Positions 1 to 64,000 are shown, counted from the first letter of the stretch. The stretch is 64,000 nt of DNA from Fimbriimonas sp. (GCA_031292555.1 JARLGV010000075.1:1-64000); one strand, 5' to 3'. Notes: a model not told the origin generated them from the sequence alone. A program made the numbers and translations.

Positions 1-202
1 CCCCCTGGGGCGTGCAGGCATTGCCCTGCAAGCAAGTCGGGCTTTCACTTTCGTTCGCCCAGTTGGGCACATGAAACAAGTTCCCATCGATTGATCGGTC
101 GAGGCGATTCCCGACCTCATCCTACTTCCGGCACACGGTTCGTGAGGCCTGTTGAAGAGATCCTACTGTTAGTGTACGACGGATATTGCCCTTCTACGGA
201 AC

Positions 203-346
203 CTATTCCAAGCGATTGACGATCCGCTTGATGCCGCCTTTCACGTATTCCTCGCCGAAGACGGATTCGAGGAGTCCCGGTCCGAGAGCCATGTGGACCT
301 TGATTGCCGCGTCGACGACTTCCTTGGCGATTTCATTCTCAGTCAT
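203..346 (-). pseudogene. GxxExxY-family protein remnant, internally deleted
   Basis: Reading from the ATG at 346 the product begins MTENEIAKEVVDAAIKVH and continues into GPGLLESV, the hallmark N-terminus of GxxExxY (PDDEXK-fold) proteins. After 'VFGEEY' it jumps to VKGGIKRIVNRLE, which matches the usual C-terminal end of that family. About 70-80 central residues, including the nuclease-like core, are missing while the frame is kept, giving 47 residues instead of about 125. Just upstream (about 419-454) lies a repetitive cgccaagg/gacgcaaagg tract of a kind I associate with these genes. I read this as a deletion derivative; expression of a micro-protein cannot be excluded. The longer reading from 445 adds a non-conserved N-terminus and is less likely. 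Confidence 0.6.
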
Positions 347-516
347 TTGGGCCGGGGCTCCTGCGTCCGTTCGGTCCATTTTGCAGGAAATCGGCCCTGG
401 AAGGAAGGCGATAATCAGTGGCACGCCAAGGAGCCAAGGACGCAAAGGATTGGAAGGGACCGGCAGGACGTGTTGGCCCTGACGACCAGGGCCTGAGGCT
501 GTTGGGTTAACCGGTC

Positions 517-873
517 ATGCTCAGCGAGTTCGCAGAACGATTCGTTCGAAGTCCGCTTCATCGAGGACCTCTGGAAGGAGCGACTCACTACGGAGAGTCC
601 GACCAGCCGGGTGAAGGTCCTTACGTGCAGATCTGGCTCATCGTCGAAGCCGGCGTGATTCGTCAGGCGGCTTTCAAGAGCCCCGGCTGTCCGAGTTCGA
701 CGGCCTGCGGTGGGACCCTCTGCGCCTTGGTTTCTGGACGAGCGGTCGACAAGGCTCTGTCGCTGACGGTCGCGGATCTCCTGGCGGTTGTTGGCACGCT
801 TCCCGAGGGAAAGGGCCACTATGTAGGGCGTGCCATTCGGGCCATGAGGGTGGCTTTGGAGCCGAATGACTAA
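517..873 (+). CDS. IscU/NifU N-terminal-like Fe-S scaffold protein, divergent
   Basis: 118 residues with the overall IscU/NifU-N pattern: a strand YVQIWLIVEAGVI, the motif GCPSSTACG (Cys58, Cys64, then Cys69), a helix SGRAVDKALSL, and a C-terminal LPEGKGHYVGRAIRAM segment. Classical scaffolds bind clusters with three cysteines: CGD near the start, GC.S in the middle and HC near the end. Here the first is absent (GPY) and the last is HY, so only the central cysteine region remains. It overlaps the methyltransferase start at 866 by 8 nt, so the two are translationally coupled. Whether it still carries a cluster is unknown; it may be a repurposed scaffold fold. The fold assignment is fairly secure, the function is not. 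Confidence 0.7.
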   Translation: MLSEFAERFVRSPLHRGPLEGATHYGESDQPGEGPYVQIWLIVEAGVIRQAAFKSPGCPSSTACGGTLCALVSGRAVDKALSLTVADLLAVVGTLPEGKGHYVGRAIRAMRVALEPND

Positions 874-1453
874 CCTTGAAGGTGTCCATCGTCGAGCGGA
901 GGAGCTCCTCTCAAAAGTGGATTTCGAAGAGCGGATGGATTCGTATCTACGGCCCGAGCAACTTGGCAAGTGGGGTCGCGACAACATCAGTGGATACTAT
1001 TGGTATCTGCATGCTCTGGTCGCCGTCACGCGTCCCAAGAAGGTAGTGGAACTCGGGCGGTGTCTGGGCACTTCCGCGCTCTTCATGTTAGGCGCCCTTG
1101 ACGAAGACGCGGTACTTATCACCGTCGACATCGAGGAAAGGGCGTCCGAACTCTCTCACCGCCTTGGCGATCCGAGGTTGCATGTCATCACCGGCAACGA
1201 CTTGGATCTCTCCATCTACGACGGAATCGACATTTCGAACATCGACTTCCTGTTCGTCGACACCGACCACACCTGCGAGCAGGCGACGAAAGAGTGGGCT
1301 TTGTACCGACCTTTGCTATCCGAAAACGCTATCGTCGCTTTTGACGACATCACCATGAACGACATGGGACGGTTCTGGGAAGCTCTGCCCTGCGTCAAAC
1401 TGGAAACCGGGACGTCCTACCACTACACTGGGTTTGGACTGGTTGCGCCCTGA
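866..1453 (+). CDS. Class I SAM-dependent methyltransferase (O-methyltransferase / Methyltransf_24-like)
   Basis: 195 residues. Motif I is VVELGRCLGTS (about residues 60-70), followed by the acidic residue ending strand 2 (TVDIE, 87-90) and by IDFLFVDTDHTCEQATKEW, typical of the catechol-O-methyltransferase-like group whose Asp/His region handles metal and substrate. A downstream AFDDI matches the usual post-motif strand. The substrate is not readable. The ATG overlaps the 3' end of the IscU-like gene, so the pair is one operon. No signal peptide or membrane segment is seen, so it acts in the cytoplasm. Confidence 0.75.
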   Translation: MTNLEGVHRRAEELLSKVDFEERMDSYLRPEQLGKWGRDNISGYYWYLHALVAVTRPKKVVELGRCLGTSALFMLGALDEDAVLITVDIEERASELSHRLGDPRLHVITGNDLDLSIYDGIDISNIDFLFVDTDHTCEQATKEWALYRPLLSENAIVAFDDITMNDMGRFWEALPCVKLETGTSYHYTGFGLVAP

Positions 1454-1893
1454 TTCGCCTTTATTCAATAGCCGGACTGGAGGGGCAAGTGACCGGTCCC
1501 CGGTGTTGCTTCTGCTATGAAACTTTGCACTACCTAGTCCAGGCAACATGAAGCGCTGTCACTCCTGTCCGCCCCCTGCCCAGTGCCCTTCGCACGCAGC
1601 CCAGCCCGTCACAGATCGCACAGGAAATGCACTGTGTGCAGCTTGCGGTCTCTCTTATGCCCGCCTACGCCGCCTACGGTCTCAGTCACCTGATGCGCAC
1701 GAACTGGTTCACCCAGGATGCAGAGAAAAACGCCGGGGGCCTGTCTCGGCTTAGTAGGTCGCAAGACGGTTTGCTTCGTGTCTGCGCACACCGAAGGACT
1801 CCACGTTGAAACATACGACATAAATTGGCGCTAGGCCAAGATCGTGGAGTCGATCAGTCGGTTCGGATTAGGGATTTACCTTTACGAATCAGC
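1454..1893. other. Gene-poor stretch between methyltransferase and argH
   Basis: About 440 nt without a convincing gene. Short frames at 1548-1754 and 1627-1809 on the plus strand give Cys- and Arg-rich or otherwise unrecognisable peptides. I saw no tRNA, transposase or hairpin terminator of note. It may be decayed sequence. Confidence 0.4.
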
Positions 1894-3282
1894 CTACGCG
1901 ATCTTGTGGAAGCCTTCGGCTTCCCAGAGAGACCGGGCGTGGGCGACTTGGGCGGCCATCGCGTTGGGGCCGGGGGCGCCGAGCGACTCGCGGCGGCGGA
2001 CCGAGCCTTCGGGCTGAAGGACGGACAGGGCCTCGGCGGGCACCTCAGGGGCGATCTGGGCCAACGTCTCCTCCGTCAATTCCTCGAGAGTGCAACCCAA
2101 ATTGTTGCAGCCGATCACGATCTGACCGACGATTTCGTGAGCTTGCCGGAACGGCATGCCGTGGGTCGCCAAGTAGTCCGCCAGATCGGTCGCGGTCGAG
2201 AAGTCGCCCTGTACGGCAGTCGCCATTCGCTCAAGCTGCCACTCCGCGCTCTCCAACATCAGATGGACCAGCTTCAGCGAGTCCTTCACCTTGCGGAGCG
2301 AATCGAAGAGAGGCGGCTTGTCCTCTTGAGTGTCCCGGTTGTAGCCGAGCGGCAGGCCCTTCATCGTTGTCGCGAGGGTCGTCCAGTTGGCAAGCGCGCG
2401 GCCGGTGCGGCCCCGGATCAACTCCGCCATGTCCGGATTCCGCTTCTGAGGCATGATCGACGAACCGGTGGTCGTCGAATCGCTCAGCTTGATGAAGCCG
2501 AACTCTCGTCCGCTAAACAGGACCAGTTCCTGAGACATGCGGCTGAGGTCGATCATGATCAGGCCGCACAGGTGAAGGGCGTCCAGAATGTACGATCGGT
2601 CGGACGTCGCATCGAGCGCGTTGGGTATCGGCGCGATGAACCCTAACTCCGCCGCCGTCGCGTTGCGATCGATCGGAAAGCTCGTGCCGGCAAGCGCGGC
2701 GGAACCGAGGGGGCAATAGTTCGCCAACTCGAAAAGCCGCTCCGCCCGCCAGCCGTGACGCTGCAATGCCCAGAAGTGGGCGAGCAGGTAGAACCCGAGG
2801 GTGATCGGCTGGGCGCGCTGCTGGTGGGTGTAGCCGGGCATCAGGGCCGACTTGTACTTCTCGCCCTGCTCCAACAGCAGTCCCTGAAGCTTCTTGATCA
2901 GATCGAATACGGCAAGAAGCTCGTTATGCACGTAAAGACGGGTGTCCGTCGCGACCTGGTCGTTGCGCGAACGCGCGGTGTGCAGTTTGCCCGCCACCTC
3001 GCCGGCGACTTCGCCCAGGCGGATCTCGATGGCGGTATGGATATCCTCCACGTCCAGATGGAGGAACTCCGGCCCCTCCTCGTGAATCTTCTCGAGTCCA
3101 TCGATGATCTGCTTGGCTTCCTCTTCGGAGATGATTCCTTGGGCGCCAAGCATACGTGCGTGAGCGACGGAACCGATGATATCTTCCTGCCAGAAGTTCA
3201 GATCGGTTTCGATGGACTGACCGAAGCGATCGACCAATTCGGCCGTCGTTTCGCTAAACGCACCACCCCATAGCTTCTTCAT
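1894..3282 (-). CDS. argH: Argininosuccinate lyase
   Basis: Cleaves argininosuccinate to arginine and fumarate, the last step of arginine synthesis; cytoplasmic homotetramer of the aspartase/fumarase superfamily. The product, 462 residues from the ATG at 3282, begins MKKLWGGAFSE as ArgH proteins do, contains ARSRNDQVATDTRLY, and carries the superfamily signature GSSIMPQKRNPD that forms the catalytic Ser loop. The reading frame is open further upstream to 3468, but that extension is non-conserved and would run into the divergent GH31 gene, so the internal ATG is preferred. A TAAGAT box lies 10 nt upstream of it. No other arg genes are nearby. Confidence 0.95.
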   Translation of the reverse strand: MKKLWGGAFSETTAELVDRFGQSIETDLNFWQEDIIGSVAHARMLGAQGIISEEEAKQIIDGLEKIHEEGPEFLHLDVEDIHTAIEIRLGEVAGEVAGKLHTARSRNDQVATDTRLYVHNELLAVFDLIKKLQGLLLEQGEKYKSALMPGYTHQQRAQPITLGFYLLAHFWALQRHGWRAERLFELANYCPLGSAALAGTSFPIDRNATAAELGFIAPIPNALDATSDRSYILDALHLCGLIMIDLSRMSQELVLFSGREFGFIKLSDSTTTGSSIMPQKRNPDMAELIRGRTGRALANWTTLATTMKGLPLGYNRDTQEDKPPLFDSLRKVKDSLKLVHLMLESAEWQLERMATAVQGDFSTATDLADYLATHGMPFRQAHEIVGQIVIGCNNLGCTLEELTEETLAQIAPEVPAEALSVLQPEGSVRRRESLGAPGPNAMAAQVAHARSLWEAEGFHKIA

Positions 3283-3363
3283 CTCGGGGCTTATCTTATC
3301 CAATGTGTCGGCGTTTTCGTTGCCTTCCGCATACCGGTACTGATTTCGGGTCAAGATTATGCT

Positions 3364-5976
3364 ATGCGCGTTGTCACGATGCTCGTCTTCGCCCTCCCGT
3401 CCCTCGCCCTGGCTGCCCCCTATACGATCACCGCCGGCAACGTCCGCATCCAGGTTCTGTCTCCGCATCTGGTGCGCCTCGAGGAGAAGGGCCCGATGGG
3501 GTTCGAGGACCGGCAGACGTTCACGGTCGTCAACCGCGACTTTGCCAAGACCCGAGTGAAGGTTCAGAAGCGCGGCGGAGTCGTCACCTTACTGACCGAC
3601 GACTTCGCCGTCACCATCCCGGAACAGGCGCTCAGCCTTCGGGACGTGCAGGTACTCGATGGGTTCAACCAGCCTCTCTATCAATACAACGGAACCCCTC
3701 CGCCCACCCAATACCTGCCCGCCCCCGGGTTCATGAAGCCGGCCTGGGTGATGGCCGATAGCCCGCGGCTCGTTCCTCCCGCATGGGGAGCGACCCCGGC
3801 GCCCAAGAACGTCGACCCTGCTCTCGCCGCCAAATCGGGTTGGGACGACCGAAACAACGCGCCCGACATCTACGTCTTCGTCCCCGGCCGAGTCGGGTAC
3901 GCCCAGCTAAGGCGCGACTTCCTCGCCCTGACCGGACCGATTCCCAAGCCACCCCTCTTTATCCTCGGTTTCATCGACAGCCGCTGGTACCCCTACTCCG
4001 AGAAGGAAGCGCTGCAGTCGATCGACACCTACCGGTCCAAGGGGATTCCGCTCGACACGTTCGTGGTTGACACTGATTGGCGCGTGAACGGCTCGGCGGG
4101 CTATGCGGTCGAGCCCAAGTACTTCCCCGACATGCCCCGCTTCATCGATGAAGCGCACAAGAAGCATGTCCGCCTGATGTTCAACGACCATCCCGATCCC
4201 AAGGCTCCGACCGCGACCGACCCAAAGGAACTGGCCTTCCGGTGGGAGGGGCTGACCAAGCTTCTCAACTGGGGCATGGACGTTTGGTGGTACGACCGAA
4301 ACTGGTCCACCAGCCTGCACGAGCCGATGCCCGGCATCCGCAAAGAGGTCTGGGGCCAACGACTCTACCACGACATCACCGAGCGTGCCCGGCCGGAACA
4401 GCGCCCGTGGATCATGACGAACGCCCAAGGCATCGACAACGGTTTCGAGCGCTACCCGCCCCAGCCGGCCGGACACCGCTATCCGATGATGTGGACCGGA
4501 GACACCGGTTCGCGATTCGACTTCCTCAAGCGAGGCGTCGAGAACGGCGTGGATCGGGGGGTTCTCGCGCTGCAGCCGTATACCCACGAAGACCTGGGCG
4601 GCCATACCGGCCCGACACCGTCCCCCGAGCTGTACATTCGCTACCTCGAGTACGGCTGCCTTTCGCCGATCACCCGCGTCCACTGCACCCTCGGCCAGGA
4701 TCGCCACCCCTGGGCTTACGGGCCGGAGGCCGAGCAGATCGTGAGCAACTACATCAAGCTGAGGTACCGCCTGCTGCCGACGATCTACTCCGCCGCCCAG
4801 CACGCCTGCGACGACGGCACCCCGATCCTACGGCGCTGCGACCTCTACTGGCCGACGTTTCCGGAAGCCGCCCATAACGATCAGTATCTGTTCGGCGACG
4901 ATCTGCTCGTCGCACCCATCACGTCGAGCATGAACGGAGACCCGACGCCGATTCCCAGTTCGATGCTGAGGACGCCCCTCGGGGCGCCGGGGCTGCGAGC
5001 CGAGTACTTCGACAACGACAAGCTGGAGGGCGAGCCAAAGCTCGTGCGGACCGACGACAAAATCGACTTCGATTGGGGCGACAGGGCCCCCGCCGACGGG
5101 ATTCCTCAAGAGCACTTCTCGGCCCGTTGGACCGGCATCCTCGGTCCGGTTCCGACCGCCGGCGAGTACCGCATCACGACCAAGAACGACGATGGCGTAC
5201 GCGTCTACATCGACGGACGTCTTGTCGTCGACGACTGGAAAGCGGAAGACACCGCATCGAACACCGCAACCGTCTCCTTCGAAGCTGGTTCCACCCACAC
5301 GTTCCGCGTGGAATACATGCAGCTGACGGGCGGCGCCCTCTGCACGGTCGGATGGCTCAAGCCGTCCGAAGAGGCGACCAACGCGTCCAAGCGGTCGGTT
5401 TGGATTCCGCCCGGCGTCTGGCAGGATCTGTGGACGGGTCGCACGATCACCGGCCCCAAGACGATCACGGCGACGGCCGAACTCGGCCAGGTTCCGATGT
5501 GGGTCGCGTCGGGGGCTCTTGTCTTCACCGGACCGGACCTACAGTACACGGGCGAAAGGGTCATGGACCCGATGACAGTGGACGCTTATCCGCTCGCCGA
5601 TGGAACGAACGAGCGCGAGTTGGTTGAAGACGACGGGCTTTCCAACGAGTACCTCAAGGGGAGCATCGCCCGTACCAAGATCGATCTCGCGTCGTCTGGC
5701 GTCTACGCCGCCGTCCGGTTGGGAGGAACCAAGGGCAGCTACGCGGGCATCAAGGAGGAGCGGAACTGGGTGGTCCGGATCCACTTGCCAAAGGGGCTGA
5801 CGGCCACGAAGGTGACAGTCGACTCAAAGCCGATTCCGATCGTGCTGGCGCATTCGCACCCGGTAACGATCCCTTTCCAGGCCGGCGCCGCGCCGGAAGA
5901 GGGGCAAGTCGTGACGGTCGCCCTGCCCAAGACATCGATCCGAAAGGAGCACACGGTGCTCGTCGAAACGAAATAG
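3364..5976 (+). CDS. Exported glycoside hydrolase family 31 alpha-glycosidase with PA14 domain
   Basis: 870 residues with a signal peptide (MRVVTMLVFALPSLALA). A beta-sandwich N-domain precedes a GH31 (beta/alpha)8 barrel: the nucleophile is predicted as Asp311 in WWYDRNW and the acid/base as Asp380 in MMWTGDTGS. After the barrel and LFGDDLLVAPI, a PA14 domain (about 541-665; GLRAEYFDN, FSARWTGILGPVPTAGEYR, DGVRVYIDGRLVVDDW) is inserted before the remaining C-terminal beta domains. PA14 modules often bind carbohydrate, so the enzyme probably docks on an oligo- or polysaccharide. Family members cleave alpha-glucosides, alpha-xylosides or transfer glycosyl units; the precise specificity cannot be read. 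It lies divergent to argH and is followed after 18 nt by a DUF503 gene. Confidence 0.9.
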   Translation: MRVVTMLVFALPSLALAAPYTITAGNVRIQVLSPHLVRLEEKGPMGFEDRQTFTVVNRDFAKTRVKVQKRGGVVTLLTDDFAVTIPEQALSLRDVQVLDGFNQPLYQYNGTPPPTQYLPAPGFMKPAWVMADSPRLVPPAWGATPAPKNVDPALAAKSGWDDRNNAPDIYVFVPGRVGYAQLRRDFLALTGPIPKPPLFILGFIDSRWYPYSEKEALQSIDTYRSKGIPLDTFVVDTDWRVNGSAGYAVEPKYFPDMPRFIDEAHKKHVRLMFNDHPDPKAPTATDPKELAFRWEGLTKLLNWGMDVWWYDRNWSTSLHEPMPGIRKEVWGQRLYHDITERARPEQRPWIMTNAQGIDNGFERYPPQPAGHRYPMMWTGDTGSRFDFLKRGVENGVDRGVLALQPYTHEDLGGHTGPTPSPELYIRYLEYGCLSPITRVHCTLGQDRHPWAYGPEAEQIVSNYIKLRYRLLPTIYSAAQHACDDGTPILRRCDLYWPTFPEAAHNDQYLFGDDLLVAPITSSMNGDPTPIPSSMLRTPLGAPGLRAEYFDNDKLEGEPKLVRTDDKIDFDWGDRAPADGIPQEHFSARWTGILGPVPTAGEYRITTKNDDGVRVYIDGRLVVDDWKAEDTASNTATVSFEAGSTHTFRVEYMQLTGGALCTVGWLKPSEEATNASKRSVWIPPGVWQDLWTGRTITGPKTITATAELGQVPMWVASGALVFTGPDLQYTGERVMDPMTVDAYPLADGTNERELVEDDGLSNEYLKGSIARTKIDLASSGVYAAVRLGGTKGSYAGIKEERNWVVRIHLPKGLTATKVTVDSKPIPIVLAHSHPVTIPFQAGAAPEEGQVVTVALPKTSIRKEHTVLVETK

Positions 5977-5994
5977 AAGGGTAACCGCGAGGAG

Positions 5995-6282
5995 ATGATT
6001 GTCGGCACGCTGGAGCTTTGCCTACGCCTCGACGGCGCTTTTTCGCTGAAGGACAAGCGAAGCGTGCTGCGGAGCCTGCTGGACCATGCCCGCCGCGACT
6101 TTCGGGTCTCGGCGGCCGAAGTCGACGATCACGACCTGTGGAACAGCGCGGTCATCGGCATCGCCTGCGTCAGCAACGATGCCGCCCACGCCGAAAGCAC
6201 CCTTCAACACGTCATCGATCTTTTCGACGCCCATCCGGCAGTGGCGGTTGAGAGCGCCCTCAAACAGGTCGAACGGCGCTAA
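5995..6282 (+). CDS. DUF503 / YlxP-like protein
   Basis: 95 residues matching the YlxP/DUF503 family: MIVGTLELCLRLDGAFSLKDKRSVLRSLLD at the start (conserved 'SLKdKRs.l..l') and a ferredoxin-like alternation of strands and helices ending in the region FDAHPAVAVESALKQVERR. In many bacteria the family sits in the rbfA/nusA operon and is thought to take part in ribosome or RNA processes; here it is alone behind a GH31 gene. The sequence GAGGAG directly abuts the ATG, too close for a normal ribosome binding site, while TAACCG lies 7 nt upstream, so it may be transcribed from its own leaderless promoter. Confidence 0.85.
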   Translation: MIVGTLELCLRLDGAFSLKDKRSVLRSLLDHARRDFRVSAAEVDDHDLWNSAVIGIACVSNDAAHAESTLQHVIDLFDAHPAVAVESALKQVERR

Positions 6283-6290
6283 CAGCGCGA

Positions 6291-6317
6291 AAGCCCTCGG
6301 CCGGTGGCCGAGGGCTT
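6291..6317. terminator. Bidirectional hairpin terminator
   Basis: A 12-bp perfect stem, aagccctcggcc / ggccgagggctt, with a GGT loop lies between two converging genes (DUF503 ending 6282 and the ErpA-like gene ending 6347). It is followed by only a short T run, so it could serve both strands. Confidence 0.75.
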
Positions 6318-6346
6318 CCATGAGATGGGATGAAACTGCTAGCCGC

Positions 6347-6769
6347 CTAGTGGCAACCGCAACTGCCGCATCCGCCACCCGATCTTGTGTCGAGACCGGG
6401 CACGCCCTCCTCCTCGGTGGAGAAGGAAGAGCCGCAACCGCAGGACTTGACTGCCTTGGGGTTGTCGATCTTGAAACCGCCGCCCAATACATCGTCAACG
6501 TAGTCCACAACCGCGCCGACCATGTAGCGGAGACTGAGTTCGTCTACAAAGATCTTGATGCCCCGGTCGGCCATGACGTGGTCGCCTTCCTCGGGGGAAT
6601 TCTCGTCGAGCGCCATGCCGTAGCTCAAGCCCGAGCAGCCGCCACCGGCCACCCAGACGCGCAAAGCGGCGTCCGGCTTTTCGTTCTCGACTAAAAGGGA
6701 CTGGAGCTCCGTCGCCGCGCGCTCCGTCAAACTGATTTCTGAAACGGGAACCTGTTCCTCAACTGCCAT
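6347..6769 (-). CDS. A-type Fe-S carrier (ErpA/IscA/HesB family) with cysteine-rich tail
   Basis: Carries and delivers Fe-S clusters to apoproteins. 140 residues; canonical ligands are Cys45 (GGGCSGLSY), Cys110 and Cys112 (SCGCGSSF), with the family motif GGGFKIDNP. Beyond the normal end (about residue 115) there is an acidic linker and a Gly/Cys tail, GGGCGSCGCH, adding Cys134, Cys137 and Cys139 plus a terminal His. That tail is unusual and could bind another metal or cluster. The ATG at 6769 has GAGG about 8 nt upstream, so it is probably leadered. A second, shorter A-type carrier is encoded at the end of the SUF operon (32711-33085). Confidence 0.9.
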   Translation of the reverse strand: MAVEEQVPVSEISLTERAATELQSLLVENEKPDAALRVWVAGGGCSGLSYGMALDENSPEEGDHVMADRGIKIFVDELSLRYMVGAVVDYVDDVLGGGFKIDNPKAVKSCGCGSSFSTEEEGVPGLDTRSGGGCGSCGCH

Positions 6770-6939
6770 ATAAGATGCCTCGAAAGCCTATATAATCTTA
6801 CGCGAGCAGCGAGCATTTCAGCGCATAAGATTTTGCGATCCTGCTGATGCAATCGCCTTAGTACCCATGTCCGCTAGAAATCAAAGCGATTTCTTACCAA
6901 GTCCGAACAAAAAACGGAGTCGAGCGTTCAGACATCTTG

Positions 6940-7704
6940 ATGACGCTCGGGATCTATGACTGGGGCTCTGGAGGGCTCCGACTTTGCGACCAACTCAGAA
7001 CGGCTTGCCCGGATCTGGATTTGATCTACGTCGGCGACCACGGATTCGAAGACTACTGCGAACTCTCACGGGAGGCGCTTATCGAGCGGGTTCGCCTGCT
7101 GCTCGACCGGGTCAAGGCGATGGGGGTCAACCGCGTCGTGCTTGCGAACGACGCCGCGAGCACGGTTGTGAGCGTGGTCGCGCCGCCCGAGGTCGTCGTA
7201 ACCGGCCTCGTCGAGCCGACGCTTCGCTCGATGCCGGGGAGGAGCTTGATGGAAGTCGGCGTGATCGGGGGGAAGCGGACCGTCCTTTCGGGAAGCTACG
7301 GACGTGCCCTCCGCAAGCTGCGGTTTCTCGTTGTTCAGCGAGTCTCCCTCGACCTCGGAATGCGCTTGGAAACAGGCGCCTTCTCCCGGCGGGAACTCGA
7401 GGATTCGCTGACTTCGCTTCTCGAGCCGCTGGCGAAGGCGGATGGCTTACTGCTGGCTGACAGCCTGTACGCAACCGTATCGGCTTCGATTCGCAAGATC
7501 GTGCCCCGGGCTGTGCTCATCGATCCGTTCGACTACGTACTACGCGAATTGACCGACGAATTCGGAGGACTCGATTGCGGGACGGGCCGCTTCACTGCGT
7601 TTACCACCGGCGATCCTCGTGAAGTAAGCGAACGGGCCGATCGCCTGTTCGGACTACGACTGGAATTCTCACGCCTGACCGCTTCCGAACTCGCCGTCAC
7701 GTAA
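6940..7704 (+). CDS. Glutamate racemase-like (MurI fold) protein lacking both catalytic cysteines
   Basis: 254 residues from the ATG at 6940 (a TTG at 6937 is in frame). The Asp/Glu racemase layout is clear: GIYDWGSGGL (compare D.G.GG), LIYVGDHGFEDY, a central VVLANDAAS where MurI has ACNTAS, GVIGGKRTVLSGSYGRAL (compare GT..T), DGLLLADSLYATV where MurI has GCTHYP, and a C-terminal TTGDPREVSERADRLFG. The two catalytic cysteines are replaced by Asn and Asp (about residues 69-70 and 173-174). Racemisation by the normal two-base thiol mechanism therefore looks impossible. It may be a regulatory or moonlighting paralogue. It stands alone, divergent to the ErpA-like gene. Confidence 0.8.
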   Translation: MTLGIYDWGSGGLRLCDQLRTACPDLDLIYVGDHGFEDYCELSREALIERVRLLLDRVKAMGVNRVVLANDAASTVVSVVAPPEVVVTGLVEPTLRSMPGRSLMEVGVIGGKRTVLSGSYGRALRKLRFLVVQRVSLDLGMRLETGAFSRRELEDSLTSLLEPLAKADGLLLADSLYATVSASIRKIVPRAVLIDPFDYVLRELTDEFGGLDCGTGRFTAFTTGDPREVSERADRLFGLRLEFSRLTASELAVT

Positions 7705-7774
7705 GGATGGTGGGCTTGTTCTCTTCTCGGGCACTGAATGCGTTACAATTTCGTTCGTAATAGCTAGACCCTCC

Positions 7775-8260
7775 ATGAAGCACTTGACCCACCTGGCCGC
7801 ATCGGCCGTTTTTGCCCTTTTGGTCGCTGCCCCCGCCTTTGGCGCGGGCGACGCCTGGCTGACCTCCTACGACGCGGCGGTCAAGCAAGCCAAGAAGACC
7901 GGCAAGCCGATCATGGCCGACTTCACCGGCAGCGATTGGTGCACCTGGTGCATGAAGCTTCACCAAGAGGTCTTCAGCAAGCCCGAGTTCAAGAAGTGGG
8001 CCGCCAAGAACGTGATCCTGCTTGAGGTCGACTTCCCCCATCAGACACCCCAAGCCAAGTCACTGGTGGACCAGAACATGCGACTTGAGCGCAAGTACCA
8101 CGACGTCTTGCCCGGCTTCCCCACCGTGCTTTTCATGAACGCCGACGGCACCGTCTTCGGCAAGTACGGCTACGACGAAGGCGGCCCCGATCGCTGGACC
8201 CATATGGCCTCCCGCCTGCTGCCGCTCCAAAAGCCAGCAGGCAAGCAAGCCAAGATGTAG
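7775..8260 (+). CDS. Exported thioredoxin-like protein (WCTWC)
   Basis: 161 residues. A signal peptide (MKHLTHLAASAVFALLVAAPAFG) precedes a thioredoxin-fold domain of the Thioredoxin_7/DUF255-like type: GKPIMADFTGSDWCTWCMKLHQEVF with the redox pair in WCTWC (about 55-59), then VILLEVDFPHQ and the cis-Pro loop GFPTVLFMNADG. It should act as a periplasmic thiol oxidoreductase or chaperone. It is monocistronic, following the MurI-like gene by 70 nt, and is followed by a hairpin-rich intergenic stretch. Confidence 0.85.
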   Translation: MKHLTHLAASAVFALLVAAPAFGAGDAWLTSYDAAVKQAKKTGKPIMADFTGSDWCTWCMKLHQEVFSKPEFKKWAAKNVILLEVDFPHQTPQAKSLVDQNMRLERKYHDVLPGFPTVLFMNADGTVFGKYGYDEGGPDRWTHMASRLLPLQKPAGKQAKM

Positions 8261-8629
8261 GGCCCGGTGGCCCGAGGAACGGTCGTTCGACCGAGTTCGA
8301 CTATTCGGAATCACAGAGTATTCCTCGGCCGAAGGTGCGAACCCACATCAGCCAAGGTTGGCGGACTTGGCCGTACCCACTTCTCCTTCTAGAGGGTCTC
8401 TGCTAGTAGGAAGTCGGAGACTTTGACCCCTTTGGGGGGGCGACCTTGGTTCGTCCTCGTTGCCGAGGGAAGATGTGGGTAAGGGACTAGGCGGGAGCTC
8501 GGGGTGTGGCGTCCGCGCCTTGGGCTTACCAATGCCACGGACCATTGGCCCGTGGTTATCGCGCCGCTCGTTTCCTATGCCTGGCGCTCCAGGCTGCTAT
8601 TGGGACGCATCTTCGGCGCTACAGGTCGG
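8261..8629. repeat. Intergenic stretch with inverted repeats and a REP-like unit
   Basis: About 370 nt without a gene. Just after the thioredoxin-like gene an inverted repeat (arms about 8269-8279 and 8321-8330, ggcccgaggaa / ttcctcggcc) encloses a small perfect hairpin (cggtcg-tt-cgaccg, 8280-8293), probably a terminator. About 8380-8480 is a polypurine/polypyrimidine element whose minus translation is the Pro/Ser/Arg-rich nonsense often produced by intergenic repeats. From about 8580 a unit ending in gggacgcatcttcggcgcta matches the REP-like units at 10780-10900 and 11432-11486 in inverted orientation. Confidence 0.55.
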
Positions 8630-10723
8630 CTACTCCGGGTGAGTTACCGGCATGCCGCGGGTCAGGTCGGCGAACCAGAGCGGGCGATGCATCGCGTAGG
8701 TGTGCGTCTCGGCGTCCTTAGGCGTGAGTTGGTCGAAGAACAGGAACCGGAATTCGTGCTCTCCTTGGTCGGCATACCGGCCCCTTGGGGCGTTTCCTTG
8801 GTAAGGATCGTGGTGGGCAAGCCAGGGCGACCTTAACAGCGTGAGCCTCATTGCTTCCTCGTTCGCGTCGATCGCGAAGACGTCCGGGCTGACCACCCCT
8901 TGACCAGCGATCGTCCAATCGCGCATTGGGAACTCGTACCCATTGTTCGGGCGGCGGGTCGATCCGCCTATCGTGCCGTCGATCCGCTCTGAGCGTGGTT
9001 CGGCGAGCGGCCAGACCAACTTGAGGACTCGGTGACGCTCCAGCCAATGGACGCGAAGGCGGAGTTCGACGCATGGGCGATCGGCGAAGACCCGCCACTC
9101 TGCGTGCAGCCGGCTGGCGCCGATGGCCCCAGTCTGAATCCACGACGCCATGAGCGGCCCTTGGTCGATCGCATTCGGCGGCGTCCACGTCGCGCGATCG
9201 GCGACGGGGCCGTCGTAGCCCACGATCCGGTGCGACCACGTGTCGGTTGGGTCCTCGATCGAAACGAGTTCCGGGATGTCGAGGACTGTTCCGGACGGGA
9301 AACGCCACGCTCCGCATTCGATCGTAACTCCGCCATCTGCCAGGAGTCGTTCGGAATCGCCGCTTGCCCGAACCGGGGACGGCTGTCCGCCGTCCCGTGC
9401 GACCTTGAGCGCACGCAGCTCATTCGCCTCCAAGCGGAGAGGAACAAGGAACCGGGCGTTCGACCAGGCCTGGGCCTCGCACTGGACGATCTGGAAAGGA
9501 ACGTCGCCGCCGGCGTCATCAAGCAGATGGAATTCCGGCTGCCAACTCTCGAACGGGAGTTCGGGCAAGTCCAACCACGGTTCGGATTCGACAAAGCCGT
9601 CGAACGGCTGATCGGAGGCGTTCAGGAACACCATGCGCTGAAGCCGGTCGTCCGGCAGATCGAGCATCCGCTTGCGCATCCCGCGCACGATCGCATGCTG
9701 AGCGAGGCTTCGCGCAAACGCAAGATCGTCTTCGATGGCTGGATAGGCGGACGGCAGGCACGTCCCGCCCAGTGTGTCGTGAAAATGGTGGAAGCAGACG
9801 CGTCCCCACGCCTCGCCGAGGCCGTGGGTTTCTGGGAACGCGCTCTCCACTTGGGCAAGCATATGCTCCGCTCGTCGCAAGCCCGCCTTGACGCCACGAT
9901 GGACGGTGTAGCAGCCGACCGCATGCATCTGAAGCTCTCCCTCGACAAGCGGCAGGCTCGGGATCTGCGATTCGATCGCCTTGAAGTACCGGCCAGGAGT
10001 CGAGTAGACGAGTTCGGTGTCGGGAAGGGCGTGTCGGTGCTCTTCGCACCAAGCGATCAGTTCTTCGGTCGGTCCCCCGCCGTGATCGCCGATCCCCAAG
10101 AAGCACATCGTGTGGTCGATCCCCTCGGGAAGATCTCGCAGGGTCGCCTGGACGAAATCGAGGTCGATGCGTCGAGCGGTGTAGGCGTTCGCGATTCGGA
10201 AGCAGACCACCTCCGGCCCTCCCGGCTCGCCTCGCCAGCGGAACAGCCGAGCGGGAAGCTCCATCTCGTGAGGCCCCGGGCGCATGAAGCAGTAGAACCG
10301 CTGCCCGTGCCGCGCCATCAACCCTGGAAGGTACGTGGCGTGTCCGAATGAGTCTACGTTGTAGGCGACCTCCGGCATCTGCCCGAATCGCGACTCGAAG
10401 TACGCCTTGCCCAGTTCGACCTGCTTTTCCATCGCAAACCCGCTCGGGAAATTGCAGTCAGGCTGGATCCACCATCCCCCGACAATCTCCCATCGCCCTT
10501 CGTCGACGAACCGGCGGATCCGCGCGAACAGCGGCGGGTCCAGTTCCTCCACGATCTTGTAGATCCACGCCTCGCCGCGCGAGAACGTCAGTTCGGGATG
10601 CGCGTCCAACCGGTCGCAAGCGGTCCGGCAAGTAGCCAGCGCCTCGTCGACCCCCGCCGACCAAGGCCACAACCAGACCGGGTCGATATGAGCATTGAAA
10701 ATAAGGTGAACCGTCTTTGGCAC
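8630..10723 (-). CDS. Glycoside hydrolase family 38 alpha-mannosidase
   Basis: 697 residues, GTG start at 10723. Zinc ligands of the GH38 catalytic domain are visible: NAHIDPVWLWP (His12, Asp14), the nucleophile Asp124 in YNVDSFGHA, and HFHDTLGG near residue 313 carrying another ligand His. The middle three-helix bundle and C-terminal beta-sandwich regions follow. These enzymes release mannose from mannosides or N-glycan-like structures. No signal peptide is seen (MPKTVHLIFN), so it is predicted cytoplasmic, acting on imported oligosaccharides. A TAAACC box lies 7 nt before the GTG. Neighbours are REP-like repeats on both sides. Confidence 0.9.
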   Translation of the reverse strand: MPKTVHLIFNAHIDPVWLWPWSAGVDEALATCRTACDRLDAHPELTFSRGEAWIYKIVEELDPPLFARIRRFVDEGRWEIVGGWWIQPDCNFPSGFAMEKQVELGKAYFESRFGQMPEVAYNVDSFGHATYLPGLMARHGQRFYCFMRPGPHEMELPARLFRWRGEPGGPEVVCFRIANAYTARRIDLDFVQATLRDLPEGIDHTMCFLGIGDHGGGPTEELIAWCEEHRHALPDTELVYSTPGRYFKAIESQIPSLPLVEGELQMHAVGCYTVHRGVKAGLRRAEHMLAQVESAFPETHGLGEAWGRVCFHHFHDTLGGTCLPSAYPAIEDDLAFARSLAQHAIVRGMRKRMLDLPDDRLQRMVFLNASDQPFDGFVESEPWLDLPELPFESWQPEFHLLDDAGGDVPFQIVQCEAQAWSNARFLVPLRLEANELRALKVARDGGQPSPVRASGDSERLLADGGVTIECGAWRFPSGTVLDIPELVSIEDPTDTWSHRIVGYDGPVADRATWTPPNAIDQGPLMASWIQTGAIGASRLHAEWRVFADRPCVELRLRVHWLERHRVLKLVWPLAEPRSERIDGTIGGSTRRPNNGYEFPMRDWTIAGQGVVSPDVFAIDANEEAMRLTLLRSPWLAHHDPYQGNAPRGRYADQGEHEFRFLFFDQLTPKDAETHTYAMHRPLWFADLTRGMPVTHPE

Positions 10724-10730
10724 GACTGCG

Positions 10731-10736
10731 GGTTTA
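10731..10736 (-). promoter_or_regulatory. Putative -10 box of a leaderless GH38 gene
   Basis: TAAACC on the minus strand, 7 nt before the GTG at 10723. It resembles the TANNNT-7-start arrangement seen at many other genes here, with the last base diverged. Confidence 0.4.
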
Positions 10737-10779
10737 CCCCGTCGTTACGTATTTCGGTCGGGTCACAAGTGGTAGTGCC

Positions 10780-10900
10780 GAAGGTGCGTCCCTATAGAAG
10801 CCTTGGGGTGCAGCCCAAGGAAAAGGGCTGCAGTGTGGCCTGCGAGCAGAAGCACCGAAGGTGCCTTTCCATAGGAGCCTTGGGTGCAGCCCAAGGAAAT
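10780..10900. repeat. Two REP-like repeat units
   Basis: Two related units in tandem: one begins gccgaaggtgcgtccctata (about 10788) and runs into agccttggggtgcagcccaagg; the next begins caccgaaggtgcctttccat (about 10853) and runs into agccttgggtgcagcccaagg. Inverted relatives lie at 11432-11486 and 8580-8625. They bracket a dead tyrosine transposase. Confidence 0.65.
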
Positions 10901-10976
10901 GGTGGCGTTCGATCCGGATGGGCCAAAGGTCCGTGCCATCCCAGCAATCGAGGCGCGGACAAGGCGGCTTGGGCGG

Positions 10977-11430
10977 TCAATCCCACAGGTAGTTGAGATC
11001 GTAGAAAACACCCAGTTCCTTCAGCAACTCCAGATATTCCTCTTGAAATGTCTTCGTTCGTTGATGCTCTTCTTGGCTGTCGACCTATGAGATCAATGTA
11101 TCGAGATTGGACCTTCCGATCGAGAACGCACCGTACCCGCGTTGCCAGGAGAAGTCCGGCAGGCGTGCAAACTCGGATTTCACTCATTTCGAAGAGGGCG
11201 TCTTTAGGTCCTCGATGAGTTGAGCAACCGTCATCGTCCGAGGGAGCCGCACTGCAAGGTGAACGTGGTCGGCGACACATCCGACTCGGTAGCAATCGCA
11301 TTTGGCCGTACGGGCAACCGTCGCCAGATAGGCGTGCATCGGCCCGATTGCATCGTCCGTGAGGAAGCGGGCACGGTCCTTTGTCGAGAAGACGATGTGG
11401 GGCAGGATGTCCGACAGAGATTGAACTCCC
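10977..11430 (-). pseudogene. REP-associated / IS200-type tyrosine transposase (Y1_Tnp) pseudogene
   Basis: Translating the minus strand gives QSLSDILPHIVFSTKDRARFLTDDAI-like sequence, then MHAYLATVA, then VGCVADHVHLAVRLPRTMTVAQLIEDLK, the standard RAYT N-terminal half containing the HUH-like HVH motif (residues here VADHVHL). An in-frame stop follows after 'PSSK'; the homology resumes in another frame with FSWQRGYGAFSIG, SQEEHQRTKTFQEEYLELLKELGV and YDLNYLWD before a TGA at 10977. The start codon is also gone. So the gene is inactivated by frameshifts and stops. REP-like units flank it on both sides. Confidence 0.85.
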
Positions 11431-11431
11431 G

Positions 11432-11486
11432 GCCCTTGGGCTTCACCCAGGGCTCTTATGAATCCGCACCTTCGGCGCTACCGTTC
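11432..11486. repeat. REP-like unit, inverted relative to those at 10780-10900
   Basis: Contains cccttgggcttcacccagg followed by gaatccgcaccttcggcgcta, the reverse complement of the left-hand units with a few differences. It abuts the 5' side of the transposase pseudogene. Confidence 0.65.
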
Positions 11487-11518
11487 TGAAGCTTCTTGCC
11501 CTGCGGAGCGAAGAGGAA

Positions 11519-11524
11519 TAGACT
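11519..11524 (+). promoter_or_regulatory. Putative -10 box of a leaderless GH36 gene
   Basis: TAGACT with 7 nt to the ATG at 11532. No Shine-Dalgarno sequence lies between them. The identical hexamer and spacing occur at the glycosylasparaginase gene (15480). Confidence 0.55.
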
Positions 11525-11531
11525 CAGGGCG

Positions 11532-13505
11532 ATGAGTCGGCTTTGGTTCTTCTGCCTCGCAATCGCGATTTCGACGACGGTGTTCGCGGTGACGCCGACC
11601 CGGGATGAGATGCGGCTGGCGCGTACTTGGGCGCAACAACGGTTCGGAGGCAAGAGCCCGACGCCGCCCATCTCGTTGAACGTTGGCGAACACCCCTTCT
11701 CCGCCACCGATGGAACTTGGACCGTCCAGTCAAGCACGAAACGACTCGACTCGCGACGGGTGCAACGGATCCTTACCTACACCCAGCCCACAACCGGAAT
11801 GGTCGTGATCTGCCGGGCGACGGAATGGAGCGACTTTCCGGTCGTCGAGTGGATGGTCGACCTTCGAAACGGCGGGAATGCGGATTCGCCGATGATCACC
11901 GAGGTCCGTCCGCTCGACGTGACCCTGACGGCCAACGAGTTTCAGCTTCACTCCAACACGGGCGACAATGCCGCCCTCGAAAGCTATGCCCCCCATGTGG
12001 ACGTCATGGGCCCCTCAATGGTCAAGCGATTTCATTCCAACGGCGGACGACCCACCACCGGCGACTATCCGTACTGGAACGTCGAAACGCCGGGCGGCGG
12101 CGCTATCACGGTGTTGAGCTGGGCCGGTCAATGGAGTTCGGAGTTTCAACGCGACGGCGGCAATTCGCTCAACCTCAAGGCCGGGCAGGAGACGACCCAC
12201 TTCGTCCTTCACCCTGGCGAGCAGGTTCGGACCCCGCTCGCGATAACAATGTTCTACCAGGGGGATTGGATCCGAGGTCAGAACCTTTGGCGGCGCTGGA
12301 TGCTCGCCGACAACTCGCCGAGAATCAAGGGCAAACTCCCCGTGCCCCTCTTCGAGTCCAACGCCAACGGCTACTTCGACGGCCTTAGGGATTCGATCAA
12401 GGACGAAGAGCTGTTTGTCGACCGATTCGCCAAGGAGAAGATCGGCGTGGGCTTCTGGGATCTGGACGCCGGCTGGTACCCATGCGAGACCACCAAGCAG
12501 TGGTGGGAGGTCGGAACCTGGGAACCGGACCCGGTCCGGTGGCCTCAGGGGATGAAGCCGCTGAGCGATTTCATGCACGAGCGAGGGATCAAGCTCATCC
12601 TCTGGAACGAGCCGGAACGCGTCTACTCCGGAACCTGGATGGCGAAGAACCACCCCGATTGGATCTACGGCGGTGCGGGCGGGGGCTTGCTCAAGCTTGG
12701 GTTGCCGGAGTGCCGGCAATGGGTCACCGATCATTTCGACCGCCTGATCACCGAACAGGGCGTCGACGTCTACCGGCAGGATTTCAACATCGACCCCCTC
12801 CCCTACTGGCAGAAGAACGACGCGCCGGATCGCCAGGGGATCACCGAAATTCGCCACGTCGAGGGCTACTACGCCTATTGGGACGAGCTTCTCAAGCGCC
12901 ATCCGGGCCTGATCATCGACACTTGCGCCTCGGGAGGTCGCCGGAACAACCTGGAGACCCTGCGCCGTTCGGTGCCGATCCTCCGCAGCGACGACCAGAT
13001 GATCCCACTCGACGAACAGTGTCACACCTTCGGGATTTCCCTTTGGGTACCGATCAACGGCTCCGGCGTCACGATGAGCGACGACTACACCGTTCGAAGC
13101 TGCATGAGTACGATCTTCGGAATCGGCGCCGACGTGCGCGGCAAGGTCGATTGGAACGCAATGCGGCGAGACGCGAAGGACTGGCGCGAACTGAGCCAAG
13201 CGATGCTCGGCGATTACTACCCGTTGACCCCGTACTCAGCCTCGAAGGCAGACTGGGTCGCTTGGCAGTGGGACGTGCCGGAGAAGGGCTTTGGGATGAT
13301 CCAGGCTTTCCGCCGGGAGGACGCAACGGCAGACACCCTCGCCGTAAAGCTATCGGCCCTAAAGCCAGAGGCGTCCTACAACGTCACCGACGTCGACGGC
13401 AGTCCCGTCCGCGCGTTCACCGGTAAGCAGTTGATGGAGGGTCTGGAGATCCGCTTGCCTAAGCGCCCCTCCGCCGCCGTCCTCCGCTATGCAAGGCAAC
13501 GCTGA
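11532..13505 (+). CDS. Exported alpha-galactosidase, glycoside hydrolase family 36
   Basis: 657 residues from the ATG at 11532, chosen because it opens with a signal peptide (MSRLWFFCLAIAISTTVFA) and has a TAGACT box 7 nt upstream; the frame is open to 11496 without conserved residues. An N-terminal beta-supersandwich is followed by the catalytic barrel: VGFWDLDAGWYP, LILWNEPERV, the predicted nucleophile Asp417 in VYRQDFN and acid/base Asp487 in ILRSDDQM, then a beta C-domain. GH36 enzymes remove terminal alpha-galactose from raffinose-type sugars or galactomannan. The gene is single and follows the REP/transposase debris. Confidence 0.88.
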   Translation: MSRLWFFCLAIAISTTVFAVTPTRDEMRLARTWAQQRFGGKSPTPPISLNVGEHPFSATDGTWTVQSSTKRLDSRRVQRILTYTQPTTGMVVICRATEWSDFPVVEWMVDLRNGGNADSPMITEVRPLDVTLTANEFQLHSNTGDNAALESYAPHVDVMGPSMVKRFHSNGGRPTTGDYPYWNVETPGGGAITVLSWAGQWSSEFQRDGGNSLNLKAGQETTHFVLHPGEQVRTPLAITMFYQGDWIRGQNLWRRWMLADNSPRIKGKLPVPLFESNANGYFDGLRDSIKDEELFVDRFAKEKIGVGFWDLDAGWYPCETTKQWWEVGTWEPDPVRWPQGMKPLSDFMHERGIKLILWNEPERVYSGTWMAKNHPDWIYGGAGGGLLKLGLPECRQWVTDHFDRLITEQGVDVYRQDFNIDPLPYWQKNDAPDRQGITEIRHVEGYYAYWDELLKRHPGLIIDTCASGGRRNNLETLRRSVPILRSDDQMIPLDEQCHTFGISLWVPINGSGVTMSDDYTVRSCMSTIFGIGADVRGKVDWNAMRRDAKDWRELSQAMLGDYYPLTPYSASKADWVAWQWDVPEKGFGMIQAFRREDATADTLAVKLSALKPEASYNVTDVDGSPVRAFTGKQLMEGLEIRLPKRPSAAVLRYARQR

Positions 13506-13973
13506 CGGCTGCCGAGTGCGGGTCCGATATGCACTTAGGTCGCCGCCATCCCACCCACCGGGCGATGACGAACATGGATGAGGCCGCTTGACCCGAGCTC
13601 CGCGCTACTTATAGCCACGGCCTCAACACTCCGCCTTACGATGCAGATCGACCTATGGGACCTTTCGAATGCCCTGGCGACGAGAGTGAACGTAAATAGA
13701 GCTAGGAGATCTATTGAGACAGTCGTCCAAGACGCGAAATCGGGACGTATAATCGGGACATTCTCGAGCAGGGCTTGCGAACTGGAATCGGGCAGATCCC
13801 CCCAACATGCTTCTCGTCGTCGATTACGATGACTCGGGACGGCCATGGCTGAAGGATCTGGGCACAAACACGGGCAAGGTCGCCGTAACAGTGAGTCTGC
13901 TTCTACATGGCAACGCAGCGCATTGAGATGAGCGAAATATCGCCTTCTTGGGAGGCCGGAGGCTGATCGGAAG
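13506..13973. other. Gene-poor stretch
   Basis: About 470 nt. Plus-strand frames exist at 13578-13832 and a short ATG frame at 13807-13926 (MLLVVDYDDSGRPWLK), but neither is recognisable; the second could be a remnant gene. The long minus-strand frame here crosses into the hypothetical gene and has no family features. No RNA gene seen. Confidence 0.35.
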
Positions 13974-14333
13974 ATGGACATTTTCTCAGTGGACAAGCCG
14001 TACGTAATCTTGCGGGACGGTACAGATGAGACTATACGGTGCCGATTCGCAGGGTCCGAAACGTCCGCGCAGGATAGTCGAGAGTTCCACATCTTCTCGA
14101 TGGAGCCTCCGGTTCACATGATCATGGACGCCCGCGATGGGAGCCTGATTGAACGATCATGGCTGGTCGTGGCTCTGCACCCCACCTATTACCAGTGGAA
14201 GGAACGTTTACCCAAGGGATATTTTCCGGCTAACCTCTTTGCGTACAAGGACGAGCATGTTCGCCGGGCTGCGTATACCTACCTTGAGTATATTGGCCTC
14301 GCAACGGTCAAGATCGTTCCGCCAGGAACATGA
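13974..14333 (+). CDS. Hypothetical protein
   Basis: 119 residues of ordinary soluble composition (MDIFSVDKPYVILRDGTDET..., with Tyr-rich HPTYYQWKERLPKGYFP near the middle). No signal peptide, membrane segment, motif or family was recognised. A GGAGG-like ggaggct lies about 13 nt before the ATG. It converges on the glycosylasparaginase gene. Codon use looks gene-like, but it could be a remnant. Confidence 0.45.
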   Translation: MDIFSVDKPYVILRDGTDETIRCRFAGSETSAQDSREFHIFSMEPPVHMIMDARDGSLIERSWLVVALHPTYYQWKERLPKGYFPANLFAYKDEHVRRAAYTYLEYIGLATVKIVPPGT

Positions 14334-14394
14334 TACTTGCGACATTCCCAAACGTCCACACTGATGCACGATACCGTGACACTCTAGTTCCTGG

Positions 14395-15480
14395 CTAGAA
14401 CAGCCCGACGCACTCCTCGGTTCGGGCGCCGTTTTCGTCGCACACGGCGTACCCGGCATGGCCGTTCATCGTGACTGCGGCATGGCGCCCTTTGTTATCC
14501 AGGATGTAGAACTGCAGGCCGAAGTCCGGATGCCCGTCCTTGATCAGCCGCTTCTCGACCGTGTTGTGGGCAACCCGCTTAAGCGCGGCCAGGCCGGCGT
14601 CCTTGGGATGGCTGCCTCGGCGAAGTTCCTCGATGATCAAGAACGAGCATAGGTTGTATAGGTTCGCCTCCCCCCGTCCGGTCGAACCGGCCGCTCCGAC
14701 CTCTTGGTCAACGTACAGTCCGGCGCCCAGAATTGGCGAGTCGCCGACCCGCCCGGGGATCTTGAAAGCAAGGCCGCTCGTCGTGGTCACCCCACAGATC
14801 TCGCCCTTTTCATTGATTCCGTTGCAATTGATCGTTCCGTATACATGGAGCGGATCGATCAGTCCTTCATTCGCCATCGCCAGCGCGTGTTTGAGACCGG
14901 AACGCTCCCGGTCGGTAGGCGACAGGTAATGATCTTTGTCGGTTCGTCGCTTCCATTCGAACCATAGTCGTCGCGACTTCTCGGTGTTCAGATCAGCGAA
15001 GATTTCGTATCCCAGTTCACGAGCGAACTGCTGGGCCCCCGCACCGACAAGTAGGTGGTGATCGGTCCTGCTTGCCACCTCCCAGGCGATTTTGGACGGA
15101 GTCTTGACGCCTTCAAGTGCGGCAACCCCGCCCGCCCAGCGCTTGGGGCCGTGCATGCAGCAAGAGTCGAGTTGAACGACACCATTCGCGTTCGGCAACC
15201 CACCGTAACCTACGGTGATCTCATCAGGATCGAGTTCGACGATGTTTACGCCCTCTATCAGGCTTTCGAGCACATCCGTTCCGGAGGCCATTAGCCGATA
15301 CGCGCGCTGGATGCAGGTTTCGGTCCCGCCATTCTTGTCGACATTCCCGTTACCTGACGAAATCACGACCGGTTTCACCGGACTCGGGATCAGGATTTCA
15401 GGAAAAGCGCGTGCGATCGGTGCAACGGCAAGACTGGCCGAACCGGCCAAAAGGGTCCGTCGGGACAACCCAGAATTCAT
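14395..15480 (-). CDS. Tat-exported glycosylasparaginase / isoaspartyl peptidase family (Ntn hydrolase)
   Basis: 361 residues. A twin-arginine signal, MNSGLSRRTLLAGSASLAVA, indicates folded export. The asparaginase-2 family architecture follows: GYGGLPNANGVVQLDSCCM near the N-terminus, then the autocleavage/nucleophile region YGTINCNG with the catalytic Thr at about 216, and the binding loop GRVGDSPILGAGLYVD. The usual HDT before the cleavage is YGT here, but the Thr is kept. Family members cleave GlcNAc-Asn bonds of glycopeptides or isoaspartyl peptides, which fits a glycoprotein-degrading neighbourhood with GH38 and fucose enzymes. An open frame to 16296 is only read-through of upstream sequence; the ATG at 15480 is preceded by TAGACT at 7 nt. 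Confidence 0.88.
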   Translation of the reverse strand: MNSGLSRRTLLAGSASLAVAPIARAFPEILIPSPVKPVVISSGNGNVDKNGGTETCIQRAYRLMASGTDVLESLIEGVNIVELDPDEITVGYGGLPNANGVVQLDSCCMHGPKRWAGGVAALEGVKTPSKIAWEVASRTDHHLLVGAGAQQFARELGYEIFADLNTEKSRRLWFEWKRRTDKDHYLSPTDRERSGLKHALAMANEGLIDPLHVYGTINCNGINEKGEICGVTTTSGLAFKIPGRVGDSPILGAGLYVDQEVGAAGSTGRGEANLYNLCSFLIIEELRRGSHPKDAGLAALKRVAHNTVEKRLIKDGHPDFGLQFYILDNKGRHAAVTMNGHAGYAVCDENGARTEECVGLF

Positions 15481-15487
15481 AGGTTCC

Positions 15488-15493
15488 AGTCTA
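15488..15493 (-). promoter_or_regulatory. Putative -10 box of a leaderless glycosylasparaginase gene
   Basis: TAGACT on the minus strand with 7 nt to the ATG at 15480. There is no Shine-Dalgarno sequence. It helps fix the start. Confidence 0.55.
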
Positions 15494-15803
15494 GCGCAAT
15501 CGCCCGTCCAGGCTCGAATCGTTCCGACCGATTCTGAGGGAGTTCTTGCCAAAGAAGAATGAATGGGCGACGCCCTGTGCCAGTAACAGATCCCATAGGG
15601 TTTGGCTGACGAAATTCGAGAGGCTGCTCCGCTTCGCGGGGGGGCCGACAAGCGGCCTCGGACTTTTGTCGCCATGGACGCCTGACCGCGGGTAGGCGTA
15701 CGGAACGCCAACCCGCGGCTATGATCTGCAACCCCTACGGGATATCCTGAATGGAGTTCGCCCTTGTCTCTCGTGCCAGGATGCCTGTCAAGACAGTCAT
15801 AGA
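15494..15803. repeat. Intergenic element with a strong nested hairpin
   Basis: About 310 nt between two minus-strand genes. It contains a run of G (about 15640-15648) and a nested hairpin at 15686-15718: outer arms ccgcgggt / acccgcgg and inner arms ggcgt / acgcc around a 5-nt loop. All reading frames give Arg/Pro/Gly-rich nonsense. The layout looks like a mobile or dispersed intergenic repeat, but only one copy is in the window. Confidence 0.45.
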
Positions 15804-16556
15804 CTAAGCCGGCTTGTTTCCGGCGGCGAGGCCATTGCCGACCAGGTAGCGATAGCTTTCCTTCACCGCTTCCATCATGTCGGTGGCGCAGTAATCCATT
15901 TCGAGGATGAGCCAGTTGGGATCGCCGGCTCGAATCGCTTCCGCGATGTCGACCTTGCCGGCGCCGGCGGCCGTCATCGGTTCGTCGCGAACCATCGGAC
16001 CGTCCTTGACGTGCATCAGCTTGACCTTCTTGCCGAACTTGGTCACCATGTCCGCTGCTTTGTTGGCGGCGAAATTCGTGGCCCAATAGGTGTCCAACTC
16101 GAGCGTCACGTCCGGGCACTCGTCGACCATCCACTCGATCGCCAAGCGGCCCTCCACGATTTCGTACTCCCACCAGTGGTTGTGCAAGCTGAACGTCAGG
16201 CCGGCGCCCACGATCGCGGGAGCCACCGCATTCAGTTTCTTGGCCGTCTCCTTGATCGCCTCGACGCTGGCGTACTCGGGCGGACCGAACCCGCACACGG
16301 TGTCAGATACGCCCAGATCGCGGGCGGCGTCGATAAACTGGTTGACCGTGTCGGGTGTCGGACACTCGCCGAAATAGGAGGACACCTTCATGCCCATGTC
16401 CTCGACGACCTTTCTGAATTCGGTGTTTGGCATGCCGAACCCATGCCCCTCGATGCCCTTGTATCCGGTGGCGGCCAACTCCTTGAGGATGGGCAAGTGG
16501 TTGCCGTTGGCCATGGCGTCGCGCAGTGTATAGAGTTGAATGGCTAGTGGTTTCAT
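15804..16556 (-). CDS. Sugar phosphate isomerase/epimerase (xylose isomerase-like TIM barrel)
   Basis: 250 residues of the AP-endonuclease-2 / xylose isomerase-like barrel: MKPLAIQLYTLRDAM at strand 1, GYKGIEGHGFGM, SLHNHWWEYE (metal-ligand His/Glu), VTLELDTYWATNFAA (Glu/Asp ligands), VKLMHVKDG and a terminal WLILEMDY glutamate. Enzymes of this group isomerise or epimerise keto sugars or inositol derivatives with a divalent metal; the exact substrate is unknown. It is the last gene of a three-gene minus-strand module, 61 nt after the aldo/keto reductase, so the module probably processes an uncommon sugar or inositol. Confidence 0.85.
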   Translation of the reverse strand: MKPLAIQLYTLRDAMANGNHLPILKELAATGYKGIEGHGFGMPNTEFRKVVEDMGMKVSSYFGECPTPDTVNQFIDAARDLGVSDTVCGFGPPEYASVEAIKETAKKLNAVAPAIVGAGLTFSLHNHWWEYEIVEGRLAIEWMVDECPDVTLELDTYWATNFAANKAADMVTKFGKKVKLMHVKDGPMVRDEPMTAAGAGKVDIAEAIRAGDPNWLILEMDYCATDMMEAVKESYRYLVGNGLAAGNKPA

Positions 16557-16617
16557 CTTTGAGACTCGTTCGTTAGGATGTGGCTTGTTTCGTGTCGCCT
16601 CTCGCTCGGGAGGCTAC

Positions 16618-17541
16618 CTATGCCGGTTGGCTTCCATGCTCCAAGTAGTCCAACTCCTCCTGAGTCAGGACGATCTCCAGGGCCTCGGCATTCTGCCGGA
16701 CCTGATCGAGCGTATTCATGCCCGCAAGCGCCCAGACGTTCAGTGGTTGGTTGAGCGTCCACGCGAGGGCGATCTTGGGAACGGTCGTTCCTTTCTCGCT
16801 CGCGAGTGACTTCGCACGCTCCAGGCGGGCGAAGTTCGTTTCGTTGTGATAGACACGGCGGACACTATCGTTATCGATCTCGGCGAAGAAGCCGCCTCCC
16901 GCCGAGGACCAGGCGAACAGCGGAAAACCGGTCTGCTCGTACCAATCCCGACCTTCGCGATCGACCTGGTAGGCCTCCCACCACATCGGCTCGTTTGCGG
17001 TCGCCAGGCATAGGTTGGGGCTGCTAGCCGAGAAGCCCTGAAGGCCGTGCTTTTCGGCATACTCGTTCGCTTCGGCGATCCGGGTGTGGTGCCAGTTCGA
17101 CCCGCCGAACGCCTTGACTCGCCCCGCGGCCAAGTGCTCGTTCAGCCACTCGACGACCTCGCCGGCCGGAACACGCCGGTCGTCCCGGTGAAGCACGTAA
17201 AAATCCGAATAGGACACGCCATATCGCTCAAGGTTGCCCCTGAGGTCGTGATCCATCGCCTCTTTGGTGACACGACGGCCTTCGTCGTTGTTAGCAGAAT
17301 GGTGGTTTCCCTTGTCGAATCGGATGAGGGCATCCTCGCCATACTTCTCGTAATAGGCGCGAAGCACGGCCGCAAAACCGGGTCCGTAAACGTAGCTGTT
17401 GTCGATGGCGTTTCCGCCGATCGCCCGGTACGCATCCAACAACGCAAACGCCTTGGCGTTGTCGTTGGTTGGCAGCGAGATCACGCCGAAGACGATGCGG
17501 GAAACCGGTTTGTCGAGATGAGGGACCTTGCCGTATTTCAA
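16618..17541 (-). CDS. Aldo/keto reductase
   Basis: 307 residues from a TTG at 17541. This start is chosen because the product then begins LKYGKVPHLDKPVSRIVFG, typical of AKRs, and because TTGA overlaps the stop of the upstream oxidoreductase gene (translational coupling). The barrel carries the AKR tetrad: Asp and Tyr in AIDNSYVYG, Lys in RFDKGNHH, and His in YVLHRDDR. NAD(P)H-dependent reduction of a sugar aldehyde or ketone is the likely reaction. The longer frame to 17775 is only overlap with the neighbouring gene. Confidence 0.85.
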   Translation of the reverse strand: MKYGKVPHLDKPVSRIVFGVISLPTNDNAKAFALLDAYRAIGGNAIDNSYVYGPGFAAVLRAYYEKYGEDALIRFDKGNHHSANNDEGRRVTKEAMDHDLRGNLERYGVSYSDFYVLHRDDRRVPAGEVVEWLNEHLAAGRVKAFGGSNWHHTRIAEANEYAEKHGLQGFSASSPNLCLATANEPMWWEAYQVDREGRDWYEQTGFPLFAWSSAGGGFFAEIDNDSVRRVYHNETNFARLERAKSLASEKGTTVPKIALAWTLNQPLNVWALAGMNTLDQVRQNAEALEIVLTQEELDYLEHGSQPA

Positions 17542-18530
17542 GCCTTGGTCTCCATCGCGAACACAAGACCGGCGCTGGCGCGAAGCATGTCCAGGGCTCT
17601 CATGTTGTTCACGGTGTCTTCCCACGTCATATGAGGACACTCCTTCGCGTCGATGAATTCGGCGACCGCATCCGCCTCGATCCCATACAGCTCGTCGTTG
17701 GTGCTCTTGAACTCGAACGCCTCCGGCTCCTGCCCCCGGCGGTAGACCGTGATGCTGCCGCCGCTTGCCTTCCACGGATTATCGATATGGATCATCCCTT
17801 CGGTTCCGTAGACCCAAGCGCCGTTGCGGAGGTTGATATGGACGCCGGTGCCAAAGCTGGCGGTGAACTCGCCGGGAAACTTCATGCAACCCGTACCGAT
17901 CTCGTCGTACCCCTTGTCGCCGATGTAGGCGCTATAGTGGGCCGACTCCGGCTCCGACGCAGCAACCAGTCGCGTAAGAGACACACAATAGGTGCCGACG
18001 TCCATCAAGCCGCCGCCGCCGAGGGCGCCTTCGGTGCGGAAGTTCTCCCACTCCTTGCCTGCCTGGAAACCGAACTCGGAATTCACGACCTTGATCTGCC
18101 CGACAACGTTTGCGGCAAGCAGTTCCCGCAGTTTCAATGTCTGGGGATGGCAGCGGTACATGAACGCTTCCATGAAGAACACTCCATGCTTGGCCACTTC
18201 GTCGAGGGCTCGCCGGGCTTCCAGGGCGTTCAGCGTGAACGGCTTCTCGCAGAGGATCGCCTTGCCCGCCTCCGCGCACTTGATCGTCCACTCGTAATGC
18301 ATGTGGTGAGGCAAAGCAATGTAAACCGCCTGGACGTTCGGATCGCTCAGAACCTCGTCATAGGACCCATACGGTGTCCCGCCGTAGGTGTCCGTGAACT
18401 TCGTGGCGCTTTCCAGCGTCCGCGATCCGACCGCGACGAGAGTGCCCGTCTTCGAGACCTTCAGACCGCCCGCAAACTGGCGAGCGATGCCACCCGTCGC
18501 CAGGATTCCCCAATTCAATTTGTCTGCCAT
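17538..18530 (-). CDS. Gfo/Idh/MocA family oxidoreductase
   Basis: 330 residues with the N-terminal Rossmann fold (LNWGILATGGIARQFAGGL) and the diagnostic CEKPFTLNALEARRALD segment carrying the catalytic Lys. The C-terminal alpha/beta domain begins at VVNSEFGF. Members oxidise or reduce sugars and inositols with NAD(P), and often cooperate with xylose-isomerase-like epimerases, as here. The gene leads the three-gene module. TAAGCT lies 10 nt upstream of the ATG, a slightly longer spacing than the leaderless pattern. Confidence 0.9.
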   Translation of the reverse strand: MADKLNWGILATGGIARQFAGGLKVSKTGTLVAVGSRTLESATKFTDTYGGTPYGSYDEVLSDPNVQAVYIALPHHMHYEWTIKCAEAGKAILCEKPFTLNALEARRALDEVAKHGVFFMEAFMYRCHPQTLKLRELLAANVVGQIKVVNSEFGFQAGKEWENFRTEGALGGGGLMDVGTYCVSLTRLVAASEPESAHYSAYIGDKGYDEIGTGCMKFPGEFTASFGTGVHINLRNGAWVYGTEGMIHIDNPWKASGGSITVYRRGQEPEAFEFKSTNDELYGIEADAVAEFIDAKECPHMTWEDTVNNMRALDMLRASAGLVFAMETKA

Positions 18531-18692
18531 TTGTGCTTGGAGCTTACTCCGAACCGCCTTCGTGAACGATGGGCGGCGCCGAGTTTCTGGGTGGCGTTTC
18601 GTTAACGCGCGGTTAGGCTTCTCACTCGACTGAAGTCGACATCGACGGGCGCTCTGATTCCCGATACAGCCCGATTTGCTTCCTCCCGCCGT

Positions 18693-21503
18693 CTAGCCCT
18701 CGCGCTTGCGCTTGGCATCCAGCAACTTTGAGGCAGCAGAAACCCCGGAGTCGGGCTGGGCGGTCGTCTTTGCCGATCCCGGAGCGTCCTTCGTAGAGTG
18801 GATGATGGGAGCGATCGGCTCGCCAGAACTCTCCGTATGGGCACGCTGCTTTGCCTGGTGGAGGCGGCCCACCACCGTCGCATGGTCGGCAATCGGCGCC
18901 GGCGCGCGATGCCTGATCAGCGCCGCGATTTTAGCAATCGCTTCGCGCATCGGCAGCGCCAGGCGACGCACGGCAATGTCGAACGGAAGAAGAAGAACGG
19001 CAACCAAAAGGAAGTAGGGCCATAGCTCCGTGATCGAGACGCCCGGATTGGGAACCGCCCTCATCGTCTCCTCCGGTTTCGCGATGCCTCGCCCGCCGGT
19101 CTGCTTGCTGACTCGCTCGAGAAGGGGGCGGTTGGCCCGGTAGGTCCGGTACTCGGGCGGATACGGAATCGAGAACCCGGTGGCCGACATTCCCTTCCCG
19201 CCGGCCGGGTCAGGCTCAGCGACCGTCACGATGTAGGTACCCAAGCCGCTGGCATCGAACGATCCCGTATAGGATCCGGGCGCCTGTTCCTCCAGGCTGA
19301 CGTCTCGGAACGCTCCGTTCGGCATGGCGACTCGAATCGCCGCATTGGATGCGGTGAGCGGATTGCCGAGCTTATCGAACGCCTTCACCTCGACCTTTCC
19401 CTGACCTCCCTCTTCGTGGACGGCAACCTGATAGTCGTTGAGGGTCGCCCGGCGCGACACCGCACGGATCGCCTGCGACCAGAACGCGCCGAACCCGGAC
19501 CAACCGACCCACTTCGCCGCCCAGCGAGGCTGTGCATCGGAAGTGAACGCCAACGTCGTGCCCAATCCGTAGTTCCACGTGGCAAGGAGCGGATCGTCCT
19601 TGTTCGTCCGCATCGCCACTGTCGCCAGTGGCCGCGTATCAGAGAGGCAGTAAGCCAGAAGGGGAGGCGTCCCAGTGGAATCGATTCCTTTGAGGATCGC
19701 TTGGCCGGCGACCATCTTCGGGATGAACGCCCCCTCCTCGATTGCCGAACGAGCCACGAGGGACGTGTCTTGCGTCGCCACCGCCGGAAGTTTGCTCGCC
19801 TTGTCGGCGAGGTAGAAACGGCCACCCCCTATCGCTGCAAGCTGCTTCAGGAATTCGACGTCCTTTCCGTCTCCGATTGCCACGACCGAGGTCGTGATCT
19901 TCTTGGCGCGCATTCGGGCCGCGATCTCGAAGCTGCCCTCTTGAAGTTCGGCGTCGTTGCCATCCGACATCAACAGGAAGTGACGAACCTGGGTGGTCTC
20001 CTTGTCGAGCACTTCCTCGCCCATCGCCATCGAAGGCTGGATGTAGATGCCGCCGCCGCCCACGTAGAGCCTCTCAATTTGGCTGATAACGGCAGACTTG
20101 TCCGTCAACTGCTGCATCGGCGCCACAAACTCGATGCCATCCGTGCTCCCTGCCACGCCGACCCGGTCCTGGGGAGACATCAGCTTGACCGTCTCCTCGG
20201 CTGACTTCGCGGCCAGCCGGATCTTCTGGACGCCGTCCTCGACCATGCCCATCGAGCCGGACGCGTCGATCATGATCGCCACCGCAATGCTCGGAAACGT
20301 CTTTCGCTGCCGGATGTTCAGATCGACCGGAAGGGCGTCGGCTATCGGAGTTCCGTAGTATCCGCCGGGGAGAAACGAGTTCTCGCCGCCGACCATCGCC
20401 AGTCCGATCCCACTATCCCGGACCGCGCTTTCGAACAGCTTCATCTGAGAAGGCGTGAAATCGTCGGCGTTGATGTCGTTGAGGATGAGGGCGTCGTACA
20501 CCTGAAGGTCTTCCGCCTTCGACGGAATGCCGTTTCGTCCAATGACGTCCACCGTCATGCCGTTCTTGCGCAGAGCATCCGCTAACGGACTCTTCTCCGG
20601 CTTCTCTTGAAGCACGAGCAGGCGTGGTTTGCCCTTAACCGACACGAAGCCAAGACCGACGTTGTTTCGGTCATCGAGGTCTCGCTCCGCATGCAGGGTG
20701 GCCCGGTAACGGTGAAAGCCCGGATCGGGGATCTTGTCCGCGACGACGATCGTGCTTCTTCCCGACGCGAGCTTCACGGGAACCTGTTTGATCAGAATGC
20801 CGTCCCGGTCGACGTCAATTCTGCCGCTCTGCTCCACCGACGAGTCAACAAGCACCTTAAGCTCGAACGGCTGGTCGATCCGTATTTCCGATGGCACGTC
20901 CAACGAGGCAATCGACGCTTCGCCCGCCCGATCCACCAGGCCGAGAGTGACATGATCGATCGCGATGGCGTCGCTTGCCGCAACCGTCGCGGCTTCGGCG
21001 ACATCGCCCTTGGTCTCGTCCCCGTCTGACAGAACGACGATCCGTCGCGCTTTCCCCTCTGGGAAGGATGCCGATGCGAGCCGGATCGCAGCGGCAAGAT
21101 CGGTCGCCGAACCGTCGACTTGGCTCAGCATCCGTCCCAATTCGTGGCTGCCGCTCGGAGCCGAATCGATCACCGCATCCTTGCCGAACGCGATGACGCC
21201 GGACACGTCGTCCGGCCCCAGCCGCTTCATCGCGTCCTTCACGAACTGCTCCGAGCCCTGACGGTCCCGATCGCCAATCGAGTCGGATCGGTCGAGAAGG
21301 AATATCGTACAGATGCCGCGGTTCGGCCTTCGGGCCTCCGGGCCGGCGAGCGCCGCTATCAGCAATGTCAGCAGCAAGATGCGGACAGCAAACGCTAGCT
21401 TCTTCCGCCCCCTGGCCATCCCATGCACATGCCGGTAGCTGTAGAAGATGCCCAGCAGGACCGGAATCAATAGTGTCAGATAGGCCGGATGAGTGAATCG
21501 CAT
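18693..21503 (-). CDS. Large membrane protein with two von Willebrand A-like domains
   Basis: 936 residues from the ATG at 21503, which overlaps the upstream stop (TGATG). Two N-terminal membrane helices (YLTLLIPVLLGIFYSY; FAVRILLLTLLIAALAG) are followed by a first VWA-like domain (LLDRSDSIG) and, after a class-I glutamine amidotransferase-like region (YDALILNDI ... VGGENSFLPGGYYG), a second VWA domain with a full MIDAS start, MIDASGSMG, and LLMSDGNDAE. A C-terminal helix (LWPYFLLVAVLLLPFDIAV) precedes a cytoplasmic tail. Such proteins occur with MoxR ATPases and DUF58 proteins. It is the last gene of the long operon and is predicted to sit in the inner membrane with VWA domains outside. Confidence 0.85.
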   Translation of the reverse strand: MRFTHPAYLTLLIPVLLGIFYSYRHVHGMARGRKKLAFAVRILLLTLLIAALAGPEARRPNRGICTIFLLDRSDSIGDRDRQGSEQFVKDAMKRLGPDDVSGVIAFGKDAVIDSAPSGSHELGRMLSQVDGSATDLAAAIRLASASFPEGKARRIVVLSDGDETKGDVAEAATVAASDAIAIDHVTLGLVDRAGEASIASLDVPSEIRIDQPFELKVLVDSSVEQSGRIDVDRDGILIKQVPVKLASGRSTIVVADKIPDPGFHRYRATLHAERDLDDRNNVGLGFVSVKGKPRLLVLQEKPEKSPLADALRKNGMTVDVIGRNGIPSKAEDLQVYDALILNDINADDFTPSQMKLFESAVRDSGIGLAMVGGENSFLPGGYYGTPIADALPVDLNIRQRKTFPSIAVAIMIDASGSMGMVEDGVQKIRLAAKSAEETVKLMSPQDRVGVAGSTDGIEFVAPMQQLTDKSAVISQIERLYVGGGGIYIQPSMAMGEEVLDKETTQVRHFLLMSDGNDAELQEGSFEIAARMRAKKITTSVVAIGDGKDVEFLKQLAAIGGGRFYLADKASKLPAVATQDTSLVARSAIEEGAFIPKMVAGQAILKGIDSTGTPPLLAYCLSDTRPLATVAMRTNKDDPLLATWNYGLGTTLAFTSDAQPRWAAKWVGWSGFGAFWSQAIRAVSRRATLNDYQVAVHEEGGQGKVEVKAFDKLGNPLTASNAAIRVAMPNGAFRDVSLEEQAPGSYTGSFDASGLGTYIVTVAEPDPAGGKGMSATGFSIPYPPEYRTYRANRPLLERVSKQTGGRGIAKPEETMRAVPNPGVSITELWPYFLLVAVLLLPFDIAVRRLALPMREAIAKIAALIRHRAPAPIADHATVVGRLHQAKQRAHTESSGEPIAPIIHSTKDAPGSAKTTAQPDSGVSAASKLLDAKRKREG

Positions 21504-23338
21504 CAACTCTTCCTCGCAAACATCCACCACTCGGCGCCTAGAACCAAGATCGCCAACACGGCAAGGGGACGCCAGAAGTCGGCGAATCGAACGGGGGACG
21601 TACTCGCCTTGACCTGTCCTCCACCAAGATTCAAATCCTTCTCGGGGCGGATATTGGAGGCCCGTTCGCTGCGGAGCGTTGCGTAGATGGTCCTCTTGCG
21701 TCCCTCCGACTCAATCGTGTATTTGCCAACCGAACGCGCCTCGCGGACGACCAGATTTGCCCCGGTGGGGTTAAGTGTGACTACCTCTCCCGACGGTGTG
21801 GTGAGCTTCGCTTCGGAGGTGATCGGCAAGCTAAATGGCTGCCCCGCCTTGACCGACAGGGTAGTACTGCTCACCCCGCCCGCCAGGTAGTCGAGCGCGT
21901 TCGCAACGAAAATGGGGAATCCGACCTGCAACGGGAAGTCCGATTCGAGCGGCTCGAACGCCACGAAGATCTGGCGTTTCCCCGTGTCCTTTGCGGTCAC
22001 GACAACTGGTCCTGCGCTGGTTTGCGCCACCGTTTCTCCGTTGGCCTTTGCCACGATCGAAGTCTGATGGTCGATGTAGATGGAAGCAAGATCGACGCTG
22101 GACAGGAGCGGAACAGGTTCGGACGACACGAATCTTGGCTTCGAAACAGTTCCCTTCTCGGTAACCGGCGAGGCGCTTCCTGCCTTGCCGAATGTCAGGA
22201 CGCCCCGTGCCTTCACCGCCGTTTCAGGCACGCCGTCGAACACGACGATGTCGTACGATCCCACGCCTGACGCCGCAGATTCGGTCGCCGGGACCTCGGT
22301 CGCCTTATCCAGGGTCACGCGGGGATCGAGGGCCAACGCGCGTTCCAGGAACAGATCGCCTTTTGTCACGAGCAACACGTGCAATGAGGCGCTTGGGTCG
22401 GCAATGCAGACCGCATAGTTGTCGCTCTTCAAGAAGTCAGGAGCGTCGAGCTTTGCCTCGAACAGGCGCGCGCCGGGAGGAGCGGCGATCGTCCTTCCCC
22501 ACTGTCCGGTCGGCGGGATTTTCGGCGACCGGATCGAGTCGAGAAGTTTCCCGTCCGCATAGAGGTTCAGCGTTCCCCCGTTAGGGTTCAGGCTGTTGTT
22601 CTTAATCCCACAGTAGAGCTGACGGCCGCTTGCGGTCTGGGCAACTCCCAGCGCTCCGACCGAAAGATTGTCGTCGAGATTTCCGATGCACCGGTAGACG
22701 AACGCCGCCTTACCCCTTGAGAAGTTGGCGATCGGCTCGAAGTCTCCGTCCGACAGAAGCACGATTCGCGCGCCATCGATTCCACCCACCAAGGCCGATG
22801 CCAATCGCAATGCCTCCCCGATCTGTCCCTCGGCGTCGGTCGGCTGAATGCTGGATAGCGCCGCCATCTGCTTGGCGGGGTCGCTGCTGAGAGCCGAAAT
22901 CACCCGGGGAGTAGCTCCCGCCTCGATAATCGCGATACGGTCTGTTGGCTTGGCGCTCTGAATCGCCTCCTGAGTTTGACGGACCGCCTCGCCAAGCCGA
23001 GACGGCTTGACATCAGTGGCCGACATGCTGGCTGAGGTGTCGACGACGAAGACGGTGACCGAGCCGGCAAGCCCCTTCTGGGTCGTTTGCGGTTTCGCAA
23101 GCGCACCGACCGCAATCAGTAGTGCGAGCAACTGAAGAAAAAGCAGCCAACTTGGACGCAGCTTCTGAAAGAGGGTGTTGGCCCGAATCTCCTCCACCCG
23201 GTCCGGCCACAGAAACGTCGCAGGCACCTGAAGGTCACGCCGCTTCATCTTGAGCAGATAGAGCGCGACGATTACCCCCGCCAAAGGGAGAAACCAAATC
23301 AGGGCGGCCGAATTCTGAAACGTCACCGGACCCAACAC
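21503..23338 (-). CDS. BatA-like membrane VWA protein
   Basis: 611 residues. The N-terminal BatA-type hairpin is visible: LIWFLPLAGVIVALYLLK, the RRDLQVPATFLWPD stretch, then a second helix WLLFLQLLALLIAVGAL. A VWA domain follows with MIDAS motif FVVDTSASMS and IVLLSDGDF. The remainder is beta-rich, ending in a last helix, PLAVLAILVLGAEWWM. It starts inside the DUF58 gene (16-nt overlap) and its stop overlaps the start of the next VWA gene, so the three are tightly coupled. Probably an inner-membrane partner of the MoxR ATPase. Confidence 0.85.
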   Translation of the reverse strand: MLGPVTFQNSAALIWFLPLAGVIVALYLLKMKRRDLQVPATFLWPDRVEEIRANTLFQKLRPSWLLFLQLLALLIAVGALAKPQTTQKGLAGSVTVFVVDTSASMSATDVKPSRLGEAVRQTQEAIQSAKPTDRIAIIEAGATPRVISALSSDPAKQMAALSSIQPTDAEGQIGEALRLASALVGGIDGARIVLLSDGDFEPIANFSRGKAAFVYRCIGNLDDNLSVGALGVAQTASGRQLYCGIKNNSLNPNGGTLNLYADGKLLDSIRSPKIPPTGQWGRTIAAPPGARLFEAKLDAPDFLKSDNYAVCIADPSASLHVLLVTKGDLFLERALALDPRVTLDKATEVPATESAASGVGSYDIVVFDGVPETAVKARGVLTFGKAGSASPVTEKGTVSKPRFVSSEPVPLLSSVDLASIYIDHQTSIVAKANGETVAQTSAGPVVVTAKDTGKRQIFVAFEPLESDFPLQVGFPIFVANALDYLAGGVSSTTLSVKAGQPFSLPITSEAKLTTPSGEVVTLNPTGANLVVREARSVGKYTIESEGRKRTIYATLRSERASNIRPEKDLNLGGGQVKASTSPVRFADFWRPLAVLAILVLGAEWWMFARKS

Positions 23339-24204
23339 TCCTTCTTCAGTACGTTCTTCAAGACGTGATCGAGGGGCTGCTGCGGCTGGACGAGTGCATA
23401 TCGCCCGCCGATTCGCAGCAATGCATCGGAGATGGCGCGGTTGTGTTCATGCAGGCGCCGGCGATACTCCTTCAACGCGAAGCTATTGGCGGTGATCTCA
23501 ACCGCCCCGCCGGTCTCGGAATCCACAAGCCGGAGGTCCCCCTCCAATTCGGGATCGAGTTCGATATCGCTGAGAACCTGAAGGAACAAAACCTCATGTC
23601 CGCGCCCGGCGAGGATGCGTAGCGCCATCGGCAGGTCTGGATCCATCCCATCGCTGATCACGACGACCAACCCGAGCCGAACGCTCGATGCCGCGAATGC
23701 CCTTAGCGAAGCGGAAAGCCCATCCTTCGCCGACTCCATGTCTCGGGTCTGGGTAACCCAGCCTACCAAACGCGGATAGTTGGCCCTTCCGCGCAACGTC
23801 TGCTGATTCGGTTCGCGTCGCCCGACCAAGCGAGGAACGACGCCGTCTCCGCCCGTCAACGCAACGTATCCCAATGCGCAAGCCAGACGTTGCGCCGCTT
23901 CGAATTTTGAAGGCTCGCCAAACGACATGCTGGCGGAGCCGTCGAGCAAAAGGTGCACCGCCAAGTCCTCTTCATCTCGATAGGTGCGCATCACCGGCGT
24001 ATCCAACCGGGCAAGGACGTTCCAATCCAGATGCCGCAAGTCGTCACCTTCCGAATACTCGCGGTAGTCGGCGAATTCGATGCTGATGCCCTTCTTTTTC
24101 GTCAGCCGTTCGCCGCGCACTCGACCGCCGAACGACTTGCGCGGGTTGATCCGCAAGCCGTCCAGCAATCGAAACTCACGTGGCTCAAGCAGCAACGACG
24201 ACAT
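23323..24204 (-). CDS. DUF58 domain protein
   Basis: 293 residues with the DUF58 signature SFGGRVRGERLTKKKGISIEF followed by DYREYSEGDDLRHLDWNVLARL, then a VWA-like half with LLLDGSASMSFGEPSKFEAAQRLA. DUF58 proteins nearly always accompany MoxR ATPases; their molecular role is unresolved. The gene is 2 nt downstream of moxR and overlaps the next gene by 16 nt. No membrane segment is seen. Confidence 0.9.
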   Translation of the reverse strand: MSSLLLEPREFRLLDGLRINPRKSFGGRVRGERLTKKKGISIEFADYREYSEGDDLRHLDWNVLARLDTPVMRTYRDEEDLAVHLLLDGSASMSFGEPSKFEAAQRLACALGYVALTGGDGVVPRLVGRREPNQQTLRGRANYPRLVGWVTQTRDMESAKDGLSASLRAFAASSVRLGLVVVISDGMDPDLPMALRILAGRGHEVLFLQVLSDIELDPELEGDLRLVDSETGGAVEITANSFALKEYRRRLHEHNRAISDALLRIGGRYALVQPQQPLDHVLKNVLKKECWVR

Positions 24205-24206
24205 CG

Positions 24207-25199
24207 CTAGATCTTGATCGGATCACGGTCTCGCTCGTCGACGAACGAGATCACCTGGTCCAGCACCTTGTCGGGCGTCATGCCGTCCGCTTCCGCTTCG
24301 AAGTTGAGAAGGATACGATGCCGAAGCACCGGCTTAAGCACCTTGCGAAGGTCGTCCTTCGAGACGTTGAAGCGGCCGGCTAACAGAGCATGCACCTTTC
24401 CGGCAGTGACAAGTGACTGCGCGCCTCGGGGCGACGAACCGAATCGGCAATATCGCGTGGCAGCCGGCGAAGCCCCGGAGCCATCCGGATGGGTCGCGAC
24501 GATCATCGATAGGCCGTACTCTAGCACCGCTTCCGCAATCGGCACCTCGCGAACAATTGCCCGCATCTGCAAGACGTCCTCGCGGGAGGCGACCGGTCGT
24601 GGCTCTTGCTCGGCGCTGCCGGTGGTTCGAAGCACGACCTCACGAAGCTCATCCTTGGTCGGATAGGGCACGAGGAGCTTGAAGAAGAACCGGTCGAGTT
24701 GTGCTTCCGGCAGCGGGTAGGTTCCTTCCTGTTCCACCGGATTTTGGGTCGCCATCACCAGGAATGGCTCGTGCAAGTCGTGCCGTTTACCGCCGACGGT
24801 TACCGATCGCTCCTGCATCGCCTCCAACATGGCCGATTGGGTCTTCGGGGTAGCCCGGTTGATCTCGTCGGCCAACACGATGTTCGCGAAGACAGGTCCC
24901 TTTCTGAATTCGAACATACGCCCCTCGCCAAGGACGTTGGTGCCGGTCACATCGGCCGGCATCATGTCTGGAGTGAATTGAATACGGCTAAAATCGAGGG
25001 ACAGCGATTTTGCCAGGCTCCGGACAAGCAGTGTTTTGCCCAACCCCGGCATCCCCTCGAGGAGGATATGGCCGTTAGCGGCCATTCCCACTAGAACCGA
25101 TTCGACGATATCGTGCTGGCCGACGATCACTTTCTGGACTTCGGTGCGTACCCGATCGAAAGTGTCTCTAAACCAAGTGGCTTCAGGCTGTTCTGGCAT
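24207..25199 (-). CDS. MoxR-family AAA+ ATPase
   Basis: 330 residues. Walker A GMPGLGKT (49-56), Walker B VLADEINRA, sensor-1 MATQNP, followed by LPEAQLDRFFF with the arginine-finger region and a winged C-terminal lid. MoxR ATPases act as chaperones that remodel or insert metal centres into VWA-containing partners. Here four partners of the usual kind follow or precede it, so it is presumably the energy module of this operon. It starts 9 nt after the coiled-coil gene. Confidence 0.93.
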   Translation of the reverse strand: MPEQPEATWFRDTFDRVRTEVQKVIVGQHDIVESVLVGMAANGHILLEGMPGLGKTLLVRSLAKSLSLDFSRIQFTPDMMPADVTGTNVLGEGRMFEFRKGPVFANIVLADEINRATPKTQSAMLEAMQERSVTVGGKRHDLHEPFLVMATQNPVEQEGTYPLPEAQLDRFFFKLLVPYPTKDELREVVLRTTGSAEQEPRPVASREDVLQMRAIVREVPIAEAVLEYGLSMIVATHPDGSGASPAATRYCRFGSSPRGAQSLVTAGKVHALLAGRFNVSKDDLRKVLKPVLRHRILLNFEAEADGMTPDKVLDQVISFVDERDRDPIKI

Positions 25200-25208
25200 C
25201 CGTCTGAT

Positions 25209-26912
25209 CTACTCCTTCTTCACGCCGGTCAGGCTGTCGAAATACTCTTTCACTCGCTTTTGGTGTTCCTTGGGTATCTGCTGCCGCTCCAAGGCGGATT
25301 CGGCCTTTCGCTCATAGCTAGGCAGGACGTTCTGGTAGGGAATGCCGCTTCGGCTTCCGACGAAGCTGGGCGCCTTGATCTCCACGAACGCCTGAGGACC
25401 GCTCCCCTGACGCACCTCGCCGCTCACGACGCTGGTTGATGTCTTGCCCTTGCTCTCGGTTGGCTTGTCGAGTTTGTACACCTGACCCACGTTCCCGACC
25501 CAGTTCCCGCCGCCTGGTCCCCCTGGCCCCGGAGGCGCTTGCATAAACCCGAGGTGATTCAACGTGAGTCCAATGCCAACTCCTCGTCCCATCCGTTTGG
25601 CTTCTTCGGCCGCCTTGAGAAGGGCCTCCAAGTACTCCTTCATCGCCTTGGGATCTTTGAGCTGTTGGGCCAATTGCTCCAACTCCTCCTTCAGGCGCTT
25701 CCGCTCCTCGTCAGTCATCTTGGGCTGACCCGATTTCGCGGCCGACTTGGCGTCCTGGGCCAGCTTCTTCTCGATTTCGAGCAGTTTCTTGTAGAGGGGG
25801 TCCTCCATCATCTTTCGGAAGACCTCCTGGGCCGCTTTGGAGAGTTCGAGCGCCTTCTGCTCATCCAGATTGGCTTTGGCGCGCTCCTTCAGGTCGGCGA
25901 TCTGCTTTTCCACGTCGCGCCTTTCGTCTTCGAGCTTCTTTCGCTCGGATCCGCTCAGATTCGGGTTGGCCAGCTTCTTGTTTATCTCGTCAAGCCGCCG
26001 CTTCAGCTCGCCCAACTGCTTTTGGATGCTCCGTGCCTCCGCTTTGGCTTGGGCCATCTTCTCTTCGCGCTCGCTTTCCGGCATTCCCGCCATTTGAGGG
26101 CTCACGTTGCCCAGTCCGTTGGCATCCAGTGTGGCTTTTTCCATGCTTGCGCGAGCCGATTGGGCCTGCTGCAAGCTCTGCTGAACTGCCTGCGCCGCCT
26201 GCTTTGCGAGTTGATCGGCTTTCTCGCCCAGTTCGTTCGATCGCTGCATCGCCTCTTCTTGCGACAGGTGTGCTTTCTCAAGATCGCGATAGTACTTCCG
26301 CATCTCGTCGGCGAGTCGCTTTTCCTCTGCACTCATCTCTCGCTTCGCATCTGGCGTCTCGAACTGCTGTTTAGTGACCCTCTCTACCGCCTGTCCCTGC
26401 TTCTTCAGCTCTTCTCGCAGGCGCCGATTTTCCTCGCTCAGGACCACCGGAGAGTTTCCGAGCAAGAAAACCGAGGCAGCCATTAACGCCAGGATCAAGG
26501 TGGCCAAATGCCAACGACCGAACCGGATCGGGAACACCTCACGAGGGACCAGCCGGTCGAGGCTTCTCGCGGCATCCTCTTGGAGTGCCGCATCGAACGT
26601 GTCCTGGCTTGAATCGCGTTCAATGGCCGTTGTCAGCCGGTCTTGGAGATCTCCGCGCCGGTCGACGCTGGCGGCAAGGTCTTTCCTTCGAACAGGAACC
26701 GCAAATCCAGTTACCATGCCGACAAGCGCAATGCAAATGACGCACGCACCCATCCATGTCCACTCGGTATAGAGCACGGATCGCCAGTCCAAGACGGCCC
26801 ACACGGCAGAAACCGCGGTGCCGAAACAGGCACCCATTGCAAACCCCTTCCAAGCTCGTGCCAGCCTGACTCGGGACTCGAAGCCCCGGAGCCGTCTATC
26901 GAGTCGACTCAC
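25209..26912 (-). CDS. Membrane-anchored coiled-coil protein
   Basis: 567 residues from the GTG at 26912, chosen because GGGGAG lies 5 nt upstream; a TTG at 26933 is also in frame. Two N-terminal membrane helices (AMGACFGTAVSAVWAV; CVICIALVGMVTGFA) and a third (LATLILALMAASVFLL) precede about 270 residues of Lys/Glu/Gln-rich coiled coil (ENRRLREELKKQGQ onward). A Gly/Pro-rich linker leads to a conserved-looking end, GIPYQNVLPSYERKAESALE...IPKEHQKRVKEYFDSL. I have the impression that similar C-termini occur in MoxR-linked proteins of other phyla. It overlaps the upstream permease gene slightly. Function unknown; a periplasm-facing scaffold is plausible. Confidence 0.8.
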   Translation of the reverse strand: MSRLDRRLRGFESRVRLARAWKGFAMGACFGTAVSAVWAVLDWRSVLYTEWTWMGACVICIALVGMVTGFAVPVRRKDLAASVDRRGDLQDRLTTAIERDSSQDTFDAALQEDAARSLDRLVPREVFPIRFGRWHLATLILALMAASVFLLGNSPVVLSEENRRLREELKKQGQAVERVTKQQFETPDAKREMSAEEKRLADEMRKYYRDLEKAHLSQEEAMQRSNELGEKADQLAKQAAQAVQQSLQQAQSARASMEKATLDANGLGNVSPQMAGMPESEREEKMAQAKAEARSIQKQLGELKRRLDEINKKLANPNLSGSERKKLEDERRDVEKQIADLKERAKANLDEQKALELSKAAQEVFRKMMEDPLYKKLLEIEKKLAQDAKSAAKSGQPKMTDEERKRLKEELEQLAQQLKDPKAMKEYLEALLKAAEEAKRMGRGVGIGLTLNHLGFMQAPPGPGGPGGGNWVGNVGQVYKLDKPTESKGKTSTSVVSGEVRQGSGPQAFVEIKAPSFVGSRSGIPYQNVLPSYERKAESALERQQIPKEHQKRVKEYFDSLTGVKKE

Positions 26913-28515
26913 TCGTTCTCCCCAAAACAGCAAGCCGCTTGCTCACTCGACTCTCGGAAATCAGCATAACGACAAGGGCAACCAGAAGTAGAATCGCACC
27001 AAAAATGAGTGCGTAGGTGGCCCGGTAAGAGTCCCGCGACAGCAGCGGAGCGAGGACATACAGGTTCCACGGACCTTGAGATTCCAGACCGAGATTCACG
27101 CCCGTGACCATCGTCAGGAAGGGAAACGGCAGGCAGACGAGGAAAAGGAACAAGGCAAACAGCATCGTTCGGCTCGTCTTGAGTCCCGCAAAAAACGATG
27201 AGACGAAGCGGCCCAGCGCAAAGAAGAGGACCCAGAACGCCGCCGTATAGAAGGCAAATGCCCAGAATGGCGGGCCGAGGAGTGCCCCATCGCCACCTAG
27301 AGCACCAAGGTCCATTCCAACGGCAAAAAGGGCGAGAAAGGCGCAAAGAAAGGGCAAACCGCCGGCCGGTGTCCCGTCGAGCGCCCGCGGTATGGAGAAT
27401 AGCCCGTTTGGCCAATATCGTCGCTCGCGATCGAACCCAAAGCACGCGACGAACGGCAGAAAAACGATGATCGGTCCCGAACACAACGCAAGGACCTGAC
27501 CAGCTTCCAACGCGGCAGTATCGTCGGCGCCGACGGCTTTGACAACGGTACCCATCCCAAGTCCTGGGGTCATTGGCGCCGATCCATGAGGATGGAGCGC
27601 CCACCCGATACCAATCGCCAACGCAAAAACGTAGACGAGCGCCGAGAGCCTCAGTCCTTGAATTTCCTTTCCACCTGGCGGGCTCAGGAGGGCTCCAGCG
27701 CCAAGGAGGCAGATCCGGCAAAGGAGCAGCGCAACTGCGAGGAAGCAAATCCAGTTCGGTATCGAGTGGCCGCCGATCATTGTGACCGTTCGCGACGTCT
27801 CCAACACCGTAAACGGACTCGCCGTAACGTACCAAGGGGCTTCATTACCCCGACCGAAGCTTCCGAACATCCGGCCGAGCGAGTAGACAGACGCGAGCGA
27901 AATGGCGACCAGGTTATAGAAGAACGATGCGGCATAGCTCCAGACGATGGCGCTGACCGGCTTGGCCGCGATCGTCGACATGAGCAAAGCGAACGCTGTC
28001 AGAATCAGAGCCTGCATCGAGAGCAACATGTAGGCAACGAGCACGTCCTGCCAGGACGCACCTCCGATCACCACCGAGGCGGCGGTCACCGGTAGTGCGA
28101 GGACCAGGAGCATCCATGTGTAGCGAAAGCTACTCATCACCTTGCCGACCAGGTAGTACTTCGGCGAGACCGGCGCGGAGAAGACCAAATCGAGCGATTG
28201 GCGCTGCCTCTCCATCACGATTGTGGTTGCGGTCAGACCCGGCGCCACGACCGATACAGTGAAGCCCAACAGTCGCATGACCGTGCTTGCGAACTCCTTG
28301 AGCTGCATTTGGGCATCGACGATCGAGAGGCTCCGGCTGGCGGTTTCGCCGTAAACGAAGAAGCTGACCAGAATAAGCACTACGAGATAGAGGCCGAACA
28401 GCAACACCGAACGGCTTCCTCGCAACTGCACGCGGAAATCGCGCATCGTCGTCGCGTTTCCAATGTAGACGCTCCGGTTGCTTCTGACCCAGTCGGCGAG
28501 CGAGCCTGGACTCAA
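26896..28515 (-). CDS. ABC-2 type transporter permease, large
   Basis: 539 residues with about ten to twelve hydrophobic segments (for example SVLLFGLYLVVLILVSFFVYG, WMLLVLALPVTAASVVIGG, MLFALFLFLVCLPFPFLTMV). The sequence ATTIVMERQRQSLDLVFSAPVSPKYYLVGKV matches the ABC-2 permease element that follows the first periplasmic loop. Its first codons overlap the ATPase gene by 4 nt (ATGA). The substrate is unknown; it may form the transporter with the other permease and the ATPase of this operon. Confidence 0.85.
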   Translation of the reverse strand: MSPGSLADWVRSNRSVYIGNATTMRDFRVQLRGSRSVLLFGLYLVVLILVSFFVYGETASRSLSIVDAQMQLKEFASTVMRLLGFTVSVVAPGLTATTIVMERQRQSLDLVFSAPVSPKYYLVGKVMSSFRYTWMLLVLALPVTAASVVIGGASWQDVLVAYMLLSMQALILTAFALLMSTIAAKPVSAIVWSYAASFFYNLVAISLASVYSLGRMFGSFGRGNEAPWYVTASPFTVLETSRTVTMIGGHSIPNWICFLAVALLLCRICLLGAGALLSPPGGKEIQGLRLSALVYVFALAIGIGWALHPHGSAPMTPGLGMGTVVKAVGADDTAALEAGQVLALCSGPIIVFLPFVACFGFDRERRYWPNGLFSIPRALDGTPAGGLPFLCAFLALFAVGMDLGALGGDGALLGPPFWAFAFYTAAFWVLFFALGRFVSSFFAGLKTSRTMLFALFLFLVCLPFPFLTMVTGVNLGLESQGPWNLYVLAPLLSRDSYRATYALIFGAILLLVALVVMLISESRVSKRLAVLGRTSESTR

Positions 28516-29441
28516 TTGACGGCTCCCGTCGTCAACTTAAGGAACACGTCCTCGAGGTCGGCGGAATCCTCCCGGAACGAAGTAACGCGGTATCCGAGTT
28601 GGATCAGTCTAGCCAGCAGATCGGCCTGATCGTCCAAGTCTCCCACGAATTCGACACGCAGTTCATGCTCTCCGGCGACCGTGGCGTCGGAGACGCCTGG
28701 TAGGGTTTTCGCATGCTCGGATGCCGAATCGAGGTGGTCGAGCATGTGAATCGAAAAGACGCGATGCGGCTGAATATCCTTGACGATCTGGCTGACCGGG
28801 CCGAAAGCGAGAAGCTCGCCGCGCTCGATGATGCCGACGGTGTTGCAAAAGTCGGCGAGTTCCGGCAGGATGTGGGACGAAACGATCACGATCTTGCCCA
28901 TGCGGCCAAGCTCGGCGATTAGTTCCTTGAGTTCCGCCCGAGCCCGAGGGTCCAATCCGGATGCCGGTTCGTCCAGCAGCAGCAAAGCAGGATCGTGTAC
29001 GAGGCATCGGGCCAGGCACAGGCGTTGCTGCATGCCTCGGGAGAGGGACTGCACGAATGCCTGCTTCTTGACGGTCAAGTTCGTCAGTTCGAGAACGCTG
29101 TCGATAACCTCCGGTCGCTTCTTGGGCGGTACCTGATAGATGGCGGCAAAGAAGTCGAGATACTCCCACACCTTGACGTCGTCGTACAGCCCGAAGAAGT
29201 CGGGCATGTAGCCCAGCATGCGGCGGACTTCCATCGGGTTGCGACGAATGTCGGCGCCGTTGAGCACGGCCGTCCCCGCCGTCGGCTCCAGCAGTGTGGA
29301 GATCATCCGAATGGTCGTCGTCTTGCCGGCGCCGTTCGAACCGATGAAGCCAAATATATCGCCCGGCTTTAACGTGAACGAGATGCCTTGGACGGCGGTC
29401 AGCCCTCCATACTCCTTTCGCAGACCCTTCACTTCAAGCAT
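28512..29441 (-). CDS. ABC transporter ATP-binding protein
   Basis: 309 residues. Walker A GSNGAGKT (34-41), Q-loop region, signature LSRGMQQR, Walker B LLLLDEPASGLD, and switch His in IVSSHIL. The C-terminal extension beyond residue 230 is typical of ABC-2 exporters (CcmA/NatA group). It sits between two ABC-2 permease genes, overlapping each, so one transporter with a heterodimeric membrane part is likely. Confidence 0.95.
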   Translation of the reverse strand: MLEVKGLRKEYGGLTAVQGISFTLKPGDIFGFIGSNGAGKTTTIRMISTLLEPTAGTAVLNGADIRRNPMEVRRMLGYMPDFFGLYDDVKVWEYLDFFAAIYQVPPKKRPEVIDSVLELTNLTVKKQAFVQSLSRGMQQRLCLARCLVHDPALLLLDEPASGLDPRARAELKELIAELGRMGKIVIVSSHILPELADFCNTVGIIERGELLAFGPVSQIVKDIQPHRVFSIHMLDHLDSASEHAKTLPGVSDATVAGEHELRVEFVGDLDDQADLLARLIQLGYRVTSFREDSADLEDVFLKLTTGAVN

Positions 29442-30279
29442 GCTTATCTCCCTGAGGCATAAACTTCACTTCGTTCTCGGCAAAACTGAGGGTGTTGGAT
29501 GCCCAAGCCAACAGCGTGATCGTCAGTGCGAAATACACGAAGCTCTGCGGCCAACCCCACTGCAGGGTGGAGATCGCATTGCCCGCATCCTCTCCCGGAC
29601 CGATCGTCCTCATGAGCTGCGCCATAACGTAGAACGGATGGAAAAACAACGTGGGATTCGTCACCGTCGATGAAGAACCGCCGGCAACCTCGACGAAGGT
29701 CGGAAACACGATTAGGCCCGTGGCCAGAATCGCAAGGACGGCTCCGAGCGCCATCAGCCCTCGCTTGACGCGAGCGCTGAAGAAGATGGTCAAAGCGCAT
29801 ACGAGCAACAGAAACGTTAGCGAATCCAGCGACGCCACCAATAGGAACCACCAATTCGTCTCTCGACTTCCGATTGCGGCGATCAGGATCGGGAGTTGGA
29901 ACATCGCGACGGCAATGACGAGAGCGCCGGCCGCACCGAGGAACTTACCTGCAACGATCTGAGACTTCGTTATTGGCGCGGCCAACAGAAGGTCCCAACT
30001 CCTCCGCTCTCGTTCTCCGGCGATCGCCCCGTACAGCATCATCGGAGCAAACAGCGTAAGCAACCCCGTTTCGAATATCACGATCGAGATCGGGTTGATT
30101 GAATCCCGATTCTGGGCTACGATCAGAACGAGACCGGCGTAGCAGATCAACACCAGGCTCAGGACGACCGAATTCATCGAGTTGCCTGAGGAGTAGGAGA
30201 AATATCTTCGCCTGAACCTAGTGATCTCAATCAACATCGGGTTCTGAGTGACCAAAGTGCGCAGGCGATCCTGAATCAT
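29434..30279 (-). CDS. ABC-2 type transporter permease, small
   Basis: 281 residues with six predicted helices and the same ABC-2 element, LYGAIAGERERRSWDLLLAAPITKSQIVAGKFLGA. The family is often described as a gliding-associated or copper-type ABC-2 permease; no such function is proved here. It overlaps the upstream exported membrane protein gene by 4 nt and the ATPase gene by 8 nt. Confidence 0.85.
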   Translation of the reverse strand: MIQDRLRTLVTQNPMLIEITRFRRRYFSYSSGNSMNSVVLSLVLICYAGLVLIVAQNRDSINPISIVIFETGLLTLFAPMMLYGAIAGERERRSWDLLLAAPITKSQIVAGKFLGAAGALVIAVAMFQLPILIAAIGSRETNWWFLLVASLDSLTFLLLVCALTIFFSARVKRGLMALGAVLAILATGLIVFPTFVEVAGGSSSTVTNPTLFFHPFYVMAQLMRTIGPGEDAGNAISTLQWGWPQSFVYFALTITLLAWASNTLSFAENEVKFMPQGDKHA

Positions 30280-32210
30280 CGATCCGCCTCCCAGTCCGAA
30301 AAGAGCACCGCTTTGACGCTCGACCCTCCTTTGATCTCGTCTCCCAATTGGGGGCCGGGCCGAAAACCGTCAAGATCTCCACTCAAAGCCGCCCGCCTGC
30401 TTCGAACCGTGAAGACGCGAACATCGTCCGGGGAGATCTCGCCATAGGCGACGTGTACCGGCACCGAGATGTCGCGTGCAATGTGGTCTCCCGGCTGCAC
30501 TGTCCCGATGGGGATCGCTTGGTTCCCTACATAAAGCATCGCATTGGAAAGAGAATAGGGTCCGACGGCGAGGATCGTGCATCGAGCCGTCTCCGGCCCG
30601 GTCTTTTGCAGCCGCACATGGAACCAGTTCGAGATCGGGACCTTCTGCCGGTAGGAGATCCTACGGAATGAAAGGTTGTCCGCTGCGAGATTGGGGACCT
30701 TATACTCGCCCACATCGACCGACTCGAAGCCCTGGTCCGTCGGGCGGCGATACATTCCGAACGGCTCTTGGTCAGACAGCAGCGAAAGTGCGTCGACCCC
30801 GGTCAGCTTCAGGTCATAGCTGCCGCCGCGCGGAATGAACATCTGGCTTGTGCCGACGAATAGTCCGTCACGGTTCCCTTCCTGAGCTACGACGAGCCCA
30901 TTAGTCTTGGTCGTCATCTTCGCCCGATAGAGTGAGCCCGCCGATGCGAATAGAACTCCGGCAAACAGCAGGCTTATAATGGGCGCGCTGAACCAGGCCA
31001 ACTCCCCACGCTTGAGCTTCTTCAGTACAAGAAAGTTCACCGGGATGACGAAGAAGAAGTAGGCGCCCAGCAAACCGAAGACGGACCACGCCGGTGGCAG
31101 CGGAGTGCGGAACGGGTCGTCTGCCATCGAAGTGACGGAAGGCATCGGACCGGATGGCGCGGCGATCACCGTCCCAGAAGGCCGAGTATAGGAACGAATC
31201 GGCCCGTAATCCTGACTGTCTCGAACAAAGGATGCGACAAACGCTTGCGCCGACAGACTCTCGGTCACCCTGAGCAGTTTGACGACAGCGGACCGGCGCC
31301 CCTCCCAGTGGTTCATCGGCGCCTCGAAGGGATTGAACGACATGTAAGCCACGCGCCCGAGTCCGAACGGCATCTCAGAGGTAAGAAGCAGCCCGTTGTC
31401 GGTCCGCGCAGTTGCACCCTCGACGGGCGTGCCGGAGGTTATTGAAACTGGCGGGGCGGTCGTGCCGCCCAGATTAGTGAGCACATCCGACCGGCCGAGC
31501 GAAGCGACACGGGGATTTCGGATTGGGAGCATGCCAGCCCACCGGGCATCGGAGAGGACCGGCGCGGAGGCTCCTCCGACGAAGATCAAAGTCTTCCCCG
31601 TGGACACCCAAATCCGAAGCGCCTCAACCTCGGAATCAGTCAAACGTTCGGCGCCCGAGCCGAGGATCACGCAACTGACGCCATCGAAGCCGACTGGGCG
31701 GTCGGGCACGTCTTCGGGTTTGACATAGCAGTCGAGAAGCGTCGAGAACCCATTTTGACTCTCGCTCGTGTTTCGGCGCGATTCGCCCTTGGTTTCGCGG
31801 ATGAACGAGAGTTCTCCTGGGCCATCGCCGATGAGGAGAACGTACATGCCGGAGTCACGGCTACCGGGCAAAGCGTAGGTATGACGCACACTGCCTTGAT
31901 CCGTGTCGAGCCAAACCGCGACCTCGCCATAGTCGATGTGGGGATAGGCGAAGAGCCGCTTATTCGCGCCCCGAGGCAATTCGATCGGGTACGAAACTTC
32001 AGACTCGTTGGTGGAAAGACGAAGGGATCCTCTTGCGTCGGGTCCGGAGTTCTGCACGTCCACGATGAGAGGCACCGAAGCGCCAACCGGGATCTCCCCT
32101 TGAATCGCCGGTTGAATCTGGATCTGAAATGGGTCCGCCGCTTGGACGCTGCCTAGACCGCAGACAAGCGCAACCATGATGATCCAGCAACGGGCGATTC
32201 TCTGTGTCAT
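30276..32210 (-). CDS. Exported membrane-anchored protein heading the MoxR/ABC operon
   Basis: 644 residues from the ATG at 32210, chosen because it begins with a signal peptide (MTQRIARCWIIMVALVCGLGSVQA). A beta-rich extracytoplasmic region follows, then a glutamine amidotransferase/ThuA-like fold (VSCVILGSGAERLTDSEVEALRIWVSTGKTLIFVGG). Two membrane helices near the middle (WSVFGLLGAYFFFVIPVNFLVLKKLK; SAPIISLLFAGVLFASAGSLY) precede a second beta-rich domain. It resembles, in layout only, the substrate-interacting membrane partners of DUF4350/GldG-type systems. It is the first gene of the nine-gene operon. A perfect inverted repeat lies 42 nt upstream of its start. Confidence 0.75.
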   Translation of the reverse strand: MTQRIARCWIIMVALVCGLGSVQAADPFQIQIQPAIQGEIPVGASVPLIVDVQNSGPDARGSLRLSTNESEVSYPIELPRGANKRLFAYPHIDYGEVAVWLDTDQGSVRHTYALPGSRDSGMYVLLIGDGPGELSFIRETKGESRRNTSESQNGFSTLLDCYVKPEDVPDRPVGFDGVSCVILGSGAERLTDSEVEALRIWVSTGKTLIFVGGASAPVLSDARWAGMLPIRNPRVASLGRSDVLTNLGGTTAPPVSITSGTPVEGATARTDNGLLLTSEMPFGLGRVAYMSFNPFEAPMNHWEGRRSAVVKLLRVTESLSAQAFVASFVRDSQDYGPIRSYTRPSGTVIAAPSGPMPSVTSMADDPFRTPLPPAWSVFGLLGAYFFFVIPVNFLVLKKLKRGELAWFSAPIISLLFAGVLFASAGSLYRAKMTTKTNGLVVAQEGNRDGLFVGTSQMFIPRGGSYDLKLTGVDALSLLSDQEPFGMYRRPTDQGFESVDVGEYKVPNLAADNLSFRRISYRQKVPISNWFHVRLQKTGPETARCTILAVGPYSLSNAMLYVGNQAIPIGTVQPGDHIARDISVPVHVAYGEISPDDVRVFTVRSRRAALSGDLDGFRPGPQLGDEIKGGSSVKAVLFSDWEADR

Positions 32211-32251
32211 AGGCTCGACTCGATTACACGACGGAACGGGCAATGCGGAAC

Positions 32252-32278
32252 GTTTGCCAGTGTTTACAATTGGCAAAC
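32252..32278. promoter_or_regulatory. Perfect inverted repeat in a divergent promoter region, candidate operator
   Basis: Arms GTTTGCCA (32252-32259) and TGGCAAAC (32271-32278), separated by 11 nt. It lies between the divergent MoxR/ABC operon (start 32210) and csaA (start 32381), where a terminator is not expected. Arm spacing of about two helical turns fits a dimeric repressor or activator. Confidence 0.6.
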
Positions 32279-32368
32279 ATCGTAGGTTCCAGGAATCTGC
32301 GAAGCCTGGACTGAGGCCGCCCCAAGCCACTTTGCTCTCGATGCGCTCGATACGAATCGGCGGGAAGA

Positions 32369-32374
32369 TACAAT
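32369..32374 (+). promoter_or_regulatory. Putative -10 box of leaderless csaA
   Basis: TACAAT with 6 nt to the GTG at 32381; no Shine-Dalgarno sequence in between. Confidence 0.55.
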
Positions 32375-32380
32375 CCGCCA

Positions 32381-32710
32381 GTGATATCTTACGACGAGTT
32401 CGAGAAGGTTGAGTTGAGGGTCGGCACGATTCTCAAAGCGGAGGCGTTTCCCGAAGCGCGCAAACCTGCTTACAAGCTGTCGATCGACTTCGGGGAGTTT
32501 GGGATCCGGCAATCCAGCGTTCAGATCACAAAGGTGTACACCCTCGAGGAGCTACCTGGCATGCAGATTGTCGCCGTTACCAATTTCGCGCCTAAGCGGA
32601 TCGCCGGGTTCGAATCCCAGGTGTTGGTATGCGGATTTGACCGAGCGCCGGGCGAGGTGGTTCTGGCGCAGCCCGGGAAGCTAACGCCAAACGGCGCCCG
32701 ACTCTACTGA
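32381..32710 (+). CDS. csaA: CsaA-like tRNA-binding domain protein
   Basis: 109 residues, GTG start. The OB-fold tRNA-binding domain is typical of Csa[39 protein letters not shown], then [22 protein letters not shown] and a terminal [28 protein letters not shown]. CsaA acts as a dimeric tRNA-binding export-related chaperone in Bacillus; elsewhere its role is less clear. The internal GGGTTCGAATCCC (32606-32618) mimics a tRNA T-arm but lies in the coding frame. Monocistronic, converging on the SUF operon. Confidence 0.92.
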
Positions 32711-33085
32711 TCACAGGTTTTTTGGCATGAAGCTGGTGCCGCAACCGCAGCTCTTTCCCGCGTTCGGGTTCTCGAATTTGAACCCGCCCCCGAGAAGGTT
32801 CCCGGTGTAGTCGAACGTGCTCCCGCGAAGGTAGACCGCCGACTTGGCATCGCACACTACCTGGATTCCGTCGAATTCTCGCTCGATGTCGATCGGCTTA
32901 TGGACGATGTCCAGCTTCATCACGTATTCCAAGCCGCTACATCCGCCGCCTTTGACGCCCAGGCGCAGGAAAACGCCCGGACGAGTGTCTCTCGCGATCA
33001 GTCGCTTCAGTTGAGCGATCGCTTTGTCGGTAAGCGAGATAGGAAACAACTCGCTTTCGGGCGTGGTTTGGATTTCGGTACTCAT
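32711..33085 (-). CDS. A-type Fe-S carrier (IscA/SufA family) of the SUF operon
   Basis: 124 residues with all three ligands: Cys49 in GGGCSGLEY, Cys113 and Cys115 in SCGCGTSF, and the GGGFKFENPNAGKS block. It should receive clusters from the SUF scaffold and deliver them to targets. It starts inside the end of the Rrf2-type regulator gene (ATGA overlap) and is the last gene of the operon. Confidence 0.92.
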   Translation of the reverse strand: MSTEIQTTPESELFPISLTDKAIAQLKRLIARDTRPGVFLRLGVKGGGCSGLEYVMKLDIVHKPIDIEREFDGIQVVCDAKSAVYLRGSTFDYTGNLLGGGFKFENPNAGKSCGCGTSFMPKNL

Positions 33086-33558
33086 GACGGGATCGGTTGG
33101 AGCCGTTTGGGCTCTCTAAACAAGGTGACGTTACTCACGGGCTCACTTTGCCTCATCAGATCGGCTATCGAGAGCTTGTAGACGACTTCGTCGACGGCGG
33201 TTTGCACGACTTGCCAAAGGGAACGCACGCTACAGTCGATATCGTGGGTGCAAATCGAATGATGACCGGAGTGCCGCGTGCAAAACTCCGCATCGTATAA
33301 CCGGCCGCCGAGCGCGTTCAGAACGTCGCCGACCAATATCTCGTTTGCGGGGCGGCCCAGCGTATATCCCCCGGCATGGCCGCGCGTGCTTTTGATGAAC
33401 CCACCCTTTCGCAAGATCATCAGCAGCTTCGCCACGTGGGGAGGGGTCAACCCCTCGAGCTTGCTGATTTCGAGGATCGTCGTGCTGTCCTCGTCGGTTA
33501 GCCGGGCGATCTGCAGCATGCACCGCAGGCCGTACTCCTCTTGCGTGGAGAACTTCAT
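33082..33558 (-). CDS. Rrf2-family transcriptional regulator (Fe-S sensing type)
   Basis: 158 residues. A winged helix-turn-helix (MKFSTQEEYGLRCMLQIARL; LTPPHVAKLLMILRKGGFIKSTRGHAGGY) is followed by a cysteine cluster, Cys93, Cys103 and Cys109 (EFCTRH...SICTHDIDCSVRSLW), as in IscR/SufR-like regulators that bind an Fe-S cluster. Position within the operon suggests feedback control of cluster synthesis. It overlaps the sufT-like gene by 1 nt and the IscA gene by 4 nt. Confidence 0.9.
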   Translation of the reverse strand: MKFSTQEEYGLRCMLQIARLTDEDSTTILEISKLEGLTPPHVAKLLMILRKGGFIKSTRGHAGGYTLGRPANEILVGDVLNALGGRLYDAEFCTRHSGHHSICTHDIDCSVRSLWQVVQTAVDEVVYKLSIADLMRQSEPVSNVTLFREPKRLQPIPS

Positions 33559-33944
33559 CAGTCAATCCCCAACATGAGCTTGACCTCATCACTCATGCGG
33601 TCGATCGTAAAAGGAGGATCCCAAGTCAGTTCGACGGTTACCGCGCCAACGCCTGGTGTGGCCCTTGCCGCGCACTCCACTTCGCCCGGAAGTATGCCGG
33701 CGACCGGACAGGCCGGCGACGTCAGAGTCATGACGATATGCACGTTCTTGTCGTCGTCGACCTGAATATCGTAGATCAGACCGAGATCGTACACGTTGAC
33801 CGGAATCTCCGGGTCGTAAACGGTCCGCATCTGCTCGACGACTTCCGCTTCGAACAGCGACTTCTGGATGCTGGTCAGGCCGCGCTTTGGCTCGGCCACC
33901 ACGAAGTCGATCGGTTTGGGCATCAACTCCTTCTTCTCCGACAT
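33558..33944 (-). CDS. sufT: SufT / MIP18-family (DUF59) Fe-S assembly protein
   Basis: 128 residues. The DUF59 core is clear: VVEQMRTVYDPEIPVNVYDLGLIYDI, IVMTLTSPACPVAGILPGEVE with the conserved Cys, and VELTWDPPFTIDRMSDEVKLMLG. SufT helps mature Fe-S proteins under high demand. Lies 25 nt after sufU. Confidence 0.9.
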   Translation of the reverse strand: MSEKKELMPKPIDFVVAEPKRGLTSIQKSLFEAEVVEQMRTVYDPEIPVNVYDLGLIYDIQVDDDKNVHIVMTLTSPACPVAGILPGEVECAARATPGVGAVTVELTWDPPFTIDRMSDEVKLMLGID

Positions 33945-33969
33945 ATGATTGATCTGAACGAAATCAAGG

Positions 33970-34422
33970 TCATTCGGTGCTCACCTTCGCTTCCGCGCCC
34001 TGAAGCGCGGCATGGAGCGTATGCCAGGGGAGGGTCGCGCACTTGATGCGTACCGGGTATTCCCTGACTCCAGCTAAGACCTCCAGGTCACCGAAATCGG
34101 GATGCTCCTCCGCCTCACCGGTGGCGGTGACCATCTTCTGAAACTCGCGAAACATCGCTTCGATCTCAGCGAGCGTCTTGCCCTTGATCGCCTCCGTCAT
34201 CATCGAGGCGCTCGCAGTAGAGATCGCACATCCGGAACCCTCGAACGAGATCCCCTCGACACGCCCTTCCTTGGTATGGACGTAGACGGTCACGTTGTCT
34301 CCGCAGAGCGGGTTGTGCCCCTCTGCCGAGTTCGTTGGCTCTTCCAGCTTCCCGCGATTTCGCGGGTGCTTATTGTGGTCGAGAATGACCTCTTGATAGA
34401 GCTCGCGCAATTCTACACTCAT
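33970..34422 (-). CDS. sufU: SufU Fe-S scaffold / sulfur acceptor
   Basis: 150 residues; conserved Cys40 (NPLCGDNV), Cys65 (GSGCAIS) and Cys128 (RIKCATLPW). The 18-20 residue insertion before the last Cys (EEHPDFGDLEVLAG) is the SufU hallmark versus IscU. In Gram-positive-type SUF systems SufU binds zinc and relays persulfide from SufS. It overlaps the sufS stop by 4 nt. Confidence 0.93.
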   Translation of the reverse strand: MSVELRELYQEVILDHNKHPRNRGKLEEPTNSAEGHNPLCGDNVTVYVHTKEGRVEGISFEGSGCAISTASASMMTEAIKGKTLAEIEAMFREFQKMVTATGEAEEHPDFGDLEVLAGVREYPVRIKCATLPWHTLHAALQGAEAKVSTE

Positions 34423-35711
34423 GTAAACATCTCCCTTACGATCTCTACGGCACTGACCAGGCGGTCGATTTCCTCGCGAGTGTTGTACAAGGCGAGGGAC
34501 GCTCTAGCGGTAGCGGGCACCCCAAGGCGAGTCATAAGCGGCATGCAGCAGTGATGACCCGCCCGAATCGCAATCCCTTGGCTGTCCAAAACAGTTCCGA
34601 TATCGTGTGGATGGACCACGTCTAGCGTGAATGCCAAGATTCCCGCCTTGTGGGGCGACGTGCCGGTTAGCCGGACGCCGGGGATGTCGGCCAGCGCCTT
34701 CATGCCGTACTTCGTCAGACCGGCCTCGTGATGCTCTATCCAAGCGAATGCGGCATCCAGGTTCTCGGCCATGGTCGCCGTATCGCCCTTTGATAGTTGC
34801 TGACCAATGCTGGCCAAATAGTCGACCGCCGCACCGAGTCCGATCACACCCGCGATATTCGGCGTACCGGCCTCAAATTTGAACGGGAGCTTTGCGTAAG
34901 TTGTTCCGTTAAAGCTGACCGTGTTGATCATGTCGCCGCCCCCTTGGTACGGCGGCATCTCGTCGAGCAGGCTTTCTTTGCCGTAAAGGACGCCGATCCC
35001 GGTGGGAGCGAACATCTTGTGACAACTCAAGGTATAGAAGTCGGCGTCGACCGCCTGAACGTCGATCCGCATGTGCGGCGCCGCCTGCGCGCCATCCACT
35101 AGCACTACCGCCCCGACGGCGTGGGCCCACTCAATCATCTGCTTAACCGGATTGACGGTGCCGAGAGAGTTGCTGACATGAACGATGCCGACCACTTTCG
35201 TCCGCTCCGAGAGCATCGATCGGTAGGTATCCAATTCGATTTCACCCTCGTCGGTAATCGGTATCGGACGGACAGTCGCACCCACCTGCTCGGCTAGAAG
35301 CTGCCAGGAGACGATATTGCTGTGATGCTCCATCGTCGAAACGAGGATCTCATCGCCTGCCTTCACGTTTAGCCGACCCCATGCCTGGACGACCAAATTG
35401 ATGGACGCCGTGCAACCGGCGGTAAAGATCACTTCGTGCGCGTGCCTAGCGTTTAGCAGCACCCGAACCTTCTCTCGCGCCAGATCGAACTGACGGGTTG
35501 CGATCTGTGAAAGATGATGCACTCCCCGATGGACGTTAGCGTTGGACGACCGATAGTAGTCGTCCTGCGAGCGAATAACGGATAACGGCTTCTGCGAGGT
35601 CGCTCCATTGTCCAGGTAAACAAGCGGACGCCCGTTCACCACTGTCTCCAATATTGGGAAATCGGCCCGGACTTGGGTCACGTCAAGCTTGGTCAAGGTC
35701 GCAGTATTCAT
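34419..35711 (-). CDS. sufS: Cysteine desulfurase SufS
   Basis: 430 residues from the ATG at 35711 (the frame stays open to 35933 inside the upstream gene but without conservation). PLP-dependent group II desulfurase: VYLDNGATSQKP, NANVHRGVHHLSQ, the PLP lysine at about 232 in TLSCHKMFAPTGIG, and the catalytic cysteine loop AIRAGHHCCMPLM. Mobilises sulfur from cysteine for SufU. Confidence 0.95.
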   Translation of the reverse strand: MNTATLTKLDVTQVRADFPILETVVNGRPLVYLDNGATSQKPLSVIRSQDDYYRSSNANVHRGVHHLSQIATRQFDLAREKVRVLLNARHAHEVIFTAGCTASINLVVQAWGRLNVKAGDEILVSTMEHHSNIVSWQLLAEQVGATVRPIPITDEGEIELDTYRSMLSERTKVVGIVHVSNSLGTVNPVKQMIEWAHAVGAVVLVDGAQAAPHMRIDVQAVDADFYTLSCHKMFAPTGIGVLYGKESLLDEMPPYQGGGDMINTVSFNGTTYAKLPFKFEAGTPNIAGVIGLGAAVDYLASIGQQLSKGDTATMAENLDAAFAWIEHHEAGLTKYGMKALADIPGVRLTGTSPHKAGILAFTLDVVHPHDIGTVLDSQGIAIRAGHHCCMPLMTRLGVPATARASLALYNTREEIDRLVSAVEIVREMFT

Positions 35712-35718
35712 TTCGATT

Positions 35719-36189
35719 CTACGCTCCCTCCCGGTTGGCGCACCATTCGAAGAGCGTCGCCCACTCGCTCCGCTGCTGGGCCAAAAGCTCCGGCGGATTC
35801 TCGCGATTGGCAGCTTCCACTCGATCGACGAACTCCGAGGGATCGGAGCCGGCGGCGAGTTTGAGCGAACCGGCTTGCCGGAACCAGTATTTGCTGTTCC
35901 AGAAATCACCTTCACGCCGATGCATGATTCCATGCCAGCAAGCGCCGATCGGACCGGGAACGCCTTGGCTGATCATGTGGGACCGGTCCAACTCGTCAAC
36001 GTAGAGCCAAAGCGCGGCTTCAAGCGCCGGATTCCGACGGATCTGAGGGTCTGAGACAATCCTCTCGACCTGCGCGATTGCTTCTTCGGCCGCCCGTTTA
36101 GTCGGCACAAGTTCGGGCATCGCGTGCTCCAACGGCAGCGTCTCGAAGAGCGGCTTCATCAGGTCGGCAAGCGGCTCCGGAAGGTTCAT
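35719..36189 (-). CDS. Conserved protein of unknown function in the SUF operon
   Basis: 156 residues, soluble, starting 3 nt after sufD and ending 7 nt before sufS. A distinctive block reads ALWLYVDELDRSHMISQ, then ACWHGIMHRREGDFWNSKYWFRQAG. To my recollection this 'WH..mHR.EGD..N.kYW' motif occurs in proteins of several phyla without known function. The many Trp/His residues could make a ligand or metal site. Strict operon packing implies a role with the SUF machinery, but this is inference. Confidence 0.75.
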   Translation of the reverse strand: MNLPEPLADLMKPLFETLPLEHAMPELVPTKRAAEEAIAQVERIVSDPQIRRNPALEAALWLYVDELDRSHMISQGVPGPIGACWHGIMHRREGDFWNSKYWFRQAGSLKLAAGSDPSEFVDRVEAANRENPPELLAQQRSEWATLFEWCANREGA

Positions 36190-36192
36190 CCT

Positions 36193-37554
36193 TTATTCAC
36201 CGTCCTGGTCGGGCAATTTCTGAGACTCCTTAAGCTTCTCGAACAGCGCCTTTTCCAGAATGTCCCGCACGGTTGGAATCGTGATCTTCTCCAAGACTTC
36301 GGCAGCAAAGGCGTACACAAGCAATCCCTGCGCCTCCGGCTTTGGGATGCCTCGAGATTGGAGGTAGAACAGCGACTCCTCTCGAAGCTGGCCGATTGTG
36401 GCGCCATGGGTGCATTTCACGTCGTCGGCGAAGATCTCTAGCTGCGGCTTCGTATTGATCGTCGCCGTCGGCGAAAGCAGGATCGCCTTGTTGGTCTGCT
36501 TCGCGTCCGTCTTCTGAGCATCCTCGTAGACGAAGATCTTGCCGTTGAACACTCCGAGTGCGTGGTCGCCGAGAATCGTCTTGTAGACTTCGAACGAGTT
36601 GCAGTTCGGCTTGGCATGGTCGATGCGTGTGTGGTTGTCGATCGCTTGATGGCCGAAACCGACCGACGCGCCGTTCAGCCAGGTCTCGGTGTGCTCGCCG
36701 TCAAGCCATACGTTCACGTCGTTTCGGGCGATTCGGGCGCCGAACGTAACGTTGTTCGACGTGTAGATCGAATCCGCGCCCTGGTGGACGGCATTGACGC
36801 CGATGTGGACGCTCTCGATCTGCTCATCCTGGAATCGCGTGTGCTCCAAAATGGCGGACTCGCCGAGGAACACTTCGGTTACGGCGTTGGTGAAATAAAC
36901 GCCTTCGATCCCAAGGTAGGTCTCCAGAACCTTGGCGTCGCTGTTCTCCTCCAACACGATGAGCGTTCGAGGGAAACTAACCAAGGGGCCGTGGTCGGCG
37001 GACGTAAGGTAGAGGATGTGGACCGGCAGTTCGAGCGAAACGCCCTTTGGCAGATAGACGAACGCACCATCGGTCAGGTACGCGGTGTTGAGATACACGA
37101 ACCGCTCGTCATTCGTGGTGCCCAACTTTCCCTTCAACGTTGCGATCTCACCGAGATGCCGCACGATCGATCCCTCGTGAGCGGCCAAGCCGTCTCTGAT
37201 GCTGCCGATGAAAACGCCTTTGGGCAGGAGGTGAGCGCTACTCAATTCAGGCGCATATTCGCCGTTGACGAAAGTGACGGTGATCGCGTCGACTTGGCCG
37301 ACCGCGGTCTGCTCAACCTGATACCGGTCGATCGTGGCGCCGTAGGCAGGGGCGAAACGTCCGTCTTCGAGTGCCTTGAGAGACAAGTACTTGAATTCCT
37401 CGTCCTTCGTCGTGGGCAAGCCAAATTCGCTGAAGCTCCGGAACGCCTGCTCCCGTAGGACCTGAAAGCTATCTGGCCCGTAAGTTGACAGGAGACCCTT
37501 CATTAGGCTGAAGTTCTCGATGAGGCTATGAGGAGTCGATTTCAGGTCGATCAT
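36193..37554 (-). CDS. sufD: Fe-S cluster assembly protein SufD
   Basis: 453 residues with the right-handed beta-helix core of SufB/SufD: AILEHTRFQDEQIESVHIG, HQAIDNHTRIDHAKPNCNSFEVYKTILGD, GVFNGKIFVYEDAQKTDAKQTNKAILLS and KCTHGATIGQLREESLFYLQSRGI. The short N-terminus (LREQAFRSFSEFGLPTTKDEEFKYLSL) is SufD-type rather than SufB-type. It normally forms SufBC2D; no sufB is present here. It follows sufC by 21 nt. Confidence 0.92.
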   Translation of the reverse strand: MIDLKSTPHSLIENFSLMKGLLSTYGPDSFQVLREQAFRSFSEFGLPTTKDEEFKYLSLKALEDGRFAPAYGATIDRYQVEQTAVGQVDAITVTFVNGEYAPELSSAHLLPKGVFIGSIRDGLAAHEGSIVRHLGEIATLKGKLGTTNDERFVYLNTAYLTDGAFVYLPKGVSLELPVHILYLTSADHGPLVSFPRTLIVLEENSDAKVLETYLGIEGVYFTNAVTEVFLGESAILEHTRFQDEQIESVHIGVNAVHQGADSIYTSNNVTFGARIARNDVNVWLDGEHTETWLNGASVGFGHQAIDNHTRIDHAKPNCNSFEVYKTILGDHALGVFNGKIFVYEDAQKTDAKQTNKAILLSPTATINTKPQLEIFADDVKCTHGATIGQLREESLFYLQSRGIPKPEAQGLLVYAFAAEVLEKITIPTVRDILEKALFEKLKESQKLPDQDGE

Positions 37555-37575
37555 GTCGGTAGTTCCTCGGCCGGC

Positions 37576-38334
37576 TTACGCCTTCGAGGCCAACTCCTCT
37601 TCGACGAAACCGTATCCCTTTTCCTCGAGTTCGAAAGCTAACTCCTTGCCTCCGCTCTTGACGATGCGCCCATCCATCAGGATATGCACATAGTCCGGCA
37701 CGATGTAGTTCAGGAGCCGCTGGTAGTGAGTGACCACGACGATCGCCCTATCCGGACTCCGAAGAGCGTTGACTCCGTTTGCGACGACCTTGAGTGCGTC
37801 AATATCGAGACCGGAATCCGTCTCGTCGAGTACGGCGAGAGACGGTTCGAGGACTGCCATCTGGAAGATCTCATTCCGCTTCTTCTCACCACCCGAGAAC
37901 CCTTCGTTCACCGATCGGGATAGCAGAGAGTTCTCCATGTCCATGAGTAGAACCTTGCTCTTGATGTGCTTCATAAAGTCGCTCATCGAGAGTTCGTGCT
38001 CCCCTCGGCTTCGGCGAATGTTGTTGAGCGCAGCGCGCAAAAAATACGTGTTGGTCACGCCGGGAATCTCGACCGGGTACTGGAAGGCGAGAAATACTCC
38101 GGCGGCGGCGCGCTCGGCGGGCTCCATCTCCAGCAGATCCAGTCCGTTCAGTTCAACTGAGCCGGAAGTCACCTCGTAGCCGCTCTTGCCCGCAATGACC
38201 GATGCCAAAGTCGACTTTCCCGACCCATTCGGGCCCATGATCGCATGGGTTTCTCCTGCTTTGACCGAGAGGTCGATCCCCCGGAGGATCTCTTTGTCCT
38301 CCACTCTGGCGTGCAAATTCTTAATCTCTAGCAT
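37576..38334 (-). CDS. sufC: Fe-S cluster assembly ATPase SufC
   Basis: 252 residues; ABC-type ATPase with Walker A GPNGSGKS, the SufC motif [15 protein letters not shown] and Walker [13 protein letters not shown]. SufC drives SufBCD conformational changes. It is the first gene of the operon; 145 nt of intergenic sequence lie upstream, where no sufB was found and no clear TANNNT box abuts the start. Confidence 0.96.
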
Positions 38335-38479
38335 AACAATTGGGTGGCACGAACCTTGCCGGCATGAACGGGGACATCATTGACATGCCCTTAGCTGGGT
38401 TCTACGCAGATTGTATCTTCAAAGTTGACCAGAAAGTCAAGATTCATTTATTGCCTGGTCGATTGCGTGCCAGCCCTGA

Positions 38480-39037
38480 TCAGTTGCTCCGACCTAACGG
38501 CCATTCGGTCTTTGCCAGGTCAACTCCTCCGAAGCCCAAGATGAGGTGTCCCTGTTCGCATCGAGCGCTGAACGGTTCGCTACCTGGATTCCGTTCTTCC
38601 TCGCCGCGCCGGAACCGATTCGGTTCGGCCATGAGGTCGACGCCTTGCAGATTGGCCGAGGCCAGTCGGCAGCCCTTGTCATCGTCTATATAGCAAAGGA
38701 GAATGAGAGCGCTTCTTCCGCTAAACACATCAAAACCAATCAGGCGATATCGGTTGTCGCCGTATTCAAAGTCAGTTACGAAACTTGGAACAAAGTCGGT
38801 GTCCCACCGAGATCGTTGTCCCTTGGCCCATGCCATCAGGCTATGCACCGATCCGAACCGGGTGGGGATTTTGGTTTGCAGGGGTCCGAACTGGATCACC
38901 GTTGGCAGGTGAGGCATTATGAGCGGCTGGCCGGCGTATGAGCTTCCCTGGCCAATGAGAGTCCCTATATGAGGTTCTTTGGGCGCATATGACGCCATGA
39001 GCCCAGGAAGTAACAACACCAGATGCAAGAGATTCAT
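38480..39037 (-). CDS. Hypothetical exported protein
   Basis: 185 residues. The N-terminus MNLLHLVLLLPGLMASYA looks like a short signal peptide. The remainder (ITLIGQGSSYAGQPL-like start, SFVTDFEYGDNRYRLIGFDV, ALILLCYIDDDKG) suggests a small globular beta domain. No family recognised. AGGAA directly precedes the ATG. Lies between sufC and a DinB gene, on the same strand but apparently separate. Confidence 0.5.
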   Translation of the reverse strand: MNLLHLVLLLPGLMASYAPKEPHIGTLIGQGSSYAGQPLIMPHLPTVIQFGPLQTKIPTRFGSVHSLMAWAKGQRSRWDTDFVPSFVTDFEYGDNRYRLIGFDVFSGRSALILLCYIDDDKGCRLASANLQGVDLMAEPNRFRRGEEERNPGSEPFSARCEQGHLILGFGGVDLAKTEWPLGRSN

Positions 39038-39060
39038 TTCCTATAGTTGGACGCCCGACG

Positions 39061-39504
39061 CTACCTGTCGATACCCAGTAATCGACGGATCAACATGATC
39101 TGACCCAGATGATAGGAGCAATGGAGAGCGGCCCTCAAGAGCAGGACCTCGACGGTATCGCCAAATTGGGTTGGGCGCTCGAAGATCCCAGTCTGCTCAG
39201 CCAGCCCTTGTGCCTTGGCGAAATCCTCTAGGAATTCGGTGCGAAGGCCGAGCCACCGATTCTCCGCAATCGCCGGGAAATCGGAACCGTCGTTCTCCCA
39301 TGGCGGCGTTTGCACGCCTGCGATCTGCTTGAGCCAACGGTCCTGCCAGAACCAGACATGAAAAACCTGAGTCGCGACTGAATACGGGCACCCGGCGGGA
39401 ACCGCCACCGCCTGCTCAGCAGAGAGGTCGTTGAGCAAGTCTGCCGGTCCGTCGAAATCGCGTCCCTCCGCGATCTCCTTGAACGCCTCCTGAACAGTGA
39501 TCAT
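39061..39504 (-). CDS. DinB/YfiT-like superfamily protein
   Basis: 147 residues forming the four-helix DinB fold: MITVQEAFKEIAEGRDF, VFHVWFWQDRWLKQIAG with the first ligand His, and the terminal LHCSYHLGQIMLIRRLLGIDR with the last ligand His. Many members bind a divalent metal and act as thiol-dependent transferases or hydrolases. Specific role unknown. Divergent to the fucose isomerase gene. Confidence 0.85.
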   Translation of the reverse strand: MITVQEAFKEIAEGRDFDGPADLLNDLSAEQAVAVPAGCPYSVATQVFHVWFWQDRWLKQIAGVQTPPWENDGSDFPAIAENRWLGLRTEFLEDFAKAQGLAEQTGIFERPTQFGDTVEVLLLRAALHCSYHLGQIMLIRRLLGIDR

Positions 39505-39602
39505 GATTTAGCCCGAATTGTAGCGGATCGCCCGCCACAAGAGACGACGATTTGGCCCGCGAAATCCTCCATTCCTGGCCTCCCGTTAGTGTGCTTGCCG
39601 GG

Positions 39603-39608
39603 TAAGGT
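39603..39608 (+). promoter_or_regulatory. Putative -10 box of leaderless fucI
   Basis: TAAGGT with 6 nt to the GTG at 39615; no Shine-Dalgarno sequence. Supports the GTG start. Confidence 0.5.
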
Positions 39609-39614
39609 TCAGAC

Positions 39615-41414
39615 GTGGAACCTCTTCGCACGAATGAACCTGTGAATCGACTTCGCGGCAGCCTTCCCAAGGTCGGAATCCGACCCACTATCGACGGCAG
39701 ATACGGGGGTGTCCGGGAGTCCTTGGAGGACTTTACGATGAGCATGGCGCGCGCCACCGCCGAACTCATCACCAAGACGCTGAAGCATCCGTGCGGTCTG
39801 CCCGTTGAGTGCGTCATCGCCGACTCATGCATCGGAGGGTTTGCTGAGGCCGCCGACTGCGCCGAGAAATTCGCCCGCGCCGGCGTCGGTGTCTCGCTCA
39901 CCGTCACTCCGTGCTGGTGCTACGGCAGCGAAACGATGGACATGGATCCGCTGATCCCGAAGGCGATCTGGGGATTCAACGGAACCGACCGGCCGGGCGC
40001 GGTATACCTGGCGGCCACTCTTGCCGGTCACTCCCAAAAAGGCCTTCCCTGCTTCGGAATCTACGGCCGAGATGTCCAGGATCTAGGCGACACGACCATC
40101 CCGAAGGACGTTCGAGACAAGATCATCCGCTTCGTCAGGTCGGGCTTGGCGGTTGCGTCGATGCGAGGAAATGCCTACCTCGCGATGGGCGGTGTGAGCA
40201 TGGGGATCGCCGGTTCCATCGTGGACCAAGATTTCTTCCAGAGCTATCTCGGTATGCGCGTCGAATCGATCGACATGAGCGAGTTCGCGGGACGGATGCG
40301 AAGAGGCATCTACGACCACGAGGAGTATGCCCGCGCCCTCGCTTGGGTGAAGGCGAACTGCAAGGAAGGCAAGGACTATAACGCGACCCCGAGGACGCGC
40401 GATCAGAAGGACGAGGACTGGGAGACGTGCGTCAAGATGGTGCTGATCGGGCGGGACCTGATGATCGGCAATCCAAAGCTCGCCGAGATGGGCTACCACG
40501 AGCAGGCGCGCGGACGAAATGCGATCGCTGCCGGCTTCCAAGGGCAGCGCCAGTGGACCGATCACTTCCCGAACGGCGACTTCCTGGAAGCGATGCTCTG
40601 CAGCAGTTTCGACTGGAACGGCATCCGCCAGCCGTTCGTGGTTGCGACGGAGAATGACGCGATGAACGGCGTCTCAATGCTGTTCGGCCACCTATTGACC
40701 GGAACCGCGCAGCTATTCAGCGACGTTCGAACCTACTGGTCGCCCGACGCGGTGAAGCGAGTCTCGGGAAGGGCACTTACGGGTCACGGGGAAAGCGGCT
40801 TCCTGCACTTGATCAACTCCGGACCATCGGCCCTCGACTGGACCGGCGAACAGACGCTAAACGGTGCGCCTGCGTGCAAGCCGTTCTGGGAGATCTCCGC
40901 CGACGAGGCGAAGGAGTGCATGGACAGGACGCTCTGGTGTGCCAGCGATCTGGGTTACTTCCCGGCGGGCGGATGGTCTTCGGACTTCACGACCCGAGGC
41001 GGCATGCCCTGCACGATGTTCCGCGTCAACCTCGTCAAGGGGCTGGGGCCCGTCATGCAGATTGCGGAAGGAACGACGATCGAGTTGCCGCCAGACGTTC
41101 ATGACGTGCTGGATCAGCGCACAAGCCCGGCGTGGCCGACCACCTGGTTTGTTCCTCGCACTACAGGAAGCGGCCCGTTCCGCGACGTCTACACTGTCAT
41201 GGCGCATTGGGGCGCCAACCATGGCGCGATCAGTTACGGGCATATCGGCGCCGACCTAATCACCCTCGCATCCATGCTGCGCATTCCGGTGGATATGCAC
41301 AACGTTACCGAGGAACACGTCTATCGGCCGAGCAGTTGGCATCGATTCGGTGGGCTCGAGCCGCAGGCTGCCGACTATCGAGCTTGCTCCGCATACGGCC
41401 CGCTATACGGTTAG
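39615..41414 (+). CDS. fucI: L-fucose isomerase
   Basis: 599 residues, close to the 591 of the E. coli enzyme. The N-terminal block [18 protein letters not shown] is the FucI/AraA-like signature, followed by [17 protein letters not shown] and [16 protein letters not shown]; further blocks are [18 protein letters not shown] and [17 protein letters not shown]. It converts L-fucose to L-fuculose with manganese. No fuculokinase or transporter is adjacent; a class II aldolase gene lies 7 kb away and may be functionally linked. Downstream is a strong hairpin terminator. Confidence 0.93.
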
Positions 41415-41426
41415 TTCATCGTGTTT

Positions 41427-41462
41427 CCGCCCCGCCTAACTGAAATTCGGCGGGGCGGTTCT
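41427..41462 (+). terminator. Hairpin terminator after fucI
   Basis: A 10-bp GC-only stem, CCGCCCCGCC (41427-41436) with GGCGGGGCGG (41449-41458), a 12-nt loop and a short T-rich tail. It lies 12 nt after the fucI stop. Confidence 0.75.
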
Positions 41463-41478
41463 GTCCGTCTCCTTGCGC

Positions 41479-41484
41479 CATAAT
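41479..41484 (+). promoter_or_regulatory. Putative -10 box of a leaderless small gene
   Basis: CATAAT with 7 nt to the ATG at 41492. Confidence 0.5.
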
Positions 41485-41491
41485 TCAACCC

Positions 41492-41722
41492 ATGAAGCAG
41501 ATCCGCGAAAACATCTTCCAGGTCACGTACACCGAACTCGGAAAACCACCCACCAAGGGCATGGCGAAGATTCCGGATCTGGGATTGGTGCACTTGGACG
41601 AAGCGGACATGCGCTACGTAGAGACTAGCCAAGGCGAAGGATACGAGCCGACGTTCTTCGTTAGCCGTTCGGCGCCCTTGGGTGGGCAGTTCGTCGTCGT
41701 CGGTCGTCAGGAAAAAGCCTGA
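41492..41722 (+). CDS. Small hypothetical protein
   Basis: 76 residues, soluble (MKQIRENIFQVTYTELGKPPTKGMAKIPDLGLVHLDEADMRY...). No family recognised; the beta-rich pattern might be a small sheet domain. The TANNNT-like box 7 nt upstream supports real expression. It is followed after 33 nt by the cyclic-nucleotide-binding protein. Confidence 0.6.
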   Translation: MKQIRENIFQVTYTELGKPPTKGMAKIPDLGLVHLDEADMRYVETSQGEGYEPTFFVSRSAPLGGQFVVVGRQEKA

Positions 41723-41755
41723 GCCCCCGTCCCAGATCGACTCTCACGAATAGAC

Positions 41756-42235
41756 ATGCTCTCTCCCCAAGACCAAGCCACGTTCACTCACTCGTTTCTC
41801 GTATGCGGCCTTAAGCCGAGCGATGTGGAAGCCCTTCTCGCCCTGGGACAGGAAGGACTTTACAGGGGCGGAGAGGACCTGTTTCATCACAATGGAGCCG
41901 ACGGCGACCTGTTCGTGATCTTGGACGGCAGGGTCAACATTCTGACCGACGAGGGTGACAAGATTACGGAGGCAGGTCCCGGCAGCGTCGTCGGCGAGAT
42001 CTCGTTTCTCGATGCCGGACCCCGTGACGCCAGCGCGGTGGCCATCGCCCATGTCACGGCGTTGAGGTTTCCGGCGGCGGAATTACGAAAACGAATGTGC
42101 GGCGATAAAGAACTCGGATTCCGCATTCTTGCGAATCTCTCGCGGATCTTGTGCGCCCGTATGCGCGAGGCAGAGCAGCATTTGGAGCCGCTCATGGCCC
42201 GGTCTCACGAGATCTGGGATACGGCCGACCTATAG
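41756..42235 (+). CDS. Cyclic nucleotide-binding domain protein without DNA-binding domain
   Basis: 159 residues comprising one CNB beta-barrel: VCGLKPSDVEALLALG, DLFVILDGRVNILTDEGD, and the phosphate-binding cassette VVGEISFLDAGPRDASAVA (compare GE.all...R.A). After the C-helix the chain ends in LEPLMARSHEIWDTADL, with no Crp-type HTH. It is probably a cAMP- or cGMP-responsive adaptor. It overlaps the GH1 stop by 6 nt on the opposite strand. Confidence 0.85.
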   Translation: MLSPQDQATFTHSFLVCGLKPSDVEALLALGQEGLYRGGEDLFHHNGADGDLFVILDGRVNILTDEGDKITEAGPGSVVGEISFLDAGPRDASAVAIAHVTALRFPAAELRKRMCGDKELGFRILANLSRILCARMREAEQHLEPLMARSHEIWDTADL

Positions 42236-43600
42236 CGCTTCTGGATGTAGGATCGCTCCATTCGAAGCGATGAGATCGCGATACCAATAGGCACTGTCCT
42301 TGGGTGTGCGCTTTTGCGTCTGGTAGTCCACATGGACAAGGCCGAAGCGGAAGCGATATCCCTCCTGCCACTCGAAGTTGTCCATTAACGACCACTGGAA
42401 GTACCCGTCGATCTCCACTCCTTCGTTGATCGCCTGTTCCAGCGCCAGCAAATAGCGCGACAGGTAGTCGATCCGTTGAGGATCGTGGACTTTCCCGTCG
42501 AGGGCCACCCAGTCGGAGATGCCGATGCCATTTTCGGTAATCACCACCGGCTTGCCGTATCGCTCGTGGAAGAACTTGGGACCCCAATAGAGAGCCTCGG
42601 GAGTGACCGGCCAGTGGTAGACGGTTCGTCCGGTGCCTTGGGGATACTCGGCCGGAATTGGATCGCCGGTGACCGGGTGAGCGCAAACCATGTCTCCCAT
42701 GTAGATGTTCGCACCAAAGAAGTCGAGCGGTTGGGCAATTGTCTCCATGTCCCCTTGCCGAGGCTCCGGCACATCGGAACCGAAAACTCTCAGCTCGTGC
42801 TGCGGGTACCCGCCGAAGAAGACAGGGTCGTTCCACCACGAGTGGCTCCAAATTGTCTTCTCTTGAGCATTGAACGTCGCCTCGCGGGCTGCGTCGATGT
42901 CTGCGGGGTGATTGGTTTGAGGGATGCACGGATTGCCTACCGGCGCCCAACCCACCCGGGCCGGCTTGGCGCTTCGCGCCCGAATCACTTGGACCGCCTT
43001 ACCATGGGCGAGCAACGCATGGTGTCCGGCGAGGAGGATTTGCTTGAAACTGTGGCGATCGCCCGGCGCCTGAATGCCCGCCTGCATGCCCAATCCGATG
43101 AAGCACTGCGGCTCGTTCAGCGTCATCCAACTGGCCACGCGGTCGGACAGTTTGTCCACGATCACTTGGGTGTAATCGGCGAAAACGTCGGCGATGTCGC
43201 GATTCAGCCACCCGCCCTTGAGATAGAGCTCAACCGGCATATCCCAATGGAACAAGGTCACATGCGGCTGCACACCTTTGGCTAGAAGCTCGTCCAACAG
43301 CCGGTCGTAGAACGCGAGCCCCTCCGAATTGATGGCGCCAACTCCGTCTGGCATGACACGCGGCCACGACACCGACAGCCGATAGTTGGGGATGCCGAGG
43401 TCGGACATTAGGGCGACATCGCTTACATAGCGGTTGTAATGGTCGCAGGCGACGTCTCCATTCGATTGGTCGCGAATCGCACCCGGCCGTTCGCAGAACA
43501 TATCCCAAACGCTTCGCCCTCCGCCGACTTTATAGGGAGATCCTTCGATCTGGTACGAGGCGGTGGCAACACCCCAGAGAAACTCTTGCGGGAAAGGCAT
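42230..43600 (-). CDS. Glycoside hydrolase family 1 beta-glucosidase
   Basis: 456 residues, usual length for bacterial GH1. FLWGVATASYQIEG at the N-terminus, acid/base Glu163 in TLNEP, nucleophile Glu356 in VVITENGIG, and the substrate-binding W/E segments QWSLMDNFEWQEGYRFRFGLV. Retaining hydrolysis of beta-glucosides or beta-galactosides from imported oligosaccharides; no signal peptide. TACTTT at 7 nt before the ATG. Confidence 0.95.
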   Translation of the reverse strand: MPFPQEFLWGVATASYQIEGSPYKVGGGRSVWDMFCERPGAIRDQSNGDVACDHYNRYVSDVALMSDLGIPNYRLSVSWPRVMPDGVGAINSEGLAFYDRLLDELLAKGVQPHVTLFHWDMPVELYLKGGWLNRDIADVFADYTQVIVDKLSDRVASWMTLNEPQCFIGLGMQAGIQAPGDRHSFKQILLAGHHALLAHGKAVQVIRARSAKPARVGWAPVGNPCIPQTNHPADIDAAREATFNAQEKTIWSHSWWNDPVFFGGYPQHELRVFGSDVPEPRQGDMETIAQPLDFFGANIYMGDMVCAHPVTGDPIPAEYPQGTGRTVYHWPVTPEALYWGPKFFHERYGKPVVITENGIGISDWVALDGKVHDPQRIDYLSRYLLALEQAINEGVEIDGYFQWSLMDNFEWQEGYRFRFGLVHVDYQTQKRTPKDSAYWYRDLIASNGAILHPEAL

Positions 43601-43607
43601 TTAGCTG

Positions 43608-43613
43608 AAAGTA
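43608..43613 (-). promoter_or_regulatory. Putative -10 box of the leaderless GH1 gene
   Basis: TACTTT on the minus strand with 7 nt to the ATG at 43600. Confidence 0.55.
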
Positions 43614-44196
43614 TGGCAGCCCAGGAAGCGATTGCAATCCTCGACAAGGTCGATGTCCTTCCTTCTACGCCACCTGATGTCGCATTGCCGCCTTGACGCC
43701 ATTCTGCCACGACACTGCAGCGCCACTCATGGCACGTCCGCATCATCGATACTCGCTTCTGCGCCTTCTCCCCTCCTCGTCCGTCTCTCTGCCGCACCGC
43801 CTGCCCCCGTTCCGCCCCCTCCACCTTCGTCCCACGCCCCCCGAGATTCCGTTCGCCCCGCCATTTCGCCTCGCTCGAAACGAAACCGATAGTGCGCCAG
43901 GCACTATCGCCTCGCGCTTCGCTCGGCCGTTCAGAAGTCGGCCATCAAGCGATTTTTCCCCTTCTCTATGCCGGACGCGAGTCCCTCGATCCTTTCACTA
44001 TGGATGCACTTCTTGAGAGCGGGTGCGACATTCTTGACCCCAGGCGCCAACTCATGGGGACCAATGTGCTCTTGCAGGGCAATGTATAGAACTTTATAGG
44101 AGAAGCCAACGTGGCCAGGTTTCTCTGTTGGCATTACGCAGAATTGGTGCGATGATATAGGAGTTGGGTCAACTGTGAATTGGCCCTATTTGTCTC
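43614..44196. other. Long intergenic region with strand bias and a hairpin
   Basis: About 580 nt without a recognised gene. Roughly 43740-43870 is strongly pyrimidine-rich on the plus strand. A perfect 9-bp hairpin (cgatagtgc / gcactatcg, 43887-43909, 5-nt loop) lies in the middle. A minus frame at 43931-44134 (MPTEKPGHVGFSYKVLYIALQ...) is unrecognised. The region probably combines a dispersed repeat with the promoter of the prepilin gene. Confidence 0.45.
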
Positions 44197-44208
44197 AAGG
44201 AGGTAACC
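44197..44208 (+). promoter_or_regulatory. Strong Shine-Dalgarno of the prepilin gene
   Basis: AAGGAGGT a few nt before the ATG at 44209. This is the clearest ribosome binding site in the window and contrasts with the many leaderless starts; it suggests high translation. Confidence 0.8.
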
Positions 44209-45177
44209 ATGCACTTCAGTCGCCGAGCCTTTACGCTTATCGAACTACTCGTCGTTATTGCTATTATCGCCATATTGGCTTCGATCCTATTCCCCGTCTT
44301 CGCCCAGGCCAAGGACGCCGCTAAGAAGACTCAATGTATCAGCAATACCAAGCAACTCGGTCTCGCCGGGATTATGTACGCCGGCGACTTCGATGACACG
44401 CTTCCTCGCCACGACAACAACGGTTCCTGTACGTATGGCGAATCTCCCTGCGATCAGCCGGACTGGGGTGATTTCCGCTACCCGTCCCATGGTGGCCAGA
44501 AGGACGTTATGTACTTCGGCGTCATCGCTCCTTACACCAAGAACGACGGTATTGGGCACTGCACCTCGATCGGTGACACCAATTGGCAGACGGTTATGGG
44601 CAATCCGGGCGGCTTTGGCATCACGCCTCCTGCCGGCGGCTACAACCCGAACGACACGTCTTACTACACCCACACGCTTAGCCAGATGGCGCTTAACGAG
44701 TACATCATCGACTGGGGTCTTCCAGTCTCGGCCGGCTGGGGCATTTGGGATTCGAACAACCGACCCGGCGCTCCGAAAGGCCGCCTGGGGATGATCGCTC
44801 GGCCCGCCAACGTCATCATGTTCATCCAGGAAAGCGCCTGGGACTGGAACCTTTCGGTCGGCGCGGGTCTCGGAAACGGCATAACGTGGCCGTCAGCATA
44901 CGACGCACAATGTGACCACTATTGGCAGGAAGGATTCACTCGCTACCCGCACGCCGGTCAGAGCGGTGCAGTCAGCGGCCCCGGACCTTACAACCAGGAA
45001 GCCTATAACCCGTATCTCAGAGGCATTGCGTGCTTCGCGTTCTGTGACGGACATGCGAAGGCCATGAAGTTCTCCCAAGCTGAGCAGTGCGTCGTGGGCC
45101 CGCAGCCGTTCGTAACGGGCGCGCCGACAACACAGCCTCTCCAGAAATGGTATCCGTACTGGACTCCGGACTTCTAA
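44209..45177 (+). CDS. Prepilin-like protein (N-methylation motif, DUF1559-like)
   Basis: 322 residues. The type IV pilin/type II pseudopilin N-terminus is intact: short basic leader [20 protein letters not shown], with cleavage before Phe and Glu at +5, then a hydrophobic helix to about residue 30. The mature part begins [27 protein letters not shown], and the C-terminal [12 protein letters not shown] equals the H-X9-DG type motif of this group. Such proteins are abundant in Armatimonadota and Planctomycetota, with unknown role at the surface. Paired with a small lipoprotein gene. Confidence 0.92.
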
Positions 45178-45179
45178 GC

Positions 45180-45362
45180 ATGGGAATTAGAAGAAGCCAC
45201 CTGCTACTCACTTTGACAGCATTCGTGCTGGCTGCCGTCTGGACGGTTGGGTGTTCCAGTTATACGCCGGACCCCGACTCTAAGCCGACCGTTAAGGCTG
45301 GCTCAATTCCGCCCCCCACCAACCTGCCGCCCGGCATGATGAAGGGTAAGTCCAAGGGCTGA
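45180..45362 (+). CDS. Small lipoprotein next to prepilin
   Basis: 60 residues from the ATG at 45180, two nt after the prepilin stop. The signal ends in a lipobox-like TVGC (hydrophobic core LLLTLTAFVLAAVW), with Cys25 or so as the lipidated residue. The mature part is Pro-rich (SYTPDPDSKPTVKAG, PPPTNLPPGMMKGKSKG). Its role is unknown; being translated with the prepilin it may assist assembly or anchoring. The frame is open further upstream inside the prepilin gene, but only this start yields a signal peptide. Confidence 0.75.
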   Translation: MGIRRSHLLLTLTAFVLAAVWTVGCSSYTPDPDSKPTVKAGSIPPPTNLPPGMMKGKSKG

Positions 45363-45367
45363 GCCTC

Positions 45368-45407
45368 AAAGACGCGGACTGCCGACTTGTCGGAAGTCCG
45401 CGTCTTT
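45368..45407 (+). terminator. Hairpin terminator after the prepilin-lipoprotein pair
   Basis: Stem AAAGACGCGGACT / AGTCCGCGTCTTT (13 bp, arms 45368-45380 and 45395-45407) with a loop that forms its own small hairpin. The stem ends in TTT. Strong and well placed, 5 nt after the lipoprotein stop. Confidence 0.85.
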
Positions 45408-45587
45408 GCGCACGGGACCCTTCGAAGGCGAGGAGGGGACGGAGATGGTCCGGCCGTTTCCGCATTGCGGTTTCGTGAGCTTTGTGCGGTCGCCTTGTAT
45501 CTCCATCGTCCTTGCGCTTCCACGGAGGCAGCGGCTACGGGGCTGGCTGCCTACGTAGGCTGCTCGATGTTGGGCGCTGAATCGCAG

Positions 45588-45593
45588 TATGAT
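45588..45593 (+). promoter_or_regulatory. Putative -10 box of the leaderless HhH gene
   Basis: TATGAT with 7 nt to the ATG at 45601. It overlaps the two upstream in-frame ATGs (45589, 45592), arguing that those are not starts. Confidence 0.55.
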
Positions 45594-45600
45594 GACCGGT

Positions 45601-46050
45601 ATGACGAACGCTGAGTTGGCGGGGAAGCTGCGCGACCTTCGCGACTTTCTGATCATCGCCGGTTACGAGGAGTCGCACGCAACCCGATACACGCAAATCG
45701 CCCGGTTTATCGAGAAGATGCCTGAGTCGGTTGAGGAACTGCATCGCGACCACCGGTTCACCGACATCCCCGGAGTGGGCAAACTTGTCGCCCAATACAT
45801 ACGAGAGATTGTCGAGACCGGCGTTAGTTCCAAACAGCGGGAATGGGAACAGACTGCCCCCATCACCGTTCTCGAAATGGTTCGCATTCCCGGTCTTGGC
45901 CCCAAGACGGCGAGGAAGCTATTCATGGAGTTCGGCATCGACGGACTCACCGAACTAAAGCGTGCCGACCAAGCAGGGATACTCGCCGAAATACAGGGAA
46001 TCGGCCCAAAACTGCTCGAAGCGATTCGCGCAGCCTACCAATCAAGTTAG
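45601..46050 (+). CDS. Stand-alone PolX/DNA polymerase beta-like helix-hairpin-helix protein
   Basis: 149 residues from the ATG at 45601 (two in-frame ATGs lie just upstream but fall in the -10 box). The sequence equals the N-terminal 8-kDa and HhH part of PolX: TNAELAGKLRDLRDFLIIAG, ATRYTQIARFIEKMPESVEEL, then FTDIPGVGKLVAQYIREIVETG and VRIPGLGPKTARKLFMEFGI and IQGIGPKLLEAIRAAY, three G.G-type hairpins. The nucleotidyl-transferase and PHP domains of full PolX are absent. It should bind DNA nonspecifically; a gap-recognition role is possible. Confidence 0.8.
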   Translation: MTNAELAGKLRDLRDFLIIAGYEESHATRYTQIARFIEKMPESVEELHRDHRFTDIPGVGKLVAQYIREIVETGVSSKQREWEQTAPITVLEMVRIPGLGPKTARKLFMEFGIDGLTELKRADQAGILAEIQGIGPKLLEAIRAAYQSS

Positions 46051-46454
46051 GCGGAGGTAGGGCGGTGGAGTAGGACGTCGAACCGTCTCCCCCCAAGATA
46101 GGCGGTTCCGCTCAACAAGTCGATGTGATGCGGACCTATCTGGTTCAGGACCAGGCCATTGATCTCGAACACCATGTCGTACACGGCCAGCGGGTCGGCG
46201 GCGTGAAGGTCGACGTTGATCCGCGCCTCTTCCCCACCCGATGGGGCACGTACGAGAAGCTGCAACGGAATCGTGGCCGAAGCATTCGTCACCGAGGCCA
46301 GAACAACCAGCTTCTGATGAACCGACGGGACCGACGGCACGTTGATTGCGTTAAAGAGATTGATGAGCGTCTTGTTGTTCGTCCGCTTGTCCTCGATACA
46401 TTCGTTGCAAATCACAATGGCCACGCATACCGGGACCTCAGGGGCTCCACTCAT
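46047..46454 (-). CDS. DUF6941-like protein
   Basis: 135 residues. The N-terminal pattern VAIVICNECIEDKRTNNKTLINLFNAI and later NVDLHAADPLAVYDMVFEINGLVL, then GPHHIDLLSGTAYLGGRRFDVLLH, resemble DUF6941 proteins; function unknown, no signal peptide. A CATAAT box stands 7 nt before the ATG. It overlaps the HhH gene by 4 nt at its 3' end. Confidence 0.6.
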   Translation of the reverse strand: MSGAPEVPVCVAIVICNECIEDKRTNNKTLINLFNAINVPSVPSVHQKLVVLASVTNASATIPLQLLVRAPSGGEEARINVDLHAADPLAVYDMVFEINGLVLNQIGPHHIDLLSGTAYLGGRRFDVLLHRPTSA

Positions 46455-46461
46455 GCCCTGG

Positions 46462-46467
46462 ATTATG
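46462..46467 (-). promoter_or_regulatory. Putative -10 box of the leaderless DUF6941-like gene
   Basis: CATAAT on the minus strand, 7 nt before the ATG at 46454. Lies within the 3' part of the amidase neighbourhood. Confidence 0.5.
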
Positions 46468-46472
46468 GCGGA

Positions 46473-48134
46473 TCAGACCTTCGAAAGGTCAGGACGACGC
46501 CGGTGGAAATCGAAATGATCCTGCAACCACTTCGCGATGGCCAGCAATTCGTCGTCCCGGTAGAGCCGCCCGACTAGCGAACGTGACACGCTGTTGCCCT
46601 TGCCGTCATCTCCGAAGGGCAAGGCGATCTGCGGGTGGCCGCAGTAATTGCAGTGTCCGAGGATTTGTCCCAGAACTCCGCTTCCCAAGACGCAATCGAG
46701 ATCGCCCAATTCGGCCTCGAAACCGTGCATCAGAAGAGTGCGGGCCCGCTGAGCCTGTAAATACTCCACTGCCGGAACATAGCGGCTAGCCCGGAACGTC
46801 TCAGGCCAAGTCGAGTTCTTGAGTTCATGGATCTCCTTGCCCAAAGTGAAGGCATCGAACGCAGATCCCGCTTCGACGTCAAGGATCTGGTTGACCCCGT
46901 CCGGCATCGGGCTGAACGTCACGCGACGAACCTGAGCCCCCGCCGTTTTGAATGCCGCCACCGCGGGGTCGGCATCCATCGCAGTCTGGCTGCCTACGTA
47001 CCCGACTTTCAGCTTGGAGATGTCGATCCGCTTGGGATAGTCGAACGCCCGATCCACCGAGGCCGCATCCATAGGATCGGCCCCGCACATCGCGGCGAAA
47101 ACGAGAGCGCAATCCTCCACTTCCCGGCAAATCGGCCCCACTTTGTCCATCGTATAGCTGAGGCCCATCGCCCCGTAGCGGCTGACTCGCCCGTAAGTCG
47201 GTCGAAAGCCAGTAACCCGGCATCGCATGCTCGGCGACGTAATGCTTCCGTAGGTTTCGGTCCCAATGGAGAAGCCGACCAATCCTGCGGCGGTAGAACT
47301 TGCCGAGCCGGCGCTTGAGCCGCTCGAGCCTTGTTTGGGGTTCCAGGGGTTTTTGGTGGTTCCCCTGAACCAAACGTCACCCTGGGCGAGGGCGCCGCAA
47401 CTGAGCTTGGCGAGGAGAATGGCGCCCGCTTCGTCAAGCTTCCTAACAACGGTGGCGTCGATATCGAAGACCTGGTGTGCAAAGGGATCGGCGCCCCAAG
47501 TCGTGGTGATTCCCTTCGTGCTGAAAAGGTCTTTGATGCCGTAAGGAATGCCGTGCAACGGTCCCCGATAGTGGCCGGACCGGATTTCCCGCTCGGCTCG
47601 AGCCGCCTGCTCCAGCGCTAGACTCTCCGTCAGCGTCACCACGCACAGGAGCCTGTCTCCATAGGTCTTCAAACGGTTCAGATAGATCTGAGTCAATTCG
47701 ACGGGCGACACCTGTTGGGTGCGAACCAACGTCGCCAACTCCCTCAAAGAAAGAAATGCGATATCGACGTCCGTGAATGGGCGTTTGACCCTTGGGTTCG
47801 AGTGGCGCGCTCGAACACGGGCGTTGGGTACCGATCCGCCCCCGAGTGGGTGGAACGTCGTGGACGGCTCCACAGTCGGCCCGATCGGCAGCTTTCGGAT
47901 GCCGGCATAGCCGGCGCGTGCGCCCCTAATCTCGGCAAGCACCTTTTTGCGTTCGTCGTCCGAAAACGAGATGCCCGCGATCTTCTCCATCGACTTGAGG
48001 TCATCCAACGTGATATCGGTAGCAGGGCTCTGAGTCGTCCCAGCCATCGCCTGGATCGGCAACGCTGCCCCGGCTGCGGCCACTAACATCGTCCGAAGCA
48101 TGTCCTTGCGAGTCAGTCCCTGATCGATCGCCAT
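46473..48134 (-). CDS. Amidase signature family protein, exported
   Basis: 553 residues from the ATG at 48134. Ser-cisSer-Lys triad: Lys201 in GIPYGIKDLF, cis-Ser in KQGSSGSSAGSA (270-274) and nucleophile Ser297 in GTETYGSITSPS. An N-terminal region with AAAGAALPIQAMA could be a signal peptide, so this is probably not the tRNA amidotransferase GatA but a hydrolase of extracytoplasmic amides. A segment KSMEKIAGISFSDDERKKVL is an extra helical N-domain seen in some amidases. The start is divergent from the aldolase gene with only 55 nt between them. Confidence 0.85.
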   Translation of the reverse strand: MAIDQGLTRKDMLRTMLVAAAGAALPIQAMAGTTQSPATDITLDDLKSMEKIAGISFSDDERKKVLAEIRGARAGYAGIRKLPIGPTVEPSTTFHPLGGGSVPNARVRARHSNPRVKRPFTDVDIAFLSLRELATLVRTQQVSPVELTQIYLNRLKTYGDRLLCVVTLTESLALEQAARAEREIRSGHYRGPLHGIPYGIKDLFSTKGITTTWGADPFAHQVFDIDATVVRKLDEAGAILLAKLSCGALAQGDVWFRGTTKNPWNPKQGSSGSSAGSASSTAAGLVGFSIGTETYGSITSPSMRCRVTGFRPTYGRVSRYGAMGLSYTMDKVGPICREVEDCALVFAAMCGADPMDAASVDRAFDYPKRIDISKLKVGYVGSQTAMDADPAVAAFKTAGAQVRRVTFSPMPDGVNQILDVEAGSAFDAFTLGKEIHELKNSTWPETFRASRYVPAVEYLQAQRARTLLMHGFEAELGDLDCVLGSGVLGQILGHCNYCGHPQIALPFGDDGKGNSVSRSLVGRLYRDDELLAIAKWLQDHFDFHRRRPDLSKV

Positions 48135-48176
48135 AGTCGTTTCTTTTCTCCGGGAAAACCTTCGAATCCTGCCCGG

Positions 48177-48182
48177 TATGCT
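48177..48182 (+). promoter_or_regulatory. Putative -10 box of the leaderless aldolase gene
   Basis: TATGCT with 7 nt to the ATG at 48190; it overlaps the upstream in-frame ATG at 48178, so 48190 is preferred as start. Confidence 0.5.
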
Positions 48183-48189
48183 TGGATTC

Positions 48190-48963
48190 ATGGTGATTCC
48201 GATTCTTGACGAACTCGTCGCCCTCTCACTGAAACTCGGCGATCCATTAGCCGACCTCGCGATTCTCGCCGAGGGCAATGCGAGCGCCAAGGCAGATGAC
48301 GAACACTTCTACGTCAAGGCAAGCGGCTACTCCATGCGGAACATAGGCGCAGAGGGTTTCTCGAAGGTGCTTTTCGCCCCCATACTGGAAGCGCTGAACG
48401 GTCCGGACCTTACCGACGTCGCAGTCCGCGAACTGCTTTCGAGCAGTCGAGCCGACCCTGACTTCTATCCTCGCCCCTCCGTCGAGACGTTCATGCACGC
48501 CTACCTTCTACAACTTCCAGGCGTGAACTTCATCGGGCACACACACCCGACTCCGCTTATCAGCCTCCTTAGCGTTGAGGGGTGCAAGGAGATTGCCGCC
48601 ATGCGTCTATTCCCAGACGAAATCGTATGCTGCGGCCCGGCAACCGCCTTCGTTCCTTACACCGATCCTGGGCTGCCTCTGGCGCGCGCCATTAAGGCGT
48701 CTGTCGAGGAGTTCGCCCTCAAGTATGAGATGGCGCCCAAGACGATCTGGCTTCAGAATCACGGACTCATCGCAGTCGGGAAATCGGCTTCCGACGTCGA
48801 AAGCGCGACTTTCATGGCGATCAAGGCCGCCAGGGCCTGGTTGGGCGCCCTTACGAGCGGTCGCAAACTCAATCCGTTGACGGAGGAAAACGTCAACCGC
48901 ATCCATACGCGTCCCGACGAGCACTACCGGCAAGAACTGCTCTGGGCGATGCAGCGAGCTTAG
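48190..48963 (+). CDS. Class II aldolase/adducin-family protein
   Basis: 257 residues. Zinc-binding aldolase fold: ILAEGNASAKADDEHFYVKASGYSM near the N-terminus, FIGHTHPTPLISLL with the His pair, and WLQNHGLIAVGKS with the third His. Family members cleave fuculose- or rhamnulose-1-phosphate or act as epimerases. With L-fucose isomerase in the same window it could process fuculose-1-phosphate, though this is inference. Its 3' end overlaps the secretin stop by 4 nt. Confidence 0.85.
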   Translation: MVIPILDELVALSLKLGDPLADLAILAEGNASAKADDEHFYVKASGYSMRNIGAEGFSKVLFAPILEALNGPDLTDVAVRELLSSSRADPDFYPRPSVETFMHAYLLQLPGVNFIGHTHPTPLISLLSVEGCKEIAAMRLFPDEIVCCGPATAFVPYTDPGLPLARAIKASVEEFALKYEMAPKTIWLQNHGLIAVGKSASDVESATFMAIKAARAWLGALTSGRKLNPLTEENVNRIHTRPDEHYRQELLWAMQRA

Positions 48964-50444
48964 CCGGACGTCGCTGCGTCGTCCACGATCTTTGGAGTGA
49001 TCATTATGATCGTCTCGATCTTCTTCTTCGTATTGGTTCGCTGAGTAAAGATCTCTCCCAAGATTGGGATGTAGCCAAGGATTGGAACCCGGATGACCTG
49101 GTTGTCCTGCGTCTGATTGATCAGGCCGCCGATGATGATCGTCTCACCTGATTTGACGCGCACGTCCGTCGTCGCGCGTCGAACCTGCGAAGACGGGTTC
49201 CCGTTCTGAAGCACGACTGCATCGCTCACTTCAGGCTCCAGGTGCATGGTGATCATGCCGTCCGATCCGATAAACCCGGTGAACTTGAGGATGATTCCGG
49301 TGTGAATCAACTGGATCTGGCTTGTCGGGAACGTAGTGCTTCCGCTCAGGAGCGAGAAATAGGTGTCGGTGCCCACGTTGACGTTCGACTCTCGTCCCTC
49401 GATGGTCATTAGCCTCGGGTTCGCCCTCAGGATCGCTTTGTGATTAGTGATCATCGCCTGGATCTTGGCCACATCGGAGAATCCAGCCTTCTGGTAACTG
49501 AGGCTCAGGTCCGTGCCAAACGAGAATTTGTTCGTCGCAAAGTTGAATCCGGCGTCAAGATCGTTTTCATGCGAAACTTCCGTGATCAGGGCTTCCACCA
49601 CGATCTGTCGGCCAGGCTTGTCGGCTTGGGTGATATCCGCGAGGATCTTGTGGAGCAGTTGAGGAGGCGCGCAAACACCGATCGCGTTTGTTGACGGGTC
49701 GACCGAAAGATAGGGCTTGTACGAAGCGCTCAAGAGCGCCTGAATCGAAGCCGCCTTTTGGTTGTGAACGCTGTAGATCTGGGTTTCAGCGAACTCCCTA
49801 AACAGCGACGAGTCTGGAGTGGCCTTGCTAACGATATAAAAGCCGGGTGCCTTCAACTTCCAATACGCGCCCGCCATCATCGAGATCGTGTCCAGTACGT
49901 AGTCAATCGTGGCGTTCTTGAATTCGACCGAGATGTTCTGCTCTTTGATCGTTTCGTCAGGAGCGATGATCACGCCGGCCAGGCTTGCGACATCGCTGAT
50001 CACGCTCTTTATGTCTTGCCCGTCGTACTGATTGGAGATCAAACCGTTAGAGCCGGTCGTCTTCGACGTCGGCTTGGCCGCACCGGTATCGGAGGAGGAT
50101 GCCTTCTTGACCGCCGCATCGGAACCCGTCTTCTGTCCGATATCGACCTTTCCGGGGACTCCAACCAACTTAACCTGCGGCGAATCGATTTGGATGGTCC
50201 CCTGGTCTCCGCCCGCGAACTTTGGCTTGGGAGGAGGCATCGTGAACGTGCCGTTATCAACTCGGGCGGCTGTCGCTACAACCGTTTGTGCCACCGGCAG
50301 TTCGATATGGGCTCGTCTGAACCGAGAGATGGCTGAGGCGATCATCGTACCGGAGAACGTGCGATGACCAATCGCACTCATGGCGGTGTTGGTAACCGCA
50401 AATGCCGTTGCCGCAAGAATCACGCTGTATGCAAACCGCTTCAA
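48960..50444 (-). CDS. Secretin (PilQ/GspD-like outer membrane channel)
   Basis: 494 residues with a signal peptide (MKRFAYSVILAATAFAVTNTAMSA). A Lys/Ser/Thr/Pro-rich linker precedes an STN-like domain (NQYDGQDIKSVISDVASLAGVIIAPDETI) and an N1-type repeat (YLSVDPSTNAIGVCAPPQLLHKILADITQADKPGRQIVVEALITEV). The C-terminal secretin domain includes NPRLMTIEGRESNVNVG, the VPILGYIPILGEIFTQRTNTKKKIETIIMITPKIV signature and the strand IHTGIILKFTGFIG. It should form a multimeric outer-membrane pore. It is last in a three-gene minus-strand operon and no type II or IV pilus ATPase is adjacent. Confidence 0.9.
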   Translation of the reverse strand: MKRFAYSVILAATAFAVTNTAMSAIGHRTFSGTMIASAISRFRRAHIELPVAQTVVATAARVDNGTFTMPPPKPKFAGGDQGTIQIDSPQVKLVGVPGKVDIGQKTGSDAAVKKASSSDTGAAKPTSKTTGSNGLISNQYDGQDIKSVISDVASLAGVIIAPDETIKEQNISVEFKNATIDYVLDTISMMAGAYWKLKAPGFYIVSKATPDSSLFREFAETQIYSVHNQKAASIQALLSASYKPYLSVDPSTNAIGVCAPPQLLHKILADITQADKPGRQIVVEALITEVSHENDLDAGFNFATNKFSFGTDLSLSYQKAGFSDVAKIQAMITNHKAILRANPRLMTIEGRESNVNVGTDTYFSLLSGSTTFPTSQIQLIHTGIILKFTGFIGSDGMITMHLEPEVSDAVVLQNGNPSSQVRRATTDVRVKSGETIIIGGLINQTQDNQVIRVPILGYIPILGEIFTQRTNTKKKIETIIMITPKIVDDAATSG

Positions 50445-52057
50445 AGTTTTCCTCCCGGCTTCTTTCCTGAAGACGAACCTCTGGTCTTCTTAGGGGCAGG
50501 AACCGTGAAAGGAATCAGCTTTTTCTCGAAAAGGTCTTCTGCGTACTGGTAACTGACCTCTACCGCGTAGGCGCCCGGCTTGAGAGTAAGCGGCAACATG
50601 ACTCGGTTGTGGAGGGTGGCGCCAGGGAGAATTCCCCCATCACCCAAGTCGGGAACTTCGAGCGAAGCGACCGGTGTCAAGCCGTTTTCAAGCACATGGG
50701 CCGACGGCAGGGGTTTTAGCGCGATGTTGCCCTCATTCGTGACCTCGTAGTCGACGCTGATCGGGTATCCGTTGACCGTCCCAATCTCCTTTTGGGCGAT
50801 GCTCAGCTTCGTCAAGAACTTGGCCTTCGGCGATTCCGGCACGGTCACGCTGCCGTAAACATCCTCCGACATCGAGTCGCCGGCCGTCGTGATCGCCGAG
50901 ATTGCGAACCAGTTGTCGCCCGTCGCCTGGTCGTCCAACGACACCTTCACGTGAATCGTCTTTGTTCGCTTGGGCTCCAATGTAATGGAGTCCGGTGAAA
51001 GCTCGATGCTGAGCGGAGGAGCCGCTCCATCGTCCAATACCTGAAGAGCTCCGTTAGGCTGTTGGGCGAGCTTATGGGCGGTCAACGAAATCGTTAGGTC
51101 CTTGTCGCTTATATTCGTGATTCGGATCGGGATCGTTCGGCTCGCACCTGCCGGCACGTTTGCGTGAACCCGCTCGGGGTCCATACCGAATGGAGGCAGG
51201 GAAAGCAAGCTCTTCTCCGTGAGCGGAGTGCTTACATGGTCCTTCACGACAAAGTCGGCGGTGATTGGACGGAACGTACGGGTCCCCGACTGGCATATCG
51301 CCTGAACGCGATATTGTCCATCTCCAAGGACTGGGACTGAAAACCGCAATTTGCGGTGCGTTTCCGGATATAGGTTCCGATCGGAATCGCTTCGAACCGC
51401 GACTGTTCGCCCCGTGGACGTATTCCTTACTTGGACAGTCGCTCCAACGACAAGGAACGCGTCACTCTCATTGAGGAATGGCACGTCGACGTAATTGTTC
51501 TTGGCGCTTGCAATCAACTCGGGCGACCCAAGCTTCAAGTCGGCCCTTGGTTGAGTGCCGACGTAGAGAATGACTGGGATCTGATACTGCGTCACGATGA
51601 CGCTGTTGTCTCCCTCAATGTTAGGAACGATCGTGGCAAGGCAGTAGTACGTTCCCGAGTCGATTCCTCGTGGAACGGTTAGTTTGAGAGGAAACACGCG
51701 CTGGGCGCGCGGTGAAACCGTACCGTTGACCGACGTCTCCGCAAACCAAGTGGAGCAATCGAACTTGGTCGGAGTACCTAGCACCGGGCCGTAGGTCCAC
51801 TCCTGATAGGTGACGGGGTGGATTTCAAGCTTGATCTTGAGTGAAGTTGGTTCGAGGTTCGTGACGCCGAACGGCAACGTCAGAGTCGCTCCCGGCCGTG
51901 CCGGCTGCCGGAACATTACCGGGACCACGGCGATACCGCGCAGACCAGTCGATTCGGTTTGAGCCATTGATCCGGCGACAATGGACAGCAACAGAAGAAT
52001 CCCGGCCGCGAATCGATGGATGGACGTGGACTCTGCTGCGCTAATTGATCGTGACAC
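50441..52057 (-). CDS. Exported protein with repeated Ig-like domains
   Basis: 538 residues with a signal peptide (RFAAGILLLLSIVAGSMAQ). Beta-rich throughout with at least three Ig/PapD-like modules: LRGIAVVPVMFRQPARPGATLTLPFGVTNLEP, then VPRGIDSGTYYCLATIVP, then VHANVPAGASRTIPIRITNISDKDLTISLTAHKL and FLTKLSIAQKEIG; C-terminal SSSGKKPGGKL tail. Such proteins act as chaperones or scaffolds of surface structures in other systems. It overlaps the secretin gene by 4 nt and the upstream subunit gene by 17 nt. Confidence 0.7.
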   Translation of the reverse strand: MSRSISAAESTSIHRFAAGILLLLSIVAGSMAQTESTGLRGIAVVPVMFRQPARPGATLTLPFGVTNLEPTSLKIKLEIHPVTYQEWTYGPVLGTPTKFDCSTWFAETSVNGTVSPRAQRVFPLKLTVPRGIDSGTYYCLATIVPNIEGDNSVIVTQYQIPVILYVGTQPRADLKLGSPELIASAKNNYVDVPFLNESDAFLVVGATVQVRNTSTGRTVAVRSDSDRNLYPETHRKLRFSVPVLGDGQYRVQAICQSGTRTFRPITADFVVKDHVSTPLTEKSLLSLPPFGMDPERVHANVPAGASRTIPIRITNISDKDLTISLTAHKLAQQPNGALQVLDDGAAPPLSIELSPDSITLEPKRTKTIHVKVSLDDQATGDNWFAISAITTAGDSMSEDVYGSVTVPESPKAKFLTKLSIAQKEIGTVNGYPISVDYEVTNEGNIALKPLPSAHVLENGLTPVASLEVPDLGDGGILPGATLHNRVMLPLTLKPGAYAVEVSYQYAEDLFEKKLIPFTVPAPKKTRGSSSGKKPGGKL

Positions 52058-52637
52058 CGATGTTTCCCGTCCCTACAAGTCTAGTGGAGCCTTGCGCCTT
52101 TTCGGTTATGTTCAGTGTTCGCGTCAAGACCAAGACCAGATTGCCGTCCTTTGGAACTTGAGTGATTCCAACCGTCAGAGTCTGGCCATTGAAACCATCG
52201 TCGGCGCCGCTAACCGGCCCACTGATGAGACCACCGATGTGCGTAGGCGTCCCCTGGTAAAGCGCCATGGAGTACATGATGCTTCCCACACTGGATTGAG
52301 ACGTTTGACCCGAGGTCAAAGGCTTAAAAGAATTCGCGGTAAACGTTAGCGAGCGATTCGTCATTACCGAGATCGCGTTCGCTTGGGTATCGCTTGACGC
52401 GGTACCGATGCCGTCGACATTGAAGATGCCACCAAAGTTGCCGCTGACCTCGACATGCGTCGGAACGATGTCTGCGGCTGGCCTCTGAGCGACCCCGGTA
52501 TCCAGGGCGTTGATATGGTTGGCACGGTACCAAGCCTGAAGTTGGGTGGGGTCATACATGAACGGCCGCACACCGGAGTGCCTCGGGGACCCGTGCGGCA
52601 TCGCCATCAGTAACGCCAGGACTGCAAATTGAGTCAT
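52041..52637 (-). CDS. Exported subunit-like protein upstream of the Ig-like/secretin genes
   Basis: 198 residues. N-terminal MTQFAVLALLMAMPHG resembles a signal peptide. The body is Thr/Ser/Gly-rich beta sequence (VEVSGNFGGIFNVDGIGTA; TLTVGITQVPKDGNLVLVLTRTLNI) ending in LVGTGNIGVTIN, similar in style to fimbrial or surface beta-sandwich subunits, but no family is recognised. First gene of the cassette, so it is a candidate substrate of the secretin. Confidence 0.6.
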   Translation of the reverse strand: MTQFAVLALLMAMPHGSPRHSGVRPFMYDPTQLQAWYRANHINALDTGVAQRPAADIVPTHVEVSGNFGGIFNVDGIGTASSDTQANAISVMTNRSLTFTANSFKPLTSGQTSQSSVGSIMYSMALYQGTPTHIGGLISGPVSGADDGFNGQTLTVGITQVPKDGNLVLVLTRTLNITEKAQGSTRLVGTGNIGVTIN

Positions 52638-52791
52638 CTTCAGTTCATGTCATTGCGACATTCAAGACCAAGTTATCGCATGATACATCTCCTGAGACGA
52701 AGAATCTTCGATTTACACGGTTAAACATGTCGCACCTTTCCGGTACATGCCGATGGTTGAGATCGTTCGGCAAGGCGCTTGCGGAGGCGGC

Positions 52792-52797
52792 TATCAT
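52792..52797 (+). promoter_or_regulatory. Putative -10 box of a leaderless alpha-galactosidase gene
   Basis: TATCAT with 7 nt to the ATG at 52805. Confidence 0.55.
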
Positions 52798-52804
52798 ATG
52801 ATCC

Positions 52805-54985
52805 ATGCCGTTCACCAGGCGAGCGAAGACTTCCACCATCGCACTCCTACTTGGCCCTCTTATGGCAACTGCATCGACTGAACCACCTAACTCGGCGATT
52901 GAGCCAAAAATCGGCTCCCGCGCCCCCACGGTCGAGTTTGAGTACGCGGGGCACAAGATCCTCGCGGGGCGCTTCAGCGTAAATGGGGACCCGGAACCGT
53001 GGAAATCTGTGACGATTTCTTCGAAGGTTGATCGCGGAAATCGGGGCGAGATCACCCAAACGATCACGCTTCACGACCTCACCGGCAAGTCAATTCACTT
53101 GGATGCTACGATCGACGGCTCCGACCAGACTCTTGCCGCCGAAACCCAGTCGGCAGCCCAAGAGCGGTTCAAGCTCGTGCGAAATTCCGTCGGCCCGTCG
53201 GACAACCTTCGCAACAACGCGATCTATGACCGGTCCGGCGACTGGATGATCGAGGGCGCCGGAGACGGCGCAACCCGGATTGTGCCGGAGAAGACCCATG
53301 GAAGTCGCACATCGTTCCGCTGGTCGGCATCCGGCCCCAGGATCGATCTGACCTTTAGGCCTCGCTATTATCAGCTCCACAAGAATATCGCCTCCTTCCG
53401 ACCGTGGGAATACAACGTGTGGAAGGGCTCCGTCACGGGCTGGTGCTCTTGGTGGGCCTACTTTACCGACATCCACGAGAAAGATGTGGAGCAGATCAGC
53501 CGAATCTTCTCGGACAAGCTGAAAGACTACGGCTACCGGTATATCCAGATCGACGACGGCTACCAGTCGAGCGGCGGCGGCCTTCCGACCGATTGGCTGC
53601 ACACCAACGACCGGTTCCCGAGCGGGCTCCGCCACCTAGCCAAGTCCATTGCCGATCACGGGCTTGAGCCGGCTCTGTGGACCAACGTACATTTTGGAGA
53701 CGCCAAGTTCGTCGAGCAGCATCCCGACTGGTTCGTCCAAGACGCCAATGGCAAGCCTCACAAGGGCCCTTGGATCGATTATGGGTTGGACGCGTCGAAC
53801 AAGGCGGCAGTCGATGCCGTCATTCGCCCCCTCTACTCGGCGTTGCACGATATGGGTTGGCGCTACGTAAAGGTCGATGCGCTCCGGCACCTGCTCTATG
53901 ATGCTTCCTATCCCTGCCGAGAGTACTTTGCCTCCAAAGGGATCAAACTCGAAGACGCTTTTCGCGACTACCTCAAAGCAATCCGCCAAGAGCTCGGACC
54001 CGATACCTATATGCTGGCCTGCTGGGGCGTGCTTCCTGAAGTAGTGGGCATTGCGAACGGTTGCCGCCTTGGCGGCGATGGCTTCGGACCTTCCACTCTG
54101 CAGCAATACACGTCATGGAATAACGTCGTTTGGCGAAACGACCCCGACCACTGTGATGTAAAGCCGCTGGATCACCAAACGAATCGCTATATCGACGGCG
54201 AAGAACGCATCCGCCCCGTCCTCGTTTCGATGGCGGGAGCTCAGTTGCTCCTAAGCGACAAGCCGGAGGTGTATGAAAACGACGCCAACCTTGAAGGGGT
54301 CAAAAGGTCCAGCCCCATTCTCTTCACGGTTCCCGGCCAACTGTACGACTACGATCCGGTCAAAACCGATCATCTCAAACAGGGCCTTCGAAACGATAAC
54401 GGAGGCGCCCAATCCGGACCGATCGACGCCGATCAGCGAGGAGAAGTCTCACCGTGGTGGATGCTCGACATCAACGAGCCGTTCGAGAGTTGGACGATCC
54501 TGACTCACATGAACTGGGATGCGACGCCGATGGCTCAGTCCACGGTCAAGTTCCATGACCTCGGCCTGCCTGGCGCCAAGTACGCGGTGTTCGAATTCTG
54601 GTCGAAGAAGTACTTGGGGGACTTCTCGGAGGAATTCACGGCGAAGATGCTCGACGCAAAGGAAGTTTCAACCTATGCCATCCGCCGCATAGTCGATCAT
54701 CCCCAGATTCTGTCGACAAGCAGGCATATCAGCCAAGGCGCCGTGGACCTGAGCGATGTTGGCTGGAGCGCTTCTGGGCTAGTGCTACACGGGGTTTGTC
54801 ATGTGATTCGGAAGGATCCGTACAGCCTCTATGTCAGATTGCCCGCCGGTTACTCTGTTCAGGACGCGTCGTTTGGCGATACGGCCGCCGAGGTCCGAGT
54901 CGAGGGCTCGCTCGCTGAGGTCAAAGTAGCGCCAGACTCGACCCGTAGCCTGCCATGGCGGATCCGGTTTGTGAGAACGTCTTGA
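52805..54985 (+). CDS. Alpha-galactosidase-like enzyme (clan GH-D, GH27/GH36-type)
   Basis: 726 residues with a signal peptide (MPFTRRAKTSTIALLLGPLMATA). After a beta N-domain the barrel shows GWCSWWAYFTDIHEKDV, the aspartate-rich YRYIQIDDGYQ, LWTNVHFGD, predicted nucleophile Asp358 in YVKVDALRH and acid/base Asp425 in CRLGGDGFG, then the C-terminal beta domain. Clan GH-D enzymes hydrolyse alpha-galactosides (some alpha-N-acetylgalactosaminides); specificity not readable. Its 3' end overlaps the helicase gene by 31 nt. Confidence 0.85.
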   Translation: MPFTRRAKTSTIALLLGPLMATASTEPPNSAIEPKIGSRAPTVEFEYAGHKILAGRFSVNGDPEPWKSVTISSKVDRGNRGEITQTITLHDLTGKSIHLDATIDGSDQTLAAETQSAAQERFKLVRNSVGPSDNLRNNAIYDRSGDWMIEGAGDGATRIVPEKTHGSRTSFRWSASGPRIDLTFRPRYYQLHKNIASFRPWEYNVWKGSVTGWCSWWAYFTDIHEKDVEQISRIFSDKLKDYGYRYIQIDDGYQSSGGGLPTDWLHTNDRFPSGLRHLAKSIADHGLEPALWTNVHFGDAKFVEQHPDWFVQDANGKPHKGPWIDYGLDASNKAAVDAVIRPLYSALHDMGWRYVKVDALRHLLYDASYPCREYFASKGIKLEDAFRDYLKAIRQELGPDTYMLACWGVLPEVVGIANGCRLGGDGFGPSTLQQYTSWNNVVWRNDPDHCDVKPLDHQTNRYIDGEERIRPVLVSMAGAQLLLSDKPEVYENDANLEGVKRSSPILFTVPGQLYDYDPVKTDHLKQGLRNDNGGAQSGPIDADQRGEVSPWWMLDINEPFESWTILTHMNWDATPMAQSTVKFHDLGLPGAKYAVFEFWSKKYLGDFSEEFTAKMLDAKEVSTYAIRRIVDHPQILSTSRHISQGAVDLSDVGWSASGLVLHGVCHVIRKDPYSLYVRLPAGYSVQDASFGDTAAEVRVEGSLAEVKVAPDSTRSLPWRIRFVRTS

Positions 54986-56844
54986 TTCCAAGACTCTTCG
55001 AAGACGACGACATCGTCGTTTTGGGGAAAGCGGCTCCGATCGTTCTGCGTGACTACCAGCAAAGGGCCAAGGCCGCCGTATTGGCGGCAAAGGATCGAGG
55101 GCTCCATCGCGTCATGGTCGTTATGCCGACCGGCACGGGAAAGACGACCTTGTTCGCCTCACTGGTCGATGAATTCGAACGCTCGTACCGAGAAACCTCA
55201 TTGGTGGTCGCCCACCGCCTCGAACTGCTGCACCAGGCGGCCAACCGAATCGTGAGTCAGGCGCCGCGACTCCAAGTCGGAATCGAGGGTGGCGACCTTA
55301 AAGCCCCCTTCGAGTGCCACGCCGTCGTCGCGGCCGTGCAAACCCTCGGTCGTCCAGGAAGCAAACGCCTCGACTGGTTTCAGCCCGGACTGTTGATCAT
55401 GGACGAGGGGCACCACGCTCCCGCCGATACTTGGCAAAATGTCATGCGCCGATTCGGAAGCTACGACGGGACCTGCTTCACCCTTGCCGTCACCGCGACC
55501 GACCATCGCATGGACAACAAGCCTCTGCATGGAACCGAAGAGTCCATCTTCGAAGACGTCGTCTTTCGCTATCCATTGAGTCGCGCGGTTAGCGACGGTT
55601 GGTTGGTTGACCTAAGGGGCTATCGCGTCGCAACGGGAGTCGACCTTACCGGCGTCAAAACGACCGCCGGAGACTATAACGTCGGCCAACTTGCTCGGGC
55701 CGTAAACACCGAGGCCAGAAACCACACCGCGTTCAAACACTGGTCGGAGATTGCCCACGACCGCCGGACGATCGTTTTCTGCGTCGATGTACAACACGCA
55801 AAGGACGTTGCGGCGCTGTTTCGCGAACATGGCGTCTCAGCCGAGAGCGTCGACGGAACGATGCCGACCGATAAGCGCGGCGCAGCGATGAGCCGGTTTT
55901 CGTCGGGACGGACCCAGGTCCTGACGAACGTTGACGTGGCCACAGAAGGGTTCGACATTCCCCATATCAGCTGCGTACTGATGCTGCGACCAACCCAATC
56001 CTGGGGTCTCTACACCCAGATGGCAGGGAGAGGAGTACGCGTTCTACCCGGAGTCGCCGATGGTATCGACCTATCAACCGCCCGCCGGCGGGCAATTGAG
56101 GGGAGCGAGAAGCCGGACTGCCTCGTAATCGACGTAGTCGACGTGTCGACGAAATTCGGTCTCAACGGTCCCCCTGACGACGACGACATCAAGCCTGAGC
56201 GCAAGCCCGAACCGGCAAGCGTTGCGGGGATGATGGGCCTTCCCGCCGACTTCGACTTGCAGGGTCACAGCCTGTTCGAAGCCGCGAAGTGGATCGATGA
56301 GCTTACTCCCGCCAAACGGGCACAGTTGTTCCGCAGGCCCATGTCGTTCGAGAACCTCTCAACTGTGCTCTCCGAAGTCGATCTCATCAAGGAACTCTCG
56401 ATCCCAGAGGAGATCATCGGCATCAGTCGGCTCGCTTGGATGAAGACTGGCGACTCTGAATACATGCTCCCATGTGGATCGTCGGGGTTTGAGAAGGAGC
56501 GGTTCGCCAAAATCGAGACTGACTTGCTCGGAAGGTTGTCGCTGACTCTGCTGTCGCAGCAGATGACCTATCCGCCGATGCCTCTGGGCACCGATCTGGC
56601 CAAGGCATTCGACGAAGCAGACCGAATGATACGCCTGACATTTCCCGACTGTGGACCGATCGTGCAAGCGAACGCCAGTTGGCGTGAAAAACCGCCGTCT
56701 GAAAAGCAGATCGATATTTTGCGCAAGATGGGTGTTGAGGACGACGTCATCGCTCTCGTGGAGACGATGGGGCAAGCCAGGGCACTGATCGAACAGCGAA
56801 AGCTTGGTGGCGGAAGAAAGCGCCGGCGCGGCGAACTCGCTTAG
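54955..56844 (+). CDS. SF2 DEAD/DEAH-box helicase
   Basis: 629 residues. RecA-like domain 1: LRDYQQRAKAAVLAAKDRG (Q-type), Walker A MPTGTGKTT (58-66), DEGHH motif II, TAT motif III (VTATDHR). Domain 2 includes IVFCVDVQHAKDVAALF, NVDVATEGFDIPHIS and QMAGRGVRV (motif VI). A C-terminal region ends with PPSEKQIDILRKMGVEDDVIALVETMGQARALIEQ, resembling the extra C-terminal helical module found in some type-I/phage-like DNA helicases. The ATG lies within the preceding galactosidase gene; the pairing with a sugar hydrolase is odd. Confidence 0.9.
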   Translation: MADPVCENVLIPRLFEDDDIVVLGKAAPIVLRDYQQRAKAAVLAAKDRGLHRVMVVMPTGTGKTTLFASLVDEFERSYRETSLVVAHRLELLHQAANRIVSQAPRLQVGIEGGDLKAPFECHAVVAAVQTLGRPGSKRLDWFQPGLLIMDEGHHAPADTWQNVMRRFGSYDGTCFTLAVTATDHRMDNKPLHGTEESIFEDVVFRYPLSRAVSDGWLVDLRGYRVATGVDLTGVKTTAGDYNVGQLARAVNTEARNHTAFKHWSEIAHDRRTIVFCVDVQHAKDVAALFREHGVSAESVDGTMPTDKRGAAMSRFSSGRTQVLTNVDVATEGFDIPHISCVLMLRPTQSWGLYTQMAGRGVRVLPGVADGIDLSTARRRAIEGSEKPDCLVIDVVDVSTKFGLNGPPDDDDIKPERKPEPASVAGMMGLPADFDLQGHSLFEAAKWIDELTPAKRAQLFRRPMSFENLSTVLSEVDLIKELSIPEEIIGISRLAWMKTGDSEYMLPCGSSGFEKERFAKIETDLLGRLSLTLLSQQMTYPPMPLGTDLAKAFDEADRMIRLTFPDCGPIVQANASWREKPPSEKQIDILRKMGVEDDVIALVETMGQARALIEQRKLGGGRKRRRGELA

Positions 56845-58403
56845 TTCATGGCTGCGCCGGGAGACCGGACCCGCTTCGAGACGTCGGTAAAGTCGAACGG
56901 AGTCAGCCATCCGGAGTAGTAACTTCGATCTTCAAGTTTGGGAAGGCTGTCGCCGAAAAGTCCGTCGAAGATGATACGGAACGAGTTGACAGGCGTTATC
57001 CCAGGATACAGCTCCTGTTTGACCTTTGGCGGGACGAAATAGGCGTTGAGGTTTGGGAAACACTCGTTGACGTCGGTTTTTTCGAGAAGCTGCTGGTTCA
57101 GACGGAGCTTCGAACCGTGATCGCCCTGGACGATGATGATCGGTGGCTTGGGGCTCGCCTTGAGGATCTTGTCGATCGTCGCCAAAATCTGCTTGCCGAT
57201 GTAGGCGGCTTGCTCAGAATAGCCTTGCTTGTACTGATCGACCGTGCCACCAAAGTCAAAAAAGTCGCTGCCGTCGACAAAGCTGAAACCCATCTTTTGG
57301 GGACGCCTGGGCTCCCCATTCGGCCCGAATACGAACGGGGGATGGGGGGCGAGAATATGGGTAAACACGAACCGTGGCGGCAGGCCCGAACTGATTCCGC
57401 GAGGCATGTCGGACATCGCGTTGTCGATCATTTTCCTTCGTGCGACAAATTGAGACAGGCCGGCCAAGTCGTCGTCGAGGCTAACGGGCATCTCCAAGAA
57501 CAGCACACCGGCAAAGTAGGTCACGCTGCCCGTTGTGTTCAGCCACAGGTCGGCCGAGTTCGGATTGACGGAGGGAAACCCGGTCGTGATTGCCTCGTAT
57601 CGGTACCCGAGCTTCTTGAGGTAGCGCGAGACCTCGTTTTCGTCGATCAGCTTGTCGAGGATCTTCCGGTCGTCCCAAGACTTTGAGATGCGCGGCAGAA
57701 TCTCCGGAATGTAATTCAAATTGAGGGAGGACGATAGGGAGAGTTCGGTCTGGCAGTAATTCGCCCTCGCATCGCTAGCGACATAGAACCCTCGGTCTTC
57801 GAGCCCTCTTACGAACCAGCCGTCGTCAAAACCGATGACCCTTTTGAGAGCGTCGGTTCGGCCAAATCCGTCGAGGATGACATAGTAGATATCTGGCCGA
57901 TCCGTTATTTTGAGCTTGACATGACTGGACGATAACGGAGCGATCATGGTTCCGCGCCACGCGTTGATAAAGGACATCCCGATGGAAGCCGCCGGGAAGC
58001 CGGCAAGGACGATTCCAGCGATATTCATCCCCTGCGTGATTGCCGGCATCCGCTTCCATTTCCAGCACCCGGCTACCACGAGAACGACCAGAAGTGCCGC
58101 CCAGTAAGGCGTTAGATCCGATCGGAAGAAGATGATTTTTGACAGGGATTCGTTGTGCCGGATCACGTCCCAAAGATGGCCGAACGAGAACACAGTTACT
58201 ACGCCGACCGAGGCCCCAGTCGCTCCCCGTCGTGCGTCGCGTAACACCAAGCCAAGGACCAGCCAGAACAAGCACGTGCATCCCAGAACCACAGCCATCG
58301 GGCCCGGGACATCCCGTATCGGCACCAACGCCGTATTCAGCGAATAGAGCGAGAGCACTGGAAAGAGCGCAAACAGGATCGGGTGAAATGGGCGCTGCAG
58401 CAT
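56841..58403 (-). CDS. Membrane-anchored sulfatase/alkaline phosphatase-superfamily protein
   Basis: 520 residues from the ATG at 58403 (frame open to 58604 without conservation). Four or five N-terminal membrane helices (FHPILFALFPVLSLYSLNTALV; MAVVLGCTCLFWLVLGLVL; YWAALLVVLVVAGCW; GMNIAGIVLAGFPAASIGMSFI) precede an extracytoplasmic domain with DIYYVILDGFGRTDALKR, ILAPHPPFVFGPNG and VQGDHGSKLRL, the metal-site blocks of the sulfatase/AP superfamily. The layout is that of LtaS-like or phosphoglycerol/phosphoethanolamine transferases. Last gene of a three-gene cassette, overlapping the methyltransferase gene upstream. Confidence 0.8.
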   Translation of the reverse strand: MLQRPFHPILFALFPVLSLYSLNTALVPIRDVPGPMAVVLGCTCLFWLVLGLVLRDARRGATGASVGVVTVFSFGHLWDVIRHNESLSKIIFFRSDLTPYWAALLVVLVVAGCWKWKRMPAITQGMNIAGIVLAGFPAASIGMSFINAWRGTMIAPLSSSHVKLKITDRPDIYYVILDGFGRTDALKRVIGFDDGWFVRGLEDRGFYVASDARANYCQTELSLSSSLNLNYIPEILPRISKSWDDRKILDKLIDENEVSRYLKKLGYRYEAITTGFPSVNPNSADLWLNTTGSVTYFAGVLFLEMPVSLDDDLAGLSQFVARRKMIDNAMSDMPRGISSGLPPRFVFTHILAPHPPFVFGPNGEPRRPQKMGFSFVDGSDFFDFGGTVDQYKQGYSEQAAYIGKQILATIDKILKASPKPPIIIVQGDHGSKLRLNQQLLEKTDVNECFPNLNAYFVPPKVKQELYPGITPVNSFRIIFDGLFGDSLPKLEDRSYYSGWLTPFDFTDVSKRVRSPGAAMN

Positions 58404-58414
58404 AGGCAATCGCC

Positions 58415-59794
58415 CTACCGGGACCTCATGAGGTACATCGTGCGCTTGGAATCTGCCACTGATGTCCGGCTTACGATTTGGAACCGACCTTCGAAAGTTC
58501 GCTCGAACGAAGCCTGATCGTAATTCGGGAAGACATCCTCTCGAGTAGCGAGCAACCTCTGGACCTGCGAATCGTCTTTGGGGACGAATTCGATGATCAG
58601 CCACTTTCCTATGGATCCCATAAACGCCGCAACGTCCGAAAGCGGTACGTTGTTTCCGATGGCGAGATGATGGATCAATGCGAGCGCCATCACGACGTCC
58701 GCCGGTCCGCGTTGAACAAGCGAATCGCGTTCTCGATTGGCCCAGCCGATCGCCGGGCTCGGATTTGTGAGATCCAGAACGAGGGGAAGCATCGCCTTGT
58801 CCTCACTCCGCATCAGGTAGTTCTTCTCGACGGCGGCCGGGTCGATATCCCAGGCGATCGTCTCTATCCCTCGCTGCGAGGCGATCCGGCTGAATTCGCC
58901 GTTGTTGGCGCCCAGATCCCACACCATGGCAGGGATCGGCTCAACCTGCTCCAAGAACTCCTCAACGAGCCGATGCTTTTCCTTCATCGAGCGATCCGAG
59001 TAGTTCGTATCATCGTAGTAGTTCGCCCACTCGGTGCCTTCCGGCTTCCATTCGAGCCTGTCGATGAGACCATGGAGGCTATCGATTAGGCCAAGAAGGG
59101 CGTTGCGACCGAATCCGCCCGGTTTCGTCTGCGCATGGCCGGGTTTGGCCGCCTTGGCCTGCATCTGGGCATGTAAGTGGAGGTGCATTGCTATCCGGGC
59201 GTTCAGGCGAGTATAGGGCTTGCTGAGCCGGCTGGCGAGGTCCAACGGGATGCCGTCGATGTACCCCGCAAGCAATTTGGAGAGGCGAACGTCCACATGG
59301 CTCATCAACACAAGCGGAGCCACGAAGTGCTGACAGAACTGGCGGTAAGGCTGCCAAGGTTGCCCCTCTTCATGGAGGTCGAAGGAGAGCGTGTCAATGA
59401 GGACCGGCTTGCGAGCGATGAACTGGATGTTATAGGCGCTTGCATCCTTTAGCGTCATGCCGTAGTGCAGCGTCCGTTTCTGGATATCCAGCGTCGCCAA
59501 CGCTGCCGCCTTCAATTGACTGAAGCTCCACTCGTACGGATAGGATACGAAATTTAGCCTTTGAGGCTTGATAACCGCGATTGCGTCTTCCGATTGGGCC
59601 AGTTCAAGGTCGACTTCCTCATGAGGAATGATCAGACCGGCGTCGCATAGTTCGCGATGCAACCCCGAGTCCATGAGGCGCCGGAACGGCGCTTCATACG
59701 ACCGATTGACCTGGCGGAGCAGTAGATCGCCCTTCCTAAAGACAAATCCACTTGGGTCACGAAACGACGAGCCAAGTCGACCCTCAGCGGGCAT
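58415..59794 (-). CDS. SAM-dependent methyltransferase with an N-terminal extra domain
   Basis: 459 residues. The C-terminal half has motif I VWDLGANNGEFS (291-302), motif II IAWDIDPAAVE and LIHHLAIGNN (catalytic-type loop). The N-terminal 250 residues contain YGMTLKDASAYNIQF and KPVLIDTLSF, an arrangement reminiscent of the catalytic loop and DFG-like aspartate of kinase-fold enzymes. Such large methyltransferases are often found with surface-polymer genes. It overlaps the small membrane-protein gene by 11 nt and ends 12 nt before the sulfatase start. Confidence 0.8.
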   Translation of the reverse strand: MPAEGRLGSSFRDPSGFVFRKGDLLLRQVNRSYEAPFRRLMDSGLHRELCDAGLIIPHEEVDLELAQSEDAIAVIKPQRLNFVSYPYEWSFSQLKAAALATLDIQKRTLHYGMTLKDASAYNIQFIARKPVLIDTLSFDLHEEGQPWQPYRQFCQHFVAPLVLMSHVDVRLSKLLAGYIDGIPLDLASRLSKPYTRLNARIAMHLHLHAQMQAKAAKPGHAQTKPGGFGRNALLGLIDSLHGLIDRLEWKPEGTEWANYYDDTNYSDRSMKEKHRLVEEFLEQVEPIPAMVWDLGANNGEFSRIASQRGIETIAWDIDPAAVEKNYLMRSEDKAMLPLVLDLTNPSPAIGWANRERDSLVQRGPADVVMALALIHHLAIGNNVPLSDVAAFMGSIGKWLIIEFVPKDDSQVQRLLATREDVFPNYDQASFERTFEGRFQIVSRTSVADSKRTMYLMRSR

Positions 59795-60011
59795 TCGTAA
59801 TGTCGTCGTTCTTGGCCGGATGCAGCTTGCGGGATACGGCGGACTTCAAATTCCCGATCATCGACTTGGTGGCAAATACTCCACCCAACAAGCCAGCGAA
59901 CAAAATCTGCAGAAGGTAGCTTCCTGAACCGGGATCAATGTATGCGTTGGCGGACCGGCTGATCAGGAGGATACACGCAGTTGCGGTAATCAAATTAACT
60001 GTACGACTCAT
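59784..60011 (-). CDS. Small membrane protein (YIDPGSGS type)
   Basis: 75 residues from the ATG at 60011, which has AAAGGTGAT upstream as ribosome binding site. A signal or first helix (TVNLITATACILLISRSANA) is followed by AYIDPGSGSYLLQILFAGLLGGVFA, then a basic cytoplasmic tail. This short protein recurs beside methyltransferase/sulfatase genes in my experience of such loci; its role is unknown. First gene of the cassette. Confidence 0.75.
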   Translation of the reverse strand: MSRTVNLITATACILLISRSANAYIDPGSGSYLLQILFAGLLGGVFATKSMIGNLKSAVSRKLHPAKNDDITNAR

Positions 60012-60243
60012 AGGTATCACCTTTATTGGGACAGACGACGATTTGGCTAGAGTGTTTAGTGTGATAAGCCCTAACGGAGTTAGAATTCTCTTAGGTGCCT
60101 TAACTATTAGTGATCTCTGACCGAACTCTCAGCAAAACCGGCGGCTATCGCAGTCTAAATGCACTACCAGTGGGCACATGGTCCCTGTCCAGACGATCTT
60201 TGGCCAGGTGTAGGGCATTGGCCCCTATCGCAACCTGCCGCCG
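60012..60243. other. Intergenic region upstream of the small membrane protein
   Basis: About 230 nt with no gene seen; it holds the promoter for the cassette on the minus strand and the 3' flank of speE. No terminator hairpin is obvious. Confidence 0.3.
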
Positions 60244-61086
60244 TTACGGCAAGGCGCGATGTACTGGAACCATCGCAAAATGGTATCCCGCGCGACTCAG
60301 GCTGGATAGATTCAATTGCAGTGCCCGCTCCTCGTCGTATGATCCGGAGATCATCGCACCCCGGCTGCCCCAGCAGTATGCCGAGAACCCGCCAAAGGAA
60401 GGTATCGCGGCAAAATAGGCGCCGGTGGCAGTAAAGCATCCTGAGAATTGCGCCGTGATATGCTCCAACGAATAGGGGCAGAAGACAGGATTATCCGCCT
60501 GCGTAACCACAAATCCGTTGCCCGACAAGGCTCTTACGCAATCGGAGTAGAACTCGGACGTAAACAACTGCTCACTGATTCCGCCCTCCTCGTTCTCATA
60601 GACGTCGGTGCTATCCACCACGATGAGATCGTAACGGCAGTCGACCCGCTTGATGAACTCGAAGGCGTCAGTTACGTGTACGGTCACCCTTGGATCGTCG
60701 AAAGCGCCCGCACTTACGAAAGGAAGATGCTCCTTCGACTCCTCGATGACACCTTCATCGATCTCGGCCATGTCAATGCGTTCAAGCGTCGAGTGCTTAC
60801 ACAGTTCGCGAAGTACTCCGCCGTCGCCGCCACCGACGACAAGCGCCGTCTTTGGATGGGGAATCGACATTAGCGGTACATGGACCAAGTACTCGTGGTA
60901 CGTACGCTCGTCGATCTCCGCCAGTTGGATATGACCATCCAAGGTCAGCACCCGCCCGAAAGCCTCCGTTTCGTAGATATCGATCGTCTGAAATTGGGTC
61001 TGGCGGTGGGCTACCTGCTTCGATATCAGGACTTGAAGAGTTAGCTTGTCGCTGCGAATGGGTACTTGTAACGTGGACGGTTTCAA
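60244..61086 (-). CDS. speE: Polyamine aminopropyltransferase (spermidine synthase)
   Basis: 280 residues, usual length. The start is TTG at 61086 (no ATG is better placed). Conserved blocks: QTIDIYETEAFGRVLTLDGHIQLAEIDERTYHEYLVH, VGGGDGGVLRELCKH (SAM-binding), EIDEGVIEESKEHLP, IVVDSTDVYENEEG with catalytic Asp and TQADNPVFC. It transfers an aminopropyl group from decarboxylated SAM to putrescine. Divergent to a LacI regulator. Confidence 0.93.
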   Translation of the reverse strand: MKPSTLQVPIRSDKLTLQVLISKQVAHRQTQFQTIDIYETEAFGRVLTLDGHIQLAEIDERTYHEYLVHVPLMSIPHPKTALVVGGGDGGVLRELCKHSTLERIDMAEIDEGVIEESKEHLPFVSAGAFDDPRVTVHVTDAFEFIKRVDCRYDLIVVDSTDVYENEEGGISEQLFTSEFYSDCVRALSGNGFVVTQADNPVFCPYSLEHITAQFSGCFTATGAYFAAIPSFGGFSAYCWGSRGAMISGSYDEERALQLNLSSLSRAGYHFAMVPVHRALP

Positions 61087-61109
61087 TGAGAACTCGGCTT
61101 ACAGGGTGT

Positions 61110-61125
61110 GGCTCTCGTGAGAGCC
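61110..61125. promoter_or_regulatory. Palindrome between speE and the LacI gene, candidate operator
   Basis: GGCTCTC (61110-61116), two centre bases and GAGAGCC (61119-61125), perfectly symmetric. Position between divergent genes and length of 16 bp fit a LacI-type operator. Confidence 0.5.
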
Positions 61126-61184
61126 CTAAGGTTCTACCCGTTTCCCTAGGGTGACCGCATACCGTGGTGGAGTTTGTAGTAGCA

Positions 61185-61190
61185 TAACCT
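61185..61190 (+). promoter_or_regulatory. Putative -10 box of the LacI gene
   Basis: TAACCT with 8 nt to the ATG at 61199. Confidence 0.45.
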
Positions 61191-61198
61191 GTAGATAT

Positions 61199-62251
61199 AT
61201 GGCAACGATTCGAGAAGTCGCCCGGGCGTGCGAAGTTTCCACTGCCACCGTCTCCCACGTCTTGAACGGAAGGTTTGGGCGAGTCAGCGAGGAGACGCGG
61301 AGAAAGGTGCTCGCGAAAATGCGCGAACTTGGCTACCGTCCGCCACCGATGGAAGATCGCCAGAAGGCGATCAGCACCCGGAATCTCGGGCTAATGGCTG
61401 AAGATCTCAGCTACTCGCCGATCTTCACAAACGCCTATTTCGGCTACGTCCTAGACGGCATTCTGGAAGCCGCCGGATTGAACGGCTGGAGCACGACCGT
61501 GTTCATCCAGCGTATGTGGCACCAAGACATCGGCCAGGCTATCCGGCGTAACTACGACGGCCGATGCGACGGACTTCTCCTGCTCGCGCCGCTAGACGAT
61601 AGTGAAGCGGTCAATCTGCTGCACCAGCGCGGCGTTCCGATGGTCATGATTGGATCCACGAGTTGGCTCAAGGGAGTATCGAGCGTCGACATCGACAACC
61701 GAACCACTGCAGCCGCCGCAGTGACATACCTGGTCGACCGAGGCCACCGGCGTATAGGCTATATCGCCCAAGGTAATCGAACAATCAGTTCGCAAGAGCG
61801 CGAACTGGGCTATCGAGACGCGATGAGTGCAGCCGGGCTGACTCCCGCCCCCGAATCGGTGTTCAGCCGATGGGATCTGCGCGACGAATGGCCCAACAGT
61901 GCGGTCGAGCGGTTCAAGGCGATTCAAGAGAAGGATCGGCCGACTGCGTTCGTTTGCTGGAACGACCTCACCGCATCTCAAGTCGTTGACGCCTTCCAGG
62001 TTGCCGGCATCGTTGTTCCGCGAGACGTTTCGTTCATCTCGATCGACGACAGTCCGGAAGCCGCCAACTCGGTTCCGTCACTCACCACGTTCCGGCAACC
62101 TCTTCAGCTCATCGGAAAGCGGTCGGTCGAACTCCTGATCGATCACGTTCGAGACGGAAACCGCTTCGCTGAAACCGTACGATTCTCGACTCAACTGATC
62201 GAACGCGAAAGCGTCGCGACGCTAACAACCAAACGCGTTTCTGGCTCCTAG
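61199..62251 (+). CDS. LacI-family transcriptional regulator
   Basis: 350 residues from the ATG at 61199. N-terminal HTH and hinge: TIREVARACEVSTATVSHVLNGRFGRVSEETRRKVLAKMRELGYRP. The periplasmic-binding-protein-like effector domain follows (LLLLAPLDDSEAVNLLHQRGVPMVMIG; VDRGHRRIGYIAQGNRTISSQERELGYRDAM; FVCWNDLTASQVVDAFQVAGI). It should bind a sugar and control carbohydrate genes elsewhere in the genome and perhaps itself. No sugar operon is adjacent. Confidence 0.93.
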   Translation: MATIREVARACEVSTATVSHVLNGRFGRVSEETRRKVLAKMRELGYRPPPMEDRQKAISTRNLGLMAEDLSYSPIFTNAYFGYVLDGILEAAGLNGWSTTVFIQRMWHQDIGQAIRRNYDGRCDGLLLLAPLDDSEAVNLLHQRGVPMVMIGSTSWLKGVSSVDIDNRTTAAAAVTYLVDRGHRRIGYIAQGNRTISSQERELGYRDAMSAAGLTPAPESVFSRWDLRDEWPNSAVERFKAIQEKDRPTAFVCWNDLTASQVVDAFQVAGIVVPRDVSFISIDDSPEAANSVPSLTTFRQPLQLIGKRSVELLIDHVRDGNRFAETVRFSTQLIERESVATLTTKRVSGS

Positions 62252-62266
62252 GGGGCCAATCCAACC

Positions 62267-63640
62267 CTAGTTCAGAGGCCACTTTCCGATAGCATGGTCG
62301 AGATTGGCGACGGCAATCTCGTAGGCCGCTACGGTGTTGACTCTATCTGACTCGGCTTGGACGAGTTGCGCCTGGGCAGTGATGACCTCTTGGAAGGTCG
62401 CCACTCCGGCCCTGTACCGTCCTTCCGCCAAACGGACGCCCTCTCTCGCGTTCGCAGCCTCTGCCTCAGCGACCGGGATCTGCTGATTTGCGCTCTGGAC
62501 GTTGGTGACAGCGATACTGACATCAGCGATCACAACTTGGGATGCTTGCCGCAACGCCTGAGCAGCCGCCGTGTTTTCGGCTTGCGCCTGCCGAACCTTC
62601 CCCAGTTGCAGGCCGCCGTCCACGAGCGTCCAGCTCAGGGTTAGTTCAACGTATCCGTTTTGCACTTCGAACGGGTTCCCGACCCCAAGCATGTTATAGC
62701 CAGCCACAAAGTTGAGCGAAGGCAAGGTCGTCTTTCTGGCAACGGAAACACCGAAGCCAGCGGCGCGGAGCGACTCGATTGCAGCGAGAACGGTGGGCCG
62801 ATGCTTGAGCGCAGAGTCGACAAGCGAATTCGGGTCTAGCGGAATATCGGCTTTCGTCTCACTTGAATCGGCAACAACAATTGGGGTTCGCGGGTCTACA
62901 CCCATGTCGGTAGCGAGCTTGGTTCTGGCGGTCAACTCAGCCTGTTGAGCCTGTGACCACGCAATGGTTGCTTGCGACAAGAGCGTTTTGGCATTCACGA
63001 GGTCGGTGGGTTCACCCGTACCGGCACTAACCTGCGCCTGAGTTAGGTCGACCTGCGCCTGCCGACTTGCGACGTTCGCCTCCTGAACCTTGGTCTGCTG
63101 CCTTGCCTGAACATAGGAGTAGAAATCCTCCTTGGCGACGAGTGCGACGTCCTGTAACGTTTGGTCGTACGAGTGGTATCCCGCGATCTCGATTGATTGC
63201 GATTGTCGAACCACATCGCGAGTCCTGTTGAAGTCGAAGATCAACTGGTTCATCGTGAAGTTGTTCGTCCGTTCTTGCTGGATGCCAATGCCCGATAGCG
63301 GGCCAGAACTTCTAAAATTCTGAGTGGAGTTGCCAGTAGCGAACATCCCCAATGTTGGATTCAGGAGGGATTTGCTTTGCAGAGTCTGACCGTGCAAAGC
63401 TTCGGCACTTGCCTTGGACAAAAACACCTGCGGCTGATGAGCTAGCGCGATCTTGACCGCTTCGACAGCTGAAAGCGGCGAGTTCGCCACGATCGCAGTC
63501 CCATCCGGCACTTTTGGAACGACGATCGGAGCTAGTTTGGGCGTATCGACGGTCTTGGGCTGGATCGGCGGCGTCTGCTGGGCAAGAGCGGAAACGGACA
63601 CAATCAGGGCGGCAAAGGCACTTAGCCAACGACTTATCAT
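62267..63640 (-). CDS. TolC-family outer membrane efflux protein
   Basis: 457 residues with a signal peptide (MISRWLSAFAALIVSVSALA). Two repeated OEP units with alpha-barrel helices: SAVEAVKIALAHQPQVFLSKASAEALHGQ and VRLAEGRYRAGVATFQEVITAQAQLVQAESDRVNTVAAYEIAVANLDHAIGKWPL. Forms a trimeric outer-membrane exit duct. Its gene overlaps the MarR gene (ATGA), so efflux is probably repressor-controlled; membrane fusion and pump genes are not in the window. Confidence 0.92.
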   Translation of the reverse strand: MISRWLSAFAALIVSVSALAQQTPPIQPKTVDTPKLAPIVVPKVPDGTAIVANSPLSAVEAVKIALAHQPQVFLSKASAEALHGQTLQSKSLLNPTLGMFATGNSTQNFRSSGPLSGIGIQQERTNNFTMNQLIFDFNRTRDVVRQSQSIEIAGYHSYDQTLQDVALVAKEDFYSYVQARQQTKVQEANVASRQAQVDLTQAQVSAGTGEPTDLVNAKTLLSQATIAWSQAQQAELTARTKLATDMGVDPRTPIVVADSSETKADIPLDPNSLVDSALKHRPTVLAAIESLRAAGFGVSVARKTTLPSLNFVAGYNMLGVGNPFEVQNGYVELTLSWTLVDGGLQLGKVRQAQAENTAAAQALRQASQVVIADVSIAVTNVQSANQQIPVAEAEAANAREGVRLAEGRYRAGVATFQEVITAQAQLVQAESDRVNTVAAYEIAVANLDHAIGKWPLN

Positions 63641-64000
63641 CTTTTGTCCTTTGCGTATACGGGGGGAAGCGGCATCTTCTGTTCCACCTCGGCCTCCATT
63701 TGAATGCTGTTATCCGCCGGTTCCGGTGGCCGGGCACTGGCATCGAGGAGTTCTTCGAGAACTTGAATCAACTCACGTTGGCGTGCCTCATCCATGCGGC
63801 CAAGGGTCGATTCAAGTAGGCAGACTCGACGCTCCTGTCGGTTCATCATCAAGTCGGCCCCCAGTTCGCTGAGCCTCAAGTGCTTGACCCGTCGGTCGGT
63901 CGGATCTTCCACCCGTTGCACTAGACCGATGGAATCAAGTCGATTTGCCATCTGCGTGACTGCACTGACCGACAGGCACAATTCCTCGCCCAGGCTGGAA
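63637..64000 (-). CDS. MarR-family transcriptional regulator (5' end outside the window)
   Basis: The wing of a MarR HTH is visible: SLGEELCLSVSAVTQMANRLDSIGLVQRVEDPTDRRVKHLRLSELGADLM. The C-terminal part is longer than usual and ends in KMPLPPVYAKDKR. The gene continues past the edge on the minus strand, so the start is missing. It should repress the following TolC gene, with which it overlaps by 4 nt. Confidence 0.88.
   Translation of the reverse strand, partial: SSLGEELCLSVSAVTQMANRLDSIGLVQRVEDPTDRRVKHLRLSELGADLMMNRQERRVCLLESTLGRMDEARQRELIQVLEELLDASARPPEPADNSIQMEAEVEQKMPLPPVYAKDKR

What the first reader, a model, noticed from the sequence alone, without database searches (positions are those of the whole stretch)
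48960..52637. Compact secretin cassette: exported subunit, Ig-like protein and secretin without pilus ATPase
Three genes on one strand, coupled by overlaps of 17 and 4 nt, encode an exported beta-rich protein of unknown family, an exported protein with several Ig/PapD-like modules and a complete secretin. No type II/III/IV ATPase, platform protein or prepilin gene is in the unit. The order (subunit, chaperone-like protein, outer-membrane channel) parallels chaperone-usher pili, but with a secretin in place of the usher. This could be a minimal export or surface-fibre system not described so far; alternatively these are accessory genes of a type II system encoded elsewhere.
Basis: partly seen in the sequence, partly recalled or inferred. 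Interest (0 to 1): 0.68.

Follow-up and report, generated by a model that had tools for sequence, protein, structure and literature searches.

The report
Subunit–chaperone–secretin export cassette
Three coupled genes in an Armatimonadota bacterium encode a pilin-like exported protein, a double chaperone-like partner and a dedicated outer-membrane secretin with no motor genes nearby; the chaperone-secretin pair recurs across the phylum and looks like an undescribed export system in which a secretin stands where a pilus 'usher' would be.

Summary
Three co-directional genes (SUB 198 aa, CHA 538 aa, SEC 494 aa) overlap by 17 and 4 nt. SEC is a full secretin. CHA is a tandem pair of two-domain Ig units, homologous in sequence to WxL-interacting protein (E 2e-13) and structurally close to PapD-type pilus chaperones (Z 12-14). 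SUB, in no Pfam or NCBIfam family, models as a beta sandwich whose matches include donor-strand pilins (FimG, PapG, CsuA/B; Z about 8, middling). The cassette is not a local accident. The genome has four copies; the trio is syntenic in three related genomes; double CHA recurs in 26 of 291 Armatimonadota genomes (13 families), with a compact secretin beside it at 30 of 31 readable loci. CHA-linked secretins form one clade, apart from the T2SS/T4P secretins sampled, and no ATPase was found near them. Single-unit CHA relatives sit beside a different large protein, not a secretin. Best reading: a Sec-dependent chaperone–secretin route exporting and perhaps polymerising pilin-like subunits. Not shown: strand exchange, fibres, or independence from a T2SS in trans (every cassette genome tested has T2SS/T4P platform genes).

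The parts
52041..52637 (-). SUB: exported beta-rich subunit, 198 aa (first gene)
   Evidence: ORF; orthologues and paralogues; AlphaFold2 model mcd2077061f4e
52467..52565 (-). SUB N-terminal extension (residues 25-57), low-confidence in the model; most relatives carry an R-x-F-x-Y motif here; candidate donor strand (inference)
   Evidence: pLDDT under 50 for residues 1-29 and 40-57; alignment A6
52044..52457 (-). SUB beta-sandwich (residues 61-198) running to the last residue; the C-terminal Asn is invariant in 15 relatives
50441..52057 (-). CHA: double WxLIP/PapD-like protein, 538 aa (second gene)
51242..51937 (-). CHA unit 1 (Ig domains about residues 41-167 and 172-272), with C101, W104 and C139
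   Evidence: AlphaFold2; profile match to EfmWxLIP1; conservation; domain limits are read from the strand list
50495..51205 (-). CHA unit 2 (Ig domains about residues 285-407 and 414-521), homologous to unit 1
   Evidence: hhalign of the two halves, prob 97.9, E 3.5e-13; VIA Z 18.1 WxLIP, 13.6 CfaA
48960..50444 (-). SEC: compact secretin, 494 aa (third gene)
49830..50048 (-). SEC N0/STN-like domain (about residues 133-205; assigned by eye, weak profile support)
   Evidence: sub-threshold FecR_C hit at residues 160-198; N0/STN hits in relatives, STN over its cut-off in L086
49605..49784 (-). SEC N1 (Secretin_N, residues 221-280; 25.5 bits, just under its cut-off of 28.2)
48981..49457 (-). SEC secretin barrel domain (residues 330-488)

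Best explanation
The trio is a dedicated chaperone-secretin export unit. SUB, CHA and SEC enter the periplasm by Sec (inferred from their N-termini). CHA, two WxLIP/PapD-like units in one chain, binds SUB and keeps it soluble, probably by lending a beta-strand to a pilin-like incomplete beta sandwich (inferred). SEC forms the outer-membrane channel through which SUB leaves (a secretin is shown; the transport is inferred). Outside, SUB and the related subunits encoded at a second site of the genome probably join by strand exchange into a fibre or surface layer (inferred, least certain step). No dedicated cytoplasmic motor is encoded; by analogy with chaperone-usher pili, folding and strand exchange would drive export.
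For: CHA-to-secretin adjacency at 30 of 31 readable loci, usually in operon-like spacing (-14 to +196 nt in the 19 loci measured). CHA-linked secretins form one clade (SH-aLRT 94) against the other Armatimonadota secretins sampled, except one truncated copy without CHA that falls inside it. No T2SS/T4P ATPase found beside 28 of the neighbourhoods, while the positive-control clusters were found. CHA structure: WxLIP Z 18.1, CfaA 13.6, CsuC 12.9, FimC 12.7 over both domains of a unit; sequence E 2e-13 to WxLIP. In the published WxLIP-WxL prediction a WxLIP strand completes the WxL beta sandwich (PMC10599100). SUB model: PapG pilin domain 8.2, FimG 8.1, CanA 8.0, CsuA/B 7.6, aligned from residue ~53-60 to its C-terminal end against the C-terminal end of the pilins. 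SUB family ends on an invariant Asn. Up to three tandem SUB paralogues before one CHA. Single-unit CHA relatives lie beside small exported proteins and a large protein other than a secretin.
Against: SUB's fold matches are middling (Z 8; an unrelated viral coat protein scores 8.6) and its model averages pLDDT 66. No sequence match of SUB to any pilin. The PapD anchor-type Arg (R50) is conserved only in the Fimbriimonadaceae copies, not across the phylum. SUB-like sequence is recognisable only within one family; elsewhere the upstream exported proteins are too diverged to be shown homologous. All 25 cassette genomes tested carry T2SS/T4P platform genes elsewhere. No experiment.
Confidence: 0.52

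Rival explanations
1. T2SS/T4P accessory: SEC is a specialised secretin used in trans by a T2SS or T4P motor encoded elsewhere, with CHA and SUB as its adaptor and cargo.
For: The host has several T2SS/T4P clusters, and all 25 cassette genomes tested have T2SSF. The host also has three orphan GspD-type secretins, so secretins apart from their motor are common there.
Against: The two motor clusters examined in full already carry their own secretin (L107, L108). CHA-linked secretins form a separate clade that follows CHA, not motors. No ATPase beside 28 cassettes. One locus (G042) has a T2SSF gene about 9 kb away, the only near case noticed.
Confidence: 0.22
2. WxL-like surface complex: SUB and CHA both leave through SEC and bind each other and the envelope or other surfaces, as WxL and WxLIP do in Gram-positives; no polymer forms.
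For: CHA is homologous to WxLIP, and WxLIP is a surface protein that binds WxL (PMC10599100).
Against: No WxL domain in 291 Armatimonadota genomes. Tandem subunit paralogues fit a multi-subunit assembly.
Confidence: 0.2
3. Chance neighbours: an exported protein of unrelated function happens to precede an orphan secretin.
For: None found.
Against: Conserved overlaps, four copies in one genome, 30 of 31 loci across 13 families, one secretin clade.
Confidence: 0.02

Closest known systems
Chaperone-usher pathway (PapD/FimC/CfaA/CsuC family with FimD/PapC-type usher)
   Same: Gene logic subunit(s) - periplasmic Ig chaperone - outer-membrane channel; CHA units superpose on PapD-type chaperones (Z 12-14); the subunit resembles donor-strand pilins; no motor in the unit.
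   Different: The channel is a secretin, not an usher (no PF00577 in the genome); the chaperone is a tandem duplicate with four Ig domains; no sequence homology shown to PapD chaperones or pilins.
WxL / WxLIP cluster of Gram-positives (DUF916 + DUF3324)
   Same: CHA is a sequence homologue of WxLIP (E 2e-13; Pfam cut-off passed in one member), next to a small exported partner.
   Different: No WxL domain in the phylum; CHA is duplicated and paired with an outer-membrane secretin.
Type II secretion / type IV pilus secretins (GspD, PilQ)
   Same: Same secretin domain.
   Different: Short N-terminal part (about one N0-like and one N1 domain before the barrel); far below the family cut-offs (145 of 351 bits for GspD, 117 of 284 for PilQ); no ATPase, platform or pseudopilins in the unit.
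Filamentous-phage pIV secretin
   Same: A small secretin outside a T2SS/T4P cluster; PDB match to a virion export protein (7ofh, E 3e-12).
   Different: No phage structural genes noted in the unit; partners are Ig proteins.

Membership tests
Chaperone-usher pathway | Usher (PF00577) as the outer-membrane channel | tested here: not met
   No Usher match in the whole genome; control E. coli found
Chaperone-usher pathway | Two-domain PapD-fold periplasmic chaperone | tested here: met
   As a fold only: CHA residues 287-521 vs CfaA Z 13.6 (4.2-4.5 A, 191-195 aligned), CsuC 12.9, FimC 12.7; no PapD-family chaperone in the sequence search
Chaperone-usher pathway | Conserved basic residues of the chaperone cleft (PapD Arg8/Lys112) | tested here: inconclusive
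   An Arg at a comparable place (R50) is invariant in 8 close copies but not across the 25 aligned; the equivalence was judged by eye against PapD recalled from memory, Lys112 not seen
Chaperone-usher pathway | Subunit with incomplete Ig fold, N-terminal donor strand and C-terminal last strand | tested here: inconclusive
   Fold matches FimG/PapG/CsuA-B with Z about 8 and matching C-terminal ends, but model pLDDT 66 and equal scores for unrelated sandwiches
Type II secretion / type IV pilus | Traffic ATPase in the unit | tested here: not met
   tblastn of the host's own ATPases finds none in 28 cassette neighbourhoods plus the window; positive controls found
Type II secretion / type IV pilus | Secretin | tested here: met
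   Pfam Secretin E 8e-37, but below the GspD and PilQ cut-offs
Type II secretion / type IV pilus | Functional dependence on a motor in trans | not testable with these tools
   All 25 cassette genomes tested carry T2SSF
WxL cluster | WxLIP (DUF916-type) protein | tested here: met
   Profile A7 vs EfmWxLIP1 E 2e-13; PF06030 over its cut-off in the G253 member; the window's own CHA is below that cut-off
WxL cluster | WxL domain protein (PF13731) | tested here: not met
   0 of 291 genomes; control Lactococcus lactis found

The most novel reading that the evidence does not exclude
A motor-free 'chaperone-secretin' pathway: a duplicated WxLIP/PapD-type chaperone hands pilin-like subunits to a dedicated secretin that has taken the usher's place, and the subunits polymerise outside by strand exchange. 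It would be a mode of export found neither for secretins (always motor-driven so far, from general knowledge) nor for chaperone-assembled fibres (always usher-linked in diderms so far, from general knowledge).
Probability: 0.4. Interest if true: 0.88.

Novelty: new variant of a known kind. Interest (0 to 1): 0.72.

Why it matters
Secretins are known from motor-driven machines (T2SS, T3SS, type IV pili, Tad, filamentous phage), and chaperone-assembled pili in diderms use ushers. A conserved unit that pairs a PapD/WxLIP-type chaperone with its own secretin clade would break both rules. It would make testable whether a secretin can export folded subunits with chaperone hand-over as the only visible energy source. 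It would also tie the Gram-positive WxL/WxLIP proteins to chaperones of diderm surface fibres, and give a first handle on surface structures of Armatimonadota.

Tried and rejected
Naming SUB by sequence: no Pfam, NCBIfam or PDB-sequence match. Distant upstream exported proteins (L045, L053, L086, L090-L092, L097) match no pilin family, so they are called candidates by position only. I first read CHA's R50 as a PapD-Arg8 equivalent; a wider alignment shows it is not conserved. The big partner of single-unit CHA relatives was tested as an usher: no PF00577 and no PDB usher, only CarboxypepD_reg and SdrD_B domains with a trace of CooC_C (E 0.06-0.09), so it is not called an usher. Presence or absence of T2SS as a test of independence failed because every genome tested has it. 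The cassette was looked for outside the phylum on plasmids: no CHA; the secretin hits looked at were a T2SS-like cluster, T3SS, an ATPase-bearing cluster on a Negativicutes plasmid and an unrelated Deinococcus operon. Chromosomes outside Armatimonadota were searched only once, with close CHA relatives as query, and gave only Armatimonadota. Literature searches found no chaperone-secretin system; the library is partial. In the VIA list of SUB no WxL chain was among the 50 rows shown; that does not exclude one.

Full report
OBSERVATION. The window holds three minus-strand genes at the reported coordinates: SUB 52637-52041 (198 aa), CHA 52057-50441 (538 aa) and SEC 50444-48960 (494 aa), overlapping by 17 and 4 nt. 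SEC matches the full Pfam Secretin model (E 8e-37) and, just under the cut-off, Secretin_N. CHA has only sub-threshold Ig-type hits, among them WxLIP_PGBD (E 6e-4). SUB has none. The window lies in G000, a 6.46-Mb genome whose near relatives are MAGs named Armatimonadetes or Fimbriimonadaceae.

NOT A LOCAL ACCIDENT. G000 has ten secretins over the Pfam cut-off. Four of them (C132 in the window, C81, C9, C71) belong to a compact group and each follows a CHA relative. C81 has three tandem SUB paralogues, then CHA, then the secretin. The window trio sits in the same place between the same neighbours in three other genomes of its genus (G019, G004, G005; L046-L048), with SUB-CHA overlaps of 17, 17 and 20 nt in these genomes. 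Further SUB genes sit at a second, syntenic site in exactly these four genomes; the window genome thus has the trio, three other cassettes and an extra subunit gene elsewhere.

ACROSS THE PHYLUM. A profile of distant CHA relatives, and then a 22-row profile, found CHA homologues in 44 of 291 Armatimonadota genomes at E 1e-10. They fall in two classes. By my count from the match lengths and the neighbourhoods, the double form occurs in 26 genomes of 13 families. Of 31 double-CHA loci with readable sequence downstream, 30 have a compact secretin next to or close behind CHA; the exception (L089) has 1.8 kb downstream, while in L095 the secretin lies 2.8 kb away behind other ORFs. Spacing was -14 to +196 nt in the 19 loci I measured and -4 nt in most Fimbriimonadaceae copies. 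A tree puts all CHA-linked secretins on one side of a branch (SH-aLRT 94), apart from the other secretins sampled; the only intruder is G014's truncated copy without CHA. This was a quick tree with midpoint rooting, so the grouping is good evidence and the root is not inferred. The host's own traffic ATPases used as queries find nothing in the window or 28 cassette neighbourhoods but do find the T2SS/T4P clusters L107 and L108, each with its own secretin. The genome has no usher.

WHAT CHA IS. Its N and C halves are homologous (hhalign prob 97.9, E 3.5e-13), so it is a tandem duplicate. The AlphaFold2 model is good (pLDDT 81). Unit 2 (287-521) aligns over both domains with WxLIP of Enterococcus faecium (Z 18.1) and then with a long series of pilus chaperones: CfaA 13.6, SfaE 13.0, CsuC 12.9, FimC 12.7. 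Sequence profiles reach WxLIP (E 9e-5 with close copies; 2e-13 with the phylum set), and one member passes Pfam's WxLIP_PGBD cut-off. The published WxLIP-WxL prediction has a loop of WxLIP becoming a strand that completes the WxL beta sandwich (PMC10599100), which is what PapD-type chaperones do for pilins (general knowledge). C101 and W104 are conserved in 23 and 24 of 25 CHA sequences.

WHAT SUB IS. With five sequences the model is modest (pLDDT 66; the core 80-90, the first ~57 residues disordered). The structural neighbours include pilins and other donor-strand proteins: PapG pilin domain Z 8.2, FimG 8.1, CanA cannula 8.0, CsuA/B 7.6; a birnavirus coat protein scores 8.6. Such Z values are middling and show only a compatible fold. 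Two details fit a pilin better than a generic sandwich: the aligned part starts near residue 53-60 and ends at the last residue, matching the C-terminal ends of the pilins, and in 15 diverse relatives the protein ends exactly on an invariant Asn. The extension before the sandwich carries an R-x-F-x-Y motif in most relatives; that it is a donor strand is inference. By sequence SUB is recognisable only within its taxonomic family, including one more genus (L122, E 6e-15). Elsewhere one or more small exported proteins occupy the same position but could not be shown homologous.

A TELLING SISTER SYSTEM. The second class of CHA homologues is single (about 280 aa, homologous to unit 1, hhalign prob 99.2, E 2e-19). 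None of the loci read (L125-L140) has a secretin. They follow one or two small exported proteins and precede a 650-970-aa exported protein which, in the six scanned, ends in CarboxypepD_reg and SdrD_B domains. Its strand-rich middle looks barrel-like by eye, but no usher family matches. So the same chaperone-like family works with two different third partners: a large protein when single, a secretin when double. This is the strongest comparative hint that the secretin fills the role of the export or assembly platform.

MECHANISM. Shown: gene order, coupling, conservation, secretin identity, CHA homology and fold. Inferred: Sec export of all three proteins; CHA lending a strand to SUB; passage of SUB through SEC; polymerisation outside. 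The last is least certain. Independence from a T2SS in trans cannot be decided from genomes, because all 25 cassette genomes tested have T2SSF genes, and three orphan GspD-type secretins in the same genome show that secretins apart from motors are not rare here.

KNOWN OR NEW. It works like a chaperone-usher unit but is not a member (no usher). It contains a WxLIP homologue but is not a WxL cluster (no WxL domain in 291 genomes). It uses a secretin but carries no T2SS/T4P machinery. No description was found in the partial literature library. A Deinococcus plasmid has a different ATPase-free compact-secretin operon (with an Ig-like protein and a subtilase), so motor-free secretin operons may be a wider theme. 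I rate it a new variant of a known kind; if the motor-free route is proven it would be a categorically new one.

Noticed in passing
L125-L140 (e.g. L129:4377-8025, L137:6396-9761, L127:6831-11096): Sister operons: small exported protein(s), single-unit CHA (about 280 aa), and a 650-970-aa protein ending in CarboxypepD_reg/SdrD_B domains, without a secretin; possibly a divergent chaperone-usher-like system of Armatimonadota.
   Followed up: partly
L116:3634-8397 (Deinococcus wulumuqiensis plasmid pDrdI): A 396-aa secretin in an operon with an Ig-like (Big_7) protein and an S8 subtilase, no ATPase, no CHA homologue: another motor-free compact-secretin operon.
   Followed up: partly
L112:5390-7903, L113:1382-3853, L114:6168-8627: Three orphan GspD-type secretins (about 820-840 aa) in the host genome, closest to the T2SS secretin of L107 but with no ATPase gene nearby.
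   Followed up: no
L103:7734-8399; L104:7530-9060; L105:6791-8438; L106:6773-7456: Extra SUB-family genes, single or in tandem, at one syntenic site (between a peptidase-like gene and ABC transporter genes) in exactly the four genomes that carry the window trio.
   Followed up: yes
L052:8466-9326 and G014:C8:63468-64415: A truncated compact secretin (in-frame stops in the wider match) without CHA in G014: apparent decay of a cassette.
   Followed up: no
window 48960-50444 (-), SEC residues about 30-130: Before its N0-like domain SEC has a conserved R/H-rich segment (RHTFSGTMIASAIS) and a variable Pro/Ala/Lys-rich linker that grows to over 100 residues in orthologues; function unknown.
   Followed up: no
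Pfam WxLIP_PGBD control list: Thermotoga maritima, a diderm that also has a secretin, has a WxLIP_PGBD match over the cut-off; whether the two genes are neighbours was not checked.
   Followed up: no
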